A DNA stretch of 64,000 nucleotides, from the NCBI RefSeq assembly GCF_009650095.1, contig NZ_CP045915.1, forward strand, positions 2,480,001 through 2,544,000. The letters are read 5' to 3'. The translations under genes and the position numbers were made by a program. The stretch comes from Gracilibacillus salitolerans. Its GTDB lineage: Bacteria; Bacillota; Bacilli; Bacillales; Amphibacillaceae. Positions 1 through 64,000 of this stretch are shown here, piece after piece; within the stretch, counting starts at the first letter, position 1, and every line of letters begins with the position of its first letter. Below the pieces are notes generated by a model, which was given only the letters and a program-made list of their open reading frames with translations, did not search any database and was not told where the DNA came from.

Positions 1-250
1 ATGTGGCTTCCGTTTTCGGGATTTCCAGTTCCCCGTCTTGTGGAAGTACTTCTATAGCTCGTGGTTTAGTTGGATCACGTCTGATATAGCCTTTCTTCTC
101 CAATCTGGCTAAATGACCGTGAACGGTTGAACTCGATGCTAAACCAACTGCTTCCCCAATCTCACGAACAGATGGCGGATATCCTTTTAGCTCTACTTGC
201 TCTTTAATATAAGCTAATATCTCCTCTTGTCGTTTTGATAGATTTGTCAT
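1..250 (-). CDS. lexA: LexA repressor (SOS regulator), C-terminus cut by window edge
   Basis: Reading leftwards from the ATG at 250, the sequence gives a LexA N-terminal domain. It starts [15 protein letters not shown], continues with [20 protein letters not shown] (winged-helix recognition region) and then [20 protein letters not shown]. Only about 83 residues lie in the window, so the autocleavage and Ser/Lys protease domain is off the edge. LexA represses SOS genes until RecA-ssDNA triggers its self-cleavage. The start is preceded by AAGGAG. The gene is divergent from the yneA-position ORF and shares an intergenic region with three LexA boxes, one of which overlaps its own -35, as expected for autorepression. 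Confidence 0.96.
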
Positions 251-286
251 ATTTAAATCTCCTTACGCGTATTATTTATTAATCAA

Positions 287-315
287 AGTATAGCATAGCA
301 AGCTAATATTTACAA
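287..315 (-). promoter_or_regulatory. lexA promoter
   Basis: On the minus strand TTGTAA (315-310) is separated by 17 bases from TATACT (292-287). The -35 overlaps the first SOS box (313-326), which fits LexA autoregulation. Confidence 0.7.
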
Positions 316-326
316 ACATTCGTTCG
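313..326. promoter_or_regulatory. SOS (LexA) box 1
   Basis: CAAACATTCGTTCG matches the Gram-positive LexA consensus CGAAC-N4-GTTCG with one mismatch in the left arm. It overlaps the lexA -35 element. Confidence 0.8.
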
Positions 327-336
327 AGAAAAACTA

Positions 337-364
337 TTGACATGAACATTTGTTCGTGTATAAT
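337..364 (+). promoter_or_regulatory. SOS promoter of the yneA-position gene and yneB
   Basis: TTGACA (337-342) and TATAAT (359-364) are 16 bases apart, a consensus sigma-A promoter. The spacer is almost exactly filled by SOS box 2, so bound LexA would block RNA polymerase directly. Confidence 0.85.
343..356. promoter_or_regulatory. SOS (LexA) box 2
   Basis: TGAACATTTGTTCG matches the CGAAC-N4-GTTCG consensus with one mismatch and sits between the -35 and -10 of the rightward promoter. Confidence 0.88.
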
Positions 365-371
365 AAAGATG

Positions 372-385
372 CGAACAAAAGTTCT
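372..385. promoter_or_regulatory. SOS (LexA) box 3
   Basis: CGAACAAAAGTTCT matches the LexA consensus except for the last base. It lies just downstream of the -10 of the rightward promoter and upstream of the ribosome site of the 31-aa ORF. Confidence 0.8.
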
Positions 386-400
386 GTGGAGGGATTTATA

Positions 401-496
401 ATGTTAAAAAATATTTCTAAAGTTGACATCTTCTATTTGGTTGCTTTTATACTAGCTATTGTCTTTTTTTATTTTTCAGCAGTAACTAGTCTATAG
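401..496 (+). CDS. 31-aa SOS-controlled single-pass membrane peptide at the yneA position
   Basis: A short ORF preceded by a good ribosome site (GGAGGG, 7 bases before ATG) encodes 31 residues: a short polar start (MLKNISKVD) and one hydrophobic segment (about residues 10-28). It lies directly behind an SOS promoter and two LexA boxes and 17 bases before yneB. In B. subtilis this slot holds yneA, an SOS-induced division inhibitor with an N-terminal membrane segment and a LysM domain (about 105 aa). Here the membrane segment is present but no LysM-coding sequence follows before yneB. It may be a minimal division inhibitor, a truncated yneA, or a distinct membrane microprotein. Promoter, ribosome site and ORF are seen; the role is inferred. 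Confidence 0.65.
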   Translation: MLKNISKVDIFYLVAFILAIVFFYFSAVTSL

Positions 497-501
497 AATA
501 A

Positions 502-1176
<675 letters not shown>

Positions 1177-1185
1177 AATGAAGAT

Positions 1186-1215
1186 AGAGTATACTATTCG
1201 TGTATACTCTTTTTT
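1186..1215 (+). terminator. Terminator after yneB
   Basis: Perfect 9-bp stem AGAGTATAC / GTATACTCT with a 7-base loop, followed by a T run. It separates yneB from ynzC. Confidence 0.85.
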
Positions 1216-1284
1216 CATGGAAGCGAATATAGAGTAGGATAAATCGACAGTTATTATGGAATAGAAAAGAGGTGTCAAATCTCT

Positions 1285-1512
1285 ATGTTATCAAAGGAAA
1301 AAATCGCTCGTATTAATACGTTAGCAAATAAAGCGAAAAAAGAAGGATTAACGGATGAAGAAAAACAGGAACAAAAATCGCTGCGTGAAGCATACCTGAA
1401 AAACGTTAGAAAATCCTTTAAAAACCATATGAAAGGGATGACAGTCATTGACCCTAACGGGAATGATGTCACTCCAGAAAAATTAAAACAATTAAAAGAG
1501 AAGAAAAAGTAG
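1285..1512 (+). CDS. ynzC: YnzC, DUF896 family protein
   Basis: The 75-aa protein begins MLSKEKIARINTLANKAK and has the DUF896 pattern: a charged helical hairpin (EGLTDEEKQEQKSLREAYL) followed by a basic segment and DPNGNDVTPEKL. Family members are small two-helix cytoplasmic proteins of unknown biochemical role; B. subtilis YnzC is linked to the yneA SOS operon. AAAGAGGTG lies upstream of the ATG. A terminator sits between yneB and this gene, so it is either expressed by read-through or from its own promoter in the 110-base gap. Length is normal for the family. Confidence 0.93.
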   Translation: MLSKEKIARINTLANKAKKEGLTDEEKQEQKSLREAYLKNVRKSFKNHMKGMTVIDPNGNDVTPEKLKQLKEKKK

Positions 1513-1533
1513 CGACTTCTACTTTTTCTTCAA
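1501..1533 (+). terminator. Terminator overlapping the end of ynzC
   Basis: The last codons of ynzC (AAGAAAAAGTAG) pair with CTACTTTTTCTT immediately after the stop codon, giving a 12-bp stem with a T-rich 3' arm. Confidence 0.65.
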
Positions 1534-1678
1534 AATATTAAAAAATTTAACAAAAACTGATATTTCTAAAGAAATTACTCGCTTTTTGACTTGATATACT
1601 TGTCTTTAAAGTGATTTCGTTATAGGATTATAAATGTGCGTACATATTTTGCATTTTGGAAAGGGGACAAATTAAACG

Positions 1679-3679
1679 ATGTCAAAGCAAATTGAACAAA
1701 TGTCTATTAATGCAATTAGAACATTGTCAATAGACGCGATTGAAAAAGCTAATTCTGGTCATCCAGGGTTACCAATGGGTGCGGCACCAATGGCATATAC
1801 CCTCTGGACACAACACATGAATCATAATCCGAAAAGCTCTAAATGGTTTAATCGTGATCGTTTTGTATTATCTGCAGGTCATGGTTCCATGTTACTTTAC
1901 AGCTTACTTCACTTGTCAGGTTATGATGTAACAATTGAAGACCTAAAAGGGTTCCGTCAATGGGATTCTAAAACTCCTGGTCACCCGGAAGTACACCATA
2001 CTGATGGGGTAGAAGCGACTACAGGACCATTAGGTCAAGGTGTTGCAATGAGTGTTGGTATGGCAATGGCTGAAAAACACTTAGCTGCTAAATATAATAA
2101 AGATAATTATAATGTAGTTGATCACTATACCTTTGCAATTGTTAGTGATGGGGATCTAATGGAAGGGATTTCTCATGAATCTGCCTCTCTAGCTGGTCAC
2201 TTAAAATTAGGCAAACTTATTGCGTTGTATGACTCTAATGATATTTCATTAGATGGTGAATTAAACAAAGCATTCTCTGAGAATGTAGAAGATCGTTTCA
2301 AAGCATACGGATGGCAAGTAATCCGTGTTGAAGATGGTACGGATACAGAAACAATTTCAAAAGCTATTGCAGATGCTAAAGCAAATACAGACCAACCAAC
2401 ATTAATTGAAGTAAAAACTGTAATTGGTTATGGTTCTCCTAACAAATCTGCTTCAGCTGCTTCACATGGTGCGCCACTTGGAGAAGACGAAGTTAAATTA
2501 ACAAAAGAATTCTATGATTGGGAGCACGAAGATTTCCACGTGCCTGACGAAGTATATCAGGATTTTGAAACAAAAATCGTTGAAAACGGTAAATCAGTCG
2601 AACAAGAATGGAAGGAATTATTCGATTCTTATAAGCAAGCATACCCGGAACTAGGTCAGGAATTAGATAATGCAATTAATAATAAATTACCTGAAGACTG
2701 GGATAAAGATTTACCAGTGTATGAAGCAGGTAAAGATGAAGCCGCTACACGTGCTACATCTGGTGAAGTATTAAATGCCATTGCTAAAACTGTACCATCT
2801 TTATTCGGTGGTAGTGCAGACTTAGCAGGTTCTAATAAAACTAACCTTAAAGATGCAGGTGATTTCTCAGCAGCTACGCCTGATAATCGAAACATCTGGT
2901 TTGGTGTGCGTGAATTCGCAATGGCAGCTGCACTGAATGGTATGGCGTTACATGGTGGACTAAAAGTATTCGGTGGTACTTTCTTCGTATTCAGTGACTA
3001 CTTACGGCCAGCAGTTCGTCTATCAGCTATTCAAAGCCTACCTGTAACATATGTATTAACTCATGATTCCATTGCAGTAGGGGAGGACGGCCCAACTCAC
3101 GAACCTGTAGAACAACTAGCTGCGTTTAGAGCTATGCCAAATCTTTCTGTTATTCGTCCTGCAGATGGTAATGAAGTACAAGCGGCATGGCGTTTAGCAA
3201 TTGAGTCTACTTCACAGCCAACTGCATTAGTACTTACACGTCAAGGTCTACCTACTTTAGAAGGAACTGCTGAAAAAGCATATGAAGGTGTTAAAAAGGG
3301 TGGATATGTGGTAAGTCCAGCATCTAAAGAAACTCCAGATGCTATCCTTGTCGCAACTGGTTCTGAAGTGCAGCTTGCAGTAAAAGCACAAAAAGCATTA
3401 AAAGAAGAAGGTAAAGACGTGAGCGTTGTTAGCATTCCATCATGGGATCGTTTTGATAAACAAGATGCAGCATACAAAGAATCTGTTTTACCAAGTGCTG
3501 TAACGAAACGTGTTGGTATTGAAATGGCTTCTTCATTAGGCTGGGAACGTTATGTTGGTCTTGAAGGAAAAATAATCTCGATCGATAGATTTGGTGCATC
3601 CGCAAACGGAAACAAAATTATCGAAGAATACGGCTTTACTGTAGAAAACGTTGTAAACCACGTAAACGAATTATTCTAA
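1679..3679 (+). CDS. tkt: Transketolase
   Basis: The 666-aa product is a full-length transketolase, the thiamine-diphosphate enzyme that moves two-carbon ketol units between pentose-phosphate sugars. Visible marks are the N-terminal [18 protein letters not shown], the TPP-binding [12 protein letters not shown] region with a later N (about residues 155-186), the catalytic glutamate in [15 protein letters not shown] near residue 411, the [20 protein letters not shown] loop and a normal C-terminal domain. AAAGGGG precedes the ATG. It stands alone, with a terminator behind it. In B. subtilis the next gene is sirA (yneE), which is not found here. Confidence 0.98.
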
Positions 3680-3686
3680 TTTATCA

Positions 3687-3725
3687 AAATGGGACAGAGG
3701 ACAGGTTCCTCGTCCCATTTTTTTA
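3687..3725 (+). terminator. Terminator after tkt
   Basis: Stem AAATGGGAC / GTCCCATTT with an inner GAGGA / TCCTC extension, followed by a T run. Confidence 0.88.
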
Positions 3726-3929
3726 CACAATAGGATAACAATAAATTTTCGCAAGATTTAAATAACGGAGAGAAATTTCGTAAGTGCAAAGCATAAGCTA
3801 TGGCTTTCACCAAACTACGTCGATAAGCCAGTTTTATCTAACCATAAATAAGTTAATAGACAAGTGCTTGTATTATTAAATGACTTTTACTATACTGTAT
3901 AAGAGACAAATTGAAGGAGGAACAATCGA
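3726..3929. other. Gene-free gap where sirA would be expected
   Basis: No ORF resembling SirA (the sporulation DnaA inhibitor found between tkt and yneF in B. subtilis) can be read on either strand. The segment holds no clear repeat. TATACTGTAT near 3890 could be part of the yneF promoter. Confidence 0.5.
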
Positions 3930-4154
3930 ATGAGCACTGTTCTTTGGATTATACTTATCGTCGTTGCTCTTTTAGCTGGGGTTGCCCTTGGCTTTTTTAT
4001 CGCGAGGAAGTATATGATGAACTACTTAAAGAAAAACCCACCAATTAATGAACAAATGTTGAGAACTTTAATGATGCAGATGGGGCAAAAACCATCACAA
4101 AAGAAAATCAAACAAATGATGCGCTCTATGAACAATCAAATGGATAACAAATAA
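3930..4154 (+). CDS. yneF: YneF, UPF0154 membrane protein
   Basis: The 74-aa protein has one N-terminal membrane segment (about residues 4-25, [20 protein letters not shown]) followed by the family signature [20 protein letters not shown] and a basic, Met/Gln-rich tail. It matches the small Firmicute family UPF0154, whose function is not established. GAAGGAGGA lies before the ATG. It sits between tkt and ccdA as in B. subtilis and is followed by a terminator, so it is probably monocistronic. Confidence 0.95.
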
Positions 4155-4187
4155 AAACGCATTGTAACATAATTGTCGAATTAGAAT

Positions 4188-4214
4188 CCTTGCTATTAAA
4201 CAGCAAGGGTTTTA
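4188..4214 (+). terminator. Terminator after yneF
   Basis: Stem CCTTGCT / AGCAAGG with a 7-base loop, followed by GTTTT. Confidence 0.75.
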
Positions 4215-4266
4215 TCATATTTATAGAAATAGTTCTATAAATATTGTGGAGTTTGGAGTGACCAAC

Positions 4267-4971
4267 TTGAGTGAAGTAAACATTTTTATTGCATTTGGTG
4301 CAGGTTTTTTATCATTTATCTCTCCATGTGTATTACCCCTATATCCTGCATTTCTTTCATACATCACTGGAATGAGTGTCAATGATATAAAAGAAGAAAA
4401 AGCAATGTTTAACTATAAAAGTATCCTACATACATTATTTTTTCTGCTTGGGTTTTCTAGTATATTTATCATTCTCGGTTTCACAACGAGTTATATTGGT
4501 GAATTTTTAACGAGATGGGACGATTTAATTAGACAAATAGGTGCGATCATGATTATTTTTTTTGGACTTATAATAGTAGGTGCATTAAATTTTAATTTCT
4601 TGATGAAAGAGAGAAAACTTCATTTTAAAAATAGACCTGCAGGCTTCGTGGGATCGTTTATCATTGGTATGGCATTTTCACTAGGCTGGACACCTTGTAC
4701 AGGTCCAATTCTTATGGCAGTTATTTCTCTTGCAGCAACAAACACAGAACTTGGGATTATATTAATGGCTACTTATTCATTAGGTTTCTCTCTTCCTTTC
4801 TTTATTCTTGCCTTTTTTATTGGTAAAATGAAATGGATCAAGAGAAATTCACAAAAGTTAGTAAAAATCGGTGGATACGTGATGATTTTTATGGGGTTCT
4901 TCTTGTTTTTCGATTTAATGACGAAGCTCACATCATTTCTTGCAGGATTTTTTAACTTTCAAGGATTTTAA
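4267..4971 (+). CDS. ccdA: Cytochrome c biogenesis protein CcdA
   Basis: This is a roughly 234-aa polytopic membrane protein of the CcdA/DsbD-beta family, which passes thiol reducing equivalents from cytoplasmic thioredoxin across the membrane for cytochrome c and spore maturation. The paired redox cysteines are visible in FISPCVLPLYPAF and GWTPCTGPIL. About six hydrophobic segments follow the family layout. I chose TTG 4267 (product starts MSEVNIF) because GGAG lies 9 bases upstream and the start aligns with known CcdA; an in-frame GTG at 4246 has no ribosome site. The thioredoxin-like YneN at 13 kb is a plausible extracytoplasmic partner. Confidence 0.95.
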   Translation: MSEVNIFIAFGAGFLSFISPCVLPLYPAFLSYITGMSVNDIKEEKAMFNYKSILHTLFFLLGFSSIFIILGFTTSYIGEFLTRWDDLIRQIGAIMIIFFGLIIVGALNFNFLMKERKLHFKNRPAGFVGSFIIGMAFSLGWTPCTGPILMAVISLAATNTELGIILMATYSLGFSLPFFILAFFIGKMKWIKRNSQKLVKIGGYVMIFMGFFLFFDLMTKLTSFLAGFFNFQGF

Positions 4972-5014
4972 CAAAGAGATAGAGAAATACTAACGATATT
5001 TGGAGGGGAAATCT

Positions 5015-5440
5015 ATGGCAAAAACGAATGACTTAATTTTAAAAACGATGACAGTATTAATCGCTTTTATTTTGTTTGGTTTTGCAGTAAATTTATTTTT
5101 TGCAGGGCACAATGAACCGGGTGGAGGTTTTATTGGAGGCTTAATGACTGCGGCAGCAATTGTTCTGATGTATATGGCTTATGGTGAGAAAGCTGTTAAT
5201 AAAGTATTGCCAGTTAATTATCGTACTATGATTTCAGTTGGTCTTATTATTGCAATTGCTACTGGAGTTGGATCCTTCCTATTTGGTCAACCTCTCCTTA
5301 GCCAAACATATGATTATTTTCACGTCCCTATTTTCGGGGAGGTAGAGCTGGCAACGGCACTATTATTTGATTTAGGTGTTTATTTAACGGTTATCGGAGT
5401 AACGATGACGATTGTCTTAACAATCTCCAGTGATCGATAA
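5015..5440 (+). CDS. Orphan MrpB/MnhB-type Na+/H+ antiporter subunit
   Basis: The 141-aa protein resembles subunit B of the multi-subunit Mrp/Mnh cation/proton antiporter. It has four hydrophobic segments and the MnhB signature FFAGHNEPGGGFIGGLMTA in the first third. The ATG at 5015 has GGAGGGG 7 bases upstream; the upstream in-frame start at 5000 lies before that site and is rejected. MrpB normally works only within a seven-subunit complex encoded by mrpABCDEFG. Here no other subunit gene is adjacent: ccdA lies upstream and yneK converges downstream. It occupies the place of yneI/yneJ in B. subtilis. It could be a paralogue supplementing a distant mrp operon or a repurposed membrane protein. 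Family assignment is confident; function alone is not. Confidence 0.85.
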   Translation: MAKTNDLILKTMTVLIAFILFGFAVNLFFAGHNEPGGGFIGGLMTAAAIVLMYMAYGEKAVNKVLPVNYRTMISVGLIIAIATGVGSFLFGQPLLSQTYDYFHVPIFGEVELATALLFDLGVYLTVIGVTMTIVLTISSDR

Positions 5441-5512
5441 AGCGAGACAATCAACAGCAATTCCTTCACTGTTGATTAGCGAAACTTATCGGCTGCTAGC
5501 GACCGAGATAAA

Positions 5513-5568
5513 AAAACGCAGCAAGACACGTTTACCGTAGATTTTAGCGTGTTCTTGCTGCGTATTTT
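5513..5568. terminator. Bidirectional terminator between mrpB-like gene and yneK
   Basis: ACGCAGCAAGA-CACG (5516-5530) pairs with CGTG-TTCTTGCTGCGT (5549-5563), with a T run on the plus side and A run on the other. The right arm is the last codons of yneK. A smaller hairpin (CAACAG / CTGTTG) lies near 5452-5474. Confidence 0.75.
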
Positions 5569-6035
5569 TTATTTCGGTAATCTTCAGGTGAATATTGGAA
5601 GTATGGTTCATATTGTTTAATATCGATGGATTTTTCTTTTAGTTTTTTTCGCAAAAATTTATGATCTCGTTTGGGGGTTGCCATAATATAACCTTGAATT
5701 AATGTTTCTTGTGTAATTTTATTTTCATTTTTTTCAAGAGCTAGGTGACCTATTTTTCCGGCAATCTTCTGTCTGGCTACATCACGAAACAATTCTGGTA
5801 CTGGGGATACTAACTCTTCAAGAAAGCTCTTTTCATCATCTCTCCATAGATGTTTCGATTGTTCTATATAATATTTTTCCCAATCCAAATCAGATTTTCC
5901 ATCATCTTTTGGCAAACTTTTTAAAAATTTGCGAAACATAAAATATCCACCAATTGCTATCAGGCCTAATAAAATAAAAGTCCATACAACGATGAATATC
6001 ATAAAGTTAAAAGACATAAGGGTGACACCCGCCAT
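5544..6035 (-). CDS. yneK: YneK-like DUF2621 membrane-anchored protein
   Basis: The product (163 aa from ATG 6035, 157 from the second in-frame ATG at 6017) has one N-terminal membrane segment (FMIFIVVWTFILLGLIAIGG) and a charged cytoplasmic domain with DWEKYYIEQSKHLW and TLIQGYIMATPKRDHKFLRK. This matches the DUF2621 family typified by B. subtilis YneK, which lies between ccdA and citB there too. Neither start has a strong ribosome site, so the start is uncertain. Function is unknown. It is transcribed against the mrpB-like gene. Confidence 0.85.
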   Translation of the reverse strand: MAGVTLMSFNFMIFIVVWTFILLGLIAIGGYFMFRKFLKSLPKDDGKSDLDWEKYYIEQSKHLWRDDEKSFLEELVSPVPELFRDVARQKIAGKIGHLALEKNENKITQETLIQGYIMATPKRDHKFLRKKLKEKSIDIKQYEPYFQYSPEDYRNKKYAARTR

Positions 6036-6208
6036 TCTTATTAATTATCGTTTTATTTTTATGTAAAATATAGTAATATAACTATGAATCGTAAATTTAG
6101 TCATGAATATTTATATTTCTCATATAATTTACTAGATCGTTGATATTATAGCATGTTTAGACTTTTTAACAAAATAATTGTGATCAAAAAGAGTTAGGGG
6201 GTAAGGCC

Positions 6209-7309
6209 TTGCTTAATTATGTCGATCAGCCAGATAGCACTAGTGTTAATGATGAAGTTGAGAAAAACATCATGCTTTCTGATTTACCTAAAAATATCCT
6301 TGATAAGGTTGAATCTAATGGATTTGACCTCATATGTATAAGTGATTATTCCGGCAAGATTGAATATATTTCGGAATCTGTTAGAAGGGTGCTGGGCTTT
6401 AATAAAGCACAATTAACTGGTAAGTCAGTGTTTCGTTATATCATGCGTAATGATCAGAAATATGTCAGAAAATACTTTGATATAAATAATTCACAGGAGC
6501 AGAAATTTTATATACATATTCGTAATCAGATTGGCAGATTTATCGTCTTTGAAACGGTTCTTCAAGTAATTAATTGGAACGGAGAAAAAAAGATCTTGTC
6601 ACTTTCTAGAGATATTTCTGATAAAAAACAAGCGGAGGAAATGTTGATACGATCTGAGAAAATGTCAATTGCAGGCCAATTAGCTGCGGGTATTGCTCAT
6701 GAAATTAGAAATCCCCTTACTTCATTAAAAGGTTTCGTTCAGCTATTACAAGGGGGTATTAATAGTAAAGAAGAATATTATAAAATCATGATGGACGAAA
6801 TCGATAAAATAAACACGATTACATCGGAGTTGTTGTTTATTTCTAAGCCAATGACAGACGATAAAAATGATGAGAATATAAATAAAATGTTGCATGATGT
6901 AATGACACTACTAAAAACCCAAGCTAACTTATTTGATATTGATTTAGTTTTAGAAGCAGATGATGAGGACTGTATTGTGTACTGTGATCGTTCACAAATC
7001 AAACAGGTTTTTATCAATTTAATAAAAAATGCTATTGAGGAAATGACAGATGGTGGAATGATACATGTTTTAATCAAAAATAATGAAAAAGAGTGTGAGA
7101 TAGCCATAAAAGACCAAGGACCAGGTATTCCTAAGCATCTTATTCATAAATTGAAAGAGCCTTTTTTTACAACAAAAAAGAATGGTACCGGTTTAGGGTT
7201 AATGATATCTAACCAAATTATCGATAATCATAGTGGAAGATTAGAGATTGAATCGGAAAACGGTCAAGGAAGTACTTTTAGTATTTTTCTTCCATTTAAT
7301 GAAAAATGA
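6209..7309 (+). CDS. PAS-domain sensor histidine kinase, sporulation-kinase type
   Basis: The 366-aa protein has no membrane segment. It carries a PAS domain (about residues 40-140, DLICISDYSGKIEYISES), a HisKA dimerisation domain with the phospho-accepting His164 in AAGIAHEIRNPLTSLKGF, and a HATPase domain with the N box (FINLIKNAIEEM), DQGPGIPKH and GTGLGLMISNQI. This soluble PAS-HisKA layout resembles B. subtilis sporulation kinases such as KinE, which feed phosphate to Spo0F. There is no adjacent response regulator, which fits such orphan kinases. The TTG start is supported by GGGGG 7 bases upstream. The signal sensed is not readable from sequence. Confidence 0.9.
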   Translation: MLNYVDQPDSTSVNDEVEKNIMLSDLPKNILDKVESNGFDLICISDYSGKIEYISESVRRVLGFNKAQLTGKSVFRYIMRNDQKYVRKYFDINNSQEQKFYIHIRNQIGRFIVFETVLQVINWNGEKKILSLSRDISDKKQAEEMLIRSEKMSIAGQLAAGIAHEIRNPLTSLKGFVQLLQGGINSKEEYYKIMMDEIDKINTITSELLFISKPMTDDKNDENINKMLHDVMTLLKTQANLFDIDLVLEADDEDCIVYCDRSQIKQVFINLIKNAIEEMTDGGMIHVLIKNNEKECEIAIKDQGPGIPKHLIHKLKEPFFTTKKNGTGLGLMISNQIIDNHSGRLEIESENGQGSTFSIFLPFNEK

Positions 7310-7489
7310 TACTAATAATTGGAATTGAACTCATAGATTTATAGATTTAATCGATTTTTTGCTGTGAATCATTTTACTTATAAACCGATTTCATTTAAAA
7401 TAGTATGGTGCGTACTATGTTACATAGTATTTAGAGATATGAGAGATCAGATTTCGGTCTAACATTTTTGAAGGGGGTAACGCAACGAA

Positions 7490-10192
7490 ATGACTAATCA
7501 GAATCCATTTCAAGCAAAAAAGCAATTTGATCTGAACGGTAAAAAGTATAACTATTACCAGTTAAAGGCTTTGGAAGAAGCAGGAATTGGTAATATCGAT
7601 CGTTTACCTTTTTCGGTTCGTGTCTTACTTGAATCGTTAATCCGCCAACACGATGGACATGTTATTAAAGACGAACATGTTCAGAGTCTAGCAAACTGGG
7701 GTAAAGTGAAAGGTGAAGATGTTCCATTCAAACCTTCTCGTGTTATTTTACAAGACTTTACCGGTGTTCCAGCAGTAGTTGACCTTGCTTCTCTACGTAA
7801 AGCAATGGTAGATATGGGTGGTTCACCTGATAAGATTAACCCAGAGGTACCGGTTGATCTCGTAATTGACCACTCTGTACAAGTAGATGAATATGGTACA
7901 AAGAATGCATTACAAGCTAACATGGAATTAGAATTTGAACGTAATGCAGAGCGTTATGAATTCTTAAACTGGGCACAAAAAGCTTTTGATAACTATCGTG
8001 CCGTTCCACCAGCAACTGGTATCGTACACCAGGTAAACCTGGAGTATATTGCAAATGTAGTACATGCTACGGAAAATGAAAATGGAGAAATTGATGCCTT
8101 CCCTGATACATTAGTGGGTACTGACTCACATACAACAATGATTAATGGTTTAGGAGTATTAGGTTGGGGTGTTGGTGGTATCGAAGCGGAAGCTGGAATG
8201 CTTGGACAACCTTCATACTTCCCTGCACCAGAAGTAATCGGTGTGAAATTTACCGGAAGCTTCCCTAATGGCACAACAGCTACTGACTTAGCGTTGAAAG
8301 TTACACAAGTTTTACGTGAGAAGAAAGTAGTAGGTAAGTTCGTTGAATTCTTTGGACCAGGTCTACAGGATATGCCTTTAGCAGATCGTGCTACTATTTC
8401 AAACATGGCGCCAGAATATGGTGCAACATGTGGTTTCTTCCCAGTAGATAAGGAGTCATTAAACTACCTTCGTCTAACTGGTAGAAGTGAAGAGCAAATC
8501 GCACTTGTAGAGAAGTACTGTAAAGAAAACAGCTTATGGTATTCACCAGATCAAGCAGATGCAGATTTTACAGAATTAGTGGAAATCAATCTTTCTGAAC
8601 TAGAACCAAACCTATCTGGTCCTAAACGTCCACAAGACTTAATTCCGTTATCTGCAATGAAAAAGTCATTTAATGAAGCAATTACAGCTCCTGCTGGAAA
8701 CCAAGGCTTTGGACTAGATGCTTCTGAATTTGATAAAGAAGTGGAAATCAAGCATCCAAATGGACGTGAATCAGTTATGAAAACTGGTGCGGTTGCGATT
8801 GCTGCAATCACATCTTGTACAAACACTTCCAACCCTTATGTTATGCTAGGAGCAGGTTTACTTGCGAAGAAAGCAGTAGAAAAGGGACTGGAAGTTCCAG
8901 CATATGTGAAGACTTCATTGGCACCTGGTTCAAAAGTTGTAACAGGATACTTAGAAGATGCAGGTTTAATGCCATACTTAGACCAATTAGGTTTCAACCT
9001 AGTAGGTTATGGATGTACGACATGTATTGGTAACTCTGGTCCATTACGTGAAGAAATTGAAAAAGCGATCGCGGATAACGATTTAACAGTTTCTGCTGTC
9101 CTTTCTGGTAACCGTAACTTTGAAGGTCGGATCCACCCATTAGTGAAAGCTAACTACTTAGCTTCTCCACCATTAGTTGTGGCATATGCACTAGCGGGAT
9201 CTGTTGATGTTGACCTTCAGAATGATCCAATTGGTCAAGACAAGGATGGCAATGCTGTTTACTTTAAGGATATCTGGCCATCTATGGAAGAAGTACGTGA
9301 ACAGGTAGAAAGAGTCGTAACACCGGAAATCTTCCGTAAGCAATATGAGAACGTATTTAAATCTAACGAAAAATGGAACGCAATCGAAACAACTGACGAA
9401 CCATTATATTCTTGGAATGATGACTCTACTTATATTCAAAACCCTCCGTTCTTTGAAGGACTTTCAAAAGAACCTGGTAAAGTAGAGCAATTATCTGGAC
9501 TACGTGCCATTGGTAAGTTTGGTGATTCGGTAACAACTGACCACATTTCGCCAGCAGGTGCGATTGCAAAAGATATGCCAGCAGGTACATACCTGCAAGA
9601 GAAAGATGTTTCTCCTCGTAACTTTAACTCTTATGGTTCTCGTCGTGGTAACCATGAAGTAATGATGCGTGGTACATTTGCAAATATCCGTATCAAGAAC
9701 CAATTAGCACCAGATACGGAAGGTGGTTATACCACTTACTGGCCAACTGGTGATGTAATGCCTATCTATGATGCAGCAATGAAATATCAACAAAACGATA
9801 CAGGACTTGTTGTTCTTGCTGGTAACGATTATGGTATGGGAAGCTCTCGTGACTGGGCTGCAAAAGGTACTAACTTATTAGGTATTAAAACAGTTATTGC
9901 ACAGAGCTTTGAGCGTATTCACCGTTCAAATCTAGTAATGATGGGTGTGTTACCTCTTCAATTTAAAGAAGGTGAAGGTGCAGATTCACTAGGTTTAACT
10001 GGTAAGGAAACATTTGAAGTACAAGTTGATGAGTCTGTTATGCCACGGGACACCGTAAAGGTTACAGCTACAGACGAAGACGGCAAAGTAACAGAATTCG
10101 AAGTAATTGCACGTTTCGAAAGTGAAGTGGAAGTAGACTACTACCGTCACGGTGGTATCCTTCAAATGGTACTTCGTAATAAACTTGCTTAA
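7490..10192 (+). CDS. citB: Aconitate hydratase (aconitase)
   Basis: The 900-aa enzyme isomerises citrate to isocitrate in the TCA cycle. The 4Fe-4S ligands are visible as Cys443 ([10 protein letters not shown]) and Cys509/Cys512 ([12 protein letters not shown]). Other family marks are [21 protein letters not shown] in the first third and the swivel-domain [16 protein letters not shown]. The size is that of the AcnA/CitB type, which in B. subtilis also acts as an iron-sensing RNA-binding protein when the cluster is lost. GAAGGGGG precedes the ATG. It is a single-gene unit with a terminator. The B. subtilis spore genes cotM, sspP and sspO are not found upstream. Confidence 0.98.
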
Positions 10193-10205
10193 TAGATTTT
10201 AAAAG

Positions 10206-10239
10206 AAAAGATAGTCCGATTATGGGCTATCTTTTTTTA
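10206..10239 (+). terminator. Terminator after citB
   Basis: Stem AAGATAGTCC / GGGCTATCTT with a 6-base loop, followed by a run of T. Confidence 0.92.
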
Positions 10240-10272
10240 TACTTATGAAAGAAAGTATAAAATTCGGGTATT

Positions 10273-10420
10273 TGTCTAGCTACGAGTGCCCAAAAACTAG
10301 GTGACTTCACGAATCGCCCTACGATAAGTCATCATCGGTTCGCAAAGCTCACCGCGATTCCTTTATCTCAGTTGATTCGTTCCAGTCGCTACGTTTCTAA
10401 AGGGCGCTCTGCGCTTTTCT
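10273..10420. repeat. Intergenic repeat of the TGTCTAGC...GGCGC type
   Basis: A non-coding block begins TGTCTAGCTACGAGTGCCCA and ends AGGGCGCTCTGCGCTTTTC, with an interior rich in GATTCG/CGATTC-like sub-repeats (CACGAATCG, CGCGATTCC, GATTCGTTCC). Its base composition is clearly richer in GC than the flanks. From memory, elements with these ends recur many times between genes in Bacillaceae genomes. Only one copy is in the window, so copy number is not shown here. Confidence 0.6.
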
Positions 10421-10457
10421 TATTATGGCTTTGCTCAAGTTTAATGTTGATATTAGT

Positions 10458-10506
10458 AGAAAAAGTAGAAATTCCATGTATAAGAAGTTCCACTTTTTCT
10501 TTTTTA
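10458..10506 (+). terminator. Hairpin with T run in the citB-glsA gap
   Basis: AGAAAAAGTAGAA pairs with TTCCACTTTTTCT, followed by TTTTT. It sits far behind the citB terminator and may end transcripts from the repeat region or convergent read-through. Confidence 0.5.
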
Positions 10507-10621
10507 ACCAAGAGCGATGTATAGATTGGATAATAGTATTCAATCGGCCAAACTCTTCTAAGATTTCAAGTTCATCTATAGTAATGGTATACCTTCCGTA
10601 AATATATACGGAGTCAATCCT

Positions 10622-11617
10622 TTAAAATATACTTAAATCCCATTGCTTTGCTATATGCCGGAGAAGCTTAATTCCTGCAATGCTATTGCCTTGTTTATCG
10701 AGCGCAGGACCATAGACCCCAATTCCACACCCTTCAAGGAAAGGGAGATCTTCGTGCCTTGCTCTTGGAGGAGCAACTGCAACAATTCCACCAGAGACAC
10801 CACTTTTTGCTGGAATTCCAACATAAGCAGCAAATTTCCCAGAAGCATCATACATCCCACAAGTCAGCATCAATGATTTTGCTAAACGAGCAACTTGCCT
10901 TGGAATAATTTCAATCTGCGTTTTAGGATCCTCACCGTCATTTGCTAAGATCATTCCTAAATGTGCCAAATCCTGAAGTGAAATTTCGATGGAACATTGT
11001 TTAAAATAAGTTTCCAATGTCAGTTCTAGCTTTGACTCCAGATAGCCAGTTTCTACTAGATAATATCCAATAGCTCGATTTCGTACCGAAGTTTCACTTT
11101 CCGACTTAAATATATCAACGTTTAATACAGGACGGTACTTTAAAATATCTTCCAGTAACCGGAATAGCGGCTCTAGTTTCTCATCAGATGTTTTTCCGTT
11201 CAATAGCGATGTTACGGTAATTGCGCCAGCATTCACAAATGGATTAAATGGCTTTTTGAGCTTTTTCATTTCTAAATGCATAATTGAATTAAAAGCCTCA
11301 CCAGTCGGCTCCACATCGACTCGATTCAGCACATAAGAAACTCCTCTTTCCATACACGCTACAATAAAGGTAAAAACTTTGGATATACTTTGTATCGTAA
11401 AAGGAATGCCAACATCTCCAGATTCAATGGTAACACCGTTAATACCCATGATTGAAATTCCCAAGTGATTCTTATCTGCTTGCTTTAAGAGTGGTATGTA
11501 GGAAGCAAGTTCCCCTTCTTTTGTATGTTTGCTATAAAATTTCACCCAGTCATCTACATAATTTTGTTGCCAGCTTTTCGTTAATTTTGTATTTTGATTA
11601 ATAGCTCCTTGTACCAA
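10622..11617 (-). CDS. glsA: Glutaminase
   Basis: The protein (331 aa from TTG 11617) belongs to the serine-dependent beta-lactamase-like glutaminase family, which hydrolyses glutamine to glutamate and ammonia. The nucleophile motif SISK (in TIQSISKVFTFIVA) and the family blocks EPTGEAFNSI, KPFNPFVNAGAI and SGVSGGIVAVAPP are visible. TTG 11617 is preferred because AGGTGAGGTG lies just upstream; an in-frame GTG at 11626 lies inside that site. Length agrees with B. subtilis glutaminases (about 310-330 aa). No transporter is adjacent. Together with glutamate synthase at 37.7 kb it could tune the Gln/Glu balance. Confidence 0.96.
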   Translation of the reverse strand: MVQGAINQNTKLTKSWQQNYVDDWVKFYSKHTKEGELASYIPLLKQADKNHLGISIMGINGVTIESGDVGIPFTIQSISKVFTFIVACMERGVSYVLNRVDVEPTGEAFNSIMHLEMKKLKKPFNPFVNAGAITVTSLLNGKTSDEKLEPLFRLLEDILKYRPVLNVDIFKSESETSVRNRAIGYYLVETGYLESKLELTLETYFKQCSIEISLQDLAHLGMILANDGEDPKTQIEIIPRQVARLAKSLMLTCGMYDASGKFAAYVGIPAKSGVSGGIVAVAPPRARHEDLPFLEGCGIGVYGPALDKQGNSIAGIKLLRHIAKQWDLSIF

Positions 11618-11626
11618 AAAAAACAC

Positions 11627-12028
11627 CTCACCTGGTAGTAGTTTGTGTATCTATTGATGAAAGTTGCATGGAAAGAGAAAATAGTTAAATTAATCAATTT
11701 AATTTTGGTCATAAACTCCAGTTTAAAGCTAACTCATTTTAATTTCCAACTTGTTCCATAATTAACTTATTTAATAAAAAATAGTCAATTGCGATGAAAC
11801 GGAGAAAAATATTGAAAAAGTATAGCTGCAATAAGTTGTATCTTTATAAATGGCTTTAAGTTCTTCCATAAAAAGACCATCTCCTAGGTACCAATAGAAG
11901 TAGTTTAAAAGATCAAGATGTGCAAATAGAAATCCTTGTCAAATAGAGAAACGATGGAAGAAAAAAGTGAGTTTAGAATAAAGTTTGATCAAAACACCCC
12001 GCAAACCCATATATATTTTTCGTTAAAT
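11627..12028. other. AT-rich gene-free region upstream of glsA
   Basis: I see no coding sequence with a ribosome site on either strand and no recognisable RNA element. The segment close to 11626 must hold the glsA promoter, but no consensus pair stands out. Confidence 0.4.
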
Positions 12029-12078
12029 TAAAAGAACCCAATTTGAAAAAAGATTGATCAAATTGGATTCTTTCTTTG
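12029..12078 (-). terminator. Terminator hairpin downstream of the CBO0543-like gene
   Basis: AAAGAACCCAATTTGA (12031-12046) pairs with TCAAATTGGATTCTTT (12058-12073), a 16-bp stem with one mismatch. It lies about 90 bases beyond the stop of the leftward gene and is followed by TTTTAATTTAA on that strand. Confidence 0.65.
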
Positions 12079-12165
12079 TGAAATGCTATAAATTTTTATA
12101 AAAAAGTTCGGTTATTTCTATCGTTGATCTTCAACAATCACGGTAGATTGTGGCAGATTACGTAA

Positions 12166-12741
12166 CTAATGACTATCTTCGTTATTTTTATTGATTTCTT
12201 CAAAGGAAGCCCTTCGGCTAAACCAGTGTGCAAGTAAATACATTAAGATCAATATAATAAATGAATTTGTAAGCGACCAATCAATTTTCTTATATAAATC
12301 CATCATACCCAACAGTGGCAAACCTGCATATGCACCAAAACCACCGAAGATAATTGCTTTTATAAATGGATTAAATTGAGGCTTAAATTGTAACAACAGC
12401 ATTGCAAATACAGGCAAAACCGATAATCTGAATGAAAAGCTTACAGTAGCCAGGGGGATAACTTTTATTGGGTAAGCCCATTTTCCATAACTTACACCAA
12501 ACGCGTCCAAAATCTCAGATATAACCATTATCAACAAACCAGCGGAAAATATAAGAGCAGAATTTTTACGGTCACGGAATATTGCCCAGATAATCCAAGG
12601 AACAATCATCATAGTCAATGCTATCCACCATTGCCACGTAAATAAGAAAGCGTCCATAACAGATTCAATAGTTAACTGATTTGCTTCAGTCATTTTCTGG
12701 GTAGCTTTATCTATTTGATCCAATCCTTCCTGGTAAGTCAT
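12166..12741 (-). CDS. CBO0543-like multi-pass membrane protein
   Basis: The 191-aa protein has about five hydrophobic segments after a short polar N-terminus. Motifs typical of the CBO0543 family are WQWWIALTMMIVPWIIW near the start, a central LDAFGVSYGKWAYPIKVIP and a C-terminal LAHWFSRRA. The family is common in Bacillaceae and has no established function. ATG 12741 is chosen because GAAGGTGG lies 7 bases upstream; the longer frame to 12822 has no ribosome site. It stands alone, with a hairpin terminator downstream. Family naming is from recalled sequence patterns. Confidence 0.75.
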   Translation of the reverse strand: MTYQEGLDQIDKATQKMTEANQLTIESVMDAFLFTWQWWIALTMMIVPWIIWAIFRDRKNSALIFSAGLLIMVISEILDAFGVSYGKWAYPIKVIPLATVSFSFRLSVLPVFAMLLLQFKPQFNPFIKAIIFGGFGAYAGLPLLGMMDLYKKIDWSLTNSFIILILMYLLAHWFSRRASFEEINKNNEDSH

Positions 12742-13037
12742 CAATTGTCCACCTTCTTTCCCAATAAATTCATTGGTACCATAGCTCCTTAGACTATACT
12801 TTTTCTGTTTGCTTAGGTGCATTCATTTAACATGAATACCTAGCATTTATCTGGCCCGATTGGTTAATTATCACAATCCGATTCTTCAACGTAAATTGCA
12901 TCAAATTTATTTACAAAGGAACGAATCGCGGAGAGTGGATGGAATTTAATAGGTAGGGGGCTCGTATTTTTATCATTAGACGCTTTTGTTGTTATCTTAT
13001 ATAATAGGTTTTAGTGCTATTGTAAAGGATGATAGTT

Positions 13038-13634
13038 ATGTGGAAAAGTGTTTTATCGGTATCTGTTGTGTTGATTTTAGTTGTTATTTTGATAGTTACA
13101 AATTTCACAAATATTGGAGAAAAGCAATCTGAACCGAATATTATAGATGTTACAGAAGATACGTCTGTAGAAGGGGTAGGCATTACTGCACCAAATGTAC
13201 AACAATTACAAGCTGGTGATCAGGCGCCCAATTTTAGATTGCCTGATTTTTCAGGTGATAAGGTGGAGACATTTGATGTGGACCAAGACTATATTTTACT
13301 AAATTTTTGGGCAACGTGGTGTAGACCTTGTCTCGAAGAAATGCCTGATTTGCAGACGTTTGAGAATGAAAATAAGGATACAATAAAGGTTGTTGCAGTA
13401 AACACTACGAATAGAGAAACTTCAATCGACAAAGTAAAAACATTCGTTGAGGAGGGTGACTTTCAATTTACTGTTTTATTAGATGAAGATGATACCGTCT
13501 ATGAACATTATTCAATTATCGGTATGCCGACATCATTTATAATTAGAACAAGTGATCAAAAGATTATGAAACGAATTAATGGTGCTATGACATTAGACCA
13601 AATGCAAGATTACCTAAAAGAGTTACAGAGCTAG
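13038..13634 (+). CDS. yneN: YneN, membrane-anchored thioredoxin-like thiol-disulfide protein
   Basis: The 198-aa protein has one N-terminal membrane anchor (VLSVSVVLILVVILIVTNF) and an outward-facing TlpA/ResA-type thioredoxin fold: the PNFRLPDFSGD entry strand, catalytic Cys95-Arg-Pro-Cys98 in NFWATWCRPCLEEMP, and the cis-Pro GMPTSFII. Such proteins reduce or exchange disulfides outside the membrane, often fed by CcdA. ATG 13038 is chosen because AAGGA lies 8 bases upstream. It follows aconitase as in B. subtilis. The AAA+ gene starts about 25 bases after its stop, so the two are probably co-transcribed. Confidence 0.9.
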   Translation: MWKSVLSVSVVLILVVILIVTNFTNIGEKQSEPNIIDVTEDTSVEGVGITAPNVQQLQAGDQAPNFRLPDFSGDKVETFDVDQDYILLNFWATWCRPCLEEMPDLQTFENENKDTIKVVAVNTTNRETSIDKVKTFVEEGDFQFTVLLDEDDTVYEHYSIIGMPTSFIIRTSDQKIMKRINGAMTLDQMQDYLKELQS

Positions 13635-13658
13635 AAGTGATCGGGAAGGAGTATGTTT

Positions 13659-15938
13659 GTGTTAACAATAGAGTGGCAAGAAATAGAGAAAAAAATTCAA
13701 AGTTGGAATTCACTCGATGAGATTCCACCATACAATGAAATAGAAATACTACGGATCCTGGACAAAGTTGAGCAAGCAACTTTTTCATTACAAGTAGATT
13801 CAGAAGCACTGTTATACAGTATGCTCACTTTTTATCGTTTAAAAAGAAACGTAACAGATGATCATTTAAATAAACATCTCGAACAATTAAAACAAGAAAG
13901 TAATCATCCGATGGTTGCAGATGTACAAACATTAAAACACTATTTATCAATCTATAATGATATGCAGGAGACCGATCTCGTGCAGTATCATATTCGTGAA
14001 ACAGACTTTGATCCGGTTAAACTCAAAAAAGCTAAAGCACTCTTAATGGAAATGGCTCGTTTTTCAAAATTAAAATCAATCCATACAGCTTCAACCAGTC
14101 GTATCAAAAAAACATATGACCAAATTTTTGACCAGGTGGAATTTATTGAAGATGTAGCTGAATCAATGGTGTACACCTTAGAACAACGAAAATCAACGAA
14201 AGAAATTCAACCATATAATGAAGCAGTCGAAAAATTAAGCTATTATATTACACTTTTTTATGATGCTTTACCATCTTTCATTAAAGATGAAACTACTTCT
14301 GATCCATTAGATGAATTAACAAAAATGATTGGATTAGAAGAGGTTAAGGATTATATTAATCATTATTATCAATATTTAAAATATCAGCAAAAAAGAAAAG
14401 AAGCTGGGTTTCAAATGGTTGATGAACAAGGGTTAAATATGGTGATTACTGGAAATCCTGGAACAGGTAAAACAACGATTGCTCGCTTATTAGCTAATAT
14501 TTACTATCGCCTTGGTCTGCTTGAAACAAATGAAGTGATTGAAGTGAACCGTTCGCAATTAGTCGGTTCCTTTATGGGGCAAAGTGAAGAGAATACATTA
14601 AATTACGTCAAGAAAGCTTTAGGTGGGGTACTTTTTATCGATGAAGCTTATAATTTAAAACGAGAAGACCAAACTGGTAATGATTATGGTCAAGCAGTTA
14701 TTGATACACTGGTTTCCAGTATGACCAGTAAGGAATATGCTAATAAATTTGCGGTAATTATTGCAGGATACCCTGATGAAATGCAGCATTTTTTATGGTC
14801 GAACCAAGGGTTAAGAAGTCGTTTTCCAGATGGAAATTTTATTAAGCTGCCTGATTTCTCAAATGAAGAATTATTACATATTGCAGAGGATGCGGCCTTA
14901 CAAAATGACTACTTTTTTACAGAACAGGCTCGACATCGCTTCTTATCCTTAATTGAAAAGGCACGTGTGGATGAATCATTTGGTAATGCTCGTACCGTTA
15001 AAGATTTGGTACTAAAAGTTATTTTCCATATCGGTGCAAGTCATGAATTACCATTAGAGGATAATTGGCTAGCCCATATGCGCATATCAGAAGAAGATAT
15101 CACTGCACTTGATGATCAGAAGGATTCTACTGAGCCAATGGAACAGCTGGAACAATTAATTGGGCTCGATAATGTGAAAGAAGAAGTCAAAAAGTTATCT
15201 GCATTTGTTCAAGTACAACAAAAGCGCAAATCATTACAACTACCGACTGTACCTGTTCAATTACATTCCGTCTTTTCGGGTAATCCGGGTACTGGAAAAA
15301 CGACAGTTGCCAAATTATTTGCACAAATTTTAAAACAATGTGGATTACTGAAACGAGGTCATCTGGTTGTAGCTTCAAGGAGCGATCTTGTCGCTGGATT
15401 CGTAGGTCAAACAGCAACGAAAACCAAGAATAAAATCCGTGAAGCTTTAGGTGGCGTATTGTTTATTGATGAAGCATATGCGTTATATCGAGGGGAAAAA
15501 GACTTTGGTAAAGAGGCGATTGATACGTTAGTTGACGAAATGACAAAGCATAATGAAAATATCGTGATTATCCTTGCCGGTTATAAAAATGAAATGGAGC
15601 GTTTCATTGCCAGTAACCCAGGATTGGAATCAAGGTTTAAAAAATATTTTCATTTTCAGGATTATACCAAAGAGGAACTTCTGGAGATGGTGCGATTTCA
15701 TGTTCAAGAATTTCAATATCAGTTGGACGAAGACGTGACTGATTATCTGTTAAAGCAATTTGAAGATTCGACAATTAGCGGAAATGGCCGCTTCATTGTA
15801 AATCTAATAAACGAAGCGATACAGTATCAGGCATTACGGCTTGATATAGAAACAGAACAAATAGAGAAGCTAGAACTGTTAACGAAAAAAGATTTTGAAT
15901 TAGCATGGAAATCTATTAGGGGGACGCAACAGCAATGA
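13659..15938 (+). CDS. Tandem CbxX/SpoVK-type AAA+ ATPase
   Basis: The product (759 aa from GTG 13659; ATG 13653 also possible but too close to GGAAGGAG) has a helical N-terminal third (about 1-220) without recognised motifs and then two AAA+ modules. Walker A GNPGTGKTT occurs near residues 267 and 542, Walker B GGVLFIDEAY near 325 and 600. Both are of the CbxX/CfqX class that includes SpoVK, Rubisco activase CbbX and mycobacterial EccA. B. subtilis SpoVK has a single module. Here the gene sits between yneN and yneP, where B. subtilis has tlp. It overlaps yneP by 4 bases, so the two are translationally coupled. A remodelling role is inferred; the substrate is unknown. Confidence 0.88.
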   Translation: MLTIEWQEIEKKIQSWNSLDEIPPYNEIEILRILDKVEQATFSLQVDSEALLYSMLTFYRLKRNVTDDHLNKHLEQLKQESNHPMVADVQTLKHYLSIYNDMQETDLVQYHIRETDFDPVKLKKAKALLMEMARFSKLKSIHTASTSRIKKTYDQIFDQVEFIEDVAESMVYTLEQRKSTKEIQPYNEAVEKLSYYITLFYDALPSFIKDETTSDPLDELTKMIGLEEVKDYINHYYQYLKYQQKRKEAGFQMVDEQGLNMVITGNPGTGKTTIARLLANIYYRLGLLETNEVIEVNRSQLVGSFMGQSEENTLNYVKKALGGVLFIDEAYNLKREDQTGNDYGQAVIDTLVSSMTSKEYANKFAVIIAGYPDEMQHFLWSNQGLRSRFPDGNFIKLPDFSNEELLHIAEDAALQNDYFFTEQARHRFLSLIEKARVDESFGNARTVKDLVLKVIFHIGASHELPLEDNWLAHMRISEEDITALDDQKDSTEPMEQLEQLIGLDNVKEEVKKLSAFVQVQQKRKSLQLPTVPVQLHSVFSGNPGTGKTTVAKLFAQILKQCGLLKRGHLVVASRSDLVAGFVGQTATKTKNKIREALGGVLFIDEAYALYRGEKDFGKEAIDTLVDEMTKHNENIVIILAGYKNEMERFIASNPGLESRFKKYFHFQDYTKEELLEMVRFHVQEFQYQLDEDVTDYLLKQFEDSTISGNGRFIVNLINEAIQYQALRLDIETEQIEKLELLTKKDFELAWKSIRGTQQQ

Positions 15939-16357
15939 AAGTAACTACACCAATTAAAGTAAGATATCAGGAAACGGATCAAATGGGGGTCGTCTACCAT
16001 GCCAATTATTTAATTTGGTTTGAGATAGGAAGGACAGCATTTATAGAAGAATTAGGCTTTAAATATCATGAAATGGAAGCAAAGGGTATTGTTTCCCCAG
16101 TTGTTGATGCCAATATTCAATTTAAGCATCCAATTCGTTATGGTGACGATGCCTATGTTGAGACGTGGCTGGAGAAATATAATGGCATTCGCACAACTTA
16201 TGGATATCGAATTGTTGATCAGGACGGAAAAATCGCAGTTTCAGGAGAGACCCAACATGTTATAGTAAAAAAAGATAATTTTCGTCCACTGTCCTTAAAA
16301 AAGCAATTTCCCAATTGGCATGAAGCATATCAGAAAGCCTTAGAAAGTGCGAAATAA
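15935..16357 (+). CDS. yneP: YneP, hotdog-fold acyl-CoA thioesterase
   Basis: The 140-aa protein has the 4-hydroxybenzoyl-CoA thioesterase signature VRYQETDQMGVVYHANYLIW near the N-terminus, with the catalytic Asp in ETDQMG, and a single hotdog domain. Such enzymes hydrolyse acyl-CoA or acyl-ACP thioesters in the cytoplasm; the acyl group preferred here is unknown. Its ATG overlaps the stop of the AAA+ gene (ATGA), and yneQ starts 3 bases after its stop, so AAA+-yneP-yneQ form one unit. Length matches B. subtilis YneP. Confidence 0.93.
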   Translation: MKVTTPIKVRYQETDQMGVVYHANYLIWFEIGRTAFIEELGFKYHEMEAKGIVSPVVDANIQFKHPIRYGDDAYVETWLEKYNGIRTTYGYRIVDQDGKIAVSGETQHVIVKKDNFRPLSLKKQFPNWHEAYQKALESAK

Positions 16358-16359
16358 TT

Positions 16360-16659
16360 ATGGCCTTCGGAATTGACAGAAATACGTTAAGAAAATGGAA
16401 ATCAGATGTCAGGAATGGGGACATAGCTTTTTTAACACATTATTGGCTCGATGATCGATTTCCTGGTTGTACGACTGTTACAAAAGTAGGTTGTGCTGAT
16501 TATCAGAAACTAATTGCTTGGGGTAAAAAATATGACCTAAGGAAGGACTGGATTCACCAAGATCCGAACTTTCCACACTTTGATTTATTTGGAGACACGC
16601 AAAAAGAAATCTTAACCAATGAACAACAATGGGAACAGATAAAAAAATTTCAATTGTAA
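16360..16659 (+). CDS. yneQ: YneQ family protein of unknown function
   Basis: The 99-aa protein is rich in aromatics and histidine and resembles B. subtilis YneQ in length and position. Visible blocks are LTHYWLDDRFPGCTTVTKVG and KDWIHQDPNFPHFDLFG, with two cysteines (Cys38 and Cys46) and several His/Asp that could bind a metal or a nucleic acid, though nothing shows this. There is no membrane segment or signal peptide. It is immediately downstream of yneP (3-base gap) and ends the operon before a shared terminator. Confidence 0.88.
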   Translation: MAFGIDRNTLRKWKSDVRNGDIAFLTHYWLDDRFPGCTTVTKVGCADYQKLIAWGKKYDLRKDWIHQDPNFPHFDLFGDTQKEILTNEQQWEQIKKFQL

Positions 16660-16811
16660 ATAAAGTTCTAAGTCAATAGTTAAATTGAACGAAAGTGAGA
16701 AAAATGTACGACACTACGGTGTTAATCTTCATTCGAAATAGATAAAAACTATGCACTATTGAAAACATTTCCTCCTTCATTGTGCCCTTGGATGACAGTT
16801 TATTTCTTCAA

Positions 16812-16846
16812 GCAAAAAGACCAAGCGTTAGTGCTCGGTCTTTTTA
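16812..16846. terminator. Bidirectional terminator between yneQ and yidD
   Basis: AAAAAGACCAAGC pairs with GCTCGGTCTTTTT (one mismatch) around a short loop. The right arm contains the last codons and stop of yidD. Confidence 0.85.
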
Positions 16847-17064
16847 CTGGGGGCAGGATCAAAGCCTCCAGGGTGAAATGGATGGCATTTTAATATTCTT
16901 TTGATGGATAAATAGGTTGCTTTGAATAGGTTAAACCGTTGAAAGCATTCCAGACTATAGTTTGAACAAGTTGGTTGAAACCGGCAACTTGGTAGAAACA
17001 TTGGACTGATAAAACGTTGGTAAAAACGAATGAATGCCATAATTATTTTTTTCAAATTACTCAC
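16828..17064 (-). CDS. yidD: YidD, membrane protein insertion efficiency factor
   Basis: The 78-aa protein shows the full UPF0161/YidD signature: [22 protein letters not shown], three conserved cysteines in C-x5-[22 protein letters not shown]. The family is thought to help YidC/Oxa1-type insertion of membrane proteins through an N-terminal amphipathic helix. Its start overlaps the folE2 stop by 4 bases, so it is translationally coupled to folE2. That pairing has no obvious functional logic and may simply reflect shared transcription. Confidence 0.94.
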
Positions 17065-17990
17065 CTCGGGCGATGAAGTGCTTTATCATACGTAATGGAT
17101 GCAACAGCATCATGTAAATGAATGGATTCTTCATTTTGACATGTTACCGTGAACTTTTCAATGAACGGCAATTCATATAAATCTGCCGCCACTAACCGAA
17201 CCATATCTTCCACAAAGCGAGGGTTTTCGTAAGCTTGCTCGGTGACCATTTTTTCATCGGGTCGCTTTAATACTGGATGAATACGTGCACTTGCATTGCT
17301 TTCCGCAGCTTCTAATAACGCTTGTTTCCAGTCAACGTCATCCTCTTGGTAGTCAGACGTTAATTCTGCAGTCATCTTGACGTTACCACGTTGATTATGC
17401 GCGCTATACTCACTGATTTCTTTTGAACAAGGACACAATGTAGTAATCGTACCTTCAAGTGACACTGTAATGTTATATCCTGAATTTTTATCATAAATCA
17501 TCGTGATTTCTGCATCTGCATGATTCATACCAGTCATGTTAGATGATGGTCCGCTACGCTCGAAGAACCATGGAAAAGCGACTGTAATTTGATTATCATC
17601 CTGTTCTAATCGATCTGCCATTTCCCTAGTAAATTGTTTTAATGTTGAAACGGACAACTCGAACGAATTTCCATTACTATAGTTTTGTATCATTTCGGTA
17701 AAGCGGCTCATGTTTGTCCCTTTGTGACTCTTCTTAATCGAAGAAGTCATTTTAAATGTCCCAATGGTCGTTTGCGTTTCAGGCTTCACCTTACTTGAAA
17801 CTTGTATCGGGTGTTTGACATTGGAAATTCCGACTTGATCTATATCAAATAAAAAGTCTTTTTTTGTATTTTGTAAATCGGGCATTTTTTCTTTTTCAGT
17901 TGGTTTCGTTTTTTCACCTGGTTCAACTGAGCCAAACAATTTATGTCTTTCTGTTTTGCTTGGAAGTTGTTTGGTGCTAAAATCTTTCAT
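17061..17990 (-). CDS. folE2: GTP cyclohydrolase I, type IB (FolE2)
   Basis: The 309-aa enzyme converts GTP to dihydroneopterin triphosphate, the first step to folate. It is the FolE2 family, unrelated in sequence to classical FolE and able to use metals other than zinc. Hallmarks are [12 protein letters not shown], the catalytic cysteine region [20 protein letters not shown] (Cys186, Cys188) and [17 protein letters not shown] with [20 protein letters not shown] precedes the ATG. In B. subtilis the FolE2 gene is repressed by Zur; no Zur-like palindrome is visible upstream here, so constitutive expression from the promoter at 18023-18051 is likely. Confidence 0.97.
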
Positions 17991-18022
17991 GATTAGACCC
18001 CTTTCGTCTTCAACTATTTCAA

Positions 18023-18051
18023 AGTATACTTAATCTTAGTATAATATTCAA
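18023..18051 (-). promoter_or_regulatory. folE2-yidD promoter
   Basis: On the minus strand TTGAAT (18051-18046) and TATACT (18028-18023) are 17 bases apart, a good sigma-A promoter about 33 bases upstream of the folE2 start. Confidence 0.75.
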
Positions 18052-18096
18052 TTTAAAATGCTTGAAAAAAGGATCTAACGGTTCTGTTAGACCCTA

Positions 18097-18684
18097 TTAC
18101 ATCCATTTAATTTTAGGCTCGGTTTTGTTCATAATTCTTTTTATATTTGCTTGGTGTCGATATATCACAAATGCTGTTAAAATAGAAATGACGACAATTA
18201 ACCCGATATCTTGTTGCACAATGCTAACAATTATTGCAATAATACCAGTTAACATGGATGATAATGATACATATTTTGTGAAATAAAGGATAACTAAAAA
18301 GCTGCAGATCATAATGACAAATACTAACGGGTTAACACCTAAAATTACCCCTGAAGAGGTTGCTACAGCTTTCCCTCCTTTGAATTTCGCGAAAATTGGG
18401 TACGTGTGTCCAATTACAGCGAAAATCCCGACTAACAGGGGATAAACATTTTCTGCTTGAAAAAGTACCGGTAGAACAGCTGCTAAAGTCCCTTTTAAGA
18501 TATCGACTAAGGTTACCGTCATACCAGCTTTCATTCCAAGTACACGAAATGTATTTGTAGCTCCTAAGTTGCCGCTACCGTGTTCTCTTATATCTTTTTG
18601 ATAGCCAACTTTACCTACAATTAGTCCTGTTGGTATTGAACCAAGTAAATAGGCAAGAATGATAAAAATAATATACTCCATCAT
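18097..18684 (-). CDS. plsY: Glycerol-3-phosphate acyltransferase PlsY
   Basis: The 195-aa polytopic membrane enzyme transfers an acyl group from acyl-phosphate to glycerol-3-phosphate, the first step of phospholipid synthesis. The family motifs are present in order: [29 protein letters not shown] and [13 protein letters not shown]. About five to six membrane segments are visible. AAGGAG lies upstream of two adjacent ATGs (18684 and 18681), with the second better spaced. It corresponds to B. subtilis yneS and is divergent from yneT, as in that genome. Confidence 0.97.
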
Positions 18685-18898
18685 CAAACTCCTTAAATAT
18701 AATGTTATGATTGGGTTGACTATATTTTAGCATGATGTCATAAAAAAGAGTACATGCAATATTTAATTTTTTCTTCATCTATGATAAAAAAGAAGAGGAA
18801 TTAGCAAGAAATGGGTAAAAAAAGGTATAACTTCTTACATGTAGACTTGCGTCAAGGCCTATTAAATGGTTTAATCAATAAAAATGAGGTGTAACAAT

Positions 18899-19312
18899 AT
18901 GAAGCCGGAAAGTGAACAACAATTAATGCATGAAATATTAGAAAAAACAAAAACAATTGCAGTTATCGGACTTTCAGATAAACCATATCGAACGTCGTAT
19001 CAAATTGCAAAAGCTATGCAAAATGAAGGGTATCGCATCATTCCAGTGAATCCGAATGTGGAACAAGTATTAGGTGAAAAAGCATACGATGCAATAGAAG
19101 ATGTGAAAGAGCCTTTTGAATTGATCAACATTTTTAGACGATCCATCTACTTGAAAGAGTTAGCTAAAGAAATCGTAAATACGGATGCTGATTATGTTTG
19201 GATGCAACAAGGTGTTATAGATAATGAAGCATACAACTATTTAATTAAACATAACAAACAGGTTATAATGGACCAATGTATAAAAGTCGCACACGCCGTT
19301 ATAATGAAATAA
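18899..19312 (+). CDS. yneT: YneT, CoA-binding domain protein
   Basis: The 137-aa protein is a single Rossmann-like CoA-binding domain (Pfam CoA_binding_2 type): TIAVIGLSDKPYRTSYQIAK near the start, then RIIPVNPNVEQVLGEKAY, VWMQQGV and a C-terminal VIMDQCIKVAHA. Family members bind CoA, but a reaction is not established. ATG 18899 is chosen because GAGGTG lies 7 bases upstream; the frame-extending ATG at 18884 lies before that site. It sits directly upstream of parE, as in B. subtilis. Confidence 0.93.
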   Translation: MKPESEQQLMHEILEKTKTIAVIGLSDKPYRTSYQIAKAMQNEGYRIIPVNPNVEQVLGEKAYDAIEDVKEPFELINIFRRSIYLKELAKEIVNTDADYVWMQQGVIDNEAYNYLIKHNKQVIMDQCIKVAHAVIMK

Positions 19313-19364
19313 CTTTACAAACAAGAATGTATGTTCTATATTCTAGTTATAGAGGTTAGTGTAG

Positions 19365-21338
<1,974 letters not shown>

Positions 21339-21344
21339 GGCATT

Positions 21345-21490
21345 ATCACGGTGCTATTCGTCCGTGAAACCTTCAAGGTTCAAGCAAATCAAAGAAGCTA
21401 AGTGGGGGACAACGGACGTTAACGCCCTGTTAAGGTCGCTATCCATCAGAGGGGATCAAAAACCCCTACTGAAGGAAGTCTCACTTTATA
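21345..21490 (+). ncRNA. Candidate structured RNA in the parE-parC spacer
   Basis: The spacer can fold into several hairpins: CACGG / CCGTG (21347-21366), AACCT / AGGTT (21368-21380), TTAAC / GTTAA (around 21419-21434) and AGGGG / CCCCT (around 21449-21467). The last two are enclosed by a longer pairing of AAGTGGG..AC (21400-21410) with GTCTCACTT (about 21478-21486). The closing stem ends only a few bases before the parC ribosome site GGAGG at 21491. I do not recognise a known riboswitch or T-box motif. The hairpins are seen; a regulatory role is inference. Confidence 0.4.
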
Positions 21491-21502
21491 GGAGGAATTT
21501 CG

Positions 21503-23956
21503 TTGGCAGTAGAAGAAAAGTTTTTAGATCTCCCCTTAGAGGATGTGATGGGAGATCGTTTTGGACGTTATAGTAAATACATTATCCAGGATCGTGCATT
21601 GCCTGACGCACGTGATGGGTTAAAACCAGTACAACGCCGAATTCTTTTTGCAATGCATGAAGAAAAGAACACACACGATAAATCGTTCCGTAAATCAGCC
21701 AAAACGGTTGGTACAGTAATCGGTAATTATCATCCACATGGTGATTCATCTGTATATGAAGCTATGGTACGACTAAGTCAAACTTGGAAGGTTCGTAATG
21801 TCTTAGTTGAAATGCACGGTAACAATGGTAGTGTAGATGGTGACCCACCAGCAGCGATGCGTTATACGGAGGCGAGATTATCCGCTATCGCATCAGAGCT
21901 AATTCGTGACATTGATAAAGGAACCGTTGATTATATCCCTAACTTTGATGATACGATTGATGAACCAGTTGTACTACCAGCAAGAATACCTAATTTGTTA
22001 GTTAATGGTTCTACTGGTATTTCTGCAGGTTATGCGACTGAAATTCCACCTCATAATTTAGGGGAAATCATCGATGCCATCATCAAACGCCTAGATAAAC
22101 CTTCTGTAACGATAGAAGAATTAATAGACATTGTAAAAGGGCCAGATTTTCCTACCGGTGGAATTATTCAAGGATACGAAGGACTAAAGAAAGCTTATCA
22201 GACAGGCAAAGGAAAAATAGTCGTACGCGGAAAGGCTACTATTGAACCATTAAAAGGAAATCGCGAACAAATCGTAATTGACGAAATTCCATTTGAAGTG
22301 AATAAGGCTGTCCTTGTAAAACGAATGGATGAATTACGAATTGATCGTAAAGTGGAGGGAATCGCAGAAGTTCGTGATGAAACAGATAGAACTGGTTTAC
22401 GAATCGTGGTCGAATTGAAACGAAATGCAGATAGTCAAGGTGTGCTCCACTATTTATATAAGAATACCGACTTACAGATTACCTATCACTTTAATATGGT
22501 GGCCATCAAAGATAAAACTCCGCAATTATTAAATTTATTACAAATGATTGATGCTTATATTGAACATCAGAAAGAAGTTGTCACAAGACAAACGAAATTT
22601 GATTTAAACAAAGCTGAGAAAAGAGCACATATTGTTGAGGGTCTGATAAAAGCTGTTTCCATTTTAGATGAATTAATTCAAACCATTCGTGCATCCAAGG
22701 ATAAGCAAGATGCCAAAAAACGTATTATGGAAGCATATGATTTTACTGAGCCCCAAGCAGAAGCAATTGTCACATTGCAATTGTACCGCTTAACCAATAC
22801 AGATATTACAGCTTTAGAAAAAGAAGCTAATGAACTTCAAAAAGCAATATCTGAATATCAGGCAATCCTAGCCGATGAAAAGAAATTATTATCTGTGATT
22901 AAAAAAGATCTCAGAAGTATGAAAAAACAGTATGCTGATGCTCGCCATACAAAAATCGAAGAAAAGATCGAGGAATTAAAAATTAATGTAGAGGTAACAG
23001 TAGCCAGTGAGGACGTAATTACATCTGTTACAGAACAAGGCTATGTAAAACGAACAAGTATCAGGTCGTATACTGCTTCAAGCGATGAAGATTTTACGAT
23101 CAAAGAAAATGATCATTTAATCTCATTATTAGAGTTAAATACGACAGACCACTTGCTGTTGTTTACGAATAAAGGACGCTATGTGCCAATACCAGTTCAC
23201 CAGTTACCTGATATTCGTTGGAAAGAACTCGGTCAGCATTTATCGAATATAGCTGCCCTTGACAAAGACGAGACGATCGTTAAAGCCATTCCAATTAGGG
23301 AATTTGCCAAAGATAAATATCTTATCTTCTTTACCAAAAATGGCATGGTTAAGAAAAGTACATTAGATTTATACGTTTCTCAACGCTTTTCTCGACCACT
23401 AATTGCTTTGAACTTGAAAAAAGATGACGAGTTAATCAATGTTTATGAGACAGACGGCAATCAAGATATATTTGTAGCCACAAATAAAGGTTATGGACTT
23501 TGGTATCACGAATCAGAAGTTTCAGCCATTGGTCAGCGTGCTGCTGGTGTGAAAGCAATCCAACTAAAAGCTGATGAATATGTTGTCAATGCCGTAATGA
23601 TGGATGAACTACAAGAGAAGAGACATTTGTTTGTAACTACCCAAAGAGGTGCTTGTAAGCGAATGACGATTGATCGATTTGAGAAATCATCACGGGCGAA
23701 AAAAGGGCTAGTGATGTTAAGAGAATTAAAGGCAAAGCCACATCGCATTGTCGGATTTGATATAGTCGATAGCGAAGATCTTATTTCATTAATAACCAAT
23801 AAAGGCGAAATTCATAAAGTAAAACCAATGGAACTACCAATAAGTGATCGTTACAGCAATGGATCATATGTGATCGACACCGACCTTGAAGGAGAAGTAA
23901 CAACCATCAAACAAAAAATGGAACTAACCAAAGCATTTGACGAAGAAAAGGAATAA
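21503..23956 (+). CDS. parC: DNA topoisomerase IV subunit A
   Basis: The 817-aa subunit cuts and rejoins DNA in topoisomerase IV. The N-terminal domain shows LPLEDVMGDRFGRYSKYIIQ, RALPDARDGLKPVQRRIL, GNYHPHGDSSVYEAMVRL and the catalytic tyrosine in AAMRYTEARLS near residue 120. The C-terminal third has the beta-pinwheel repeats (for example TNKGRYVPIPV, FTKNGMVKKST, TTQRGACKRMT). The TTG start is supported by AGGAGG 7 bases upstream. A strong terminator follows. The quinolone-determining region (S-x2-Y in GDSSVYEA) looks wild type. Confidence 0.97.
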   Translation: MAVEEKFLDLPLEDVMGDRFGRYSKYIIQDRALPDARDGLKPVQRRILFAMHEEKNTHDKSFRKSAKTVGTVIGNYHPHGDSSVYEAMVRLSQTWKVRNVLVEMHGNNGSVDGDPPAAMRYTEARLSAIASELIRDIDKGTVDYIPNFDDTIDEPVVLPARIPNLLVNGSTGISAGYATEIPPHNLGEIIDAIIKRLDKPSVTIEELIDIVKGPDFPTGGIIQGYEGLKKAYQTGKGKIVVRGKATIEPLKGNREQIVIDEIPFEVNKAVLVKRMDELRIDRKVEGIAEVRDETDRTGLRIVVELKRNADSQGVLHYLYKNTDLQITYHFNMVAIKDKTPQLLNLLQMIDAYIEHQKEVVTRQTKFDLNKAEKRAHIVEGLIKAVSILDELIQTIRASKDKQDAKKRIMEAYDFTEPQAEAIVTLQLYRLTNTDITALEKEANELQKAISEYQAILADEKKLLSVIKKDLRSMKKQYADARHTKIEEKIEELKINVEVTVASEDVITSVTEQGYVKRTSIRSYTASSDEDFTIKENDHLISLLELNTTDHLLLFTNKGRYVPIPVHQLPDIRWKELGQHLSNIAALDKDETIVKAIPIREFAKDKYLIFFTKNGMVKKSTLDLYVSQRFSRPLIALNLKKDDELINVYETDGNQDIFVATNKGYGLWYHESEVSAIGQRAAGVKAIQLKADEYVVNAVMMDELQEKRHLFVTTQRGACKRMTIDRFEKSSRAKKGLVMLRELKAKPHRIVGFDIVDSEDLISLITNKGEIHKVKPMELPISDRYSNGSYVIDTDLEGEVTTIKQKMELTKAFDEEKE

Positions 23957-23960
23957 GATA

Positions 23961-23995
23961 AAAAGATACCCAGCTTATGGCTGGGTATCTTTTTG
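23961..23995 (+). terminator. Terminator after parC
   Basis: Stem AAAGATACCCAGC / GCTGGGTATCTTT with a short loop and T run. Confidence 0.93.
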
Positions 23996-24136
23996 TACAC
24001 TTTTTCATTATGTAAAACAACTGCAGTAACTAATATTCATTGTTTATATCATGGTTACTAGTAGAAAACTATTAGCAATAATTCCAAAAAATCAGTATAA
24101 TGGGAAAATAGAATGATCAATCAAGGAGTTTAGATA

Positions 24137-27100
24137 ATGTTGACAACGAGTAAACAAATGGTAGATAAACAACAATTAGCAGACTTATACCACTTTTTTG
24201 ACCAAAAAAAGGAACCACTCTATCAAGAGCAAATACTTGATTATTATGCAAAATTAGAACAAAAGATGTTGCATGTTTGTTTTAGTGGGCACTTTTCAGC
24301 AGGAAAATCGACGTTAATCAATCATTTAATGAACGAAACATTATTACCGCAAAGCCCCATTCCAACCAGTGCAAATATTGTAGAGATAAAAAGGGGAGAA
24401 GAAGGGGTCATTGTTCATTTTGCAGATCAACCTGCCATTAAAATGAAAGCTCTTCCGCCTATAGATAGGTTGCATCAATTATGTCGTGATGGAGATGAAG
24501 TAAAAAAGGTAGAAATATTCAAAAACATGGAAGCATTGCCTCCGGGGGTAACATTTATGGATACCCCTGGTATTGATGCTGCCAATGATGCAGACCGCGT
24601 AATGACCGAATCAGCATTGCATCAAGTTGATGTATTGTTCTATGTGATGGATTATAACCATGTTCAATCAGAGGTAAATGCACGATTCTTGAAACAAATC
24701 GATGAAATGAATAAACCGTATTATGTCATTATTAATCAGATGGATAAACATGATGAAGCTGAAATAACTTTTTCTGATTTTAAAGATAGCTTAGAGCAGG
24801 TGTTTAAGCAATGGGATATTAACCCTGAACAAGTCTTTTATACTTCCATGTATGACACAGAAAAGAAAATCAATGAATTTGATCAGTTAAGAACAACGAT
24901 CATTCAGCTAATGACGGCAAATCATCAGGATGTTTTACAGGATACTTTATGGCATGGTACAGAATACTCGGTTTATCAAAGTATCCAAGAAAAGCAAAAA
25001 CTAATGGATAACAGACTTACTGATTTAGAGGACGGACTAAAAGATATAGAACTTCCTGAAGCGTTGTATGAAGAGGTTCAAGATCATTATCAAGCTTTAC
25101 AAGAAAAGAAAAAGAATATAGAAAAAGAATATTTACATGAAGTTGAGCAGACAACGAAAAACGCTCAACTTGTTCCGTATGAAATCCGTGAGAAAGCGGA
25201 GTATTTGCTACATTCCTTTGATCCGAAATTTAAGGTTGGTCTTTTCCGCAATCGAAAGAAGATAGAATCGGAACGTGATGAGCGATTAGTGACGTTTTAC
25301 CAGGCGATGAAAGAGAAAGTAGAAGTAAGTTTAGAATGGAAATTAAGAGATAAAATGTCGGAATTTTTAAAACCTTTTGTATCTGTTCACTTTTCGGAAC
25401 CTATTTTTGAACAGCAATTCCAAGCAAATGATCTGGTGAAACTGATGAATGAAGGCGCGACTGTTAATGGTGACTATATTCTTGTCTATACTGACCAGGT
25501 ATCGGCTGCGATAAAGAAAATGTATCGTCAATTTTATAAAAACAAATGGTATGAATTAAGAGATAAGATTCTATCTCCAGTTGAAGAACATTTAAGTGAG
25601 AAGAAAAAAGAACTGGAAACAATAGAAAGGTATCAAACCATTCAAGCTGAAATGGATCAAATAAAGCATGAATTTAATGCGTATAAAGATAACGTTGAAT
25701 CCATTTTAAGAAAAGAGCTTACTTTTGGAGAAGAGGAATTACTTGCGATCCAGAAGGAATTGGATGCTAGAATTATTGATAACGTGATGGATATAAAAGA
25801 GCTTCCGGCAAAAATGAAAGAAACTGAAAAGAAAAAACAAGATCATTCGCAACACAGAAAAGATAATAATATTCCTTTGTATTCTTTTAATGAAACCGTT
25901 ACGGATGTAGAAGAATTAAACCAAAAATTTAAAGGGATCAATGAGTTGGATTCTATTCGTCGAGAGATACGCAACAAAAAAGAACGACTTAGTAACCGCT
26001 CGTTTACGATTGCATTATTTGGCGCATTTAGTGCAGGGAAATCTTCGTTTGCCAATGCATTAATTGGAGAGAAAGTGTTGCCTGTTTCCCCAAATCCGAC
26101 AACAGCTGCCATTAATAAGATTAGTCCCGTAAATGATAATTATCAGCATAAAGATGTCTATGTAGTGATAAAACAGGAACAAGAACTATTAGCAGATATT
26201 CAGGAAATTTTCGAGGGTAATTTCCAAAATCTATCTGAGGCGTATAAATGGATCCAAAAAACAAAACTAGACAAATTAGATATCGCCGATCAACACAAGT
26301 CATTTCTAACCGCTTTTTATAACGGATTTAGTGTGATGCAAGATAAAATTGGAACCGATTATGTCATTGGTTTTGATGATTTTCAGACGTATATTCGCGA
26401 AGAAGAGATTGCATGTTTTGTTAAGGAGATGGAACTTTTTTATGACTGCCCATTAACAAAGAAGCATATTACGTTAGTGGATACACCTGGAGCAGATTCC
26501 GTTAATGCACGACATACAGATTTAGCATTTTCCTATATCAAAGATGCGGATGCAATCCTGTTCGTAACGTATTATAACCATCCATTTTCCAAACCTGATC
26601 AGCTGTTTTTAGAACGGTTAGGAAAAGTGAAGGATGCGTTTGAATTAGATAAAATGTTTTTTATTATAAATGCAATTGACTTGGCGAAAGATGAACAAGA
26701 AGAACAATTAGTCATTGATTATGTTCGAAATGAATTACAACAATTTGATATAAACGACCCGAGAATGTTCTCTGTCTCAAGTAAAAAAGCAATCAAAGAA
26801 AAAAGTGAACGTACTGGATTGCCGAAATTTGAACAATCCTTCTATCGGTTCGTAAAAGAAGAATTAACCCAAATGAGTATGCGTTCCATCTATACAGATA
26901 TGCACAGAGCAAACGCCTTAGTCGCGAAATGGCTGTCTATTATCAATGGGGATCAAGCAGAAAAAGAACGATTAATAAAGCAAGGTAAAACCAATCAAAC
27001 AGAAATTGAACGTGTAATCGAAGAACGAGATCATGGTTCATATTTTGATCAAGTCATTCAAAAACTTAACAAACAAAGTTTTTATGCGAAGCAGCGGTTT

Positions 27101-27742
27101 TCGATTCAATATCCCGATTTATTCAAGGATTATGTTAACCCTGGTGCAATTCAATCGAATGGTCGCAAAGGCAAAAAAGAAGTAGAAACAGCACTCATTG
27201 CACTATGGAAAGCAATAGACACACGTTTAAAGCATGAGTATGAAGCTATTTCGATCCGCTTGGAGCAAAGCTTTAATCAATCGTTACAACAAATGCGCCA
27301 GGATATACAAACTAAAATAAAGCAAGTTGACCCACAATTTTCGTTATCGGAATTAGAAGATATTACTTTATCTGAACCAGAATTACATGTAAGACAAAGA
27401 GAAGCAGATAAAGGTTTATTAACCAAGTGGAGTAATCCTTATAAAGATACAAAAAGCTTTTTTGCTGGGGAAGGTAGAAAAGAGCTCGAAGAATACACTA
27501 ACGAGTATTTTAATCAGACATGGGAAGAAGCTGTAACTAAAATGGAAAAAGACTTAGTGACTTTCTATCATGAGCAATGGATGCACTATGATCAAATGGT
27601 TTGGGAACAGTATCATAAAGAAACAAACACATACTATCAGCAAGTGATAGAAGGCATTGAAAATCAGGAAGAAAATAAAGAGCAATTGGTCGCAATCAAA
27701 GATTATTTAGATCAAGTGTTAGATGCCAAAATACATGCTTAA
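24137..27742 (+). CDS. dynA: Two-unit bacterial dynamin DynA
   Basis: The 1201-aa protein contains two complete dynamin-like units in one chain, as in B. subtilis DynA (YpbR, about 1190 aa). The first GTPase has the P-loop GHFSAGKSTLINHL near residue 52 and the switch DTPGIDAAN; the second has GAFSAGKSSFANALIG near residue 627 and DTPGADSVN. Long charged coiled-coil stalk regions follow each. Such proteins tether and fuse membranes from the cytoplasmic side and help cells withstand phage and antibiotics that damage the membrane. AAGGAG precedes the ATG. It is monocistronic, between parC and a strong bidirectional terminator. Confidence 0.95.
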   Translation: MLTTSKQMVDKQQLADLYHFFDQKKEPLYQEQILDYYAKLEQKMLHVCFSGHFSAGKSTLINHLMNETLLPQSPIPTSANIVEIKRGEEGVIVHFADQPAIKMKALPPIDRLHQLCRDGDEVKKVEIFKNMEALPPGVTFMDTPGIDAANDADRVMTESALHQVDVLFYVMDYNHVQSEVNARFLKQIDEMNKPYYVIINQMDKHDEAEITFSDFKDSLEQVFKQWDINPEQVFYTSMYDTEKKINEFDQLRTTIIQLMTANHQDVLQDTLWHGTEYSVYQSIQEKQKLMDNRLTDLEDGLKDIELPEALYEEVQDHYQALQEKKKNIEKEYLHEVEQTTKNAQLVPYEIREKAEYLLHSFDPKFKVGLFRNRKKIESERDERLVTFYQAMKEKVEVSLEWKLRDKMSEFLKPFVSVHFSEPIFEQQFQANDLVKLMNEGATVNGDYILVYTDQVSAAIKKMYRQFYKNKWYELRDKILSPVEEHLSEKKKELETIERYQTIQAEMDQIKHEFNAYKDNVESILRKELTFGEEELLAIQKELDARIIDNVMDIKELPAKMKETEKKKQDHSQHRKDNNIPLYSFNETVTDVEELNQKFKGINELDSIRREIRNKKERLSNRSFTIALFGAFSAGKSSFANALIGEKVLPVSPNPTTAAINKISPVNDNYQHKDVYVVIKQEQELLADIQEIFEGNFQNLSEAYKWIQKTKLDKLDIADQHKSFLTAFYNGFSVMQDKIGTDYVIGFDDFQTYIREEEIACFVKEMELFYDCPLTKKHITLVDTPGADSVNARHTDLAFSYIKDADAILFVTYYNHPFSKPDQLFLERLGKVKDAFELDKMFFIINAIDLAKDEQEEQLVIDYVRNELQQFDINDPRMFSVSSKKAIKEKSERTGLPKFEQSFYRFVKEELTQMSMRSIYTDMHRANALVAKWLSIINGDQAEKERLIKQGKTNQTEIERVIEERDHGSYFDQVIQKLNKQSFYAKQRFSIQYPDLFKDYVNPGAIQSNGRKGKKEVETALIALWKAIDTRLKHEYEAISIRLEQSFNQSLQQMRQDIQTKIKQVDPQFSLSELEDITLSEPELHVRQREADKGLLTKWSNPYKDTKSFFAGEGRKELEEYTNEYFNQTWEEAVTKMEKDLVTFYHEQWMHYDQMVWEQYHKETNTYYQQVIEGIENQEENKEQLVAIKDYLDQVLDAKIHA

Positions 27743-27787
27743 ATGATGACTACACGCTATATAAATTTAATCTAGTCTGACTATCAT

Positions 27788-27836
27788 AAAAATGAAGGAC
27801 AAACCCAGTTAAGCAAGCATTTGTCCTTCATTTTCA
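27788..27836. terminator. Bidirectional terminator between dynA and hisJ
   Basis: AAAATGAAGGACAAA pairs perfectly with TTTGTCCTTCATTTT over a 16-base loop, with T-rich and A-rich flanks. Confidence 0.93.
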
Positions 27837-28643
27837 TTATTTATTAACTTTTAATTGGTCAAATCCACGCGCAATAGTACCAGAAACGTGACTATCGGAA
27901 CCGGGTTTCCAACGTATTCCCTTTTGTATCGCTTTTTCGATGATCGGAAGTGGTGGATATAGTTCCTGACAATCTTCTTTATATAGACCCGCTGTGTTAA
28001 CGTCTAATTCTAAATGATGCTCTTGTATTAGATCGAGCAATCGTTCTATTGTCACATTATAGCTCTGATCAACAGCATATTTGCGTTGATATTTGTGAAT
28101 TAAAGTTAAGTGACCGATTCGATTTGGTTTAAAAGCTCCAAGGTCAGAAATAATTGCCTTTTCTATTGTTCGGTAATATTTGTCGTAGACTGCTTCAACA
28201 CTACCAAATAACTGAATGATACGAGCAAATTCTTCACTGCTAAAATCTAAGCATACATAGTTATAATCAGGTGTTCTTAACATATGTACAGATAAAATAG
28301 CATCATCGATATAGTGACTATATCGATCAAGGAATGAAGTAGTCGCTTCTTCATAGCCTTCAATATAATCCACTTCAAAGCCTAAATTAATTTTTATTTG
28401 CGATTTATATGTCTTTTTGGCATTCTCAATCAGCTGGATATAAGCATCTAGGTCTTCCCATGACATTGCACTGTCTTGATCTGGTGTTGGATCAGTAAAA
28501 TCTACCGGCAACGGTGCATGCTCAGTAAAGCTTAATTCTTTAATACCTTTTTCAAGGGCTTGCTCTATGTACATCTCGATACTATCATTTGAGCCATGCG
28601 GACAGAAGGGGGTATGTACGTGATAATCTCCATTCATATGCAT
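27837..28643 (-). CDS. hisJ: Histidinol-phosphatase, PHP family
   Basis: The 268-aa protein removes phosphate from histidinol phosphate, the penultimate step of histidine synthesis. It has the PHP metal-binding start GDYHVHTPFCPHGSND, the internal LSFTEHAPLP and GFEVDYIEGY blocks, the late RIGHLTLIHKY and the C-terminal PGSDSHVSG. ATG 28643 is chosen because AAGGAG lies 9 bases upstream and the resulting length equals B. subtilis HisJ; the open frame continues to 28880 without a ribosome site and overlaps hisZ. It is divergent from the his operon, a sensible placement because that operon's HisB has no phosphatase domain. Confidence 0.93.
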   Translation of the reverse strand: MHMNGDYHVHTPFCPHGSNDSIEMYIEQALEKGIKELSFTEHAPLPVDFTDPTPDQDSAMSWEDLDAYIQLIENAKKTYKSQIKINLGFEVDYIEGYEEATTSFLDRYSHYIDDAILSVHMLRTPDYNYVCLDFSSEEFARIIQLFGSVEAVYDKYYRTIEKAIISDLGAFKPNRIGHLTLIHKYQRKYAVDQSYNVTIERLLDLIQEHHLELDVNTAGLYKEDCQELYPPLPIIEKAIQKGIRWKPGSDSHVSGTIARGFDQLKVNK

Positions 28644-28715
28644 ACAAGACATCTCCTTATGTAAATAGGTTTGATTCTTATTGTATACAGAATTCACTAA
28701 AATGAAAAGCAATGA

Positions 28716-28745
28716 TTGACAGAATTGAAAAAAGTATGATATTGT
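28716..28745 (+). promoter_or_regulatory. his operon promoter
   Basis: TTGACA (28716-28721) is followed after 18 bases by TATTGT (28740-28745), about 70 bases upstream of the hisZ start. No T-box or attenuator peptide with histidine codons is visible in the short leader. Confidence 0.65.
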
Positions 28746-28816
28746 AATATTCAGATACAAACACTTTATCACGGTAGAGTGGTAAATCAATAAAGCAAAA
28801 ATAGGATGTGAACGAT

Positions 28817-29941
28817 ATGTTTTTACCAGCAGGAAGTCAAGACGAAACAGGTATTCAAATCTCCAACCGGCTACGAGCATCAGAGATATTTAGACGAGTC
28901 ACTCAAAAACGGAATTTTCAGCAAATCTCTACACCAGTAGTTGAGTATGCTCAAACATTTACCAACGAGGTAGCTGGTATGGACTTACATTCCATGCTGA
29001 AATGGTTTAATGGTGCAGGGGAAATTGAAGTACTAAGGCCGGACTGGACAGCAGCAATTGCACGAGCGATCGCTGGACAGCATCCATCCAAACAAAAGTG
29101 GTCGTATCAAGGCAGTGTGTTTCGCTTTGACAAAGAAGATACCGAGAACAGACAGGCAGGTATTGAAATCGTTCATGCCGATCGTTTTTTTGGGGAGGCA
29201 GAGAGCCTGCTTACCGCTGTGACTTATTTAAATAATTTAAACATTGATACTTATGTGATAGAACTAGGACATACCGGAATTTTTGATGCATTGATTTCAC
29301 CTTTTACATTTAGTAAACAGGAGGAAATGGAATTGTTGAAAGCAATGCATGATAAACGATCGGATCTTGTCGAAGAAATTGTGGGGAAGGCAGGAAATTC
29401 GGAGCTGGTAAATCCTTTACTTGCATTAATCGATGCATATGGTTCTCGTGAAATTATTGAGCAATATCGAAAGCGTTGGGCAGATCGTGGTGATTTAACC
29501 GAGATTTTAAACCATATTGACAAGTTGATTGATTTACTCGAAGCCTCGGGTGTAACGGAAGTAATTGTCGACCTTGGTCGTGTTAAAAACCTGCCTTATT
29601 ATGATGGCATCATGTTTAGAGGTTTTTTGACTAATGACGGATCGACTTGTTTCTCTGGTGGCAGGTATGACCGCCTCTACGAACAATTTGAACAAACAAC
29701 TTCTGCAGTAGGCCTTGCGTTTGATGTTGATGAATTAGCCAAACATATGGAACCGGAACAAGAACCGGAAAAAATTTGTATTATTGCTTCTCCTGAAACA
29801 CACGCAATTGCTGAGAAGTACCGCATGGAAATGGATGAACAAGTAGTTGATATCCAATACGAATTAAAGAATCGAACAGCCTACCATAAAATTTATCAAG
29901 TGGTAGAGGAGAACAGTCAGTATAAGGTGGTCGAACAATGA
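28817..29941 (+). CDS. hisZ: ATP phosphoribosyltransferase regulatory subunit HisZ
   Basis: The 374-aa protein is a catalytically inactive relative of histidyl-tRNA synthetase, which partners short-form HisG to catalyse and feedback-regulate the first histidine step. The class II core is visible (RASEIFRRVTQKRNFQQIST, VLRPDWTAAIAR, YQGSVFRFDKEDTENRQAGIE and late GGRYDRLYEQF). ATG 28817 has AGGATG upstream; a GTG at 28808 is possible. It is the first gene of a tight operon and overlaps hisG by 4 bases. No C-terminal anticodon domain is seen, in line with HisZ rather than HisS. Confidence 0.95.
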   Translation: MFLPAGSQDETGIQISNRLRASEIFRRVTQKRNFQQISTPVVEYAQTFTNEVAGMDLHSMLKWFNGAGEIEVLRPDWTAAIARAIAGQHPSKQKWSYQGSVFRFDKEDTENRQAGIEIVHADRFFGEAESLLTAVTYLNNLNIDTYVIELGHTGIFDALISPFTFSKQEEMELLKAMHDKRSDLVEEIVGKAGNSELVNPLLALIDAYGSREIIEQYRKRWADRGDLTEILNHIDKLIDLLEASGVTEVIVDLGRVKNLPYYDGIMFRGFLTNDGSTCFSGGRYDRLYEQFEQTTSAVGLAFDVDELAKHMEPEQEPEKICIIASPETHAIAEKYRMEMDEQVVDIQYELKNRTAYHKIYQVVEENSQYKVVEQ

Positions 29942-30558
29942 AGCCAGTAATCGCACTAACAAAAGGACGACTAGAAAAACAATTTTTAAATTTTTTCGCA
30001 GGTTTAGGATATGATGTCGAAGCCTTATTAGAAAAAGGAAGAAAGCTTCAAATTGAAACAAAGGAATTTTCCTTCTTTTTTGCCAAAGGAGTAGACGTGA
30101 CAACCTATGTAGAAAACGGTATTGCAGATATAGGTGTTGTCGGTGGCGACATTTTAATTGAACACCAACCCGATGTTTTTAATTTATTTCCGTTACCATT
30201 CGGTCATTGTCGGATGGCGCTTGCGACGAAAATAGATTATCAGTGGCCTGAACAAAAGAAGCGAATTGCTAGTACATTTACCAATATAACCAAATCATAT
30301 TTTAAAGAAAAAGGTGAATCGGTAGATATAATTAAATTAGAAGGTTCTGTTGAGTTGGCACCAATCTTAGGCCTAGCTGATGCGATTGTCGATATTGTTG
30401 AAACAGGAACGACACTCAAGGAAAATGGTCTTGTAATAGAAGACGAATTTTTGTCATTTAGTGCTAGATTAATTGCCAATCGTTCATCATTAAAAATTAA
30501 ACGAGATCAATTAGTTCCTGTTATTGAACGGTTTAAGGAAGGAGCGAGAAACGTATGA
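29938..30558 (+). CDS. hisG: ATP phosphoribosyltransferase, short form HisG
   Basis: The 206-aa protein condenses ATP with PRPP to start histidine synthesis. It is the short HisG type that lacks the C-terminal regulatory domain and needs HisZ, encoded just before it. Visible marks are IALTKGRLEKQFLNFF, GIADIGVVGGDILIEH and the PRPP loop IVDIVETGTTLKENGL. It overlaps hisZ and hisD by 4 bases each (ATGA-type junctions), so it is translationally coupled on both sides. Confidence 0.97.
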   Translation: MKPVIALTKGRLEKQFLNFFAGLGYDVEALLEKGRKLQIETKEFSFFFAKGVDVTTYVENGIADIGVVGGDILIEHQPDVFNLFPLPFGHCRMALATKIDYQWPEQKKRIASTFTNITKSYFKEKGESVDIIKLEGSVELAPILGLADAIVDIVETGTTLKENGLVIEDEFLSFSARLIANRSSLKIKRDQLVPVIERFKEGARNV

Positions 30559-31838
30559 TTCCTTTATTGTCGATCGAGGAATTTTTAGCGAAAGCAGCGC
30601 CCGAAAAAACAAATAGTCAAGAGCAACAAAAATTCTTGCAAGCAGCGAGTACTATTATTGCTGATGTACAAGAAGACGGAGATCAAGCGGTTCGCTTCTT
30701 TATCGAGAAATTCGATGGGAAAGCACCAGCAAGATTTTTAGTATCAGAAGAAGAACGAAAAGCGGCATGGGATGCGGTAGATGACGAAGTAATACGCGCA
30801 TTACAACGTGCAGCTGATAACATTCGTGCGTTTCATCAAAAGCAATTAAATAGTTCTCGGATGATGCAAGCAGAAGGAAATGTAATCTCAGGCCAACTAT
30901 ATCGTCCCATTGACCGTGTAGGTATTTATGTACCGGGGGGAACAGCGGTATATCCATCGTCCGTTTTAATGAATGCTATCCCAGCTGTCCTTGCTGGTGT
31001 TAAAGAGGTAAATATGGCAACACCGGTTAAAGATGGCGAAGAACTCGCACCGATTTTAGCTGTTGCAGCTGACATCGCTGGTGTAACAAATATTTTTCGG
31101 GTAGGTGGTGTGCAGGCTATTGCAGCACTTGCTTACGGAACGGAATCCATTCCAAAAGTTGATAAAATTGTCGGCCCAGGAAATGCTTATGTTGCGGCAG
31201 CGAAAAAGTTAGTTTATGGTGATGTTGGGATAGATATGATCGCTGGTCCAAGTGAGGTAGCGATTATTGCTGATGAATCAGCAAGTCCTGCTTATGTTGC
31301 TGCTGATCTGATCGCACAGGCAGAACACGATACAAATGCGCGTGCCTTTCTCATTACAACCTCTCAATCATTAGTAGAAGCTGTCAATCAAGAACTAGTC
31401 AAACAATGCCAAGTATTACCGCGTAAAGAGATCGCGACTACTTCTTTACAAGAAAAAGGTGCAGGTGTAGTGGTAGAAACATTAACTGAAGCATTTGATG
31501 TGGCAAATAGGATCGCACCAGAGCACTTAGAAATCCAAGTAAAAGATCCGTTAAGCTACTTAAGTAAAGTAAGACATGCCGGATCGGTATTTTTAGGTCA
31601 TTATACGCCAGAAGCCTTAGGGGATTATTTTGCAGGACCTAACCATGTACTACCAACATCGGGTACCGCTAGATTTTCATCCGGTTTGTCGGTCGATGAT
31701 TTTGTCAAGAAAACCACCTACCTCTACTATACAGAAGAGGCTTTGCGAGAAGCTGGTGATGATGTGGTGAGAATTGCTAATCAGGAACAGTTAGAAGGAC
31801 ATGGCCTTGCGGTACGTAAACGTTTGGAGGAGAAATAA
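30555..31838 (+). CDS. hisD: Histidinol dehydrogenase
   Basis: The 427-aa zinc enzyme oxidises L-histidinol to histidine in two NAD-dependent steps. Family blocks are clear: [78 protein letters not shown], and the C-terminal [25 protein letters not shown] precedes the ATG. It overlaps hisG by 4 bases and shares one base (31838) with hisB. Full length. Confidence 0.98.
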
Positions 31839-32425
31839 TGAGAACAGCTAGTAAAAAAAGAGAAACATTAGAAACGCAAATTGAGGTTTCCGTTAACCTA
31901 GATGATCCAAAGGAAGTTAGTATCAAAACAGGGGTTGGATTTTTTGATCATATGTTAGAAGCATTTGCTCGTCACGGTCGTATCGGGCTTGTCGTCCAAG
32001 CTTCTGGTGACTTGCATATTGATAGTCACCATACCGTGGAAGACGTCGGTATAGTGTTGGGTCAATTAATCAAGGAAGCACTTGGTGATAAAAAATCAAT
32101 CAATCGTTTCGGAAGTGCTTATGTGCCAATGGATGAGGCTCTAGGCTTTGTTGCACTCGATATTAGCGGACGACCTTACCTCGTATTTGATGCGGAATTT
32201 TCCAATAAAAAGCTCGGGAATTTCGATACGGAATTAGTTCAGGAATTTTTACAGGCTTTCGCTTTCCAATCTGCCATTACGTTGCACGCAAAAGCCTTGT
32301 ATGGACATAACACACACCATAAAATTGAAGCGATATTCAAAGCGCTTGGACGTTCGTTGGGAGAAGCAATTCGAATTAATCCGGATATTCAAGGGGTTAA
32401 TTCTACAAAGGGGTTAATCGAATGA
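31838..32425 (+). CDS. hisB: Imidazoleglycerol-phosphate dehydratase
   Basis: The 195-aa monofunctional enzyme dehydrates imidazole glycerol phosphate. The metal-binding histidines are visible in [28 protein letters not shown] and [18 protein letters not shown]. There is no histidinol-phosphatase domain, which agrees with the separate hisJ upstream. GGAGG lies before the ATG, which begins at the last base of the hisD stop region, and the 3' end overlaps hisH by 4 bases. Confidence 0.97.
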
Positions 32426-33039
32426 TTGCTATTGTTGATTATGGCATGGGAAATGTAGCAAGTGTTAAAACAGCTTTTCAACGATTGGGGTATGACGTAG
32501 AAATCACTGATTCCGTCGAGCGTTTAGAAGCTGCAAGCCACATTATTTTACCTGGTGTTGGCTCATTTCAAGCGGCAGTCGAAGAGATCAATCAGCGTAA
32601 TTTAACCGAACCCTTACGCAGACTTGCAAAGGAAAAGCCTTTTTTAGGCATTTGTCTCGGGATGCAATTACTGTTTGATCAAGGCTATGAAAATGGCATT
32701 TCAGATGGCCTTGGACTGATTCCTGGAGAGGTTAATAGGATAGAAACAGAATATATCTTGCCTCATATCGGTTGGAATCAGTTACAAATTGAAAACAACA
32801 ATCAGCCTTTTGCATCGTTTCAGGATAAGCATGTCTATTTTGTGCACTCCTTCCAAGCAAGGACGGGACAACAATATCTTGTCGCAACAGCAGAGTATGG
32901 CACGAAGGTTCCGGGGATTGTACAAAATGGTCACGTATACGGTATGCAATTTCACCCGGAAAAAAGCGGAGAAGTTGGCGTTGATTTGTTAAAATTATTC
33001 ATGGAAAAAACCAATGGTGATAGGGGGCAACAAGCATGA
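32422..33039 (+). CDS. hisH: Imidazole glycerol phosphate synthase, glutaminase subunit
   Basis: The 205-aa class I amidotransferase hydrolyses glutamine and channels ammonia to HisF. The catalytic triad is readable: Cys in [15 protein letters not shown], His and Glu in [12 protein letters not shown]. The oxyanion strand [12 protein letters not shown] is also present. It overlaps hisB and the following gene by 4 bases each. In most Bacillaceae his operons hisA follows hisH; here hisF does. Confidence 0.97.
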
Positions 33040-33794
33040 TTGCCAAACGTATTATTCCTTGCTTAGATGTGAAAGAAGGAAAAGTAGTAAAAGGTACCAA
33101 TTTTGTGGGTTTAAGGGAGTTAGGTGACCCGGTAGAAATGGCCTCTAATTATTCCAAAGATGGAGCAGATGAAATCATCTTTTTGGATATCTCTGCTACA
33201 AACGAAGGGCGCCAAACGATGGTTGATATTGTAAAACGGACCGCTGAGCAAGTTTTTGTCCCTTTTACTGTTGGTGGCGGAGTTAGAACAATTGATGATG
33301 TAAACCGCTTGTTAAAAGCAGGTGCTGACAAAGTAGGAATGAATTCAGCCGCTGTAAACAACCCGCAACTAATTACTGAATCTTCTGATCGTTTCGGTGC
33401 ACAATGTACGGTGATAGCAATTGATGCAAAACGAGTAGGTGAAAAATGGCACGTAATGACACATGGAGGTTCCAAAGACACCGGTATTGATGCCATTGAA
33501 TGGGCAAAAGAAGCCGAAAGTAGAGGAGCAGGTGAAATTCTGCTGACTAGTGTAGATACAGATGGTGTCAAAGACGGTTTTGATTTACCGTTAACTGATA
33601 CCGTGGTCTCAGTTGTACGTATTCCTGTTATTGCATCAGGTGGTGTCGGGAAACCTGAACATTTTCCTGAAGTTTTTAATAAAACCGATGTTTCAGCAGG
33701 TTTAGCAGCATCGATCTTCCATGAGAATACCTTCACAGTGAAACAAGTAAAAGATGTCTGCATCGATCAAGGAGTGAATATTCGTGAAGCCTGA
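33036..33794 (+). CDS. hisF: Imidazole glycerol phosphate synthase, cyclase subunit
   Basis: The 252-aa (beta/alpha)8 barrel forms imidazole glycerol phosphate and AICAR from PRFAR and ammonia. It is HisF, not HisA: the catalytic aspartates are in [20 protein letters not shown] (Asp11) and [13 protein letters not shown] (about Asp130), with the phosphate loops FTVGGGVRT and VIASGGVG. It overlaps hisH by 4 bases and hisI by 11. The direct hisH-hisF junction leaves no space for hisA, which encodes the preceding isomerase step. Confidence 0.96.
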
Positions 33795-34431
33795 TTTTTC
33801 AAAAGGACTTATACCAGCAATTGTAACCGATTATTATACAAAAGATGTTTTAATGCTTGCTTATATGAATGAAGAAGCGTTCGAAAAAACGTTAGAAACG
33901 AAACAAACATGGTTTTATTCCCGGTCACGTGATGAATTATGGAATAAAGGTGCGACATCTGGAAATACGCAAGAAGTGCACTCGATTGATTTAGATTGTG
34001 ATCAAGATACATTATTGATTCAAGTGGTCCCAGCAGGTCCAGCCTGTCATACTGGCGAGACTTCATGCTTTTTTAACCGGGTAGCTGAAAAGGAAACCAA
34101 TTTTGATGCTTCGATTATTGAGAATGTGATGAAAGAAGTGGAAGAGCGTAAAACAGAACGTGTTGAGAATTCCTACACCAATTATTTATATGATAAAGGC
34201 GTCGATAAGATTGGTAAAAAAGTAATCGAAGAAGCTGGCGAAGTAGTAATCGCTGCGAAAAATAATAATAAGCAGGAACTAACGAACGAGGTTAGTGATT
34301 TGCTTTATCACACATTTGTGATAATGGCCAATCAAGGTGTGTCATTAGAAGATATAAAACAAGAATTATCCAACCGTTTTGCTAAGAAAGGGAACAGTAA
34401 AGGCGATCGTGCAGAAATTCAAAAATGGTGA
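33784..34431 (+). CDS. hisI: Bifunctional phosphoribosyl-AMP cyclohydrolase / phosphoribosyl-ATP pyrophosphatase
   Basis: The 215-aa fusion (HisIE) performs the second and third histidine steps. The N-terminal cyclohydrolase has [20 protein letters not shown] and the zinc/metal ligands DCDQDTLL and CHTGETSCF. The C-terminal pyrophosphatase starts near residue 115 and shows [19 protein letters not shown] with LLYHTFVIM. The GTG start has AAGGAGTG just upstream inside hisF. It is the last gene of the operon, followed by a strong terminator. Confidence 0.96.
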
Positions 34432-34434
34432 TAT

Positions 34435-34476
34435 AAAAAATCTTCACTTTGTACGTTACAAGTGGAGATTTTTTAA
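34435..34476 (+). terminator. Terminator after the his operon
   Basis: AAAAAATCTTCACTT pairs with AAGTGGAGATTTTTT around a 10-base loop, ending in T. Confidence 0.9.
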
Positions 34477-34565
34477 TTAATGAAATTATAAACCGTTTTG
34501 AAGTAGAACTATTACTTTGATACTATTAAGATATCCAAAATTAATGCTTTAGAAGGGGGGAAGTA

Positions 34566-34717
34566 ATGGTTTACAAAACCACTTTTATTACAATCTCAGA
34601 AGACTCGCCAGTTACCTCAGTTATTATACCACTTCCATTGAATATGATTTAATCAGTAATAACCCTTACAAATATACGCAAGCAATAGGTTATATCAAAA
34701 TCTTCTCTAGGTTCTAA
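34566..34717 (+). pseudogene. Frameshifted remnant of a DUF6157-like gene
   Basis: A good ribosome site (GGGGGGAAG) precedes an ATG that reads MVYKTTFITISEDSPVTSVI and then stops. In the +1 frame the reading resumes as SIEYDLISNNPYKYTQ. Together these match, from memory, the start of the DUF6157 family (VYKTTFITIA..CPVT, then IEYELLS.NPYKYT). The segment between the two parts is shortened and the expected continuation is lost, ending with a stop at 34715. It is therefore a frameshifted, truncated gene. Family function is unknown. Confidence 0.65.
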
Positions 34718-34833
34718 AATATTTTTGAAGTATTGCTCCAAATATTTCAACCACCTCACTAGATATGATGTATGGATAAAGATGGATATTAAAGGGTGAT
34801 TTTGTGGTAGATAACAGAGTAAATGATTAGAAG

Positions 34834-35008
34834 ATGATGCAGGTTTTTGGATTTATTATTGTTATCATTATATTGCATACTGAACCAATTATTACTAACT
34901 GGTTTGGAGAAGCCTGGTTTATTTCTATATTTGCTGTTATAGGGTACTTATAGGTGTTAGTTTTACGTTTATTTATAAATGGAAGGAAAAGAAGTTAACT
35001 AAAAAGTA
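34834..35008 (+). pseudogene. Probable decayed small membrane-protein gene
   Basis: From ATG 34834 a 39-aa frame has two hydrophobic stretches (MQVFGFIIVIIILH, AWFISIFAVIGYL) and stops at 34951. In another frame the following bases read IGVSFTFIYKWKEKKLTKK before a stop at 35006, a typical basic end of a small membrane protein. This suggests one frameshift in a roughly 57-aa gene. It could instead be a genuine 39-aa peptide. No family is recognised and no good ribosome site is seen. Confidence 0.35.
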
Positions 35009-35050
35009 GAAATGAGACTCGCACTTTAAAGAGTGGATAGTAGGAATAAG

Positions 35051-35096
35051 TAAAGAACAGCCTAATGAATCATAGTAAGGCTGTTCTTCCTTCATT
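35051..35096. terminator. Terminator downstream of msrA
   Basis: AAAGAACAGCCT pairs with AGGCTGTTCTT with a T-rich right flank and A-rich left flank, usable from both sides. Confidence 0.75.
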
Positions 35097-35112
35097 AAAA
35101 AATAGAGAATAT

Positions 35113-35646
35113 TTACTCTTTGTCCCAATGTTTTTCCATGAATTCATCTCTTCCTGATTTTTCTCGGTCTTCCAGGTATTCCTCTTTATTCTTCTTATAA
35201 AAGTCTTGATGGTATTCTTCTGCCGGGTAAAACGCACTGGCGGACAAGATTTTCGTAACGATCTCTTTTTGGAATCGATTGGTTCTTTTTAATTCCTCAA
35301 GTGAATGAATGGCTAATTGCTTCTGCTCTTCATTATGATAAAAAATCGCTGTCCGGTACTGTGATCCTCTGTCATGAAACTGACCACCATCATCTGTAGG
35401 ATCAATTTGCGGCCAATATAAATTAAGTATTTGCTGATAAGATATTTTCTCAGGTTCATAGATGATTTGTACTGCCTCATAGTGGCCTGTCGTACCTGTT
35501 TTTACTTCTTCATAGGTTGGATTTTCCAGATGCCCCCCTATATATCCAGATATAACACTTTCTACTCCATCCCATTGATCAAATGGCTTCACCATACACC
35601 AGAAACAACCTCCAGCAAATGTGGCCTTTTCCAATTTTTTCTCCAT
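35113..35646 (-). CDS. msrA: Peptide methionine-S-sulfoxide reductase MsrA
   Basis: The 177-aa enzyme reduces the S-epimer of methionine sulfoxide in oxidised proteins. The catalytic motif [11 protein letters not shown] is near the N-terminus, followed by the family blocks [41 protein letters not shown] and AEEYHQDF. The motif GCFWC carries two cysteines. AAGGAG lies upstream of the ATG. No msrB is adjacent. It is divergent from the YpcP-type exonuclease and lies outside the his operon. Confidence 0.97.
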
Positions 35647-35743
35647 ACATGTTTCTCCTTAGTGTTGCAAAATCCTCTTGTAGCATTTAATATACAAGTT
35701 ATATTAGTTGAAGTAAATCAATTAAACTTAAAGGGTGAAAAAA

Positions 35744-36640
35744 ATGACAGATAGATCTCACGTCCTTATTGTAGATGGGATGGCATTATTATTTAGAGGA
35801 TTTTTTGCAACAGCTTTTACCGGGAACTTTATGGTCAATAGTAAAGGGATTCCAAGAAATGGATTATTTGGATTCTTGAATTATTTTACCAATTCGGTTG
35901 AGACTTTTCAGCCAACACATGTTATCTGCTGTTGGGACATGGGTAGCCAAACGTTTCGAAATGAATTATATGAAGGGTATAAGTCTAATCGTGATGCACC
36001 TCCAGAAGAGCTTGTACCACAGTTTGATCTGGCAAAAGATATTGTCACAGCATTTCAAGTGCCGAACGTAGGAGTCACTGGTTATGAAGCAGATGACTGT
36101 ATAGGCACACTAACTAAACAACTTCAAAAAGATCATCAAGTAACAGTCGTAACTGGCGATCATGACTTATTACAATTAGTGGATGACAATATTAATATAG
36201 CAATTATGAAAAAGGGACAAGGTAATTACGACGTGTTTCATGCTGATAATTTTTATGAGAAGAAGGGATTAACTCCTAAACAAATTATCGATCTAAAAGG
36301 ATTGATGGGAGACTCATCTGATAATTATCCAGGTGTTAAAGGTGTAGGAGAGAAAACAGCATTAAAATTATTAATGCAATATGAAACAATCGATAACTTG
36401 TTAGCAGATAAAGAGAATTTAACTAAAGGTATGCAGAAAAAATTGGATCAATATGCAGAGGATTTAGCAATCTCTCGAAAACTAGCAGCTATTCATACTG
36501 AAGTTCCGTTGACTTTTTCTGTAGAAACGGCAGTATGGAACAATGACTTGACGAATATCCGTACGTATTTAATCGATGAGTTAGAATTTCAAAATCCTGG
36601 ACGTTGGTTGGATAAATTATGGGAAAAAGCAACGGGATAA
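35744..36640 (+). CDS. ypcP: YpcP-like 5'-3' exonuclease
   Basis: The 298-aa protein is a stand-alone 5'-3' exonuclease/flap endonuclease domain like the N-terminal part of DNA polymerase I, used to remove RNA primers and flaps. Metal-binding acidic clusters are visible: VDGMALLFRGF, GYEADDCIGTL, TGDHDLLQLV and GLMGDSSDNYPGVKGVGEKTA (helix-hairpin-helix). ATG 35744 is chosen because AAGGG lies 8 bases upstream; an in-frame GTG at 35735 overlaps that site. In B. subtilis ypcP lies near dynA; here the his block and msrA are between them. Confidence 0.93.
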   Translation: MTDRSHVLIVDGMALLFRGFFATAFTGNFMVNSKGIPRNGLFGFLNYFTNSVETFQPTHVICCWDMGSQTFRNELYEGYKSNRDAPPEELVPQFDLAKDIVTAFQVPNVGVTGYEADDCIGTLTKQLQKDHQVTVVTGDHDLLQLVDDNINIAIMKKGQGNYDVFHADNFYEKKGLTPKQIIDLKGLMGDSSDNYPGVKGVGEKTALKLLMQYETIDNLLADKENLTKGMQKKLDQYAEDLAISRKLAAIHTEVPLTFSVETAVWNNDLTNIRTYLIDELEFQNPGRWLDKLWEKATG

Positions 36641-36661
36641 AACCTCGAAAATATACAATTA

Positions 36662-36692
36662 GCAGAGCTAGCCTTGAGGCTAGCTCTTTTCT
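36662..36692. terminator. Terminator between ypcP and gltC
   Basis: Perfect stem GAGCTAGCC / GGCTAGCTC with a TTGA loop and T run on the plus strand. Confidence 0.9.
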
Positions 36693-36704
36693 ATATGAAT
36701 TTTT

Positions 36705-37616
36705 TTATTGAAACCTTTGTAGGATTGAGAAGAATTCCTTTATAAATTCATAGAATACTTGTTCAGATGGTGCAAGTTTTCTGTTCTTGGGAATTATAAT
36801 CCCAACGGTACGTTTTAACTCTGGATTTTGAATCGCGACTTTCGCACTGTAGTATGGATTTAAATCATTAAATGCACTTTCTGGTAATAATGTAATTCCA
36901 ATACCTGCTGCGACTAACCCCTTTATTGCGTCTAAATCTTCCCCTTGAGATGACACATTTGGTGTAAACCCAGCTTGTTTACAGCCATCAATAACGAGTT
37001 GGTGTAGTACATAACCTTCCGGGAATAATACGAATGTCTCATCATGTAAATCGCGTAAATTCACACTGCTCTGTTCAGCTAATGGATGTGAATTTGGCAC
37101 TAATGCATAAAAATTTTCTGTAAATAAGATATCTCCTAAAATATCAGGATGCTCTGTCGGAACAGGACCTAAAAATGCAACATCAATTTCACGGTTTTCT
37201 ACCGATTCAATTAAAAAATTATAAGAACCTTGTCTTAATTGAAAAGCGATTTTAGGGTGCTTCTTCTTAAATTCCGAAACTACTGTAGGTAACAAATTAC
37301 TTGCTAAACTGGTTGGAAAACCAATTTTTATCGAACCTCTTTCGGGATCGATGTATTCATCGATTTGTTTCTTTGCATGATCAATTGCTTTTAATGCCGT
37401 TTTGGTATGAGTTAGAAATATCCGCCCTATATGGGTTAAACGTACATTTCTACCTTCTCTTTCAAATAATTCAACACCAAGCTCGGCTTCTAGGTTAGCT
37501 ATTTGTCTACTAATTGCAGACTGGGCCACATGCAATTCTGCTGCCGCATCTGAGACGTGTTCACGCTCTGCAACCTCAACAAAATAACGTAATTGACGTA
37601 ATTCCACTCGTTTCAC
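36705..37616 (-). CDS. gltC: LysR-type regulator GltC
   Basis: The 303-aa protein has an N-terminal LysR helix-turn-helix (MKRVELRQLRYFVEVAEREH, then AQSAISRQIANLEAELGVELFERE) and a C-terminal periplasmic-binding-like effector domain (about 90-300). It is divergent from gltA, the arrangement of B. subtilis gltC, which activates gltAB in response to the 2-oxoglutarate/glutamate balance and represses its own gene. GAGGTG precedes the ATG. Confidence 0.93.
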   Translation of the reverse strand: MKRVELRQLRYFVEVAEREHVSDAAAELHVAQSAISRQIANLEAELGVELFEREGRNVRLTHIGRIFLTHTKTALKAIDHAKKQIDEYIDPERGSIKIGFPTSLASNLLPTVVSEFKKKHPKIAFQLRQGSYNFLIESVENREIDVAFLGPVPTEHPDILGDILFTENFYALVPNSHPLAEQSSVNLRDLHDETFVLFPEGYVLHQLVIDGCKQAGFTPNVSSQGEDLDAIKGLVAAGIGITLLPESAFNDLNPYYSAKVAIQNPELKRTVGIIIPKNRKLAPSEQVFYEFIKEFFSILQRFQ

Positions 37617-37620
37617 CTCA

Positions 37621-37667
37621 TGATATATATCAGAATTAGAACAATGTTATATTTATTATATATTGTT
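37621..37667. promoter_or_regulatory. Candidate GltC operator region
   Basis: The gltC-gltA gap contains the palindrome TGATATATATCA (37621-37632) and, next to it, an imperfect dyad with arms ACAAT and ATTGT (about 37640-37667) overlapping the gltA -35. LysR regulators typically use such paired dyads. Binding is inferred. Confidence 0.4.
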
Positions 37668-37691
37668 TAGATCAATAAGAAAACTTACAAT
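37663..37691 (+). promoter_or_regulatory. gltA promoter
   Basis: TTGTTT (37663-37668) and TACAAT (37686-37691) are 17 bases apart, with the start codon 44 bases downstream. The weak -35 fits an activator-dependent promoter. Confidence 0.55.
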
Positions 37692-37734
37692 AGTAATAGA
37701 CACCTTAAAAGTATATTGAATGGGGGCGACATAT

Positions 37735-40700
37735 ATGACGTATCGTGACTTACCTAGTGCCCAAGGGTTATACAATCCAGACTTTGAACATGACGCTTGT
37801 GGTATTGGATTATATGCGCATATAAAAGGGAAACAAACACACGAGATCGTAAAAAAAGGTTTAGACATGTTATGCAAATTAGAGCACCGAGGTGGACAAG
37901 GGAGTGATCCACTTACAGGTGACGGATCCGGTTTAATGGTACAGATCCCTGATAAATATTTTAGAAGAGAATGCAAAGACTTTCAACTGCCAGCTGTTGG
38001 ACGTTATGGAGTTGGTATGTTGTTCTTATCTCAAGATGAAAATGAACAAATACAAGCAAGGGAAAAAATTAATCAATTAATCAAACAAGAAGGTCAAAAA
38101 TTAATCGGCTGGAGAGAAGTGCCAACAGATGCTACTCACATTGGTAAAGGTGCAATTGAAACGTTACCGACTGTTCATCAGGTATTCATTGAAGCAGCAG
38201 ATGAAATAGAAGACGATCTAGCCTTCGAAAGAAAATTATATATCATTCGTAAACAAGCTGAAAATTGGGCGAATGAAAAAGAAATTCGTTTTTATTTTCC
38301 AAGTTTATCAAACAGAACGATCGTGTACAAAGGTTTATTAACACCTGATCAAGTTGATGAATTTTATTTAGATTTACAAGATGAAGAATTTGTTTCTGCT
38401 TTTTCACTGGTACACTCTCGTTTCAGTACAAATACATTCCCTTCCTGGGAAAGAGCGCACCCGAACCGTTATCTCATCCACAATGGTGAGATTAATACCA
38501 TGCGTGGTAATGTAAACTGGATGCGTGCCAGAGAGAAACAATTTGTATCAGAAGCATTTGGTGATGACTTAGATAAAGTATTACCAATTATCAATGGCGG
38601 CGGAAGTGACTCTGCTACATTAGATAATGCATTAGAGTTCTTCACCTTAGCAGGTCGTAAGCCGGCACATGCTGCGATGATGTTGATTCCAGAACCATGG
38701 GAGAAAAACCCTCACATGGATGAGAAGAAACGTGCATTTTATCAATATCATAGCATGATGATGGAGCCGTGGGATGGTCCAACTTCGATAACTTTTACAA
38801 ATGGTAAACAAATTGGAGCGATACTGGATCGTAACGGGTTACGTCCAGCACGTTATTATGTAACAAAAGATGATTACATCATTTACTCTTCTGAAGTTGG
38901 TGTAATCGACTATGAAGAAGAAAATGTTTTATTAAAAGAACGTTTAAGCCCAGGTAAAATGCTCCTTATTGATATTGAAGAAGGGCGTATTATATCAGAT
39001 GAAGAAATTAAAGAAGAGGTTTCAAGTGTTCATCCATACAAAGACTGGTTAGGGGATCAAATTGTACCATTAGAAGTGGAAGCGAAAAATGATGAATATA
39101 TTGATCCACAACTACTCCAGAAACAAAAAGCATTTGGTTATACGACTGAAGATGTTGAAAAATATCTCATTCCTATACTGGAAGACGGAAAAGACCCAAT
39201 TGGTGCGATGGGTAATGATATGCCATTAGCGGTATTATCTGAACGCCCGCAAAGTTTGTTTAACTATTTCAAACAGTTATTTGCACAAGTAACTAACCCG
39301 CCAATTGATGCTTATCGTGAACAGCTTGTTACATCGATGCTGACATGGCTAGGAGCTGAGGGAGACATCCTTCATCCTGCGAAAACTAAAGCAAGCAGAA
39401 TTCGCTTAGATTCACCGATTTTATCGAATTCACAAATAGAAAAGTTACAGGAAAATGAATTGGAAGGGTTCCAATCTGAAGTAATTGAAACATTATTTAC
39501 TGATGACATGGAGAAAGCACTACAGGATGTATTTGAACAAGCGAAAAAAGCAATTGAAGCTGGAAGAAATATTATCATTCTAAGTGATAAGAATATGGAT
39601 GCGAACCAGAAAGCTATTCCAACACTGCTCGCTGTCAGTGGTTTGCATCAGTATTTAGTACGTGAAGGTATTCGTACGCAAGCAAGTATTATTGCACAAT
39701 CAGGTGAAGCTCGAGAAGTTCATCACTTTGCAACGATGTTAGGTTATGGTGTAGACGCAATTCATCCACACCTTGTTTATCAAACTTACTACGCGAATAT
39801 TTTGCATGATCGTCTAAATATGACACTAGCGGAAGTACAAGATAAATTTATTAGTGTCGCAACAGAAGGTATCATTAAGGTTATGTCAAAAATCGGTATC
39901 TCAACTGTGCAAAGTTATCGCGGTGCCCAAATTTTTGAAGCTGTAGGTATTAGTAAAAAGGTGATCGAAGAACATTTTACAGGCACAGCATCACAAATTG
40001 ACGGTATTGGTTTAGAAGTGATTCAAGAAGAGACAGAAAAACGTCACAACGAAGCTTACAACGCAGCTGTTAAAGAATCACTTGAATCAGGAAGTGACTT
40101 CCAATGGCGTAAAGTAGGAGAACACCATGCCTTTAACCCTACTACTATTTATACCTTACAGTGGGCATGTCGTCGTGGTGACTATGATCTGTTCAAGAAA
40201 TTCTCGAAAGCAGCGAACCATGAGCGTATCGGCTTTTTACGTAACCTATTCGATTTCAAAAAATCGAATGCCATTTCAATCGATGAAGTCGAGCCTGTAG
40301 AATCCATTGTCAAACGTTTCAAAACTGGTGCAATGTCCTTTGGTTCGATCAGTAAAGAAGCACATGAAGCATTAGCGATTGCTATGAATCGTATAGGCGG
40401 TAAAAGTAACAGTGGTGAAGGCGGGGAAGACTCTGACCGCTTTAGCAGAGACGAAAATGGTGATTTGCGTTCCAGTGCGATAAAACAGGTAGCATCTGGA
40501 CGCTTTGGCGCAAAGAGTCATTATCTTGTAAACGCGAAAGAATTACAGATTAAAATGGCACAAGGTGCAAAACCGGGTGAAGGTGGACAATTACCAGGTA
40601 TGAAGGTTTACCCATGGGTAGCAGATGTTCGTGGTTCAACACCAGGGGTAGACTTAATTTCACCTCCGCCACACCATGATATTTATTCGATTGAGGATTT

Positions 40701-42288
40701 AGCTCAATTAATTCATGATTTAAAAAATGCCAATCGTGATGCAAGAGTTAGTGTTAAACTCGTAGCAAAATCAGGTGTAGGGACGATTGCTGCAGGTGTA
40801 GCAAAAGGTAACGCAGATGTTATTTCTGTTGTTGGTTATGATGGTGGTACAGGTGCTTCGCCAAAAACAAGCATTAAACATGCAGGCTTACCATGGGAAT
40901 TAGGTCTTGCAGAAGCACACCAAACCTTAATGCTTAACGGACTTAGAGATAGAGTTATTCTAGAAACGGATGGGAAATTGTTAACAGGTAAAGATGTGGT
41001 GATGGCTGCATTATTAGGTGCAGAAGAATACGGCTTCGCAACAGCGCCATTAGTTGTTGTTGGATGTGTCATGATGCGTGTATGTCATAAAGATACATGT
41101 CCTGTAGGGGTAGCAACACAAAATCCAGAGCTGCGTAAGAAATTCACGGGGGACCCTGATCATGTTGTTAACTATATGACATTCATCGCAGAAGAAGTTC
41201 GTGAGATCATGGCTGAATTAGGATTCCGAACAATTGATGAAATGGTTGGAAGAACAGATGTATTAGAAATTGCAGACCGTGCAGCAGCGCACTGGAAAGC
41301 AAAACACTTAGATTTATCTAAGCTCCTTTATCAACCGGAAGGAACACGTATCAATACAACAACGCAAGATCATAAATTAGATGAATCTTTAGATATGAAG
41401 TATATTTTACCAACTGTCCAAAAGGCAATCGACACTGGAGAAGCATTAGAAGCATCTTTCCCGATTAAAAATACGGACCGTGTAGTAGGAACGATCGTAG
41501 GAAGTGAAATTTCTAAAAAATATGGAGAACGGGGTTTACCAGAAGATACCATTAATCTTCATTTCACAGGATCAGCAGGTCAAAGTTTTGGTGCCTTTAT
41601 TCCTTCTGGTATGACGTTAACTGTAACGGGAGATGCAAATGACTATGTTGGAAAAGGCTTGTCCGGTGGAAAGGTAATTGTGCGTGCTTCTGAGAAAACT
41701 ACGATTGATCCAGGTAATAATGTTATTGCTGGTAATGTATCTTTCTATGGAGCGACAAGTGGTGAAGCTTATATTCAAGGTTATGCAGGTGAACGATTTG
41801 CGGTAAGAAATAGTGGAGCAAAAATCGTTGTGGAAGGCGTTGGTGACCATGGTTGTGAGTACATGACAGGTGGTCGAGTTGTCATTCTTGGCAATGTAGG
41901 TAAAAACTTTGCTGCAGGTATGTCTGGTGGTGTTGCATATGTGAAACCAGACAACGTCGAGCAGTTTAAACGCCTATGTAATACGGAATTAGTACAGTTT
42001 GAAGAATTAACAGATGCTAATGAAATAGAAGAAGTAAAAGAATTAATTATGAATCATCACGAATATACCAACAGTGATAAAGCAGCTGTTGCATTGCAAA
42101 ACTGGGAAAACGAATTGGAAAAATTCGTGAAAGTAATCCCGACAGATTACAAGCTAATGTTGAAACAAATTGATTGGTATGAGTCTCAGGGGTTATCTGT
42201 GGACGAAGCTCGACTGGAAGCATTTACGGCAAAAAAAGAAAACAAAATGACGGTAACACTAAATCCGGAAGAAGTAATGACTAAATAG
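37735..42288 (+). CDS. gltA: Glutamate synthase large subunit
   Basis: The 1517-aa enzyme transfers the amide of glutamine to 2-oxoglutarate. The N-terminal class II amidotransferase domain follows a short propeptide with Cys22 ([13 protein letters not shown]), the nucleophile after processing. The central FMN-binding synthase domain has [25 protein letters not shown] and the 3Fe-4S cluster cysteines in [20 protein letters not shown]. The C-terminal beta-helix domain has glycine-rich repeats. ATG 37735 is chosen because GGGGG lies 8 bases upstream and the product begins MTY like B. subtilis GltA; the ATG at 37720 overlaps that site. gltB starts 16 bases after the stop. Confidence 0.98.
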
Positions 42289-42304
42289 AAAGGAGACAGA
42301 TGAT

Positions 42305-43801
42305 ATGGGGAAAGCAACAGGCTTTATGGAGTTTGAAAGACAAACGGCAAATGAGCGTGATCCAGTAGAAAGAATTCATGATTGGAAAGAATACTCTGCT
42401 CCTTTCTCTGATGAAGTAGCAAAAACACAAGGAGCACGTTGTATGGATTGTGGTACACCATTCTGTCACATTGGGATGGATATTGACGGGGCAACATCAG
42501 GTTGTCCTATCTACAACCTGATCCCAGAGTGGAATGATTTGGTGTATAAAGGAAAATGGAGAGAAGCCCTAGAACGGTTAATGAAAACAAATAACTTCCC
42601 AGAATTTACAGGAAGAGTATGTCCGGCACCATGTGAAGGCTCTTGTACGGTTGCAATCAATGATCCTGCCGTAACAATTAAAAATATTGAACAAAAAATT
42701 ATAGATAAAGGTTTTGAAGAAGGCTGGATCGAGCCACGTGTTCCGGAACGTCGCACAGGCAAGAAAGTAGCAATTGTCGGATCTGGACCAGCTGGATTAG
42801 CAGCAGCAGACCAATTGAATCAAGTTGGGCATCAGGTTACAGTATATGAACGTGCTGATCGCGCAGGGGGTCTATTAACGTACGGTATTCCAAACATGAA
42901 ATTAGATAAAGATGTAGTAGAACGTCGAGTTCAGTTACTTCGTGAAGAAGGAATTGAATTTGTTCTAAATACGGAAGTTGGAAAAGACATTTCTGCAGAA
43001 GAAATTAAGGCGAAGCATGATTCTGTGATTCTATGTACTGGTGCACAGAAACACCGTGATCTACCTATTGAAGGTCGTGAAGGTAAAGGTGTACGCTTTG
43101 CAATGGACTATTTAACAAAATCAACTAAAAAAGTACTAGATGATAGTGTAGAAGTGGAAGAAGAGTTAGATGCAAAAGGAAAAGACGTTATTGTTATTGG
43201 TGGTGGGGATACTGGTGCTGACTGTATCGCTACAGCACTTCGCCAAGGCGCAAACAGTATTGCACAATTTGGTAAGCACCCACAACTGCCAATTAAACGT
43301 TCAGACGAAAATCAATGGCCGGCATATCCACAAGTATTCAGTTTGGAATATGCACACAAAGAAGCGAAAGAAAACTTTGGTGAGGATATTCGTCAATATT
43401 CTATCCAAACAAAGAAATTTGTTACGGATGAAAATGGTAAATTAAAAGAACTACACACGGTTGAAATGAAGAAAACCCGTGATGAAAATGGTATGTTTGT
43501 ATTTGAGGAAATTCCGGGTACAGAAAAAGTATGGCCTGCACAATTAGTATTAATCGCTATCGGTTTTGAAGGTACAGAACAACCGGTATTAGAAGCGTTT
43601 AATGTTAAAACAGAACGTAATCGTGTAGATGCTGAATATGGTGATTTCCGTACAAATGTAGAGCATGTATTTGCTGCTGGTGATTCACGTCGTGGGCAAA
43701 GTCTTATTGTCTGGGCAATTAATGAAGGTCGAGAAGTAGCGTATCATGTAGATCAATATTTAATGGGTGAGACAGCTTTACCATCCGTTGCAAACATGTA
43801 A
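42305..43801 (+). CDS. gltB: Glutamate synthase small subunit (NADPH)
   Basis: The 498-aa subunit passes electrons from NADPH to the large subunit. The N-terminal domain carries the 4Fe-4S cysteines (GARCMDCGTPFCH, then CPAPCEGSCT), followed by an FAD dinucleotide fold (VAIVGSGPAGLAAADQL) and an NADPH fold (DVIVIGGGDTGADCIATAL). It is called gltD in enterobacteria. GAAAGGAG is upstream of the ATG. It is the second gene of the gltAB operon, closed by a terminator. Confidence 0.97.
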   Translation: MGKATGFMEFERQTANERDPVERIHDWKEYSAPFSDEVAKTQGARCMDCGTPFCHIGMDIDGATSGCPIYNLIPEWNDLVYKGKWREALERLMKTNNFPEFTGRVCPAPCEGSCTVAINDPAVTIKNIEQKIIDKGFEEGWIEPRVPERRTGKKVAIVGSGPAGLAAADQLNQVGHQVTVYERADRAGGLLTYGIPNMKLDKDVVERRVQLLREEGIEFVLNTEVGKDISAEEIKAKHDSVILCTGAQKHRDLPIEGREGKGVRFAMDYLTKSTKKVLDDSVEVEEELDAKGKDVIVIGGGDTGADCIATALRQGANSIAQFGKHPQLPIKRSDENQWPAYPQVFSLEYAHKEAKENFGEDIRQYSIQTKKFVTDENGKLKELHTVEMKKTRDENGMFVFEEIPGTEKVWPAQLVLIAIGFEGTEQPVLEAFNVKTERNRVDAEYGDFRTNVEHVFAAGDSRRGQSLIVWAINEGREVAYHVDQYLMGETALPSVANM

Positions 43802-43806
43802 TATAA

Positions 43807-43843
43807 TAAGAAAAACCTACGCCTGTCGTGGGTTTTTCTTTAT
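43807..43843 (+). terminator. Terminator after gltB
   Basis: AAGAAAAACCTACG pairs with CGTGGGTTTTTCTT with a short loop. Confidence 0.85.
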
Positions 43844-43979
43844 GATCTTTTCTAAAAGACAGCTGCACATTTTCCATAAGAAATAATACCTTAATTTAAC
43901 AGTCACCACTACTACGAACTAGTGTAAATTATCGAAGTAGTTTTCTTCCTTTCTGATTATAATTGAGTGCTAACCCGTC

Positions 43980-44101
43980 GCTGCGGAAAAAATACTCTCT
44001 TTCCGTGGGGAACGCTTCAGCCTCCTCGGAAGCCAAAATCGCTTCCTGCGGGTTCTTCATACTGTTCCTTTCCCACAGGAGTCTCGCATTTTTTCCGCAG
44101 C
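43980..44101. repeat. 122-bp palindromic intergenic repeat
   Basis: The element is bounded by a perfect 14-bp inverted repeat: GCTGCGGAAAAAAT (43980-43993) and ATTTTTTCCGCAGC (44088-44101). Further in, TTCCGTGGG pairs with CCCACAGGA. The interior contains CGCTTCAGCCTCCTCGG and a later GGAGTCTCGC. It is clearly richer in GC than its flanks and non-coding. Elements with TTTCCGYGGG...GCTTCAGCCTCCTCG...GGAGTCTCGC recur in Bacillaceae genomes in my memory. It resembles a non-autonomous mobile repeat or a transcribed hairpin. Only one copy is present here. Confidence 0.8.
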
Positions 44102-44204
44102 TTGTACGGTGTTCTGATATAAGGACAGGAAATCCAATGAATATAGTTCCCTAAGTTCTATTCTTACAATAAGCAGAATTCTGTGGAACTGTCACGATGA
44201 AGAT

Positions 44205-44227
44205 CCACTTGGTAAAGTGGTTTTTTT
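44205..44227 (+). terminator. Orphan rho-independent terminator
   Basis: Perfect CCACTT / AAGTGG stem with a short loop, followed by seven T. No plus-strand gene ends nearby: gltB has its own terminator 360 bases upstream. It may end a small RNA or transcription from the palindromic repeat. Confidence 0.65.
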
Positions 44228-44328
44228 ACAAGTTAGCTAAAAACCACCGCCCAAGGAAAGCGCAGTATTCTGCCGGAGCGGTATTCCAACACTCTTTATG
44301 AAAAACTGCGTGAAATAGTTTACTTGCA

Positions 44329-45060
44329 TTATGTGTGTTTAAGTAGTGGAAAGTTGTATGTTTTCAATCGGATTAGATCCCAGGAGGAAATGATTCCTAT
44401 TGGTAGCTCTGCTGCTGTACCGTTTTCCGTAATAAGGATTGCTTCTATTTTTTGATTTTTCTCTAAGTATTCTTTAAAGATAGCTTCAATATCCATTACG
44501 GTGGCATCTTTCCCAACAATTTTAGTATCGTCTTTTTTCACAATTTGAAATACTTCGCCAATGGGCTGACCCATTTCAATTGATAATTTATCAATATTAG
44601 CAGCAAACCAGTTCGCGATATCACCATCTGTCAATAATCCAATTAATTTATCTTCTTGATAAATCGGATATTGTGAGTATTCTTTTTCTTGCATACAGTT
44701 TATTAATTTACTTATTGATGAATCTAAATAAAAAAACTCCACAGGTTTTGAAGCAATAGACAAAGCAGTTGGAGGTTCAGCCAACAGACTTGCCAATTGC
44801 TCCATTTCTTGAACTACATCTTGATGAGGTTCTGCGATATAGAAGTCTTCCTTAATTTTACGATGTACCATTGCATTTCGCAATTTACTGGACTGTTTTA
44901 GTAAATCAAAATACTGATCAATCACCTGATGCTGAACCCGCGCTTTTGTCAACACTTCGGTAAAAGATGCATGATTATTATGCTCATTCGCATAATCACA
45001 CAATGTATCATGTATCTGGTTAAAAGCTGCTTCAAATCGTTCTGAAAGTTCATAACCCAT
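44329..45060 (-). CDS. CBS-domain protein with HEPN-like N-terminal helices
   Basis: The 243-aa protein has an all-helical N-terminal half (about 1-95) and a C-terminal CBS pair (about 105-240, with SQYPIYQEDKLIGLLTDGDIANW and AILITENGTAAELPIGIISSWDLI). CBS pairs sense adenine nucleotides. The N-terminal half holds LRNAMVHRK, with Arg61 and His66 fitting the R-x4-6-H signature of HEPN domains, some of which are RNases. GGAGC lies upstream of the ATG. No nucleotidyltransferase or toxin partner is adjacent. Function is not known; the HEPN idea rests on one short motif in a helical context. Confidence 0.75.
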   Translation of the reverse strand: MGYELSERFEAAFNQIHDTLCDYANEHNNHASFTEVLTKARVQHQVIDQYFDLLKQSSKLRNAMVHRKIKEDFYIAEPHQDVVQEMEQLASLLAEPPTALSIASKPVEFFYLDSSISKLINCMQEKEYSQYPIYQEDKLIGLLTDGDIANWFAANIDKLSIEMGQPIGEVFQIVKKDDTKIVGKDATVMDIEAIFKEYLEKNQKIEAILITENGTAAELPIGIISSWDLIRLKTYNFPLLKHT

Positions 45061-45195
45061 GATAATGCTCCTTTAATTGTTTGAAAATTTTCAAAATTAA
45101 TGGTTGTCATAACTAGTCGTTTAGTAATAAAATAAAGTTTATAGGTTATTTTACCGAAACATTACAGAATTCATTCAAATAAGGGAGTCTTTTTT

Positions 45196-46272
45196 ATGTC
45201 AGAGTATACAATCACTTATATTAAGAACGAAAATCCAAAAGAAAAACCAAAATCAGATGAACTATCTTTCGGTAAATATTTTACCGACCACATGTTCATT
45301 CAAGACTATAATAGAGAACGAGGCTGGCATAACCCGCGTATCGTACCATATCAACCAATTGAACTGGATCCGGCTGCTATTGTATTCCATTATGGTCAAA
45401 CGGTATTTGAAGGCTTGAAAGCATACCGTACAAAAAGGGATAAAATTCAGTTATTCCGTCCAGATAAGAATATGGAGCGCCTTAATCGTTCAAATGATAG
45501 AATGTGTATCCCGAGTATTGATGAGGAATTTGCTATTGATGCAATTAAACATTTAGTTCATATTGATCAAGAATGGGTGCCAGGCGCACCAGGAACATCT
45601 CTTTACATAAGACCGTTCGTTATTTCAACTGAGCCGTATTTAGGTGTTTCACCATCTGCTACATACCAATTTATGGTAATATTATCGCCTGTTGGTGCTT
45701 ATTACGAAGAAGGTATTAACCCTGTTAAAATTGCAGTGGAAAATCAATATGTTCGTGCGGTAAAAGGTGGTACAGGTGAGGCGAAAACAGCTGGTAACTA
45801 TGCATCCAGCTTGAAGGCACAAGAACAAGTAGCCGATGAAGGATATGCACAAGTATTATGGTTGGATGGTGTTGAGAAGAAGTATATCGAAGAAGTTGGT
45901 AGTATGAACGTTTTCTTCAAGATAAATGGAGAAATCGTAACGCCGGAACTTAATGGTAGTATCTTAGAGGGGGTTACGAGAAATTCTGTTATCGAATTGT
46001 TGAAACATTGGGACATTCCAGTAGTTGAGCGTCGCATCACAATGGAAGAGCTTCATGAACATCATCAAAAAGGTGAATTGGAAGAAGCGTTTGGTTCTGG
46101 CACTGCTGCTGTTATTTCACCAGTAGGTGAGCTTGCTTGGGAAGGGAAGAAAATGGAAATCAATAATGGAAAAACAGGAAAAATTGCTAAGCGATTATAT
46201 GATACTTTGACAGGTATTCAATATGGTACGGAAAAAGATCCATTTAATTGGATTGTAAAAGTGAAATATTAA
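45196..46272 (+). CDS. ilvE: Branched-chain amino acid aminotransferase
   Basis: The 358-aa PLP enzyme interconverts Leu, Ile and Val with their keto acids. Class IV fold marks are IVFHYGQTVFEGLKAYRT, RSNDRMCIPSIDE, the PLP lysine region GGTGEAKTAGNYASSLKAQ, and the late LEEAFGSGTAAVISPVG. The size is that of the larger Bacillus YwaA/YbgE type. AAGGGAG precedes the ATG. It is not in an ilv-leu cluster here and lies before the proline operon, which has its own promoter. Confidence 0.96.
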   Translation: MSEYTITYIKNENPKEKPKSDELSFGKYFTDHMFIQDYNRERGWHNPRIVPYQPIELDPAAIVFHYGQTVFEGLKAYRTKRDKIQLFRPDKNMERLNRSNDRMCIPSIDEEFAIDAIKHLVHIDQEWVPGAPGTSLYIRPFVISTEPYLGVSPSATYQFMVILSPVGAYYEEGINPVKIAVENQYVRAVKGGTGEAKTAGNYASSLKAQEQVADEGYAQVLWLDGVEKKYIEEVGSMNVFFKINGEIVTPELNGSILEGVTRNSVIELLKHWDIPVVERRITMEELHEHHQKGELEEAFGSGTAAVISPVGELAWEGKKMEINNGKTGKIAKRLYDTLTGIQYGTEKDPFNWIVKVKY

Positions 46273-46275
46273 TAC

Positions 46276-46304
46276 TTGAGATTTGTGTAACTATTTCCTA
46301 TAAT
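46276..46304 (+). promoter_or_regulatory. proBA promoter
   Basis: TTGAGA (46276-46281) and TATAAT (46299-46304) are 17 bases apart and immediately precede the T-box leader. Confidence 0.8.
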
Positions 46305-46317
46305 AGCATTAGAATAT

Positions 46318-46565
46318 TTAAATGTGCTGATTAGAGCCAGTAGTTAGTGATATGGTGACCAGAGAGTGGAATTCACAGGCTGAAAAATTCCATCACCCAC
46401 TATACTAATGAACCTACTCTATGAACTGTTAAGAATAAACTTAATCGTTACTCTGCGTTAAAGAGTTAAGGGGAACATACAATATGTATGTTCAACCAAA
46501 GGTGGTACCGCGGAAATAGCTCTTTTCGTCCTTTACGATAATAAGGATGAAAGAGCTTTTTTTAA
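46318..46565 (+). promoter_or_regulatory. T-box riboswitch, proline-specific
   Basis: The leader between the promoter and proB has all T-box parts. A Stem I region (about 46325-46430) contains the AGAGA bulge and a specifier candidate CCT (46413-46415, in GAACCTAC), a proline codon. The T-box sequence AAAGGTGGTACCGCG is at 46498-46512. A terminator pairs GCTCTTTTCGTCCTT with AAGGATGAAAGAGC and a T run ending near 46563. Uncharged tRNA-Pro would stabilise the antiterminator and switch on proline synthesis. B. subtilis proBA is controlled the same way. Confidence 0.93.
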
Positions 46566-46669
46566 TCCCAGAGATAAACTATATCTTAAAGTGTTAGCGT
46601 AGTGTGATAATTCACTTATACACTCTACTTCTTTTCACTAACACTTTAGTAAATGAAGGCGTGAAATTT

Positions 46670-47797
46670 ATGGCGAAGCAGCGTATTGTAGTGAAGATCG
46701 GGAGCAGTTCACTAACGAACAGAAATGGCGGCCTTGATCTCATTAAACTAAAAGAACATACAACAGCAATTGCAGCACTTAAACGAGCGAACTATGAAGT
46801 GATTTTGATTTCATCTGGGGCCGTATCTGCTGGATTCTTTGATTTAGGATATCCAACAAAACCTGTCACTATCGCAGGAAAACAAGCAGCAGCAGCCGTT
46901 GGCCAAGGCTTACTGGTTCAAGCCTATACCGATGAATTTAGAAAATATAATATGGTGACCGCTCAGCTTTTGCTAACCAAAGATGTATTCACTAATGAGA
47001 TGCAGTACAGTAATGTGTATTCCACATTAACGGAATTATTAAAACGTGATGTAATTCCGATTATTAATGAAAATGATACGGTAGCAATAGATGAATTGAC
47101 ATTTGGTGATAATGACATGTTATCGGCATTGGTAAGTGGCCTTGTTCATGCTGACTTTTTAGTAATGTTAACAGACATTAATGGACTATATGACAAAAAT
47201 CCCAAAAACGATCCAACAGCTAAAAAATACCATCGGCTCAAAAAAATATCGGCAGAGATTTTGCAACAAACGAAGCATGAATCTGGATCCAAATTTGGCA
47301 CTGGAGGAATGAAATCTAAGCTTTTAGCAGCAAAAACTGCACTTTCACTTGGTGTCAAAGTGTTTGTCGGGACTGGCGAAGGTGAGGGTAAATTAATCCG
47401 TATTATGCAAAATCAAGGTGATGGTACCTATATTGGCGAAGACTTAACCACTAGTTACCGAAAACAGAAACAATGGATTGCTTTTCATTCCAACGTATCT
47501 GGGAAACTATATGTTGATAAAGGGGCTAGTGAAGCAATACTTTATCAAGGAAAAAGTTTATTGCCTGCCGGAATTAAATGGGTAGACGGGGATTTTCCGG
47601 TAGGGGCTGTCGTCGATATTATCTTTGGAGATAATGTTATAGCTAAAGGGCAAGTGAACTATTCTTCTGAAGACTTAATCAAATCAAAAGGGGAATCAAG
47701 TCAAATTGCGATGAAACAATCCGCAAGTAATCGACCCGAAGTAATTCATCGTGATCGACTCGTATTATCAATAGAGGAGGCTTATAATTATGAATGA
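46670..47797 (+). CDS. proB: Glutamate 5-kinase
   Basis: The 375-aa enzyme phosphorylates glutamate for proline synthesis. The amino-acid kinase domain shows [50 protein letters not shown] and the loop [20 protein letters not shown]-terminal PUA domain (about 280-360) is present. ATG 46670 gives a product aligned with known ProB and has GAAGG upstream; the longer frame from 46604 adds a non-homologous hydrophobic tail. It overlaps proA by 8 bases and is under T-box control. Confidence 0.96.
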
Positions 47798-49034
47798 TTT
47801 AATCCAAAAAGCAAAGCTAGTCAGCGCTACAACAACTACTTTAGCAACTAGATCAACCCAACAAAAAAATCAGGCTTTAAAATTATTATCTGGTGAATTA
47901 AGAAAACAAAAGGATTATATCATCGCGGAAAATAACCGTGATATAGTAAATGGCCGTAAAAATGGCTTACATGAGTCATTAATTGATCGTTTGATCTTAA
48001 ACGAACAACGGATTAATGATATGGCAGATGCATTAATCCAGCTAATCGATTTAAAGGATCCAATTGGTGAGATTATGGAAGAGTGGACACGACCAAATGG
48101 TTTGAAAATCCAAAAGGCACGAGTACCAATTGGTGTTGTTGGAATGATTTACGAAGCAAGACCAAATGTAACGATTGATGCTGCAAGCCTTTGTCTTAAA
48201 ACAGGCAATGCTGTGTTACTTAGAGGGAGCTCTTCAGCTATCCATTCCAACACAGCATTAGTAAAAGTCATTCATGATGCATTAAGACAATCCGATTTAC
48301 CAGATGATGCCGTACAGCTTATTGAGGATACAAGTCGTGAGACTGCATCACAAATGTTTAAATTGAATGAATATTTAGATGTATTAATTCCTCGTGGAGG
48401 CAAAAAATTAATTGATACGGTTGTGGCCAATGCATCAGTACCAGTATTAGAGACTGGGGCAGGTAATTGTCATTTGTTTATCGATGAAACAGCAAACAAA
48501 GACATGGCTATCGACGTAGCAATCAATGCGAAAACACAACGTCCTTCTGTATGTAATGCAATCGAAACCATATTAGTGGAGCAAAAATGGGCAGATAACC
48601 ATTTAACTGAATTAATTCAGGCATTGCAAGTTGCAGATGTAGAAATACATGGTGATAGCATCACAGTTTCAAAAGGCAACAATATCATTAAGGTAACTGC
48701 AGAAGACTATGAAACAGAATATTTAGATCATATCGTCGCAATCAAGGTAGTAGATTCTGTGCAGGAAGCGATTGACCATATTAATAAATATGGAACCAAT
48801 CATTCAGAATCCATTATCTCTGAAAATGATGAGCATGTTGTAAGCTTTATGAATGAGGTAGACGCAGCAGCTGTTTATCATAATGCATCAACCAGATTTA
48901 CCGATGGATTTGAGTTTGGATTTGGTGCAGAAATTGGTATTAGTACACAGAAGTTACATGCACGAGGACCTATGGGCTTAGAAGCATTAACATCGACGAA
49001 ATATTTGTTACATGGTAATGGTCAAATTAAGTAA
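47790..49034 (+). CDS. proA: Glutamate-5-semialdehyde dehydrogenase (gamma-glutamyl phosphate reductase)
   Basis: The 414-aa NADPH enzyme reduces gamma-glutamyl phosphate to the semialdehyde. It has the ProA blocks [49 protein letters not shown] and the catalytic cysteine in [11 protein letters not shown], then [11 protein letters not shown] at the C-terminus. GAGGAGG precedes the ATG within proB. ProB and ProA likely form a channeling complex. No proC is in the window. Confidence 0.97.
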
Positions 49035-49109
49035 ACTATTTTTCTTTCATCACAATTCCTGTATAATAGAGTTGGAAATAAACATTTGGTAAAAAAAGGA
49101 GTATGAATC

Positions 49110-50033
49110 ATGGCAAATACATTAATATTTGGACACAAAAATCCGGATACAGACACAATCTGTTCAGCAATTGCATATGCGGAGCTTAAACAAGCACTAG
49201 GAGAAGATGTAGAAGCAGTCCGTTTAGGTGAAGTGAACAATGAAACACAATATGCGCTGGATCATTTCAATCAATCTGCACCACGAATGGTTGAAAATGT
49301 ATCAGATGAAGTTGACCAGGTTATTTTAGTGGATCATAATGAACGTCAACAAAGTGCGGATGACATCGATCGCGTACAAGTATTAGAAGTAATAGATCAT
49401 CACCGTATTGCAAACTTTGAAACTAAAGACCCACTATACTACCGTGCAGAACCAGTTGGTTGTACTGCTACCATACTTAATAAATTATACAAAGAACACG
49501 GAGTTGAAATAAAAAAGGAAACAGCAGGATTAATGCTTTCTGCAATTATTTCAGACTCCCTTTTATTCAAATCACCAACATGTACAGATCAAGATGTTGC
49601 TGCAGCGAAAGAATTAGCTGAAGCTGCTGATGTAGACGCTGATACATATGGCCTTGAAATGCTAAAAGCTGGTGCTGATCTAAGTGACAAAACTGCAGAA
49701 GAACTAATTTCTATGGATGCAAAAGAATTCGATATGAATGGAAACAAAGTGGAAATTGCACAAGTCAACACGGTAGAAGTGAATGATGTATTAGCGCTAC
49801 GTGACAAAATAGAACCAGCTATAGAAAAAACAGTAGCAGACAAAGATTTAAAACTATTCGTTTTCGTAATCACAGACATCTTGAATAATGATTCTGTGGT
49901 ACTTTCGGTAGGTGAGGCTGAAGAAAAAGTAGCTGAAGCGTTTGAAGTAACTCTTGAAAACAAAACAGCCACATTAAAAGGTGTTGTATCACGTAAGAAA
50001 CAAGTTGTTCCAAACTTACAAAATGCATTTTAA
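49110..50033 (+). CDS. ppaC: Manganese-dependent inorganic pyrophosphatase
   Basis: The 307-aa family II pyrophosphatase hydrolyses pyrophosphate in the cytoplasm. The DHH-superfamily metal motifs are present: [32 protein letters not shown], with a C-terminal DHHA2 domain including the late [16 protein letters not shown] precedes the ATG; the -10-like TATAAT near 49061 suggests its own promoter. It is monocistronic with a strong terminator. Confidence 0.97.
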
Positions 50034-50041
50034 GAGAATCT

Positions 50042-50084
50042 AAAGAGGTGTCAGACATTAAAAATGACTGACACCTCTTTTTTT
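50042..50084 (+). terminator. Terminator after ppaC
   Basis: AAAGAGGTGTCAG pairs with CTGACACCTCTTT across a short loop, followed by eight T. Confidence 0.95.
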
Positions 50085-50214
50085 TATACGTTTAGGATCC
50101 GTTAAAAAAATAGAGATTTTCTTACTAGGTTAATTACGAGGCAAATTTTCGAAACGTATCTACTGTTTTTTACGTTATTATAATAAACACTATTTTAAGG
50201 GTGGGTGAAAAGGT

Positions 50215-50610
50215 TTGAGAATTAATTTGCTTACTAGTATTCGAACTAATAATTTCAATGATGAACAGATGATGGAGAAGATCCAAAATATGTGGAAGGA
50301 AGCTTATCGCAGTTTAGAAGGAAAAAACGATACCGTATATGGAATTTATTATGATTATGAAAGTGACTTCAAAGGCGATTATTCTATTGGCGTAGGAATA
50401 GAAAATGTTGATAAAGGAAGTATGATGATATCGGATCAAGCAAACTATAACATTTTCAAGGTAACTTCGTCCGACGAAGAAGGGATTTTAAAAACATGGC
50501 AAAAGATATGGGGATTAGAGGAATCAGGTGAACTTGAGCGTGCTTATACAGTTGATTTTGAAAAATACCTTCCTAGCGGTGAAATAGAGATACATATCGC
50601 TATAGTGTAA
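50215..50610 (+). CDS. Effector-binding (GyrI/Cass2-like) domain protein
   Basis: The 131-aa protein is a stand-alone small-molecule-binding domain. The pattern SIRTNNFNDEQMMEKIQNMW followed by VYGIYYDYESDFKGDYSIGVG and a C-terminal FEKYLPSGEIEIHIAI matches integron-associated Cass2 and GyrI-type effector-binding domains, which bind cationic or hydrophobic compounds. There is no DNA-binding domain. The TTG start is preceded by GGGTGGGTG. The upstream terminator suggests an independent unit. Ligand unknown. Confidence 0.78.
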   Translation: MRINLLTSIRTNNFNDEQMMEKIQNMWKEAYRSLEGKNDTVYGIYYDYESDFKGDYSIGVGIENVDKGSMMISDQANYNIFKVTSSDEEGILKTWQKIWGLEESGELERAYTVDFEKYLPSGEIEIHIAIV

Positions 50611-50719
50611 TAAGGGAGTTCACAACTTTTCCTTTTAATAAATGGACCGTACCTATTACTCAACGAGCCTTTGGTAAGGTCCATTCAATAAAATCTAGCA
50701 TGTGTTAAAAAATATGGTA

Positions 50720-50962
50720 TTACTTTTTAAATAATACTTTCTCCAATTCTTCCAATGTACGCCCTTTCGTTTCAGGAACGAATTTCCATACGAAAATGGC
50801 AGAAATTAAACTCATTAAACCATAGAACCCATAGGTTAATCCGCCACTAAACTCCATCATCGCTGGATAAGTAGAGGAGATAAAGTAATTTGCTGCCTAA
50901 TGTGCAGCAACGGCAATTGCTACTGCTTGTCCACGGATCTTATTAGGGAAGATTTCAGAGAG
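50720..50962 (-). pseudogene. C-terminal remnant of a sugar:H+ symporter (MFS)
   Basis: On the minus strand the frame reads SEIFPNKIRGQAVAIAVAAH, then an in-frame TAG at 50899-50897, then AANYFISSTYPAMMEF, TYGFYGLMSLISAIFVWKFV and PETKGRTLEELEKVLF to a stop at 50720. This is the end of a sugar-porter MFS protein (XylE/IolT/AraE type). The TAG probably replaces a conserved TGG. The first four fifths of the gene are missing, so it is a decayed fragment. Confidence 0.88.
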
Positions 50963-51041
50963 TGTTCTGCTTTCTTGCACCTCCTGATGAAATAGTTATA
51001 GTATAATAAAAATATACTCCAAATAGAACAGGAAGAATCTT

Positions 51042-51818
51042 ATGATCATAACTACAGCAGGTCGCGCAACACTTCAACTTATTCAATACGCACAACGATT
51101 ATCTACAAATTATCAAATCCCTTATATGGAACGTAATGGAAATTCAATTCAAAAATTAAAGGATTATCATCAAGAAGATGTCATTGTTGTAGGTCAAGAT
51201 CGATTATTTATTTCTCCTTTAAACGAGAAAACTAAGCTCTTTTTTCACCCTAATCTTGCAATGGTTCGAGCAAAACGACTACTTTGTATGGAAGAAGATC
51301 CATTTGTCACAACAGCAAAGTTAGAAGAAGGGATGTCTGTATTAGATTGCACAGTTGGACTTGCTTCAGATAGTATGATTGCTAGTTTGGCGGTGGGTTC
51401 TAATGGTTTCGTAACGGGATTAGAAGGAAGTAAAGCTGTATATATAATTGTTAAAGAAGGTTTGAAGAATTTTACTAGTACGAATGAAATACTTAATGCA
51501 GCAATGAGAAGAATTAAGCTCAAACATATTCAACACCTAGAATTTTTGCAACAGCAACAGACAAATGCTTATGATGTCGTATATTTTGACCCAATGTTTC
51601 ATCAAGCAATTGACACTTCGGATGGCTTAAACCCTATTAGAGCACATTCTCTTGAAGACACACTTACAGTTGATGCTTTGGTAGAAGCCAAACGAGTTGC
51701 CAGAAGACGTGTGGTGCTGAAGGATCATTGGAAAAGTGAACGTTTTAGTCGATTTGGCTTTACACAATTTAAAAGAAAGAGCTCTTTATTTCATTACGGA
51801 GTTATTGAATTAGACTAA
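51042..51818 (+). CDS. RsmJ/YpiP-like class I SAM-dependent methyltransferase
   Basis: The 258-aa protein has a Rossmann methyltransferase core. The SAM-binding loop is MSVLDCTVGLASDSMIASLA near residues 98-117, of the D-x-T-x-G-L-x-x-D form seen in RsmJ-type rRNA guanine methyltransferases, and the putative catalytic segment is YDVVYFDPMF. The N-terminal part (about 1-90) resembles B. subtilis YpiP. No clear AGGAGG lies before ATG 51042, but GGAAG is close. A role in RNA methylation is inferred from family; the target is not established. Confidence 0.78.
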   Translation: MIITTAGRATLQLIQYAQRLSTNYQIPYMERNGNSIQKLKDYHQEDVIVVGQDRLFISPLNEKTKLFFHPNLAMVRAKRLLCMEEDPFVTTAKLEEGMSVLDCTVGLASDSMIASLAVGSNGFVTGLEGSKAVYIIVKEGLKNFTSTNEILNAAMRRIKLKHIQHLEFLQQQQTNAYDVVYFDPMFHQAIDTSDGLNPIRAHSLEDTLTVDALVEAKRVARRRVVLKDHWKSERFSRFGFTQFKRKSSLFHYGVIELD

Positions 51819-51901
51819 GTTAGCAATAAATAAGAAATGGACTTGATCATTCTGTGATATAAATTAATTGAAGTATCCTAGAATGAGAAAGGGTGTTTTC
51901 T

Positions 51902-52297
51902 GTGATTGGTAGTACAAGTCAAATTATTCTTTTTGTAAAAGACAAAGAAGAAGCAAAAGCATTTTATACAGAAAAATTAGGTTTTATTATTCGGGATGAA
52001 GAACAATTCACTGAAGATTGGAGTTATCTGACGGTTGCACCACAATCAAACAATGAGGTTGTTATAGAATTGCTAGAAGCTGTAACCACTGAGGAAAAAC
52101 AACTTGTTGGCAGACAAGCAGCAGAACAGGTTTTTCTTATGTTTAAAGTGGATGATATTAATAACACCTATCAAAATTTAAAATCAAGAGGTGTAAAATT
52201 TCATGGTGAGCCTTCGGAAGTGCCAGGAGGTAAAGGCGTTGGTTTTGAAGATTTATACGGAAACAAACTTGATCTTTTTGAAGAGGGGAAATCATGA
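51902..52297 (+). CDS. Glyoxalase/VOC superfamily protein
   Basis: The 131-aa protein has the paired beta-alpha-beta-beta-beta modules of the vicinal oxygen chelate fold: QIILFVKDKEEAKAFYTEKLG in the first and DDINNTYQNLKSRGVKFHGEP with GKGVGFEDLYGNKLDLFE in the second. Members include glyoxalases, dioxygenases and antibiotic-binding proteins; which applies is not clear. GTG 51902 has GAAAGGGTG upstream; the GTG at 51893 lies within that site. Confidence 0.85.
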   Translation: MIGSTSQIILFVKDKEEAKAFYTEKLGFIIRDEEQFTEDWSYLTVAPQSNNEVVIELLEAVTTEEKQLVGRQAAEQVFLMFKVDDINNTYQNLKSRGVKFHGEPSEVPGGKGVGFEDLYGNKLDLFEEGKS

Positions 52298-52299
52298 CA

Positions 52300-52740
52300 A
52301 TAAAAGGAGAGCTTGCAAACTGTTTCCGATTAATAGATTACTAAATCCATTATATCCATTATGCACCCCTTCAATTGTAAGCTCTTTTTGCCATTCTTCA
52401 GCAAAATTCATGCTGCCTCCTAGTGCCTGCAGTAGATCCCATTGAATATTTAACAACTGTTTGCTTCATTAGTTACTGGCAATCGTAATGAAGCGACCTC
52501 TGTTATATTTCTGATCGATTGAATTTTGTTGCCTAAATCTATTTAATTCCTTTAAGTAACTCGTTCAACTTGTACCGCGTTTCCTGTTGCTTGCATTACA
52601 TTGCCAATCAGCTTAAGATCAGCTTTGATATCAGATGAAAGGGTAATCTGAGGTGATTCCCTAAAGCAGACAATACGGTTCCTACCCCTTGTATCCAACC
52701 ACTATTTAACTTTTTATCTTCTTTTTCTACTTTATTCACC
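52300..52740 (-). pseudogene. Multiply frameshifted remnant of a repetitive DUF6944-like protein
   Basis: The minus strand carries broken pieces in different frames: GWIQGVGTVLSALGN (frame 1), SPQITLSSDIKADLKLIGNV and MQATGNAVQVERVT (shifted), DLGNKIQSIRNITEVASL (shifted again), and LLNIQWDLLQALGGSMNFAE with LTIEGVHNGYNGFSNLLIGN. These repeat-like units (WIQ.(V/I)GTV.SALG, LIGNV.QATGNA) match, from memory, the DUF6944 repetitive family of Bacillaceae. At least three frameshifts or stops show it is dead. Function of the family is unknown. Confidence 0.75.
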
Positions 52741-52829
52741 GATTTTTTTCATATGATGTCAATAGTTTATGAAAAAATCATTTATTTGTTTTGGCGGTTG
52801 CAGGATTAACAATCATTAATAGTTGATAA

Positions 52830-52843
52830 TGACAACGTTTTCT
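52830..52843. promoter_or_regulatory. cre-like CcpA site at the GH42 promoter
   Basis: TGACAACGTTTTCT is a palindromic near match to the catabolite-responsive element (TGNAANCGNNNNCA) and directly abuts TATAAT at 52844-52849, so bound CcpA would block the promoter of the beta-galactosidase gene. The -35 (TTGATA at 52823-52828) has only a 15-base spacer. Confidence 0.6.
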
Positions 52844-52898
52844 TATAATATGTACGTATTGGTTGATACATAGTTAGCAGAAGTAGGGAGTGTAGAGA

Positions 52899-54908
52899 AT
52901 GGTTAAACGTATAGATGAAGTGATGCCACATATTGCTTTCGGTGGTGATTACAATCCGGAACAGTGGGATGAAAGTGTTTGGTTAGAAGATGCTAAGTTA
53001 ATGCAGGAAGCAGGGGTAAACCTTGTTTCTGTAGCGATATTCAGTTGGTCTGTGCTAGAACGAGAAGAAGGTAAGTTTGATTTCGGTTGGTTAGATAGAG
53101 TACTGGAGATTTTACATGAACACGGAGTAGGTGTTTCTTTAGCGACAGCGACAGCATCTCCACCAGCCTGGCTGTCAAAGGAATATCCCGAAGTGTTGGC
53201 CGTACAAGAAAATGGAGTACCTTATCAAATCGGTTCTCGTCAACATTATTCACCTAATAGTAAGCGTTTTCGATATGCTGTGAAACAATTAGTGACGGAA
53301 ATGGCCAACAGATATAAAGATCATCCTGCATTAAAAATGTGGCATATAAACAATGAGTATGGCTGTCACTTGGCAGAGTGTTACAGTGATGAAAGTTTGT
53401 TTACATTTCGTGAATGGTTAAAGAATCGTTATGAAACGATTGAGAACTTGAATCAAAAATGGGGAACGAATTTCTGGAGTCAGCGTTATAATGACTGGGA
53501 TGAGATTCAATTTCCGGTTAATTTGCCTACTTTTTTTAATCCTAGTCAAAAGTTAGATTATAAACGCTTTATGAATGATGCGATTTTTGATTTGTATAAA
53601 ATAGAGAAAGAGGTTTTACGTGACATCACCCCAGATGTACCGGTGTTTACTAATTTTATGTATGAATTTAAGCCACTTAATTATTTTGAGTGGGCCAAAG
53701 ACATGGATCTTGTGACATGGGATTCCTATCCAGATCCAAGAGAAGGCACTCCTTATCGACATGCGATGCACCATGATTTAATGCGTAGTTTAAAAAATGG
53801 ACAGCCCTTTTATTTAATGGAGCAAGTAACGTCACATGTCAATTGGCGTGATATTAACTTGACGAAAAAACCCGGTGAAATGAGATTGTGGAGTTACTCT
53901 ACTGTTGCTCGTGGTGGAGATGGTGTGATGTATTTCCAATGGCGTCAGGGGAAAGCAGGGGCAGAGAAGTTCCATGGTGCTATGGTTCCGCACTCGAACG
54001 ATCCTAATAGTCGGGTCTATCAGGAAGTAAAACAATTAGGAAATGAATTAAAACAATTGGATGGATTAGCAGGAGCACGAGGTACTGCAAAAGTTGCGAT
54101 CGTTTTTGATTGGGAAAATTGGTGGGCAGTAGAGCATGAAGGAAAACCACATAACAAATTATCATACTTAGACCAAGTCTACCAATACTATCGTGTGTTC
54201 TATGAAAATAACATTGCCGTTGATTTTGTAGAGCCAAATGGTAATCTAACGAATTATCAATTAGTAGTAGCACCAATGTTATATATGGTTCGCGATGGCG
54301 AGGAAAAGAATCTCGAACACTTCGTTAATAACGGTGGAACATTAGTGGTGAGTTTTTTCAGCGGTATTGCTGATGCGCAAGATCATATTCATATAGGAGG
54401 TTACCCGGCACCGCTACGGTCACTTTTAGGTTTAACTGTGGAAGAATTTGCTCCAATGACAGATGACGAAGTAAATACGATAGTAGCGAACGGAGAGAAG
54501 TCTACCGTCAGTACTTGGGCGGATATTATTAAATTGGAAGGTGCTCAATCAATTGCAACGTTTAAGGAAAATTGGTATCAAGGTTATCCAGCAGTAACTA
54601 TTCATCGATATGGTCAAGGTAATTCGATTTACATTGGTACAAATCCGACAGAAGATTATTTGGATCAGTTAATGAATGGACTCTTGCAACAATTAGATAT
54701 CAGTGCCCCACTAAAAGCGCCAAAAAACGTGGAAATTGTGGAACGTGTAGCCAACAATAAGACATATTTGTTCATTCTTAATCATAATACTGATCCAGTA
54801 ACAGTTTCCTTAGAGGATGGCGTTATTTATCAAGATTGTATACAAGGTAAGCAAGTATCAGAAGCAATCACCGTCCAAAATACAGATGTAGCCATTTTAG
54901 TCTATTAA
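52899..54908 (+). CDS. Beta-galactosidase, glycoside hydrolase family 42
   Basis: The 669-aa enzyme has a GH42 TIM barrel with the acid/base Glu153 in MWHINNEYGCHLAEC and the nucleophile Glu308 in FYLMEQVTSHVNW. The start AFGGDYNPEQWDESVW is typical of the family. A trimerisation domain and a small C-terminal beta domain follow. No signal peptide is seen, so it is cytoplasmic and probably acts on imported galacto-oligosaccharides, like GanA. No transporter, ganA operon or regulator is adjacent; a decayed sugar transporter lies 2 kb upstream. The cre-like site suggests glucose repression. Confidence 0.95.
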   Translation: MVKRIDEVMPHIAFGGDYNPEQWDESVWLEDAKLMQEAGVNLVSVAIFSWSVLEREEGKFDFGWLDRVLEILHEHGVGVSLATATASPPAWLSKEYPEVLAVQENGVPYQIGSRQHYSPNSKRFRYAVKQLVTEMANRYKDHPALKMWHINNEYGCHLAECYSDESLFTFREWLKNRYETIENLNQKWGTNFWSQRYNDWDEIQFPVNLPTFFNPSQKLDYKRFMNDAIFDLYKIEKEVLRDITPDVPVFTNFMYEFKPLNYFEWAKDMDLVTWDSYPDPREGTPYRHAMHHDLMRSLKNGQPFYLMEQVTSHVNWRDINLTKKPGEMRLWSYSTVARGGDGVMYFQWRQGKAGAEKFHGAMVPHSNDPNSRVYQEVKQLGNELKQLDGLAGARGTAKVAIVFDWENWWAVEHEGKPHNKLSYLDQVYQYYRVFYENNIAVDFVEPNGNLTNYQLVVAPMLYMVRDGEEKNLEHFVNNGGTLVVSFFSGIADAQDHIHIGGYPAPLRSLLGLTVEEFAPMTDDEVNTIVANGEKSTVSTWADIIKLEGAQSIATFKENWYQGYPAVTIHRYGQGNSIYIGTNPTEDYLDQLMNGLLQQLDISAPLKAPKNVEIVERVANNKTYLFILNHNTDPVTVSLEDGVIYQDCIQGKQVSEAITVQNTDVAILVY

Positions 54909-55030
54909 AAGTGCGTGTTCGAAAAGTTGAACAACTTCTAAAAAGGGTAAATTTAACGAGTAAAAATATTTTCTATTCCGCTTCTTTATGTTAGTATAAA
55001 TCTAACAATGAAGTAGGAAGGGTTCGTATA

Positions 55031-56290
55031 ATGAGTACAAAAGTCAATCCAATTCAAGTTAGAGATATCATTATTGCAAATCAAGTCTTAAAAGATGTAG
55101 TCGTGAAAACACCATTGCAGCGTGATACCATATTATCTGATAAATATCAATGTAATGTCTATCTCAAAAGAGAAGATTTACAAGTTGTCCGCTCATTTAA
55201 GATTCGTGGAGCATACAATTTGATGCAAGGTTTAACGAAAGAAGAATTAGCAAATGGCGTGGTTTGTGCTAGCGCTGGGAATCATGCGCAAGGTGTTGCT
55301 TATTCTTGTAAAGCATTAGGTGTAAAAGGTGTGATTTTTATGCCTAGTACAACACCCCGCCAAAAAGTTAATCGTGTTGAATTTTTCGGTGGTCCGTTTG
55401 TCGAAATCCGATTAATTGGGGATACTTTCGATGATTCTTTTGAAAATGCAATGGAATATTGTAATGAACATAAAGCATCATTTATCCATCCTTTTAATGA
55501 TACGAGAACCATCACTGGTCAAGGTACAATTGGTTTAGAAATTCTGGATTGTGTGGAAGAGCCGATATCACATGTCTTTATGGCAGTTGGTGGTGGCGGA
55601 TTAATCTCTGGTGTTGGGTCTTACATAAACAGTATTAGTCCAGATACGAAAATCATCGGCGTTGAACCAGAAGGTGCAGCTTCCATGAAAGCAGCGCTAG
55701 CAAAAGATGAAGTGGTTAAATTAGATAAGATCGATAAATTTGTTGATGGCGCCAGTGTAAAACGAGTTGGAGATATTTCGTTTGATATTGCCAAAGAATT
55801 TATCGATGATATCGCAGTGGTACCTGAAGGTAAGTTATGTACGACTTTATTAGATTTGTATAACGAAAACGCGATCGTAGCAGAACCCGCAGGAGCATTA
55901 CCTGTATCTGCACTTGACTACTATCGCGATGAAATTAAAGGAAAAAATGTTGTTTGTATCGTAAGTGGTGGAAATAATGATATCGATCGTATGCAGGAAT
56001 TTAAAGAACGTTCCTTAATTTACGAAGGATATAAGCATTATTTCATTGTGAATTTCCCACAACGTGCAGGTGCATTACGTGAATTTATGGATGAGGTCTT
56101 AGGGAAGAACGATGACATCACCCGCTTTGAATATACAAAGAAAAATAACCGTGACAAGGGACCGGTCCTGGTCGGAATCGAGCTGCAGCAAGCTGATGAC
56201 TATCACCAAATCATCTCTCGGATGGAGAGAAAAGGCTTCACCTACATCGAAATTAACAAAGACGAACAATTATTTCACCTATTGATTTGA
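55031..56290 (+). CDS. ilvA: Threonine dehydratase (threonine ammonia-lyase), biosynthetic
   Basis: The 419-aa PLP enzyme deaminates threonine to 2-oxobutyrate for isoleucine. The PLP lysine is Lys57 in VVRSFKIRGAYNLM; CASAGNHAQGVAYS, MAVGGGGLISGVGSY and IVSGGNNDIDRM complete the core. A single ACT-like regulatory domain covers the last 85 residues (HYFIVNFPQRAGALREFMDE), as in Bacillus IlvA. GTAGGAAGGG precedes the ATG. It stands alone, with a terminator, and not with other ilv genes. Confidence 0.95.
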   Translation: MSTKVNPIQVRDIIIANQVLKDVVVKTPLQRDTILSDKYQCNVYLKREDLQVVRSFKIRGAYNLMQGLTKEELANGVVCASAGNHAQGVAYSCKALGVKGVIFMPSTTPRQKVNRVEFFGGPFVEIRLIGDTFDDSFENAMEYCNEHKASFIHPFNDTRTITGQGTIGLEILDCVEEPISHVFMAVGGGGLISGVGSYINSISPDTKIIGVEPEGAASMKAALAKDEVVKLDKIDKFVDGASVKRVGDISFDIAKEFIDDIAVVPEGKLCTTLLDLYNENAIVAEPAGALPVSALDYYRDEIKGKNVVCIVSGGNNDIDRMQEFKERSLIYEGYKHYFIVNFPQRAGALREFMDEVLGKNDDITRFEYTKKNNRDKGPVLVGIELQQADDYHQIISRMERKGFTYIEINKDEQLFHLLI

Positions 56291-56323
56291 CAAAAGGAAG
56301 CGAACAATCCGCTTCCTTTTTCT
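56291..56323 (+). terminator. Terminator after ilvA
   Basis: AAAAGGAAGCG pairs with CGCTTCCTTTT followed by TTC. A second hairpin, GGGACA / TGTCCC (56349-56367) with ACTTTTT behind it, lies just downstream. Confidence 0.9.
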
Positions 56324-56394
56324 TACATCAATTATAATAGTATCGGTAGGGACAGTGAAAATGTCCCACTTTTTGTTAAAGGGGGCAGAATCAT

Positions 56395-57375
56395 TTGGAT
56401 ACTTTCTTATATCAGGAATTAATGAATGAAACAGAGGAAGAGCGTGCGATATTAGAGGGGAATCAAGCAGTCAACAAAAAAATATACACAGATCTCACTT
56501 CTGATTTCGTTATCCAAAGTGAGAAGTTTCTAAAAGACGATCTTATTATGATACGTAAACATCCTAGATATATCGATTTTCCACGGCACTCCCATGATTA
56601 TATAGAAATGAATTATGTCTTCCATGGCAAGTTTCGTCAAAAAGTTGCCGATCAGTCTATCACCTTAAAGCAGGGTGATATCCTGTTATTAAACCAATAT
56701 ATCGAACATGAGCTAGCTGCATGTGAAGAAAATGATATTGTGATCAACTTCATCATTCACCCAGCCTTTTTTGATTATATTCTGTCCAATCTATCCACTG
56801 GGTTTATCCAAAGTCAAATGCTCAACTTTCTAATGAACAGTATTTTCGATTATTCCCAAAAAGGAGAATATTTATATTATCCGGTTTCCAATTCCGATCG
56901 TATTCAAGACATTATGCAGCAATTATTGAAAGAAATGATGGAAGAATCAATCTTATCTAATTCGAAAATAAAATTTTTAATGGGATTACTTATCATTGAA
57001 CTTATCGATCAACGAAATCAAACAAATAGAAGCACCGTTAAATCCGAACAGCATACCTTTTTAACAGAGGTTTTTCGTTACATAGAAGAACACTATCAGG
57101 AAGCTAATTTGCAATCATTAGCTAACCGTTTTAATCAAACGGTTTACTGGGTAAGCAAACAAATCAAGTCATTAACCAATCAGAATTTTAAAGATTTGGT
57201 TCAAGAAAAAAGACTGCTGGTGGCAAAGAACTTATTAATATATAGTGATTTACCGATGCAATCTATAGCCGAAGAAGTGGGTTATGAGAATATTAGTTAT
57301 TTTTATCGACTTTTTAAAAAGAAATATGGGATGACACCTAAAGCTTATAAAATGCAGTTAATCAAAGAAGATTAA
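56395..57375 (+). CDS. AraC-family transcriptional regulator
   Basis: The 326-aa protein has an N-terminal cupin-like sensor domain (about 60-150, with HSHDYIEMNYVFHGKFRQKV) and a C-terminal AraC double helix-turn-helix (about 220-322; LQSLANRFNQTVYWVSKQIK and the second motif SIAEEVGYENISYFYRLFKK with KYGMTPKAY). This is the layout of sugar-responsive activators. The TTG start has GGGGG 9 bases upstream. It lies upstream of the MBL and rhamnose genes, so it may control them, but nothing in the sequence proves the target. Confidence 0.92.
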   Translation: MDTFLYQELMNETEEERAILEGNQAVNKKIYTDLTSDFVIQSEKFLKDDLIMIRKHPRYIDFPRHSHDYIEMNYVFHGKFRQKVADQSITLKQGDILLLNQYIEHELAACEENDIVINFIIHPAFFDYILSNLSTGFIQSQMLNFLMNSIFDYSQKGEYLYYPVSNSDRIQDIMQQLLKEMMEESILSNSKIKFLMGLLIIELIDQRNQTNRSTVKSEQHTFLTEVFRYIEEHYQEANLQSLANRFNQTVYWVSKQIKSLTNQNFKDLVQEKRLLVAKNLLIYSDLPMQSIAEEVGYENISYFYRLFKKKYGMTPKAYKMQLIKED

Positions 57376-57386
57376 CTGCATTTTTT
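57350..57386 (+). terminator. Terminator overlapping the end of the AraC-type gene
   Basis: AAAATGCAGTTAATC (last codons) pairs with GATTAACTGCATTTT over a 6-base loop, followed by TT. Confidence 0.85.
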
Positions 57387-57664
57387 ATTAGATGCACAAA
57401 AAATATATACTGAGAAATAACCATCATATGGATTTGCTTTTTTCTATTCTGAATATTGATGAGTGATAGGATATGCTCCGGCAAGTTTAGTGTTTTCATT
57501 AGTTCACAGTAGTTATCAAATTCGAATATAACAATTAGAACAGTTCGGACGTGTTATGCCTAATTTGTTATCAACTATATGATTTTCCAAGGTATATGTA
57601 AATAGGATTACGAATCAATGGAACAATAAAATGAAATCAATTATTATTTCAGGAGGATAAAACT

Positions 57665-58522
57665 ATGGATCAAGAAATGAATTACGGAAGTGACTATCAT
57701 CACATACCTGCAACATCAATAGGAAGTGGGGTAAGTACTCAAGTATTACCTGATGTACTTTGTCACACGATTCAAATTGTCAATATTATGTTGGTTGGAA
57801 ATCCAGAATCGAATGACTTTGTTTTAGTGGATGCAGGGATGCCAGATTCAGCCAATGAAATTATTTCGGTTACAGAAGAACGTTTCGGAACAAATATTAG
57901 TCCGAAAGCAATCATTCTGACTCATGGGCACTTTGACCATGTGGGAGCTATTGTGGACTTAGTAAAGCATTGGGATGTCCCTGTATTTGCCCATGAACAA
58001 GAATTACCTTTCTTAACAGGGGAAAGAGCCTATCCGGAACCTGATGCTACTGTTGAGGGCGGGATGATAGCAAAAATGTCACCAATGTTTCCTAATGAAC
58101 CCATTGATTTAGGTGAACATATTGAAATGCTACCAACTGACGGAACTATTCCACATATGAATGGATTCGAATGGATCCATACTCCAGGGCATACCCCGGG
58201 ACATGTCTCTCTTTTTAGAGAAGAAGACCGAACTTTACTGGTAGGAGATGCATTTGTGACAGTTAAACAGGAAAATCTTTATAAAGTCCTTACACAACAA
58301 CAGGAAGTTAGTGGACCACCACGATATTTGACCACTGATTGGAAGGCTGCGAAGAGATCAGTGGAAAAGTTAAAAAAAATAAATCCTAACATCGCTGTAA
58401 CCGGGCATGGATTTCCGATGACTGGTGAGATTTTAACAAATGGCTTAGAAAAATTAGTAAAAGAATTTGACCAAATTGCCGTCCCTGATTATGGAAAGTT
58501 CGTAGACAAGAATATTCATTAA
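57665..58522 (+). CDS. Metallo-beta-lactamase-fold hydrolase
   Basis: The 285-aa protein has the MBL metal-binding motif ILTHGHFDHVGAIVDLV near residue 88, then HTPGHTPGHVSLFRE, LLVGDAF and a late VTGHGFPM. This is the general MBL hydrolase family; lactonases, thioesterases and glyoxalase II-like enzymes share it, and the substrate cannot be read. AGGAGGA precedes the ATG. There is no signal peptide. It is upstream of rhaB with a hairpin between, so a rhamnose link (for example lactone opening) is only a guess. Confidence 0.88.
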   Translation: MDQEMNYGSDYHHIPATSIGSGVSTQVLPDVLCHTIQIVNIMLVGNPESNDFVLVDAGMPDSANEIISVTEERFGTNISPKAIILTHGHFDHVGAIVDLVKHWDVPVFAHEQELPFLTGERAYPEPDATVEGGMIAKMSPMFPNEPIDLGEHIEMLPTDGTIPHMNGFEWIHTPGHTPGHVSLFREEDRTLLVGDAFVTVKQENLYKVLTQQQEVSGPPRYLTTDWKAAKRSVEKLKKINPNIAVTGHGFPMTGEILTNGLEKLVKEFDQIAVPDYGKFVDKNIH

Positions 58523-58547
58523 AATGATGAAGATGAATTGGGAGAGA

Positions 58548-58592
58548 ACCTTATGGATTAGATGCATGACAATGTCTAACTCATAAGGTTTG
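58548..58592 (+). terminator. Hairpin between the MBL gene and rhaB
   Basis: AACCTTATG and an inner TTAGA pair with TCTAA and CATAAGGTT, a long interrupted stem followed by TTGTT. Probably a weak terminator; the T run is poor. Confidence 0.5.
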
Positions 58593-58719
58593 TTATCGTG
58601 GATTAATCTTTTCTTTTTTGCAAAAAAGGACAATAAATATGTAATTTTCGATATATATTATTCTTAATAATTCCTTTATGATTAAATTATAAATCGCTTA
58701 CAAGGAAGAGGTGATTCGC

Positions 58720-60123
58720 TTGCAAAAATGTAATTTATCCGTAGATATTGGTGCTTCCAGTGGACGTGTGATTGCAGGCTATCTTCAAAATAACAATCTA
58801 ATATTAGATGAAATCCATCGTTTTGAAAATAAGATGGAAGAGAAGAATGGGCACTTATGTTGGGATATTGACGGACTTTTTCACGAAATTAAAACTGGTT
58901 TAAAAAAGAGCGTTGAAAAACATTATAAACCTTTAACCATTGGCATTGACACATGGGCAGTAGATTTTGTATTACTAGATCAAGACAAAAATAGAATGAC
59001 TGACGCAGTTGCCTATCGTGACCACAGGACAGATGGGGTAATGGAGGAAGTTTTTCAACTTATCGATCAAAAAGACATTTATCAGGAAACAGGAATACAA
59101 TTTCAACCATTTAACACAATTTACCAGCTGTTTGCCTTACAAAAAGAAAATCCGGAAACGTTAGAAAAAGCGCAATACTTTTTGATGATTCCTGACTATC
59201 TACATTATTTACTTACTGGAAAAATAACGAATGAATATACCAATGCTACGACTACTCAATTGTTAAAAGCCACGAATCAAAAATGGCATCAAGATTTCCT
59301 AAGAAAATTAAACATACCTGAACATATATTTTCAGAACCTAGTCATCCTTTGCAATCAATTGGATCACTAACAATGGACTTACAAAATGAGCTTGGCTTT
59401 GATCTAGAAGTTGTCTTACCAGGAACCCATGATACAGCATCAGCCGTAATGGCAGTACCGGCTCAGGATACGATTTACATTAGTTCGGGTACCTGGTCAT
59501 TAATGGGAGTCGAGCATCATGAACCAATTAGTACACAACAAGCATTTGATTATAACTTCACCAATGAAGGTGGTGCTAATGATAATATCCGCTTCTTGAA
59601 AAATATCATGGGACTTTGGATGATTCAGGAAGTAAAGCGTGAATGGAACGATCAACATAGTTTTGCTGAGTTTGTAGAACTCGCTTATCAGGAATCATCA
59701 TTCACATCCATAGTAGATGTGAACGATCAACGTTTTTTAAGTCCAATAAGTATGAAAAAGGCGATTAAAAATTATTGCCAAGAGACTAATCAACAAGTCC
59801 CGGAAACAGCTGGTGAATTTGCAAAGTGCATTTATGATAGCTTAGTAGAAAGCTATCATAAAACAGCAAAAGAGATTGAAGAGTTAACAGGGAAAACGTA
59901 TAACTCGATTCATATCATTGGTGGTGGCAGTAAGAACCATTATATGAATGAAAAACTAGCGGCAGTTAGTAAGAAAACGATCTATACAGGACCAGGTGAA
60001 GCTACAGCGATTGGAAATCTTATGGCACAAATGATGGCCACTGGCCAAATCGATACAATTGAACAGTCGAAGCAAATTATTAATCAAACGTTTGATATTC
60101 AAAAATTTAAGGCTAAGAGGTGA
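58720..60123 (+). CDS. rhaB: Rhamnulokinase
   Basis: The 467-aa FGGY-family kinase phosphorylates L-rhamnulose at C1. The N-terminal ATPase core shows NLSVDIGASSGRVIAGYL, TIGIDTWAVDFVLLD and AVAYRDHRTDGVM; the C-terminal half has LPGTHDTASAVMAVP, YISSGTWSLMG and IHIIGGGSKNHYMNEKLA. TTG 58720 is chosen because GAAGAGGTG lies just upstream; the GTG at 58711 is part of that site. It is followed 6 bases later by rhaA, forming an operon. Confidence 0.95.
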   Translation: MQKCNLSVDIGASSGRVIAGYLQNNNLILDEIHRFENKMEEKNGHLCWDIDGLFHEIKTGLKKSVEKHYKPLTIGIDTWAVDFVLLDQDKNRMTDAVAYRDHRTDGVMEEVFQLIDQKDIYQETGIQFQPFNTIYQLFALQKENPETLEKAQYFLMIPDYLHYLLTGKITNEYTNATTTQLLKATNQKWHQDFLRKLNIPEHIFSEPSHPLQSIGSLTMDLQNELGFDLEVVLPGTHDTASAVMAVPAQDTIYISSGTWSLMGVEHHEPISTQQAFDYNFTNEGGANDNIRFLKNIMGLWMIQEVKREWNDQHSFAEFVELAYQESSFTSIVDVNDQRFLSPISMKKAIKNYCQETNQQVPETAGEFAKCIYDSLVESYHKTAKEIEELTGKTYNSIHIIGGGSKNHYMNEKLAAVSKKTIYTGPGEATAIGNLMAQMMATGQIDTIEQSKQIINQTFDIQKFKAKR

Positions 60124-60129
60124 AGAGGC

Positions 60130-61389
60130 ATGGGTGTAAAAGATAATTTTCAAGTAGCGAAAAAGCAGTATGAAAAGTGGGGAATATCGGTAGAAGAAGC
60201 TTTTGAAAGGTTAAAAAATGTACCTATTTCAATTCATTGCTGGCAAGGAGATGATATTGGTGGATTTGAAATAGATCAACAAGAATTGTCAGGTGGAATT
60301 GATGTTACGGGTGATTATCCTGGTAAAGCAACAACACCGGAAGAATTGAGAAATGACTTAGAAAAAGCGCTATCACTGATCCCAGGAAAACATAAAATTA
60401 ACTTACATGCAATATATGCTGAAACAGATGGAAAAATAGTTGATCGTAATGAATTAGAACCAAAACATTTTGAAAATTGGGTACAGTGGGCAAAAGAAAA
60501 TGACTTATGTCTGGATTTTAACCCAACCTTGTTTTCTCATCCTAAAGCAGCGGATGGATTAACATTGGCTCACCCTGATAAAGAAGTTCGTGATTTTTGG
60601 ATCGAGCATTGTATCAAGTCACGTAAAATCGGCGAATATTTTGGGAAAGAATTAGGGCAGCCAGCATTAACGAACATTTGGATTCCAGATGGTTATAAGG
60701 ATATTCCTAGTGATCGACTAACACCACGTAAGCGCCTAAAAGACTCATTAGATGAAATATTTGCAGCAGATGTTGATGAGTCGTTAAACATTGATGCAGT
60801 TGAAAGTAAGTTGTTTGGTATCGGCTCTGAAGCCTATGTGGTTGGTTCACACGAATTTTACATGGGATATGCCCTTAAAAACAACAAGCTTTGCTTATTA
60901 GACAGTGGTCACTACCACCCAACAGAAGTGGTTTCTAATAAAATTTCTGCCATGCTTTTATTTAGTGACAGGTTAGCCCTTCACGTCTCACGACCAGTTC
61001 GTTGGGATAGTGACCATGTCATTGTATTAGATGATGAATTACGTGAAATCGGGCTGGAAATCGTTCGTAACGATGCACTAGACAAAGTTATGATTGGACT
61101 GGACTTTTTTGATGCCAGTATTAATCGAGTGGCGGCCTGGACTATTGGTACAAGAAATATGATTAAATCATTGTTATATGCACTACTTTTACCAAATGAT
61201 CATTTAAAACAATTACAAGAGGAAGGTAATTTCACAGATCGATTAGCATTATTTGAAGAATTCAAAACGTATCCATTCGGTGCTATTTGGGATTATTATT
61301 GTGAACAAATGGGTGTACCAGCTCAAGAAAAATGGTTAGAGGAAGTAAAAGATTACGAGAAAAAGGTATTATCAAAACGAGATAGTTAG
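60130..61389 (+). CDS. rhaA: L-rhamnose isomerase
   Basis: The 419-aa metal-dependent TIM-barrel enzyme isomerises L-rhamnose to L-rhamnulose. Family blocks are [17 protein letters not shown] near the start, [52 protein letters not shown] and [25 protein letters not shown] lies before the ATG. It is second in the rhaB-rhaA pair; a promoter with a strong dyad separates it from rhaEW. Confidence 0.97.
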
Positions 61390-61413
61390 TTTAAGAATTC
61401 ATCTTTGTTTATG

Positions 61414-61441
61414 TTGATTTATTTTTGTTTTGTAGTATAAT
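61414..61441 (+). promoter_or_regulatory. rhaEW promoter
   Basis: TTGATT (61414-61419) and TATAAT (61436-61441) are 16 bases apart. The left arm of the 61421-61477 dyad lies in the spacer. Confidence 0.65.
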
Positions 61442-61477
61442 CAAAACAGAACCAAACAAATAAAACAAAACAAAAAT
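61421..61477. promoter_or_regulatory. Long inverted-repeat operator at the rhaEW promoter
   Basis: A perfect 13-bp inverted repeat, ATTTTTGTTTTGT (61421-61433) and ACAAAACAAAAAT (61465-61477), flanks the -10. Between the arms are further CAAAACA and CAAACAAA units, and TTTGTTT occurs again at 61404-61410. Such repeats resemble sites of DeoR-family sugar repressors such as RhaR, or of an AraC activator. Binding is inferred. Confidence 0.6.
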
Positions 61478-61494
61478 TATGAGGAGGAGATCCA

Positions 61495-63561
61495 GTGGTA
61501 CAAAACAATTGGGATCAAAGTCAAGTTGCTCAAGGTGATGGTTTAGAATCACTAGTTTATCGTTCCAATCTATTAGGCTCAGATCGTGCCGTCGTAAACA
61601 TTGGTGGAGGAAACACATCATCTAAAACGATGGAGAAGGATTTTAAAGGGGACGATATTGAAGTAATGTGGGTAAAAGGTAGTGGTTCTGACTTAGCTAC
61701 GATGAAAGCACATAATTTTACCGGACTCAAATTGGATGATATCCGTCCACTTCTAGAACGTGATGATATGTCTGATGAAGAAATGGTAACATACTTAGCA
61801 CACTGTATGATTGATGCAAAGCATCCGCGTTCATCTATCGAAACATTATTACATGCTTTTCTACCATTTAAACAAGTTGATCACACTCACCCAGATGCTA
61901 TTATTAGTATTGCATGTGCAGATAATGGTAAAGAAATCGCAGAAGAAATATATGGAGATCGTTTTGTGTGGGTGCCATATATTCGACCAGGTTTCAAGCT
62001 TTCCAAAATGATTGCTGAAGGAGTAAGAAATAACCCTAATGCAGAGTTAGTGATTATGGAAAAACATGGTCTTGTAACATGGGGTGAAACATCCAGGGAA
62101 AGTTACAACAAAACGATTGATATTATTAATGAAGCGGAGGGCTTTATTAATAATAAATTGGAAAATCACACGTTATTTGGTGGAGCTAAATATCAATCCT
62201 TATCAGAAGACGAAAGACAAAACCTTTTTGCTGAAGTAATGCCAATTATCAGAGGCCAAGTGAGTCAAGACAAAAAGATGTTAACAACATATAATGATAA
62301 TGATAATGTGTTAGAGTTTGTAAATAGTAATGATGCAAAAGAATTATCACAAGTAGGTGCTGCTTGCCCAGATCACCTTGTCCATACGAAACGCGTACCG
62401 CTGTTTATTGATTGGGATCCGCAATCAGGAGATGTAGAAGATTTAAAATCAAAAATCAAAGAAGGTCTTGCAGCTTACAAAGAAGATTATGTTGCATACT
62501 TTGAAAGAAATAAAAATGAAGGTGACGAACTGGTAGAAACTGCTCCTCGAATTATTCTAATTCCGGGATTAGGCATGGTGAATACCGGTAAAAGCTGGAC
62601 AGCGGCAAACATTAGTGAACAACTTTACCATCGTGCAATTGCTGTAATGTCAGGTTCTACTGTATTAGGAAACTTTGTATCGTTAGATGAAGCAGAATCT
62701 TATGGTGTGGAATATTGGCCGTTAGAGCTTTACAAGTTAAGTTTAGCTCCGCCAGAATCAGAGTTTTCCCGACAAGTAGCGTTTGTGACAGGTGGTGCAG
62801 GAGGTATTGGTACCGCAACAACCTACCGTCTTCTTGATGAAGGTGCACATGTTGTCATTGCTGATATTAACTTGGAAGGTGCGGAAAACCTTGCGAATGA
62901 AGTCAACGAAAAGTACGGGACAAATCGTGCATTTGCAGTAAAAATGGACGTAACAAAAGAAGAGGAAGTACAAGCAGCGATTCAAGCTTCCGTAAGAAAA
63001 TATGGTGGTATCGATATTTTAGTGAATAATGCTGGCCTTGCTAGCTCGAGTCCATTTGAAGAAACGACAATGGAGCAATGGAATTTAAATATCAATGTAC
63101 TTGTAACAGGTTATTTCTTGGTTGCTCGTGAGATATTCAAACTAATGAAAGACCAAGAAATAGGAGGAAACATGGTATTTATCGGTTCGAAAAATTCGAT
63201 CTACGCTGGTAAAAATGCTGCAGCATATAGTACAGCAAAAGCGGCAGAAGTACACTTAGCTCGTACAATTGCCGCAGATGGTGGTGCGTTAGGTATCCGA
63301 GTTAACTCCGTATTACCAGATGCCGTTATCCGAGGATCTAAGATTTGGGATTCTTCTTGGAAAAAAGAACGTGCGTCTTCCTACGGTATCGGTACAGATG
63401 ATTTAGAAGAACATTATCGTAAACGTACGATCTTAAATGTGAATATATTACCAGAGGATATTGCTGAATCTATTGCATTCCTTGCATCAACCAAAGCAGC
63501 AAAAACAACAGGTTGTATGGTAACAGTAGATGGTGGCGTTGCGGCTGCATTTACTCGATAG
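61495..63561 (+). CDS. rhaEW: Bifunctional rhamnulose-1-phosphate aldolase / lactaldehyde dehydrogenase
   Basis: The 688-aa fusion joins a class II aldolase domain (about 1-400, with VVNIGGGNTSSKT, HPRSSIETLLHAFLPF, DHTHPDAI and VIMEKHGLVTWGE) to a short-chain dehydrogenase (about 425-688, with VAFVTGGAGGIGTATTY, NNAGLASS and catalytic YSTAK). It splits rhamnulose-1-phosphate into dihydroxyacetone phosphate and lactaldehyde and oxidises the latter to lactate, as described for B. subtilis RhaEW (YuxG). The GTG start has GGAGGAGA upstream. lutA follows within 120 bases, so lactate produced could be oxidised further. Confidence 0.94.
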   Translation: MVQNNWDQSQVAQGDGLESLVYRSNLLGSDRAVVNIGGGNTSSKTMEKDFKGDDIEVMWVKGSGSDLATMKAHNFTGLKLDDIRPLLERDDMSDEEMVTYLAHCMIDAKHPRSSIETLLHAFLPFKQVDHTHPDAIISIACADNGKEIAEEIYGDRFVWVPYIRPGFKLSKMIAEGVRNNPNAELVIMEKHGLVTWGETSRESYNKTIDIINEAEGFINNKLENHTLFGGAKYQSLSEDERQNLFAEVMPIIRGQVSQDKKMLTTYNDNDNVLEFVNSNDAKELSQVGAACPDHLVHTKRVPLFIDWDPQSGDVEDLKSKIKEGLAAYKEDYVAYFERNKNEGDELVETAPRIILIPGLGMVNTGKSWTAANISEQLYHRAIAVMSGSTVLGNFVSLDEAESYGVEYWPLELYKLSLAPPESEFSRQVAFVTGGAGGIGTATTYRLLDEGAHVVIADINLEGAENLANEVNEKYGTNRAFAVKMDVTKEEEVQAAIQASVRKYGGIDILVNNAGLASSSPFEETTMEQWNLNINVLVTGYFLVAREIFKLMKDQEIGGNMVFIGSKNSIYAGKNAAAYSTAKAAEVHLARTIAADGGALGIRVNSVLPDAVIRGSKIWDSSWKKERASSYGIGTDDLEEHYRKRTILNVNILPEDIAESIAFLASTKAAKTTGCMVTVDGGVAAAFTR

Positions 63562-63569
63562 TGATAGAA

Positions 63570-63604
63570 AATGGATAAACTCTCGTTATGGGGGTTTATC
63601 CATT
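63570..63604 (+). terminator. Hairpin after rhaEW
   Basis: AATGGATAAAC pairs with GTTTATCCATT. No T run follows, so termination may be partial and allow read-through to lutA. Confidence 0.45.
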
Positions 63605-63677
63605 CTACTATTAATAGAAAACATGATAGAATGGTAGAAAAAGCAATGTCGATGTTCCAAAAAGGGGAGTAATAAAC

Positions 63678-64000
63678 ATGAAAGTATCATTTTTTGTTAC
63701 ATGTTTAGGAGATATGTTTTATGTGAATGCCGCTAAATCTGCAGTGGAGTTATTGGAACATCTCGGCTGTGAGATCGATTTTCCGAAAGCGCAAACATGT
63801 TGTGGTCAACCTGCCTATAACAGTGGTTATCATAAAGAAACATTAGAGGTGGCGAAACATTTAGTAGAAACTTTTGAACATGCAGAATATGTCGTAGGAA
63901 TTTCAGGCTCTTGTGTCTTTATGATTCATGAATATGTTCATTTATTCGAAGAAGGTTCTGAGTGGCAGAAAAGAGCAATCGCTTTGAAAGAAAAAACATA
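63678..64000 (+). CDS. lutA: Lactate utilisation iron-sulfur protein LutA, 3' part beyond window
   Basis: The first 107 residues are present, starting MKVSFFVTCLGDMFYVNAAK and including FPKAQTCCGQPAYNSGYHKE, the CCG-type iron-sulfur/heterodisulfide-reductase-like motif of LutA/YkgE. A second such repeat should follow off the edge. In B. subtilis lutABC oxidises L-lactate to pyruvate. AAGGGGAG is 7-10 bases upstream of the ATG. lutB and lutC would be expected next, outside the window. Confidence 0.93.
   Translation, partial: MKVSFFVTCLGDMFYVNAAKSAVELLEHLGCEIDFPKAQTCCGQPAYNSGYHKETLEVAKHLVETFEHAEYVVGISGSCVFMIHEYVHLFEEGSEWQKRAIALKEKT

Follow-up and report, generated by a model that had tools for sequence, protein, structure and literature searches.

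SOS division inhibitors and the lexA-yneB locus of Gracilibacillus

One of the closest described systems is YneA of Bacillus subtilis (NCBIfam equivalog NF010723), which is encoded in the slot between lexA and yneB behind LexA boxes and joins an N-terminal single transmembrane (TM) segment to a LysM domain. According to a 2026 paper (PMC13396833), this TM segment is both required and enough for localisation at midcell and binds TM7 of FtsW, toxicity is almost lost with the substitutions K5A, E6A, F10A, V11A and F14A, and FtsW P206L confers resistance to YneA. The same paper (PMC13396833) reports that YneA trimmed to its TM segment localises without blocking division and that the block occurs only with LysM, and it calls the way in which YneA stops FtsW unresolved. 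SosA of Staphylococcus aureus, an SOS division inhibitor encoded next to lexA, is LysM-less; it is 77 aa long and its extracellular C-terminus is required for activity (PMC6851548). SidA of Caulobacter crescentus, 29 aa long, is induced by the SOS response, resides in the inner membrane and inhibits division via FtsW (PMC4211646).

The window analysed here is a 64,000-nt stretch of the Gracilibacillus salitolerans genome (5.09 Mb, single contig), whose closest named kin in a tree of LexA and YneB are Gracilibacillus orientalis, G. lacisalsi and G. suaedae. Its first 1210 nt contain the following features.

1..250, minus strand: 5' part of lexA, divergent from the peptide gene; start codon at 250, gene extending beyond the window
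314..325, unstranded: LexA-box-like site AAACATTCGTTC, a third box with one mismatch
337..364, plus strand: sigma-70-type promoter TTGACA-16-TATAAT, consensus match 12/12
344..355, unstranded: perfect LexA box GAACATTTGTTC, inside the promoter spacer
373..384, unstranded: perfect LexA box GAACAAAAGTTC, directly downstream of the promoter
388..393, plus strand: ribosome-binding site GGAGGG, read off the sequence; Shine-Dalgarno matches precede the ORF in relatives too
401..496, plus strand: ORF of 31 codons for a TM-only YneA-type peptide, MLKNISKVDIFYLVAFILAIVFFYFSAVTSL, between lexA and yneB
514..1176, plus strand: yneB, second gene of the unit, beginning 17 nt past the peptide stop
1186..1210, plus strand: terminator-like hairpin with a T run after it (three such sites in 200-1700, versus 0.4 in shuffles)

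We take the ORF at 514..1176 to be yneB, resolvase-like, its name and kind following the B. subtilis gene order. The peptide shares with YneA the slot, the LexA boxes in the promoter and the N-terminal single TM segment, but YneA has a LysM domain whereas the peptide has none and almost nothing past the membrane. Likened by description to SosA, it differs in ending at the membrane. The likeness to SidA lies in a length of about 29 aa, a single TM segment and SOS-type control, all of which the peptide has; the SidA host belongs to another phylum, and the gene neighbours of SidA differ from those of the peptide.

The first-pass annotation had described a 31-codon ORF at 401-496 (+) with intact promoter, SOS boxes and ribosome site, and the sequence bears it out in each respect. 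Promoter-like sites number 7 in 200-1700 against 6.8 in shuffles, and 337-364 alone among them reaches 12/12. Perfect boxes of the form GAACN4GTTC occur in the 64-kb window just at 344-355 and 373-384. Since 18 of 100 shuffles of the window also contain two or more, the bare count is unremarkable, and it is the placement of the boxes that stands out. Across lexA-yneB gaps with a short ORF (n=50: the window, 48 loci of named relatives and L074, whose 35-aa version is classed with the short forms for the tree and this box count but not elsewhere), every gap holds a perfect box, with a mean of 1.48 versus 0.001 in mononucleotide shuffles. Judged by its sequence, the 31-codon ORF is a real gene and SOS-regulated.

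Conservation, selection and distribution of the peptide

The loci of named relatives were pulled by yneB; out of 105, the 80 with the most similar YneB were used, a sample that leans to close kin. All 80 have the lexA N-terminus upstream of yneB (LexA, read from L001, is a protein of 206 aa). An ORF of 30-31 aa with a Shine-Dalgarno match lies in the gap in the window and in 48 of the 80, spanning 14 genera, and its stop is at the same place in all of these. The distance from stop to yneB in the named loci is 13-45 nt, the exceptions being L064, where the two overlap, and L073, with 256 nt; there is therefore no room for a LysM domain at this short distance. In L073, Lentibacillus salicampi, the peptide is intact although it lies so far before yneB (gap before yneB, about 3001).

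The peptide is a single hydrophobic segment, with a 19-residue hydropathy above 1.6 in 54/54 short peptides, as expected of a single N-terminal TM segment. It stops at residue 31, seven residues past Y24, and the extracellular LysM domain is absent, which agrees with the earlier description of an ORF ending after one membrane segment. D9, F16 and Y24 are invariant in the 49 peptides and in all 54 once five more Gracilibacillus sequences are added; K7 (46/49), Y12 (44/49) and F22 (47/49) are nearly so. By column counts, K, R, D and E are absent past residue 9 in 49/49. The conserved positions do not cluster significantly on one face of a helix (permutation p 0.19). The tested peptides match no Pfam model and none of the NCBIfam families, including NF010723, whose curated cut-off is not reached. 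Because of this lack of matches, and because the ORF is short for gene finders, the checkpoint of this clade may be unannotated.

The comparison of synonymous and non-synonymous changes that the first-pass annotation had proposed gives a clear result. Purifying selection on the 31 codons is strong: a codon model on the LexA+YneB tree with 49 sequences yields omega 0.078 (2dlnL 543 against omega 1), with 1.47 and 6.1 in the shifted frames, and the 12 Gracilibacillus sequences by themselves yield 0.091 (2dlnL 114), with 1.1 and 8.4 in the shifted frames. That annotation had left two readings side by side, a minimal SOS peptide or a decayed yneA whose regulation survives for yneB. Relative to Bacillus the LysM domain is indeed missing, as decay or an assembly error would have it, but the selection on the codons in both datasets removes that reading. 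The same ORF length in the window and in 48 of the 80 named loci also stands against it, as do the gaps of only 135-160 nt in five of the seven named loci that have no ORF. We therefore rejected decay and sequencing error, to which we attach almost no probability. A full-length yneA hidden behind a frameshift is not found in relatives either, given the shared stop and the short ORF in 36/36 opened order-level loci. What stands is the minimal peptide, in agreement with its slot, regulation, mutual exclusion with LysM YneA and TM likeness to some YneAs.

A leader peptide or translational coupler for yneB, which would not be a functional protein, would fit the mere 17 nt between the peptide stop and yneB and the lack of a terminator-like site between them. 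However, selection works on amino acids, homologous peptides without neighbouring lexA or yneB retain the motif, and L. salicampi keeps the peptide despite its 256 nt; we consider this explanation very improbable.

Profile A1, built from the 49 peptides, was run against 299 genomes of the order and matched at the locus in 37 (E 2.4e-7 or better). In 36 of 36 loci opened, lexA and yneB flank an ORF of 27-34 aa; these are not independent of the named loci, as they include the genome of the window and some genomes of that set, to which the 37th (G005) also belongs. Within the family of the window, A1 matches (E 0.001 or better) occur in 136 of 159 species, including 17/17 Gracilibacillus, although not every locus was opened. 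LysM YneA is above the cut-off in 201 of the 299 order genomes, and the 37 with the peptide at the locus have no strong LysM-YneA match: their best E is 1.3e-12, and 1.0e-7 in the genome of the window, which we infer to be below the 60-bit cut-off because 83.6 bits correspond to 3e-23 in the same listing. Compared at the sequence level, the peptide is conserved across its family and sister families, far past this genome.

The LexA+YneB tree has 81 rows, of which 50 are short, 22 carry LysM, 2 have a 71-aa form with a tail and 7 have no ORF. The four slot states need 4 changes on this tree versus 27.9 when shuffled. The short state needs 2 changes, Salimicrobium being weakly placed, and a group of six from Amphibacillus and Halolactibacillus without an ORF is nested among the short rows. 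Two changes are compatible with a single origin of the short form.

Relationship to YneA and LysM-less forms in other families

The link between the peptide and YneA was traced through TM segments, in pairwise comparisons partly picked by eye and some of them after a likeness had been noticed. The window peptide resembles the TM segments of two LysM YneAs of family f10, in G071 (z 5.7, 0/2000 shuffles as high) and G025 (z 3.8, 9/2000). Its profile aligns by hhalign with the 71-aa LysM-less forms of Halalkalibacter type (94%, E 1e-7) and with the LysM YneAs of family f28 (76%, E 2.3e-5), and just weakly with the f10 profile (25%, E 7.8e-4). No likeness to the peptide was found with a single profile of the 22 named LysM YneAs (hhalign 2.4%) or with B. 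sonorensis YneA (z 0.2-0.8), nor does the TM segment of B. haynesii YneA resemble the f10 bridge (z 0.1 and -0.1). Homology of the TM segments is thus plausible for f10 and f28 from pair scores and hhalign, weak by the f10 profile and undetectable for the Bacillus type, with some of the pairs chosen post hoc. The pattern K-x4-[FY][VLI]-x2-F, whose residues are spaced like K5, F10, V11 and F14, was counted in 43/54 short peptides as a raw number and is also seen in the LysM YneAs of G071 and G033; it occurs in only 2/22 named LysM YneAs, where the choice of starts matters. The acid is shifted by one position in this register (E6 in B. subtilis YneA, D9 in the peptide). Slot, SOS regulation, mutual exclusion and TM likeness to some YneAs support the view that the peptide is a TM-only, LysM-less relative of YneA.

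Twenty order genomes chosen for having no A1 match and, by E-values, no YneA were opened at the gap; one exception, G044 of f28, carries a full LysM YneA. The five genomes of family f21 encode slot proteins of 59-61 aa without LysM, whose TM segment is similar to the one in Lederbergia LysM YneA (z 8.4 and 9.5 in the two tried, 0/1000 shuffles as high), a likeness that indicates a separate LysM loss. Family f34 has a 72-aa LysM-less form, G200 a diverged 35-aa form, and f42 a separate 34-aa TM-only form similar to the 71-aa protein of Halalkalibacter (z 12). The slot proteins of Halalkalibacter and Halalkalibacterium (71 aa), f21 and f34 share with the peptide the slot, the retained TM segment and the lack of LysM, but they keep a tail and the peptide has none. 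Loss of LysM thus apparently took place on more than one occasion. The LysM-less slot proteins of other families are found at L163, L165, L175-L178, L105, L106 and L164, with a TM segment plus tail of 59-72 aa or, in f42, the TM-only form.

At seven f11 loci, three f22 loci and G214, a filter for at least 24 codons and a Shine-Dalgarno match retained no convincing candidate; G260 has a 24-aa ORF running into yneB. In all, no convincing slot peptide was seen at L081, L085, L095, L097, L098, L102, L109, L166-L174, L179 and L181, where gaps are often 130-190 nt and 323-394 nt in three. These empty slots belong to Amphibacillus, Halolactibacillus, Gottfriedia, families f11 and f22, and G214, groups that may be without an SOS division peptide at this locus.

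A large clade lacks LysM while its helix is still under strong selection, and other families are LysM-less with or without a tail. A conserved segment of 30 residues in the yneA slot suggests that the part thought to block division is dispensable.

Proposed action on FtsW and copies in mobile elements

By analogy with the 29-aa SidA, the peptide is most likely an SOS division inhibitor that acts by its helix on FtsW. DNA damage would lead to cleavage of LexA, and the peptide would be made together with YneB and insert into the membrane N-in/C-out. Its helix would then bind the divisome, the most likely point of contact being TM7 in FtsW, the site bound by the TM segment of B. subtilis YneA, and would by itself delay septal peptidoglycan synthesis as SidA does, skipping the LysM step required in B. 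subtilis. FtsW binding would thus have been kept and inhibition freed from the need for LysM. On balance we favour, with some reserve, the view that the peptide is a TM-only SOS product of the YneA lineage whose helix alone, on the divisome and FtsW, delays septal synthesis. If the peptide does inhibit division, a helix of 30 residues suffices to switch off a SEDS polymerase, which would make it a useful tool and lead.

The failure of TM-only B. subtilis YneA to block division is a point against inhibition by the helix alone. Since that segment still binds FtsW, the peptide could also bind FtsW or the divisome without inhibiting by itself, marking or slowing the divisome while another factor, a separate LysM protein or YneB, imposes the block. 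The genome of the window does contain ten weaker LysM-type matches to the YneA model, but no partner candidate is known, and we regard such a division of labour as unlikely.

FtsW was compared between 13 short-peptide rows (L213 and L250-L261) and L262; the FtsW of B. haynesii reproduces the L196/V204/P206 numbering. All 13 lack seven residues at the TM7 end, aligned as 205-211 including P206, although the placement of the gap is uncertain; a proline stands beside it in 3/13 short-peptide rows and in 0/7 Gracilibacillus rows. As P206L gives resistance to YneA in B. subtilis, the known FtsW site is altered in carriers of the short peptide. The gap may reflect co-adaptation or shared ancestry, and it is also a ground for doubt about action at this FtsW site. 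The loss maps where YneA-resistance mutations lie in B. subtilis, and a few LysM carriers share it. The genome of the window also has a tandem extra pair of SEDS (FtsW/RodA-type) genes at G000:C1:4544399-4546636, in addition to the gene taken as FtsW (2216126) and the one that likely encodes SpoVE (2250122).

A1 also matches outside the locus. We fetched the 16 such matches listed (L233-L248), at least five further second matches being counted in the family search. Fifteen copies were checked, one of the 16 being a near copy of another, with one to three larger neighbours each. In 14 of the 15 an integrase, RecT, replication, anti-repressor or other phage-type gene lies within 5 kb, L234 being the weakest case (an HTH gene and a transposase); L236 has none among the neighbours checked within that distance. 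Read from the nearest start, the copies are about 25-39 aa long and keep the motif, L240 and L242 being without a clear start, and the two set against the host peptide resemble it closely (z 9-14). A perfect LexA box within 1 kb is absent in 16/16.

Copies beside mobile-element genes would suit a toxic peptide, and the size, LexA-type boxes and single hydrophobic segment of the host form agree with an SOS membrane-active peptide of the TisB kind, which would depolarise the membrane or slow growth and leave the divisome alone. TisB is amphipathic, unlike these peptides with their lack of K, R, D and E past residue 9. Moreover, the peptide occupies the yneA slot and is similar to the TM segments of some YneAs, and Rfam gives no notable family at 1-2000, where the one hit is a chance-level plant microRNA match and no credible antisense-RNA antitoxin appears, though an undescribed antisense RNA would escape this search. 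We judge a TisB-like action rather improbable.

Under the favoured divisome reading, a broader picture can be offered tentatively and with less than even confidence: a large Bacillota clade could use, as its host SOS checkpoint, a stand-alone inhibitor helix of FtsW type and some 30 residues that is also encoded in the early regions of prophages and integrative elements of this clade, LysM would be dispensable in nature, and mobile elements would halt host division on their own schedule with the same minimal peptide. The copies away from the locus sit, to judge by the phage-type genes near 14 of the 15 checked, in early regions that are prophage-like or of integrative elements, and those of L237, L239 and L245 come after a gene matching phrog_6048, a family of unknown function.
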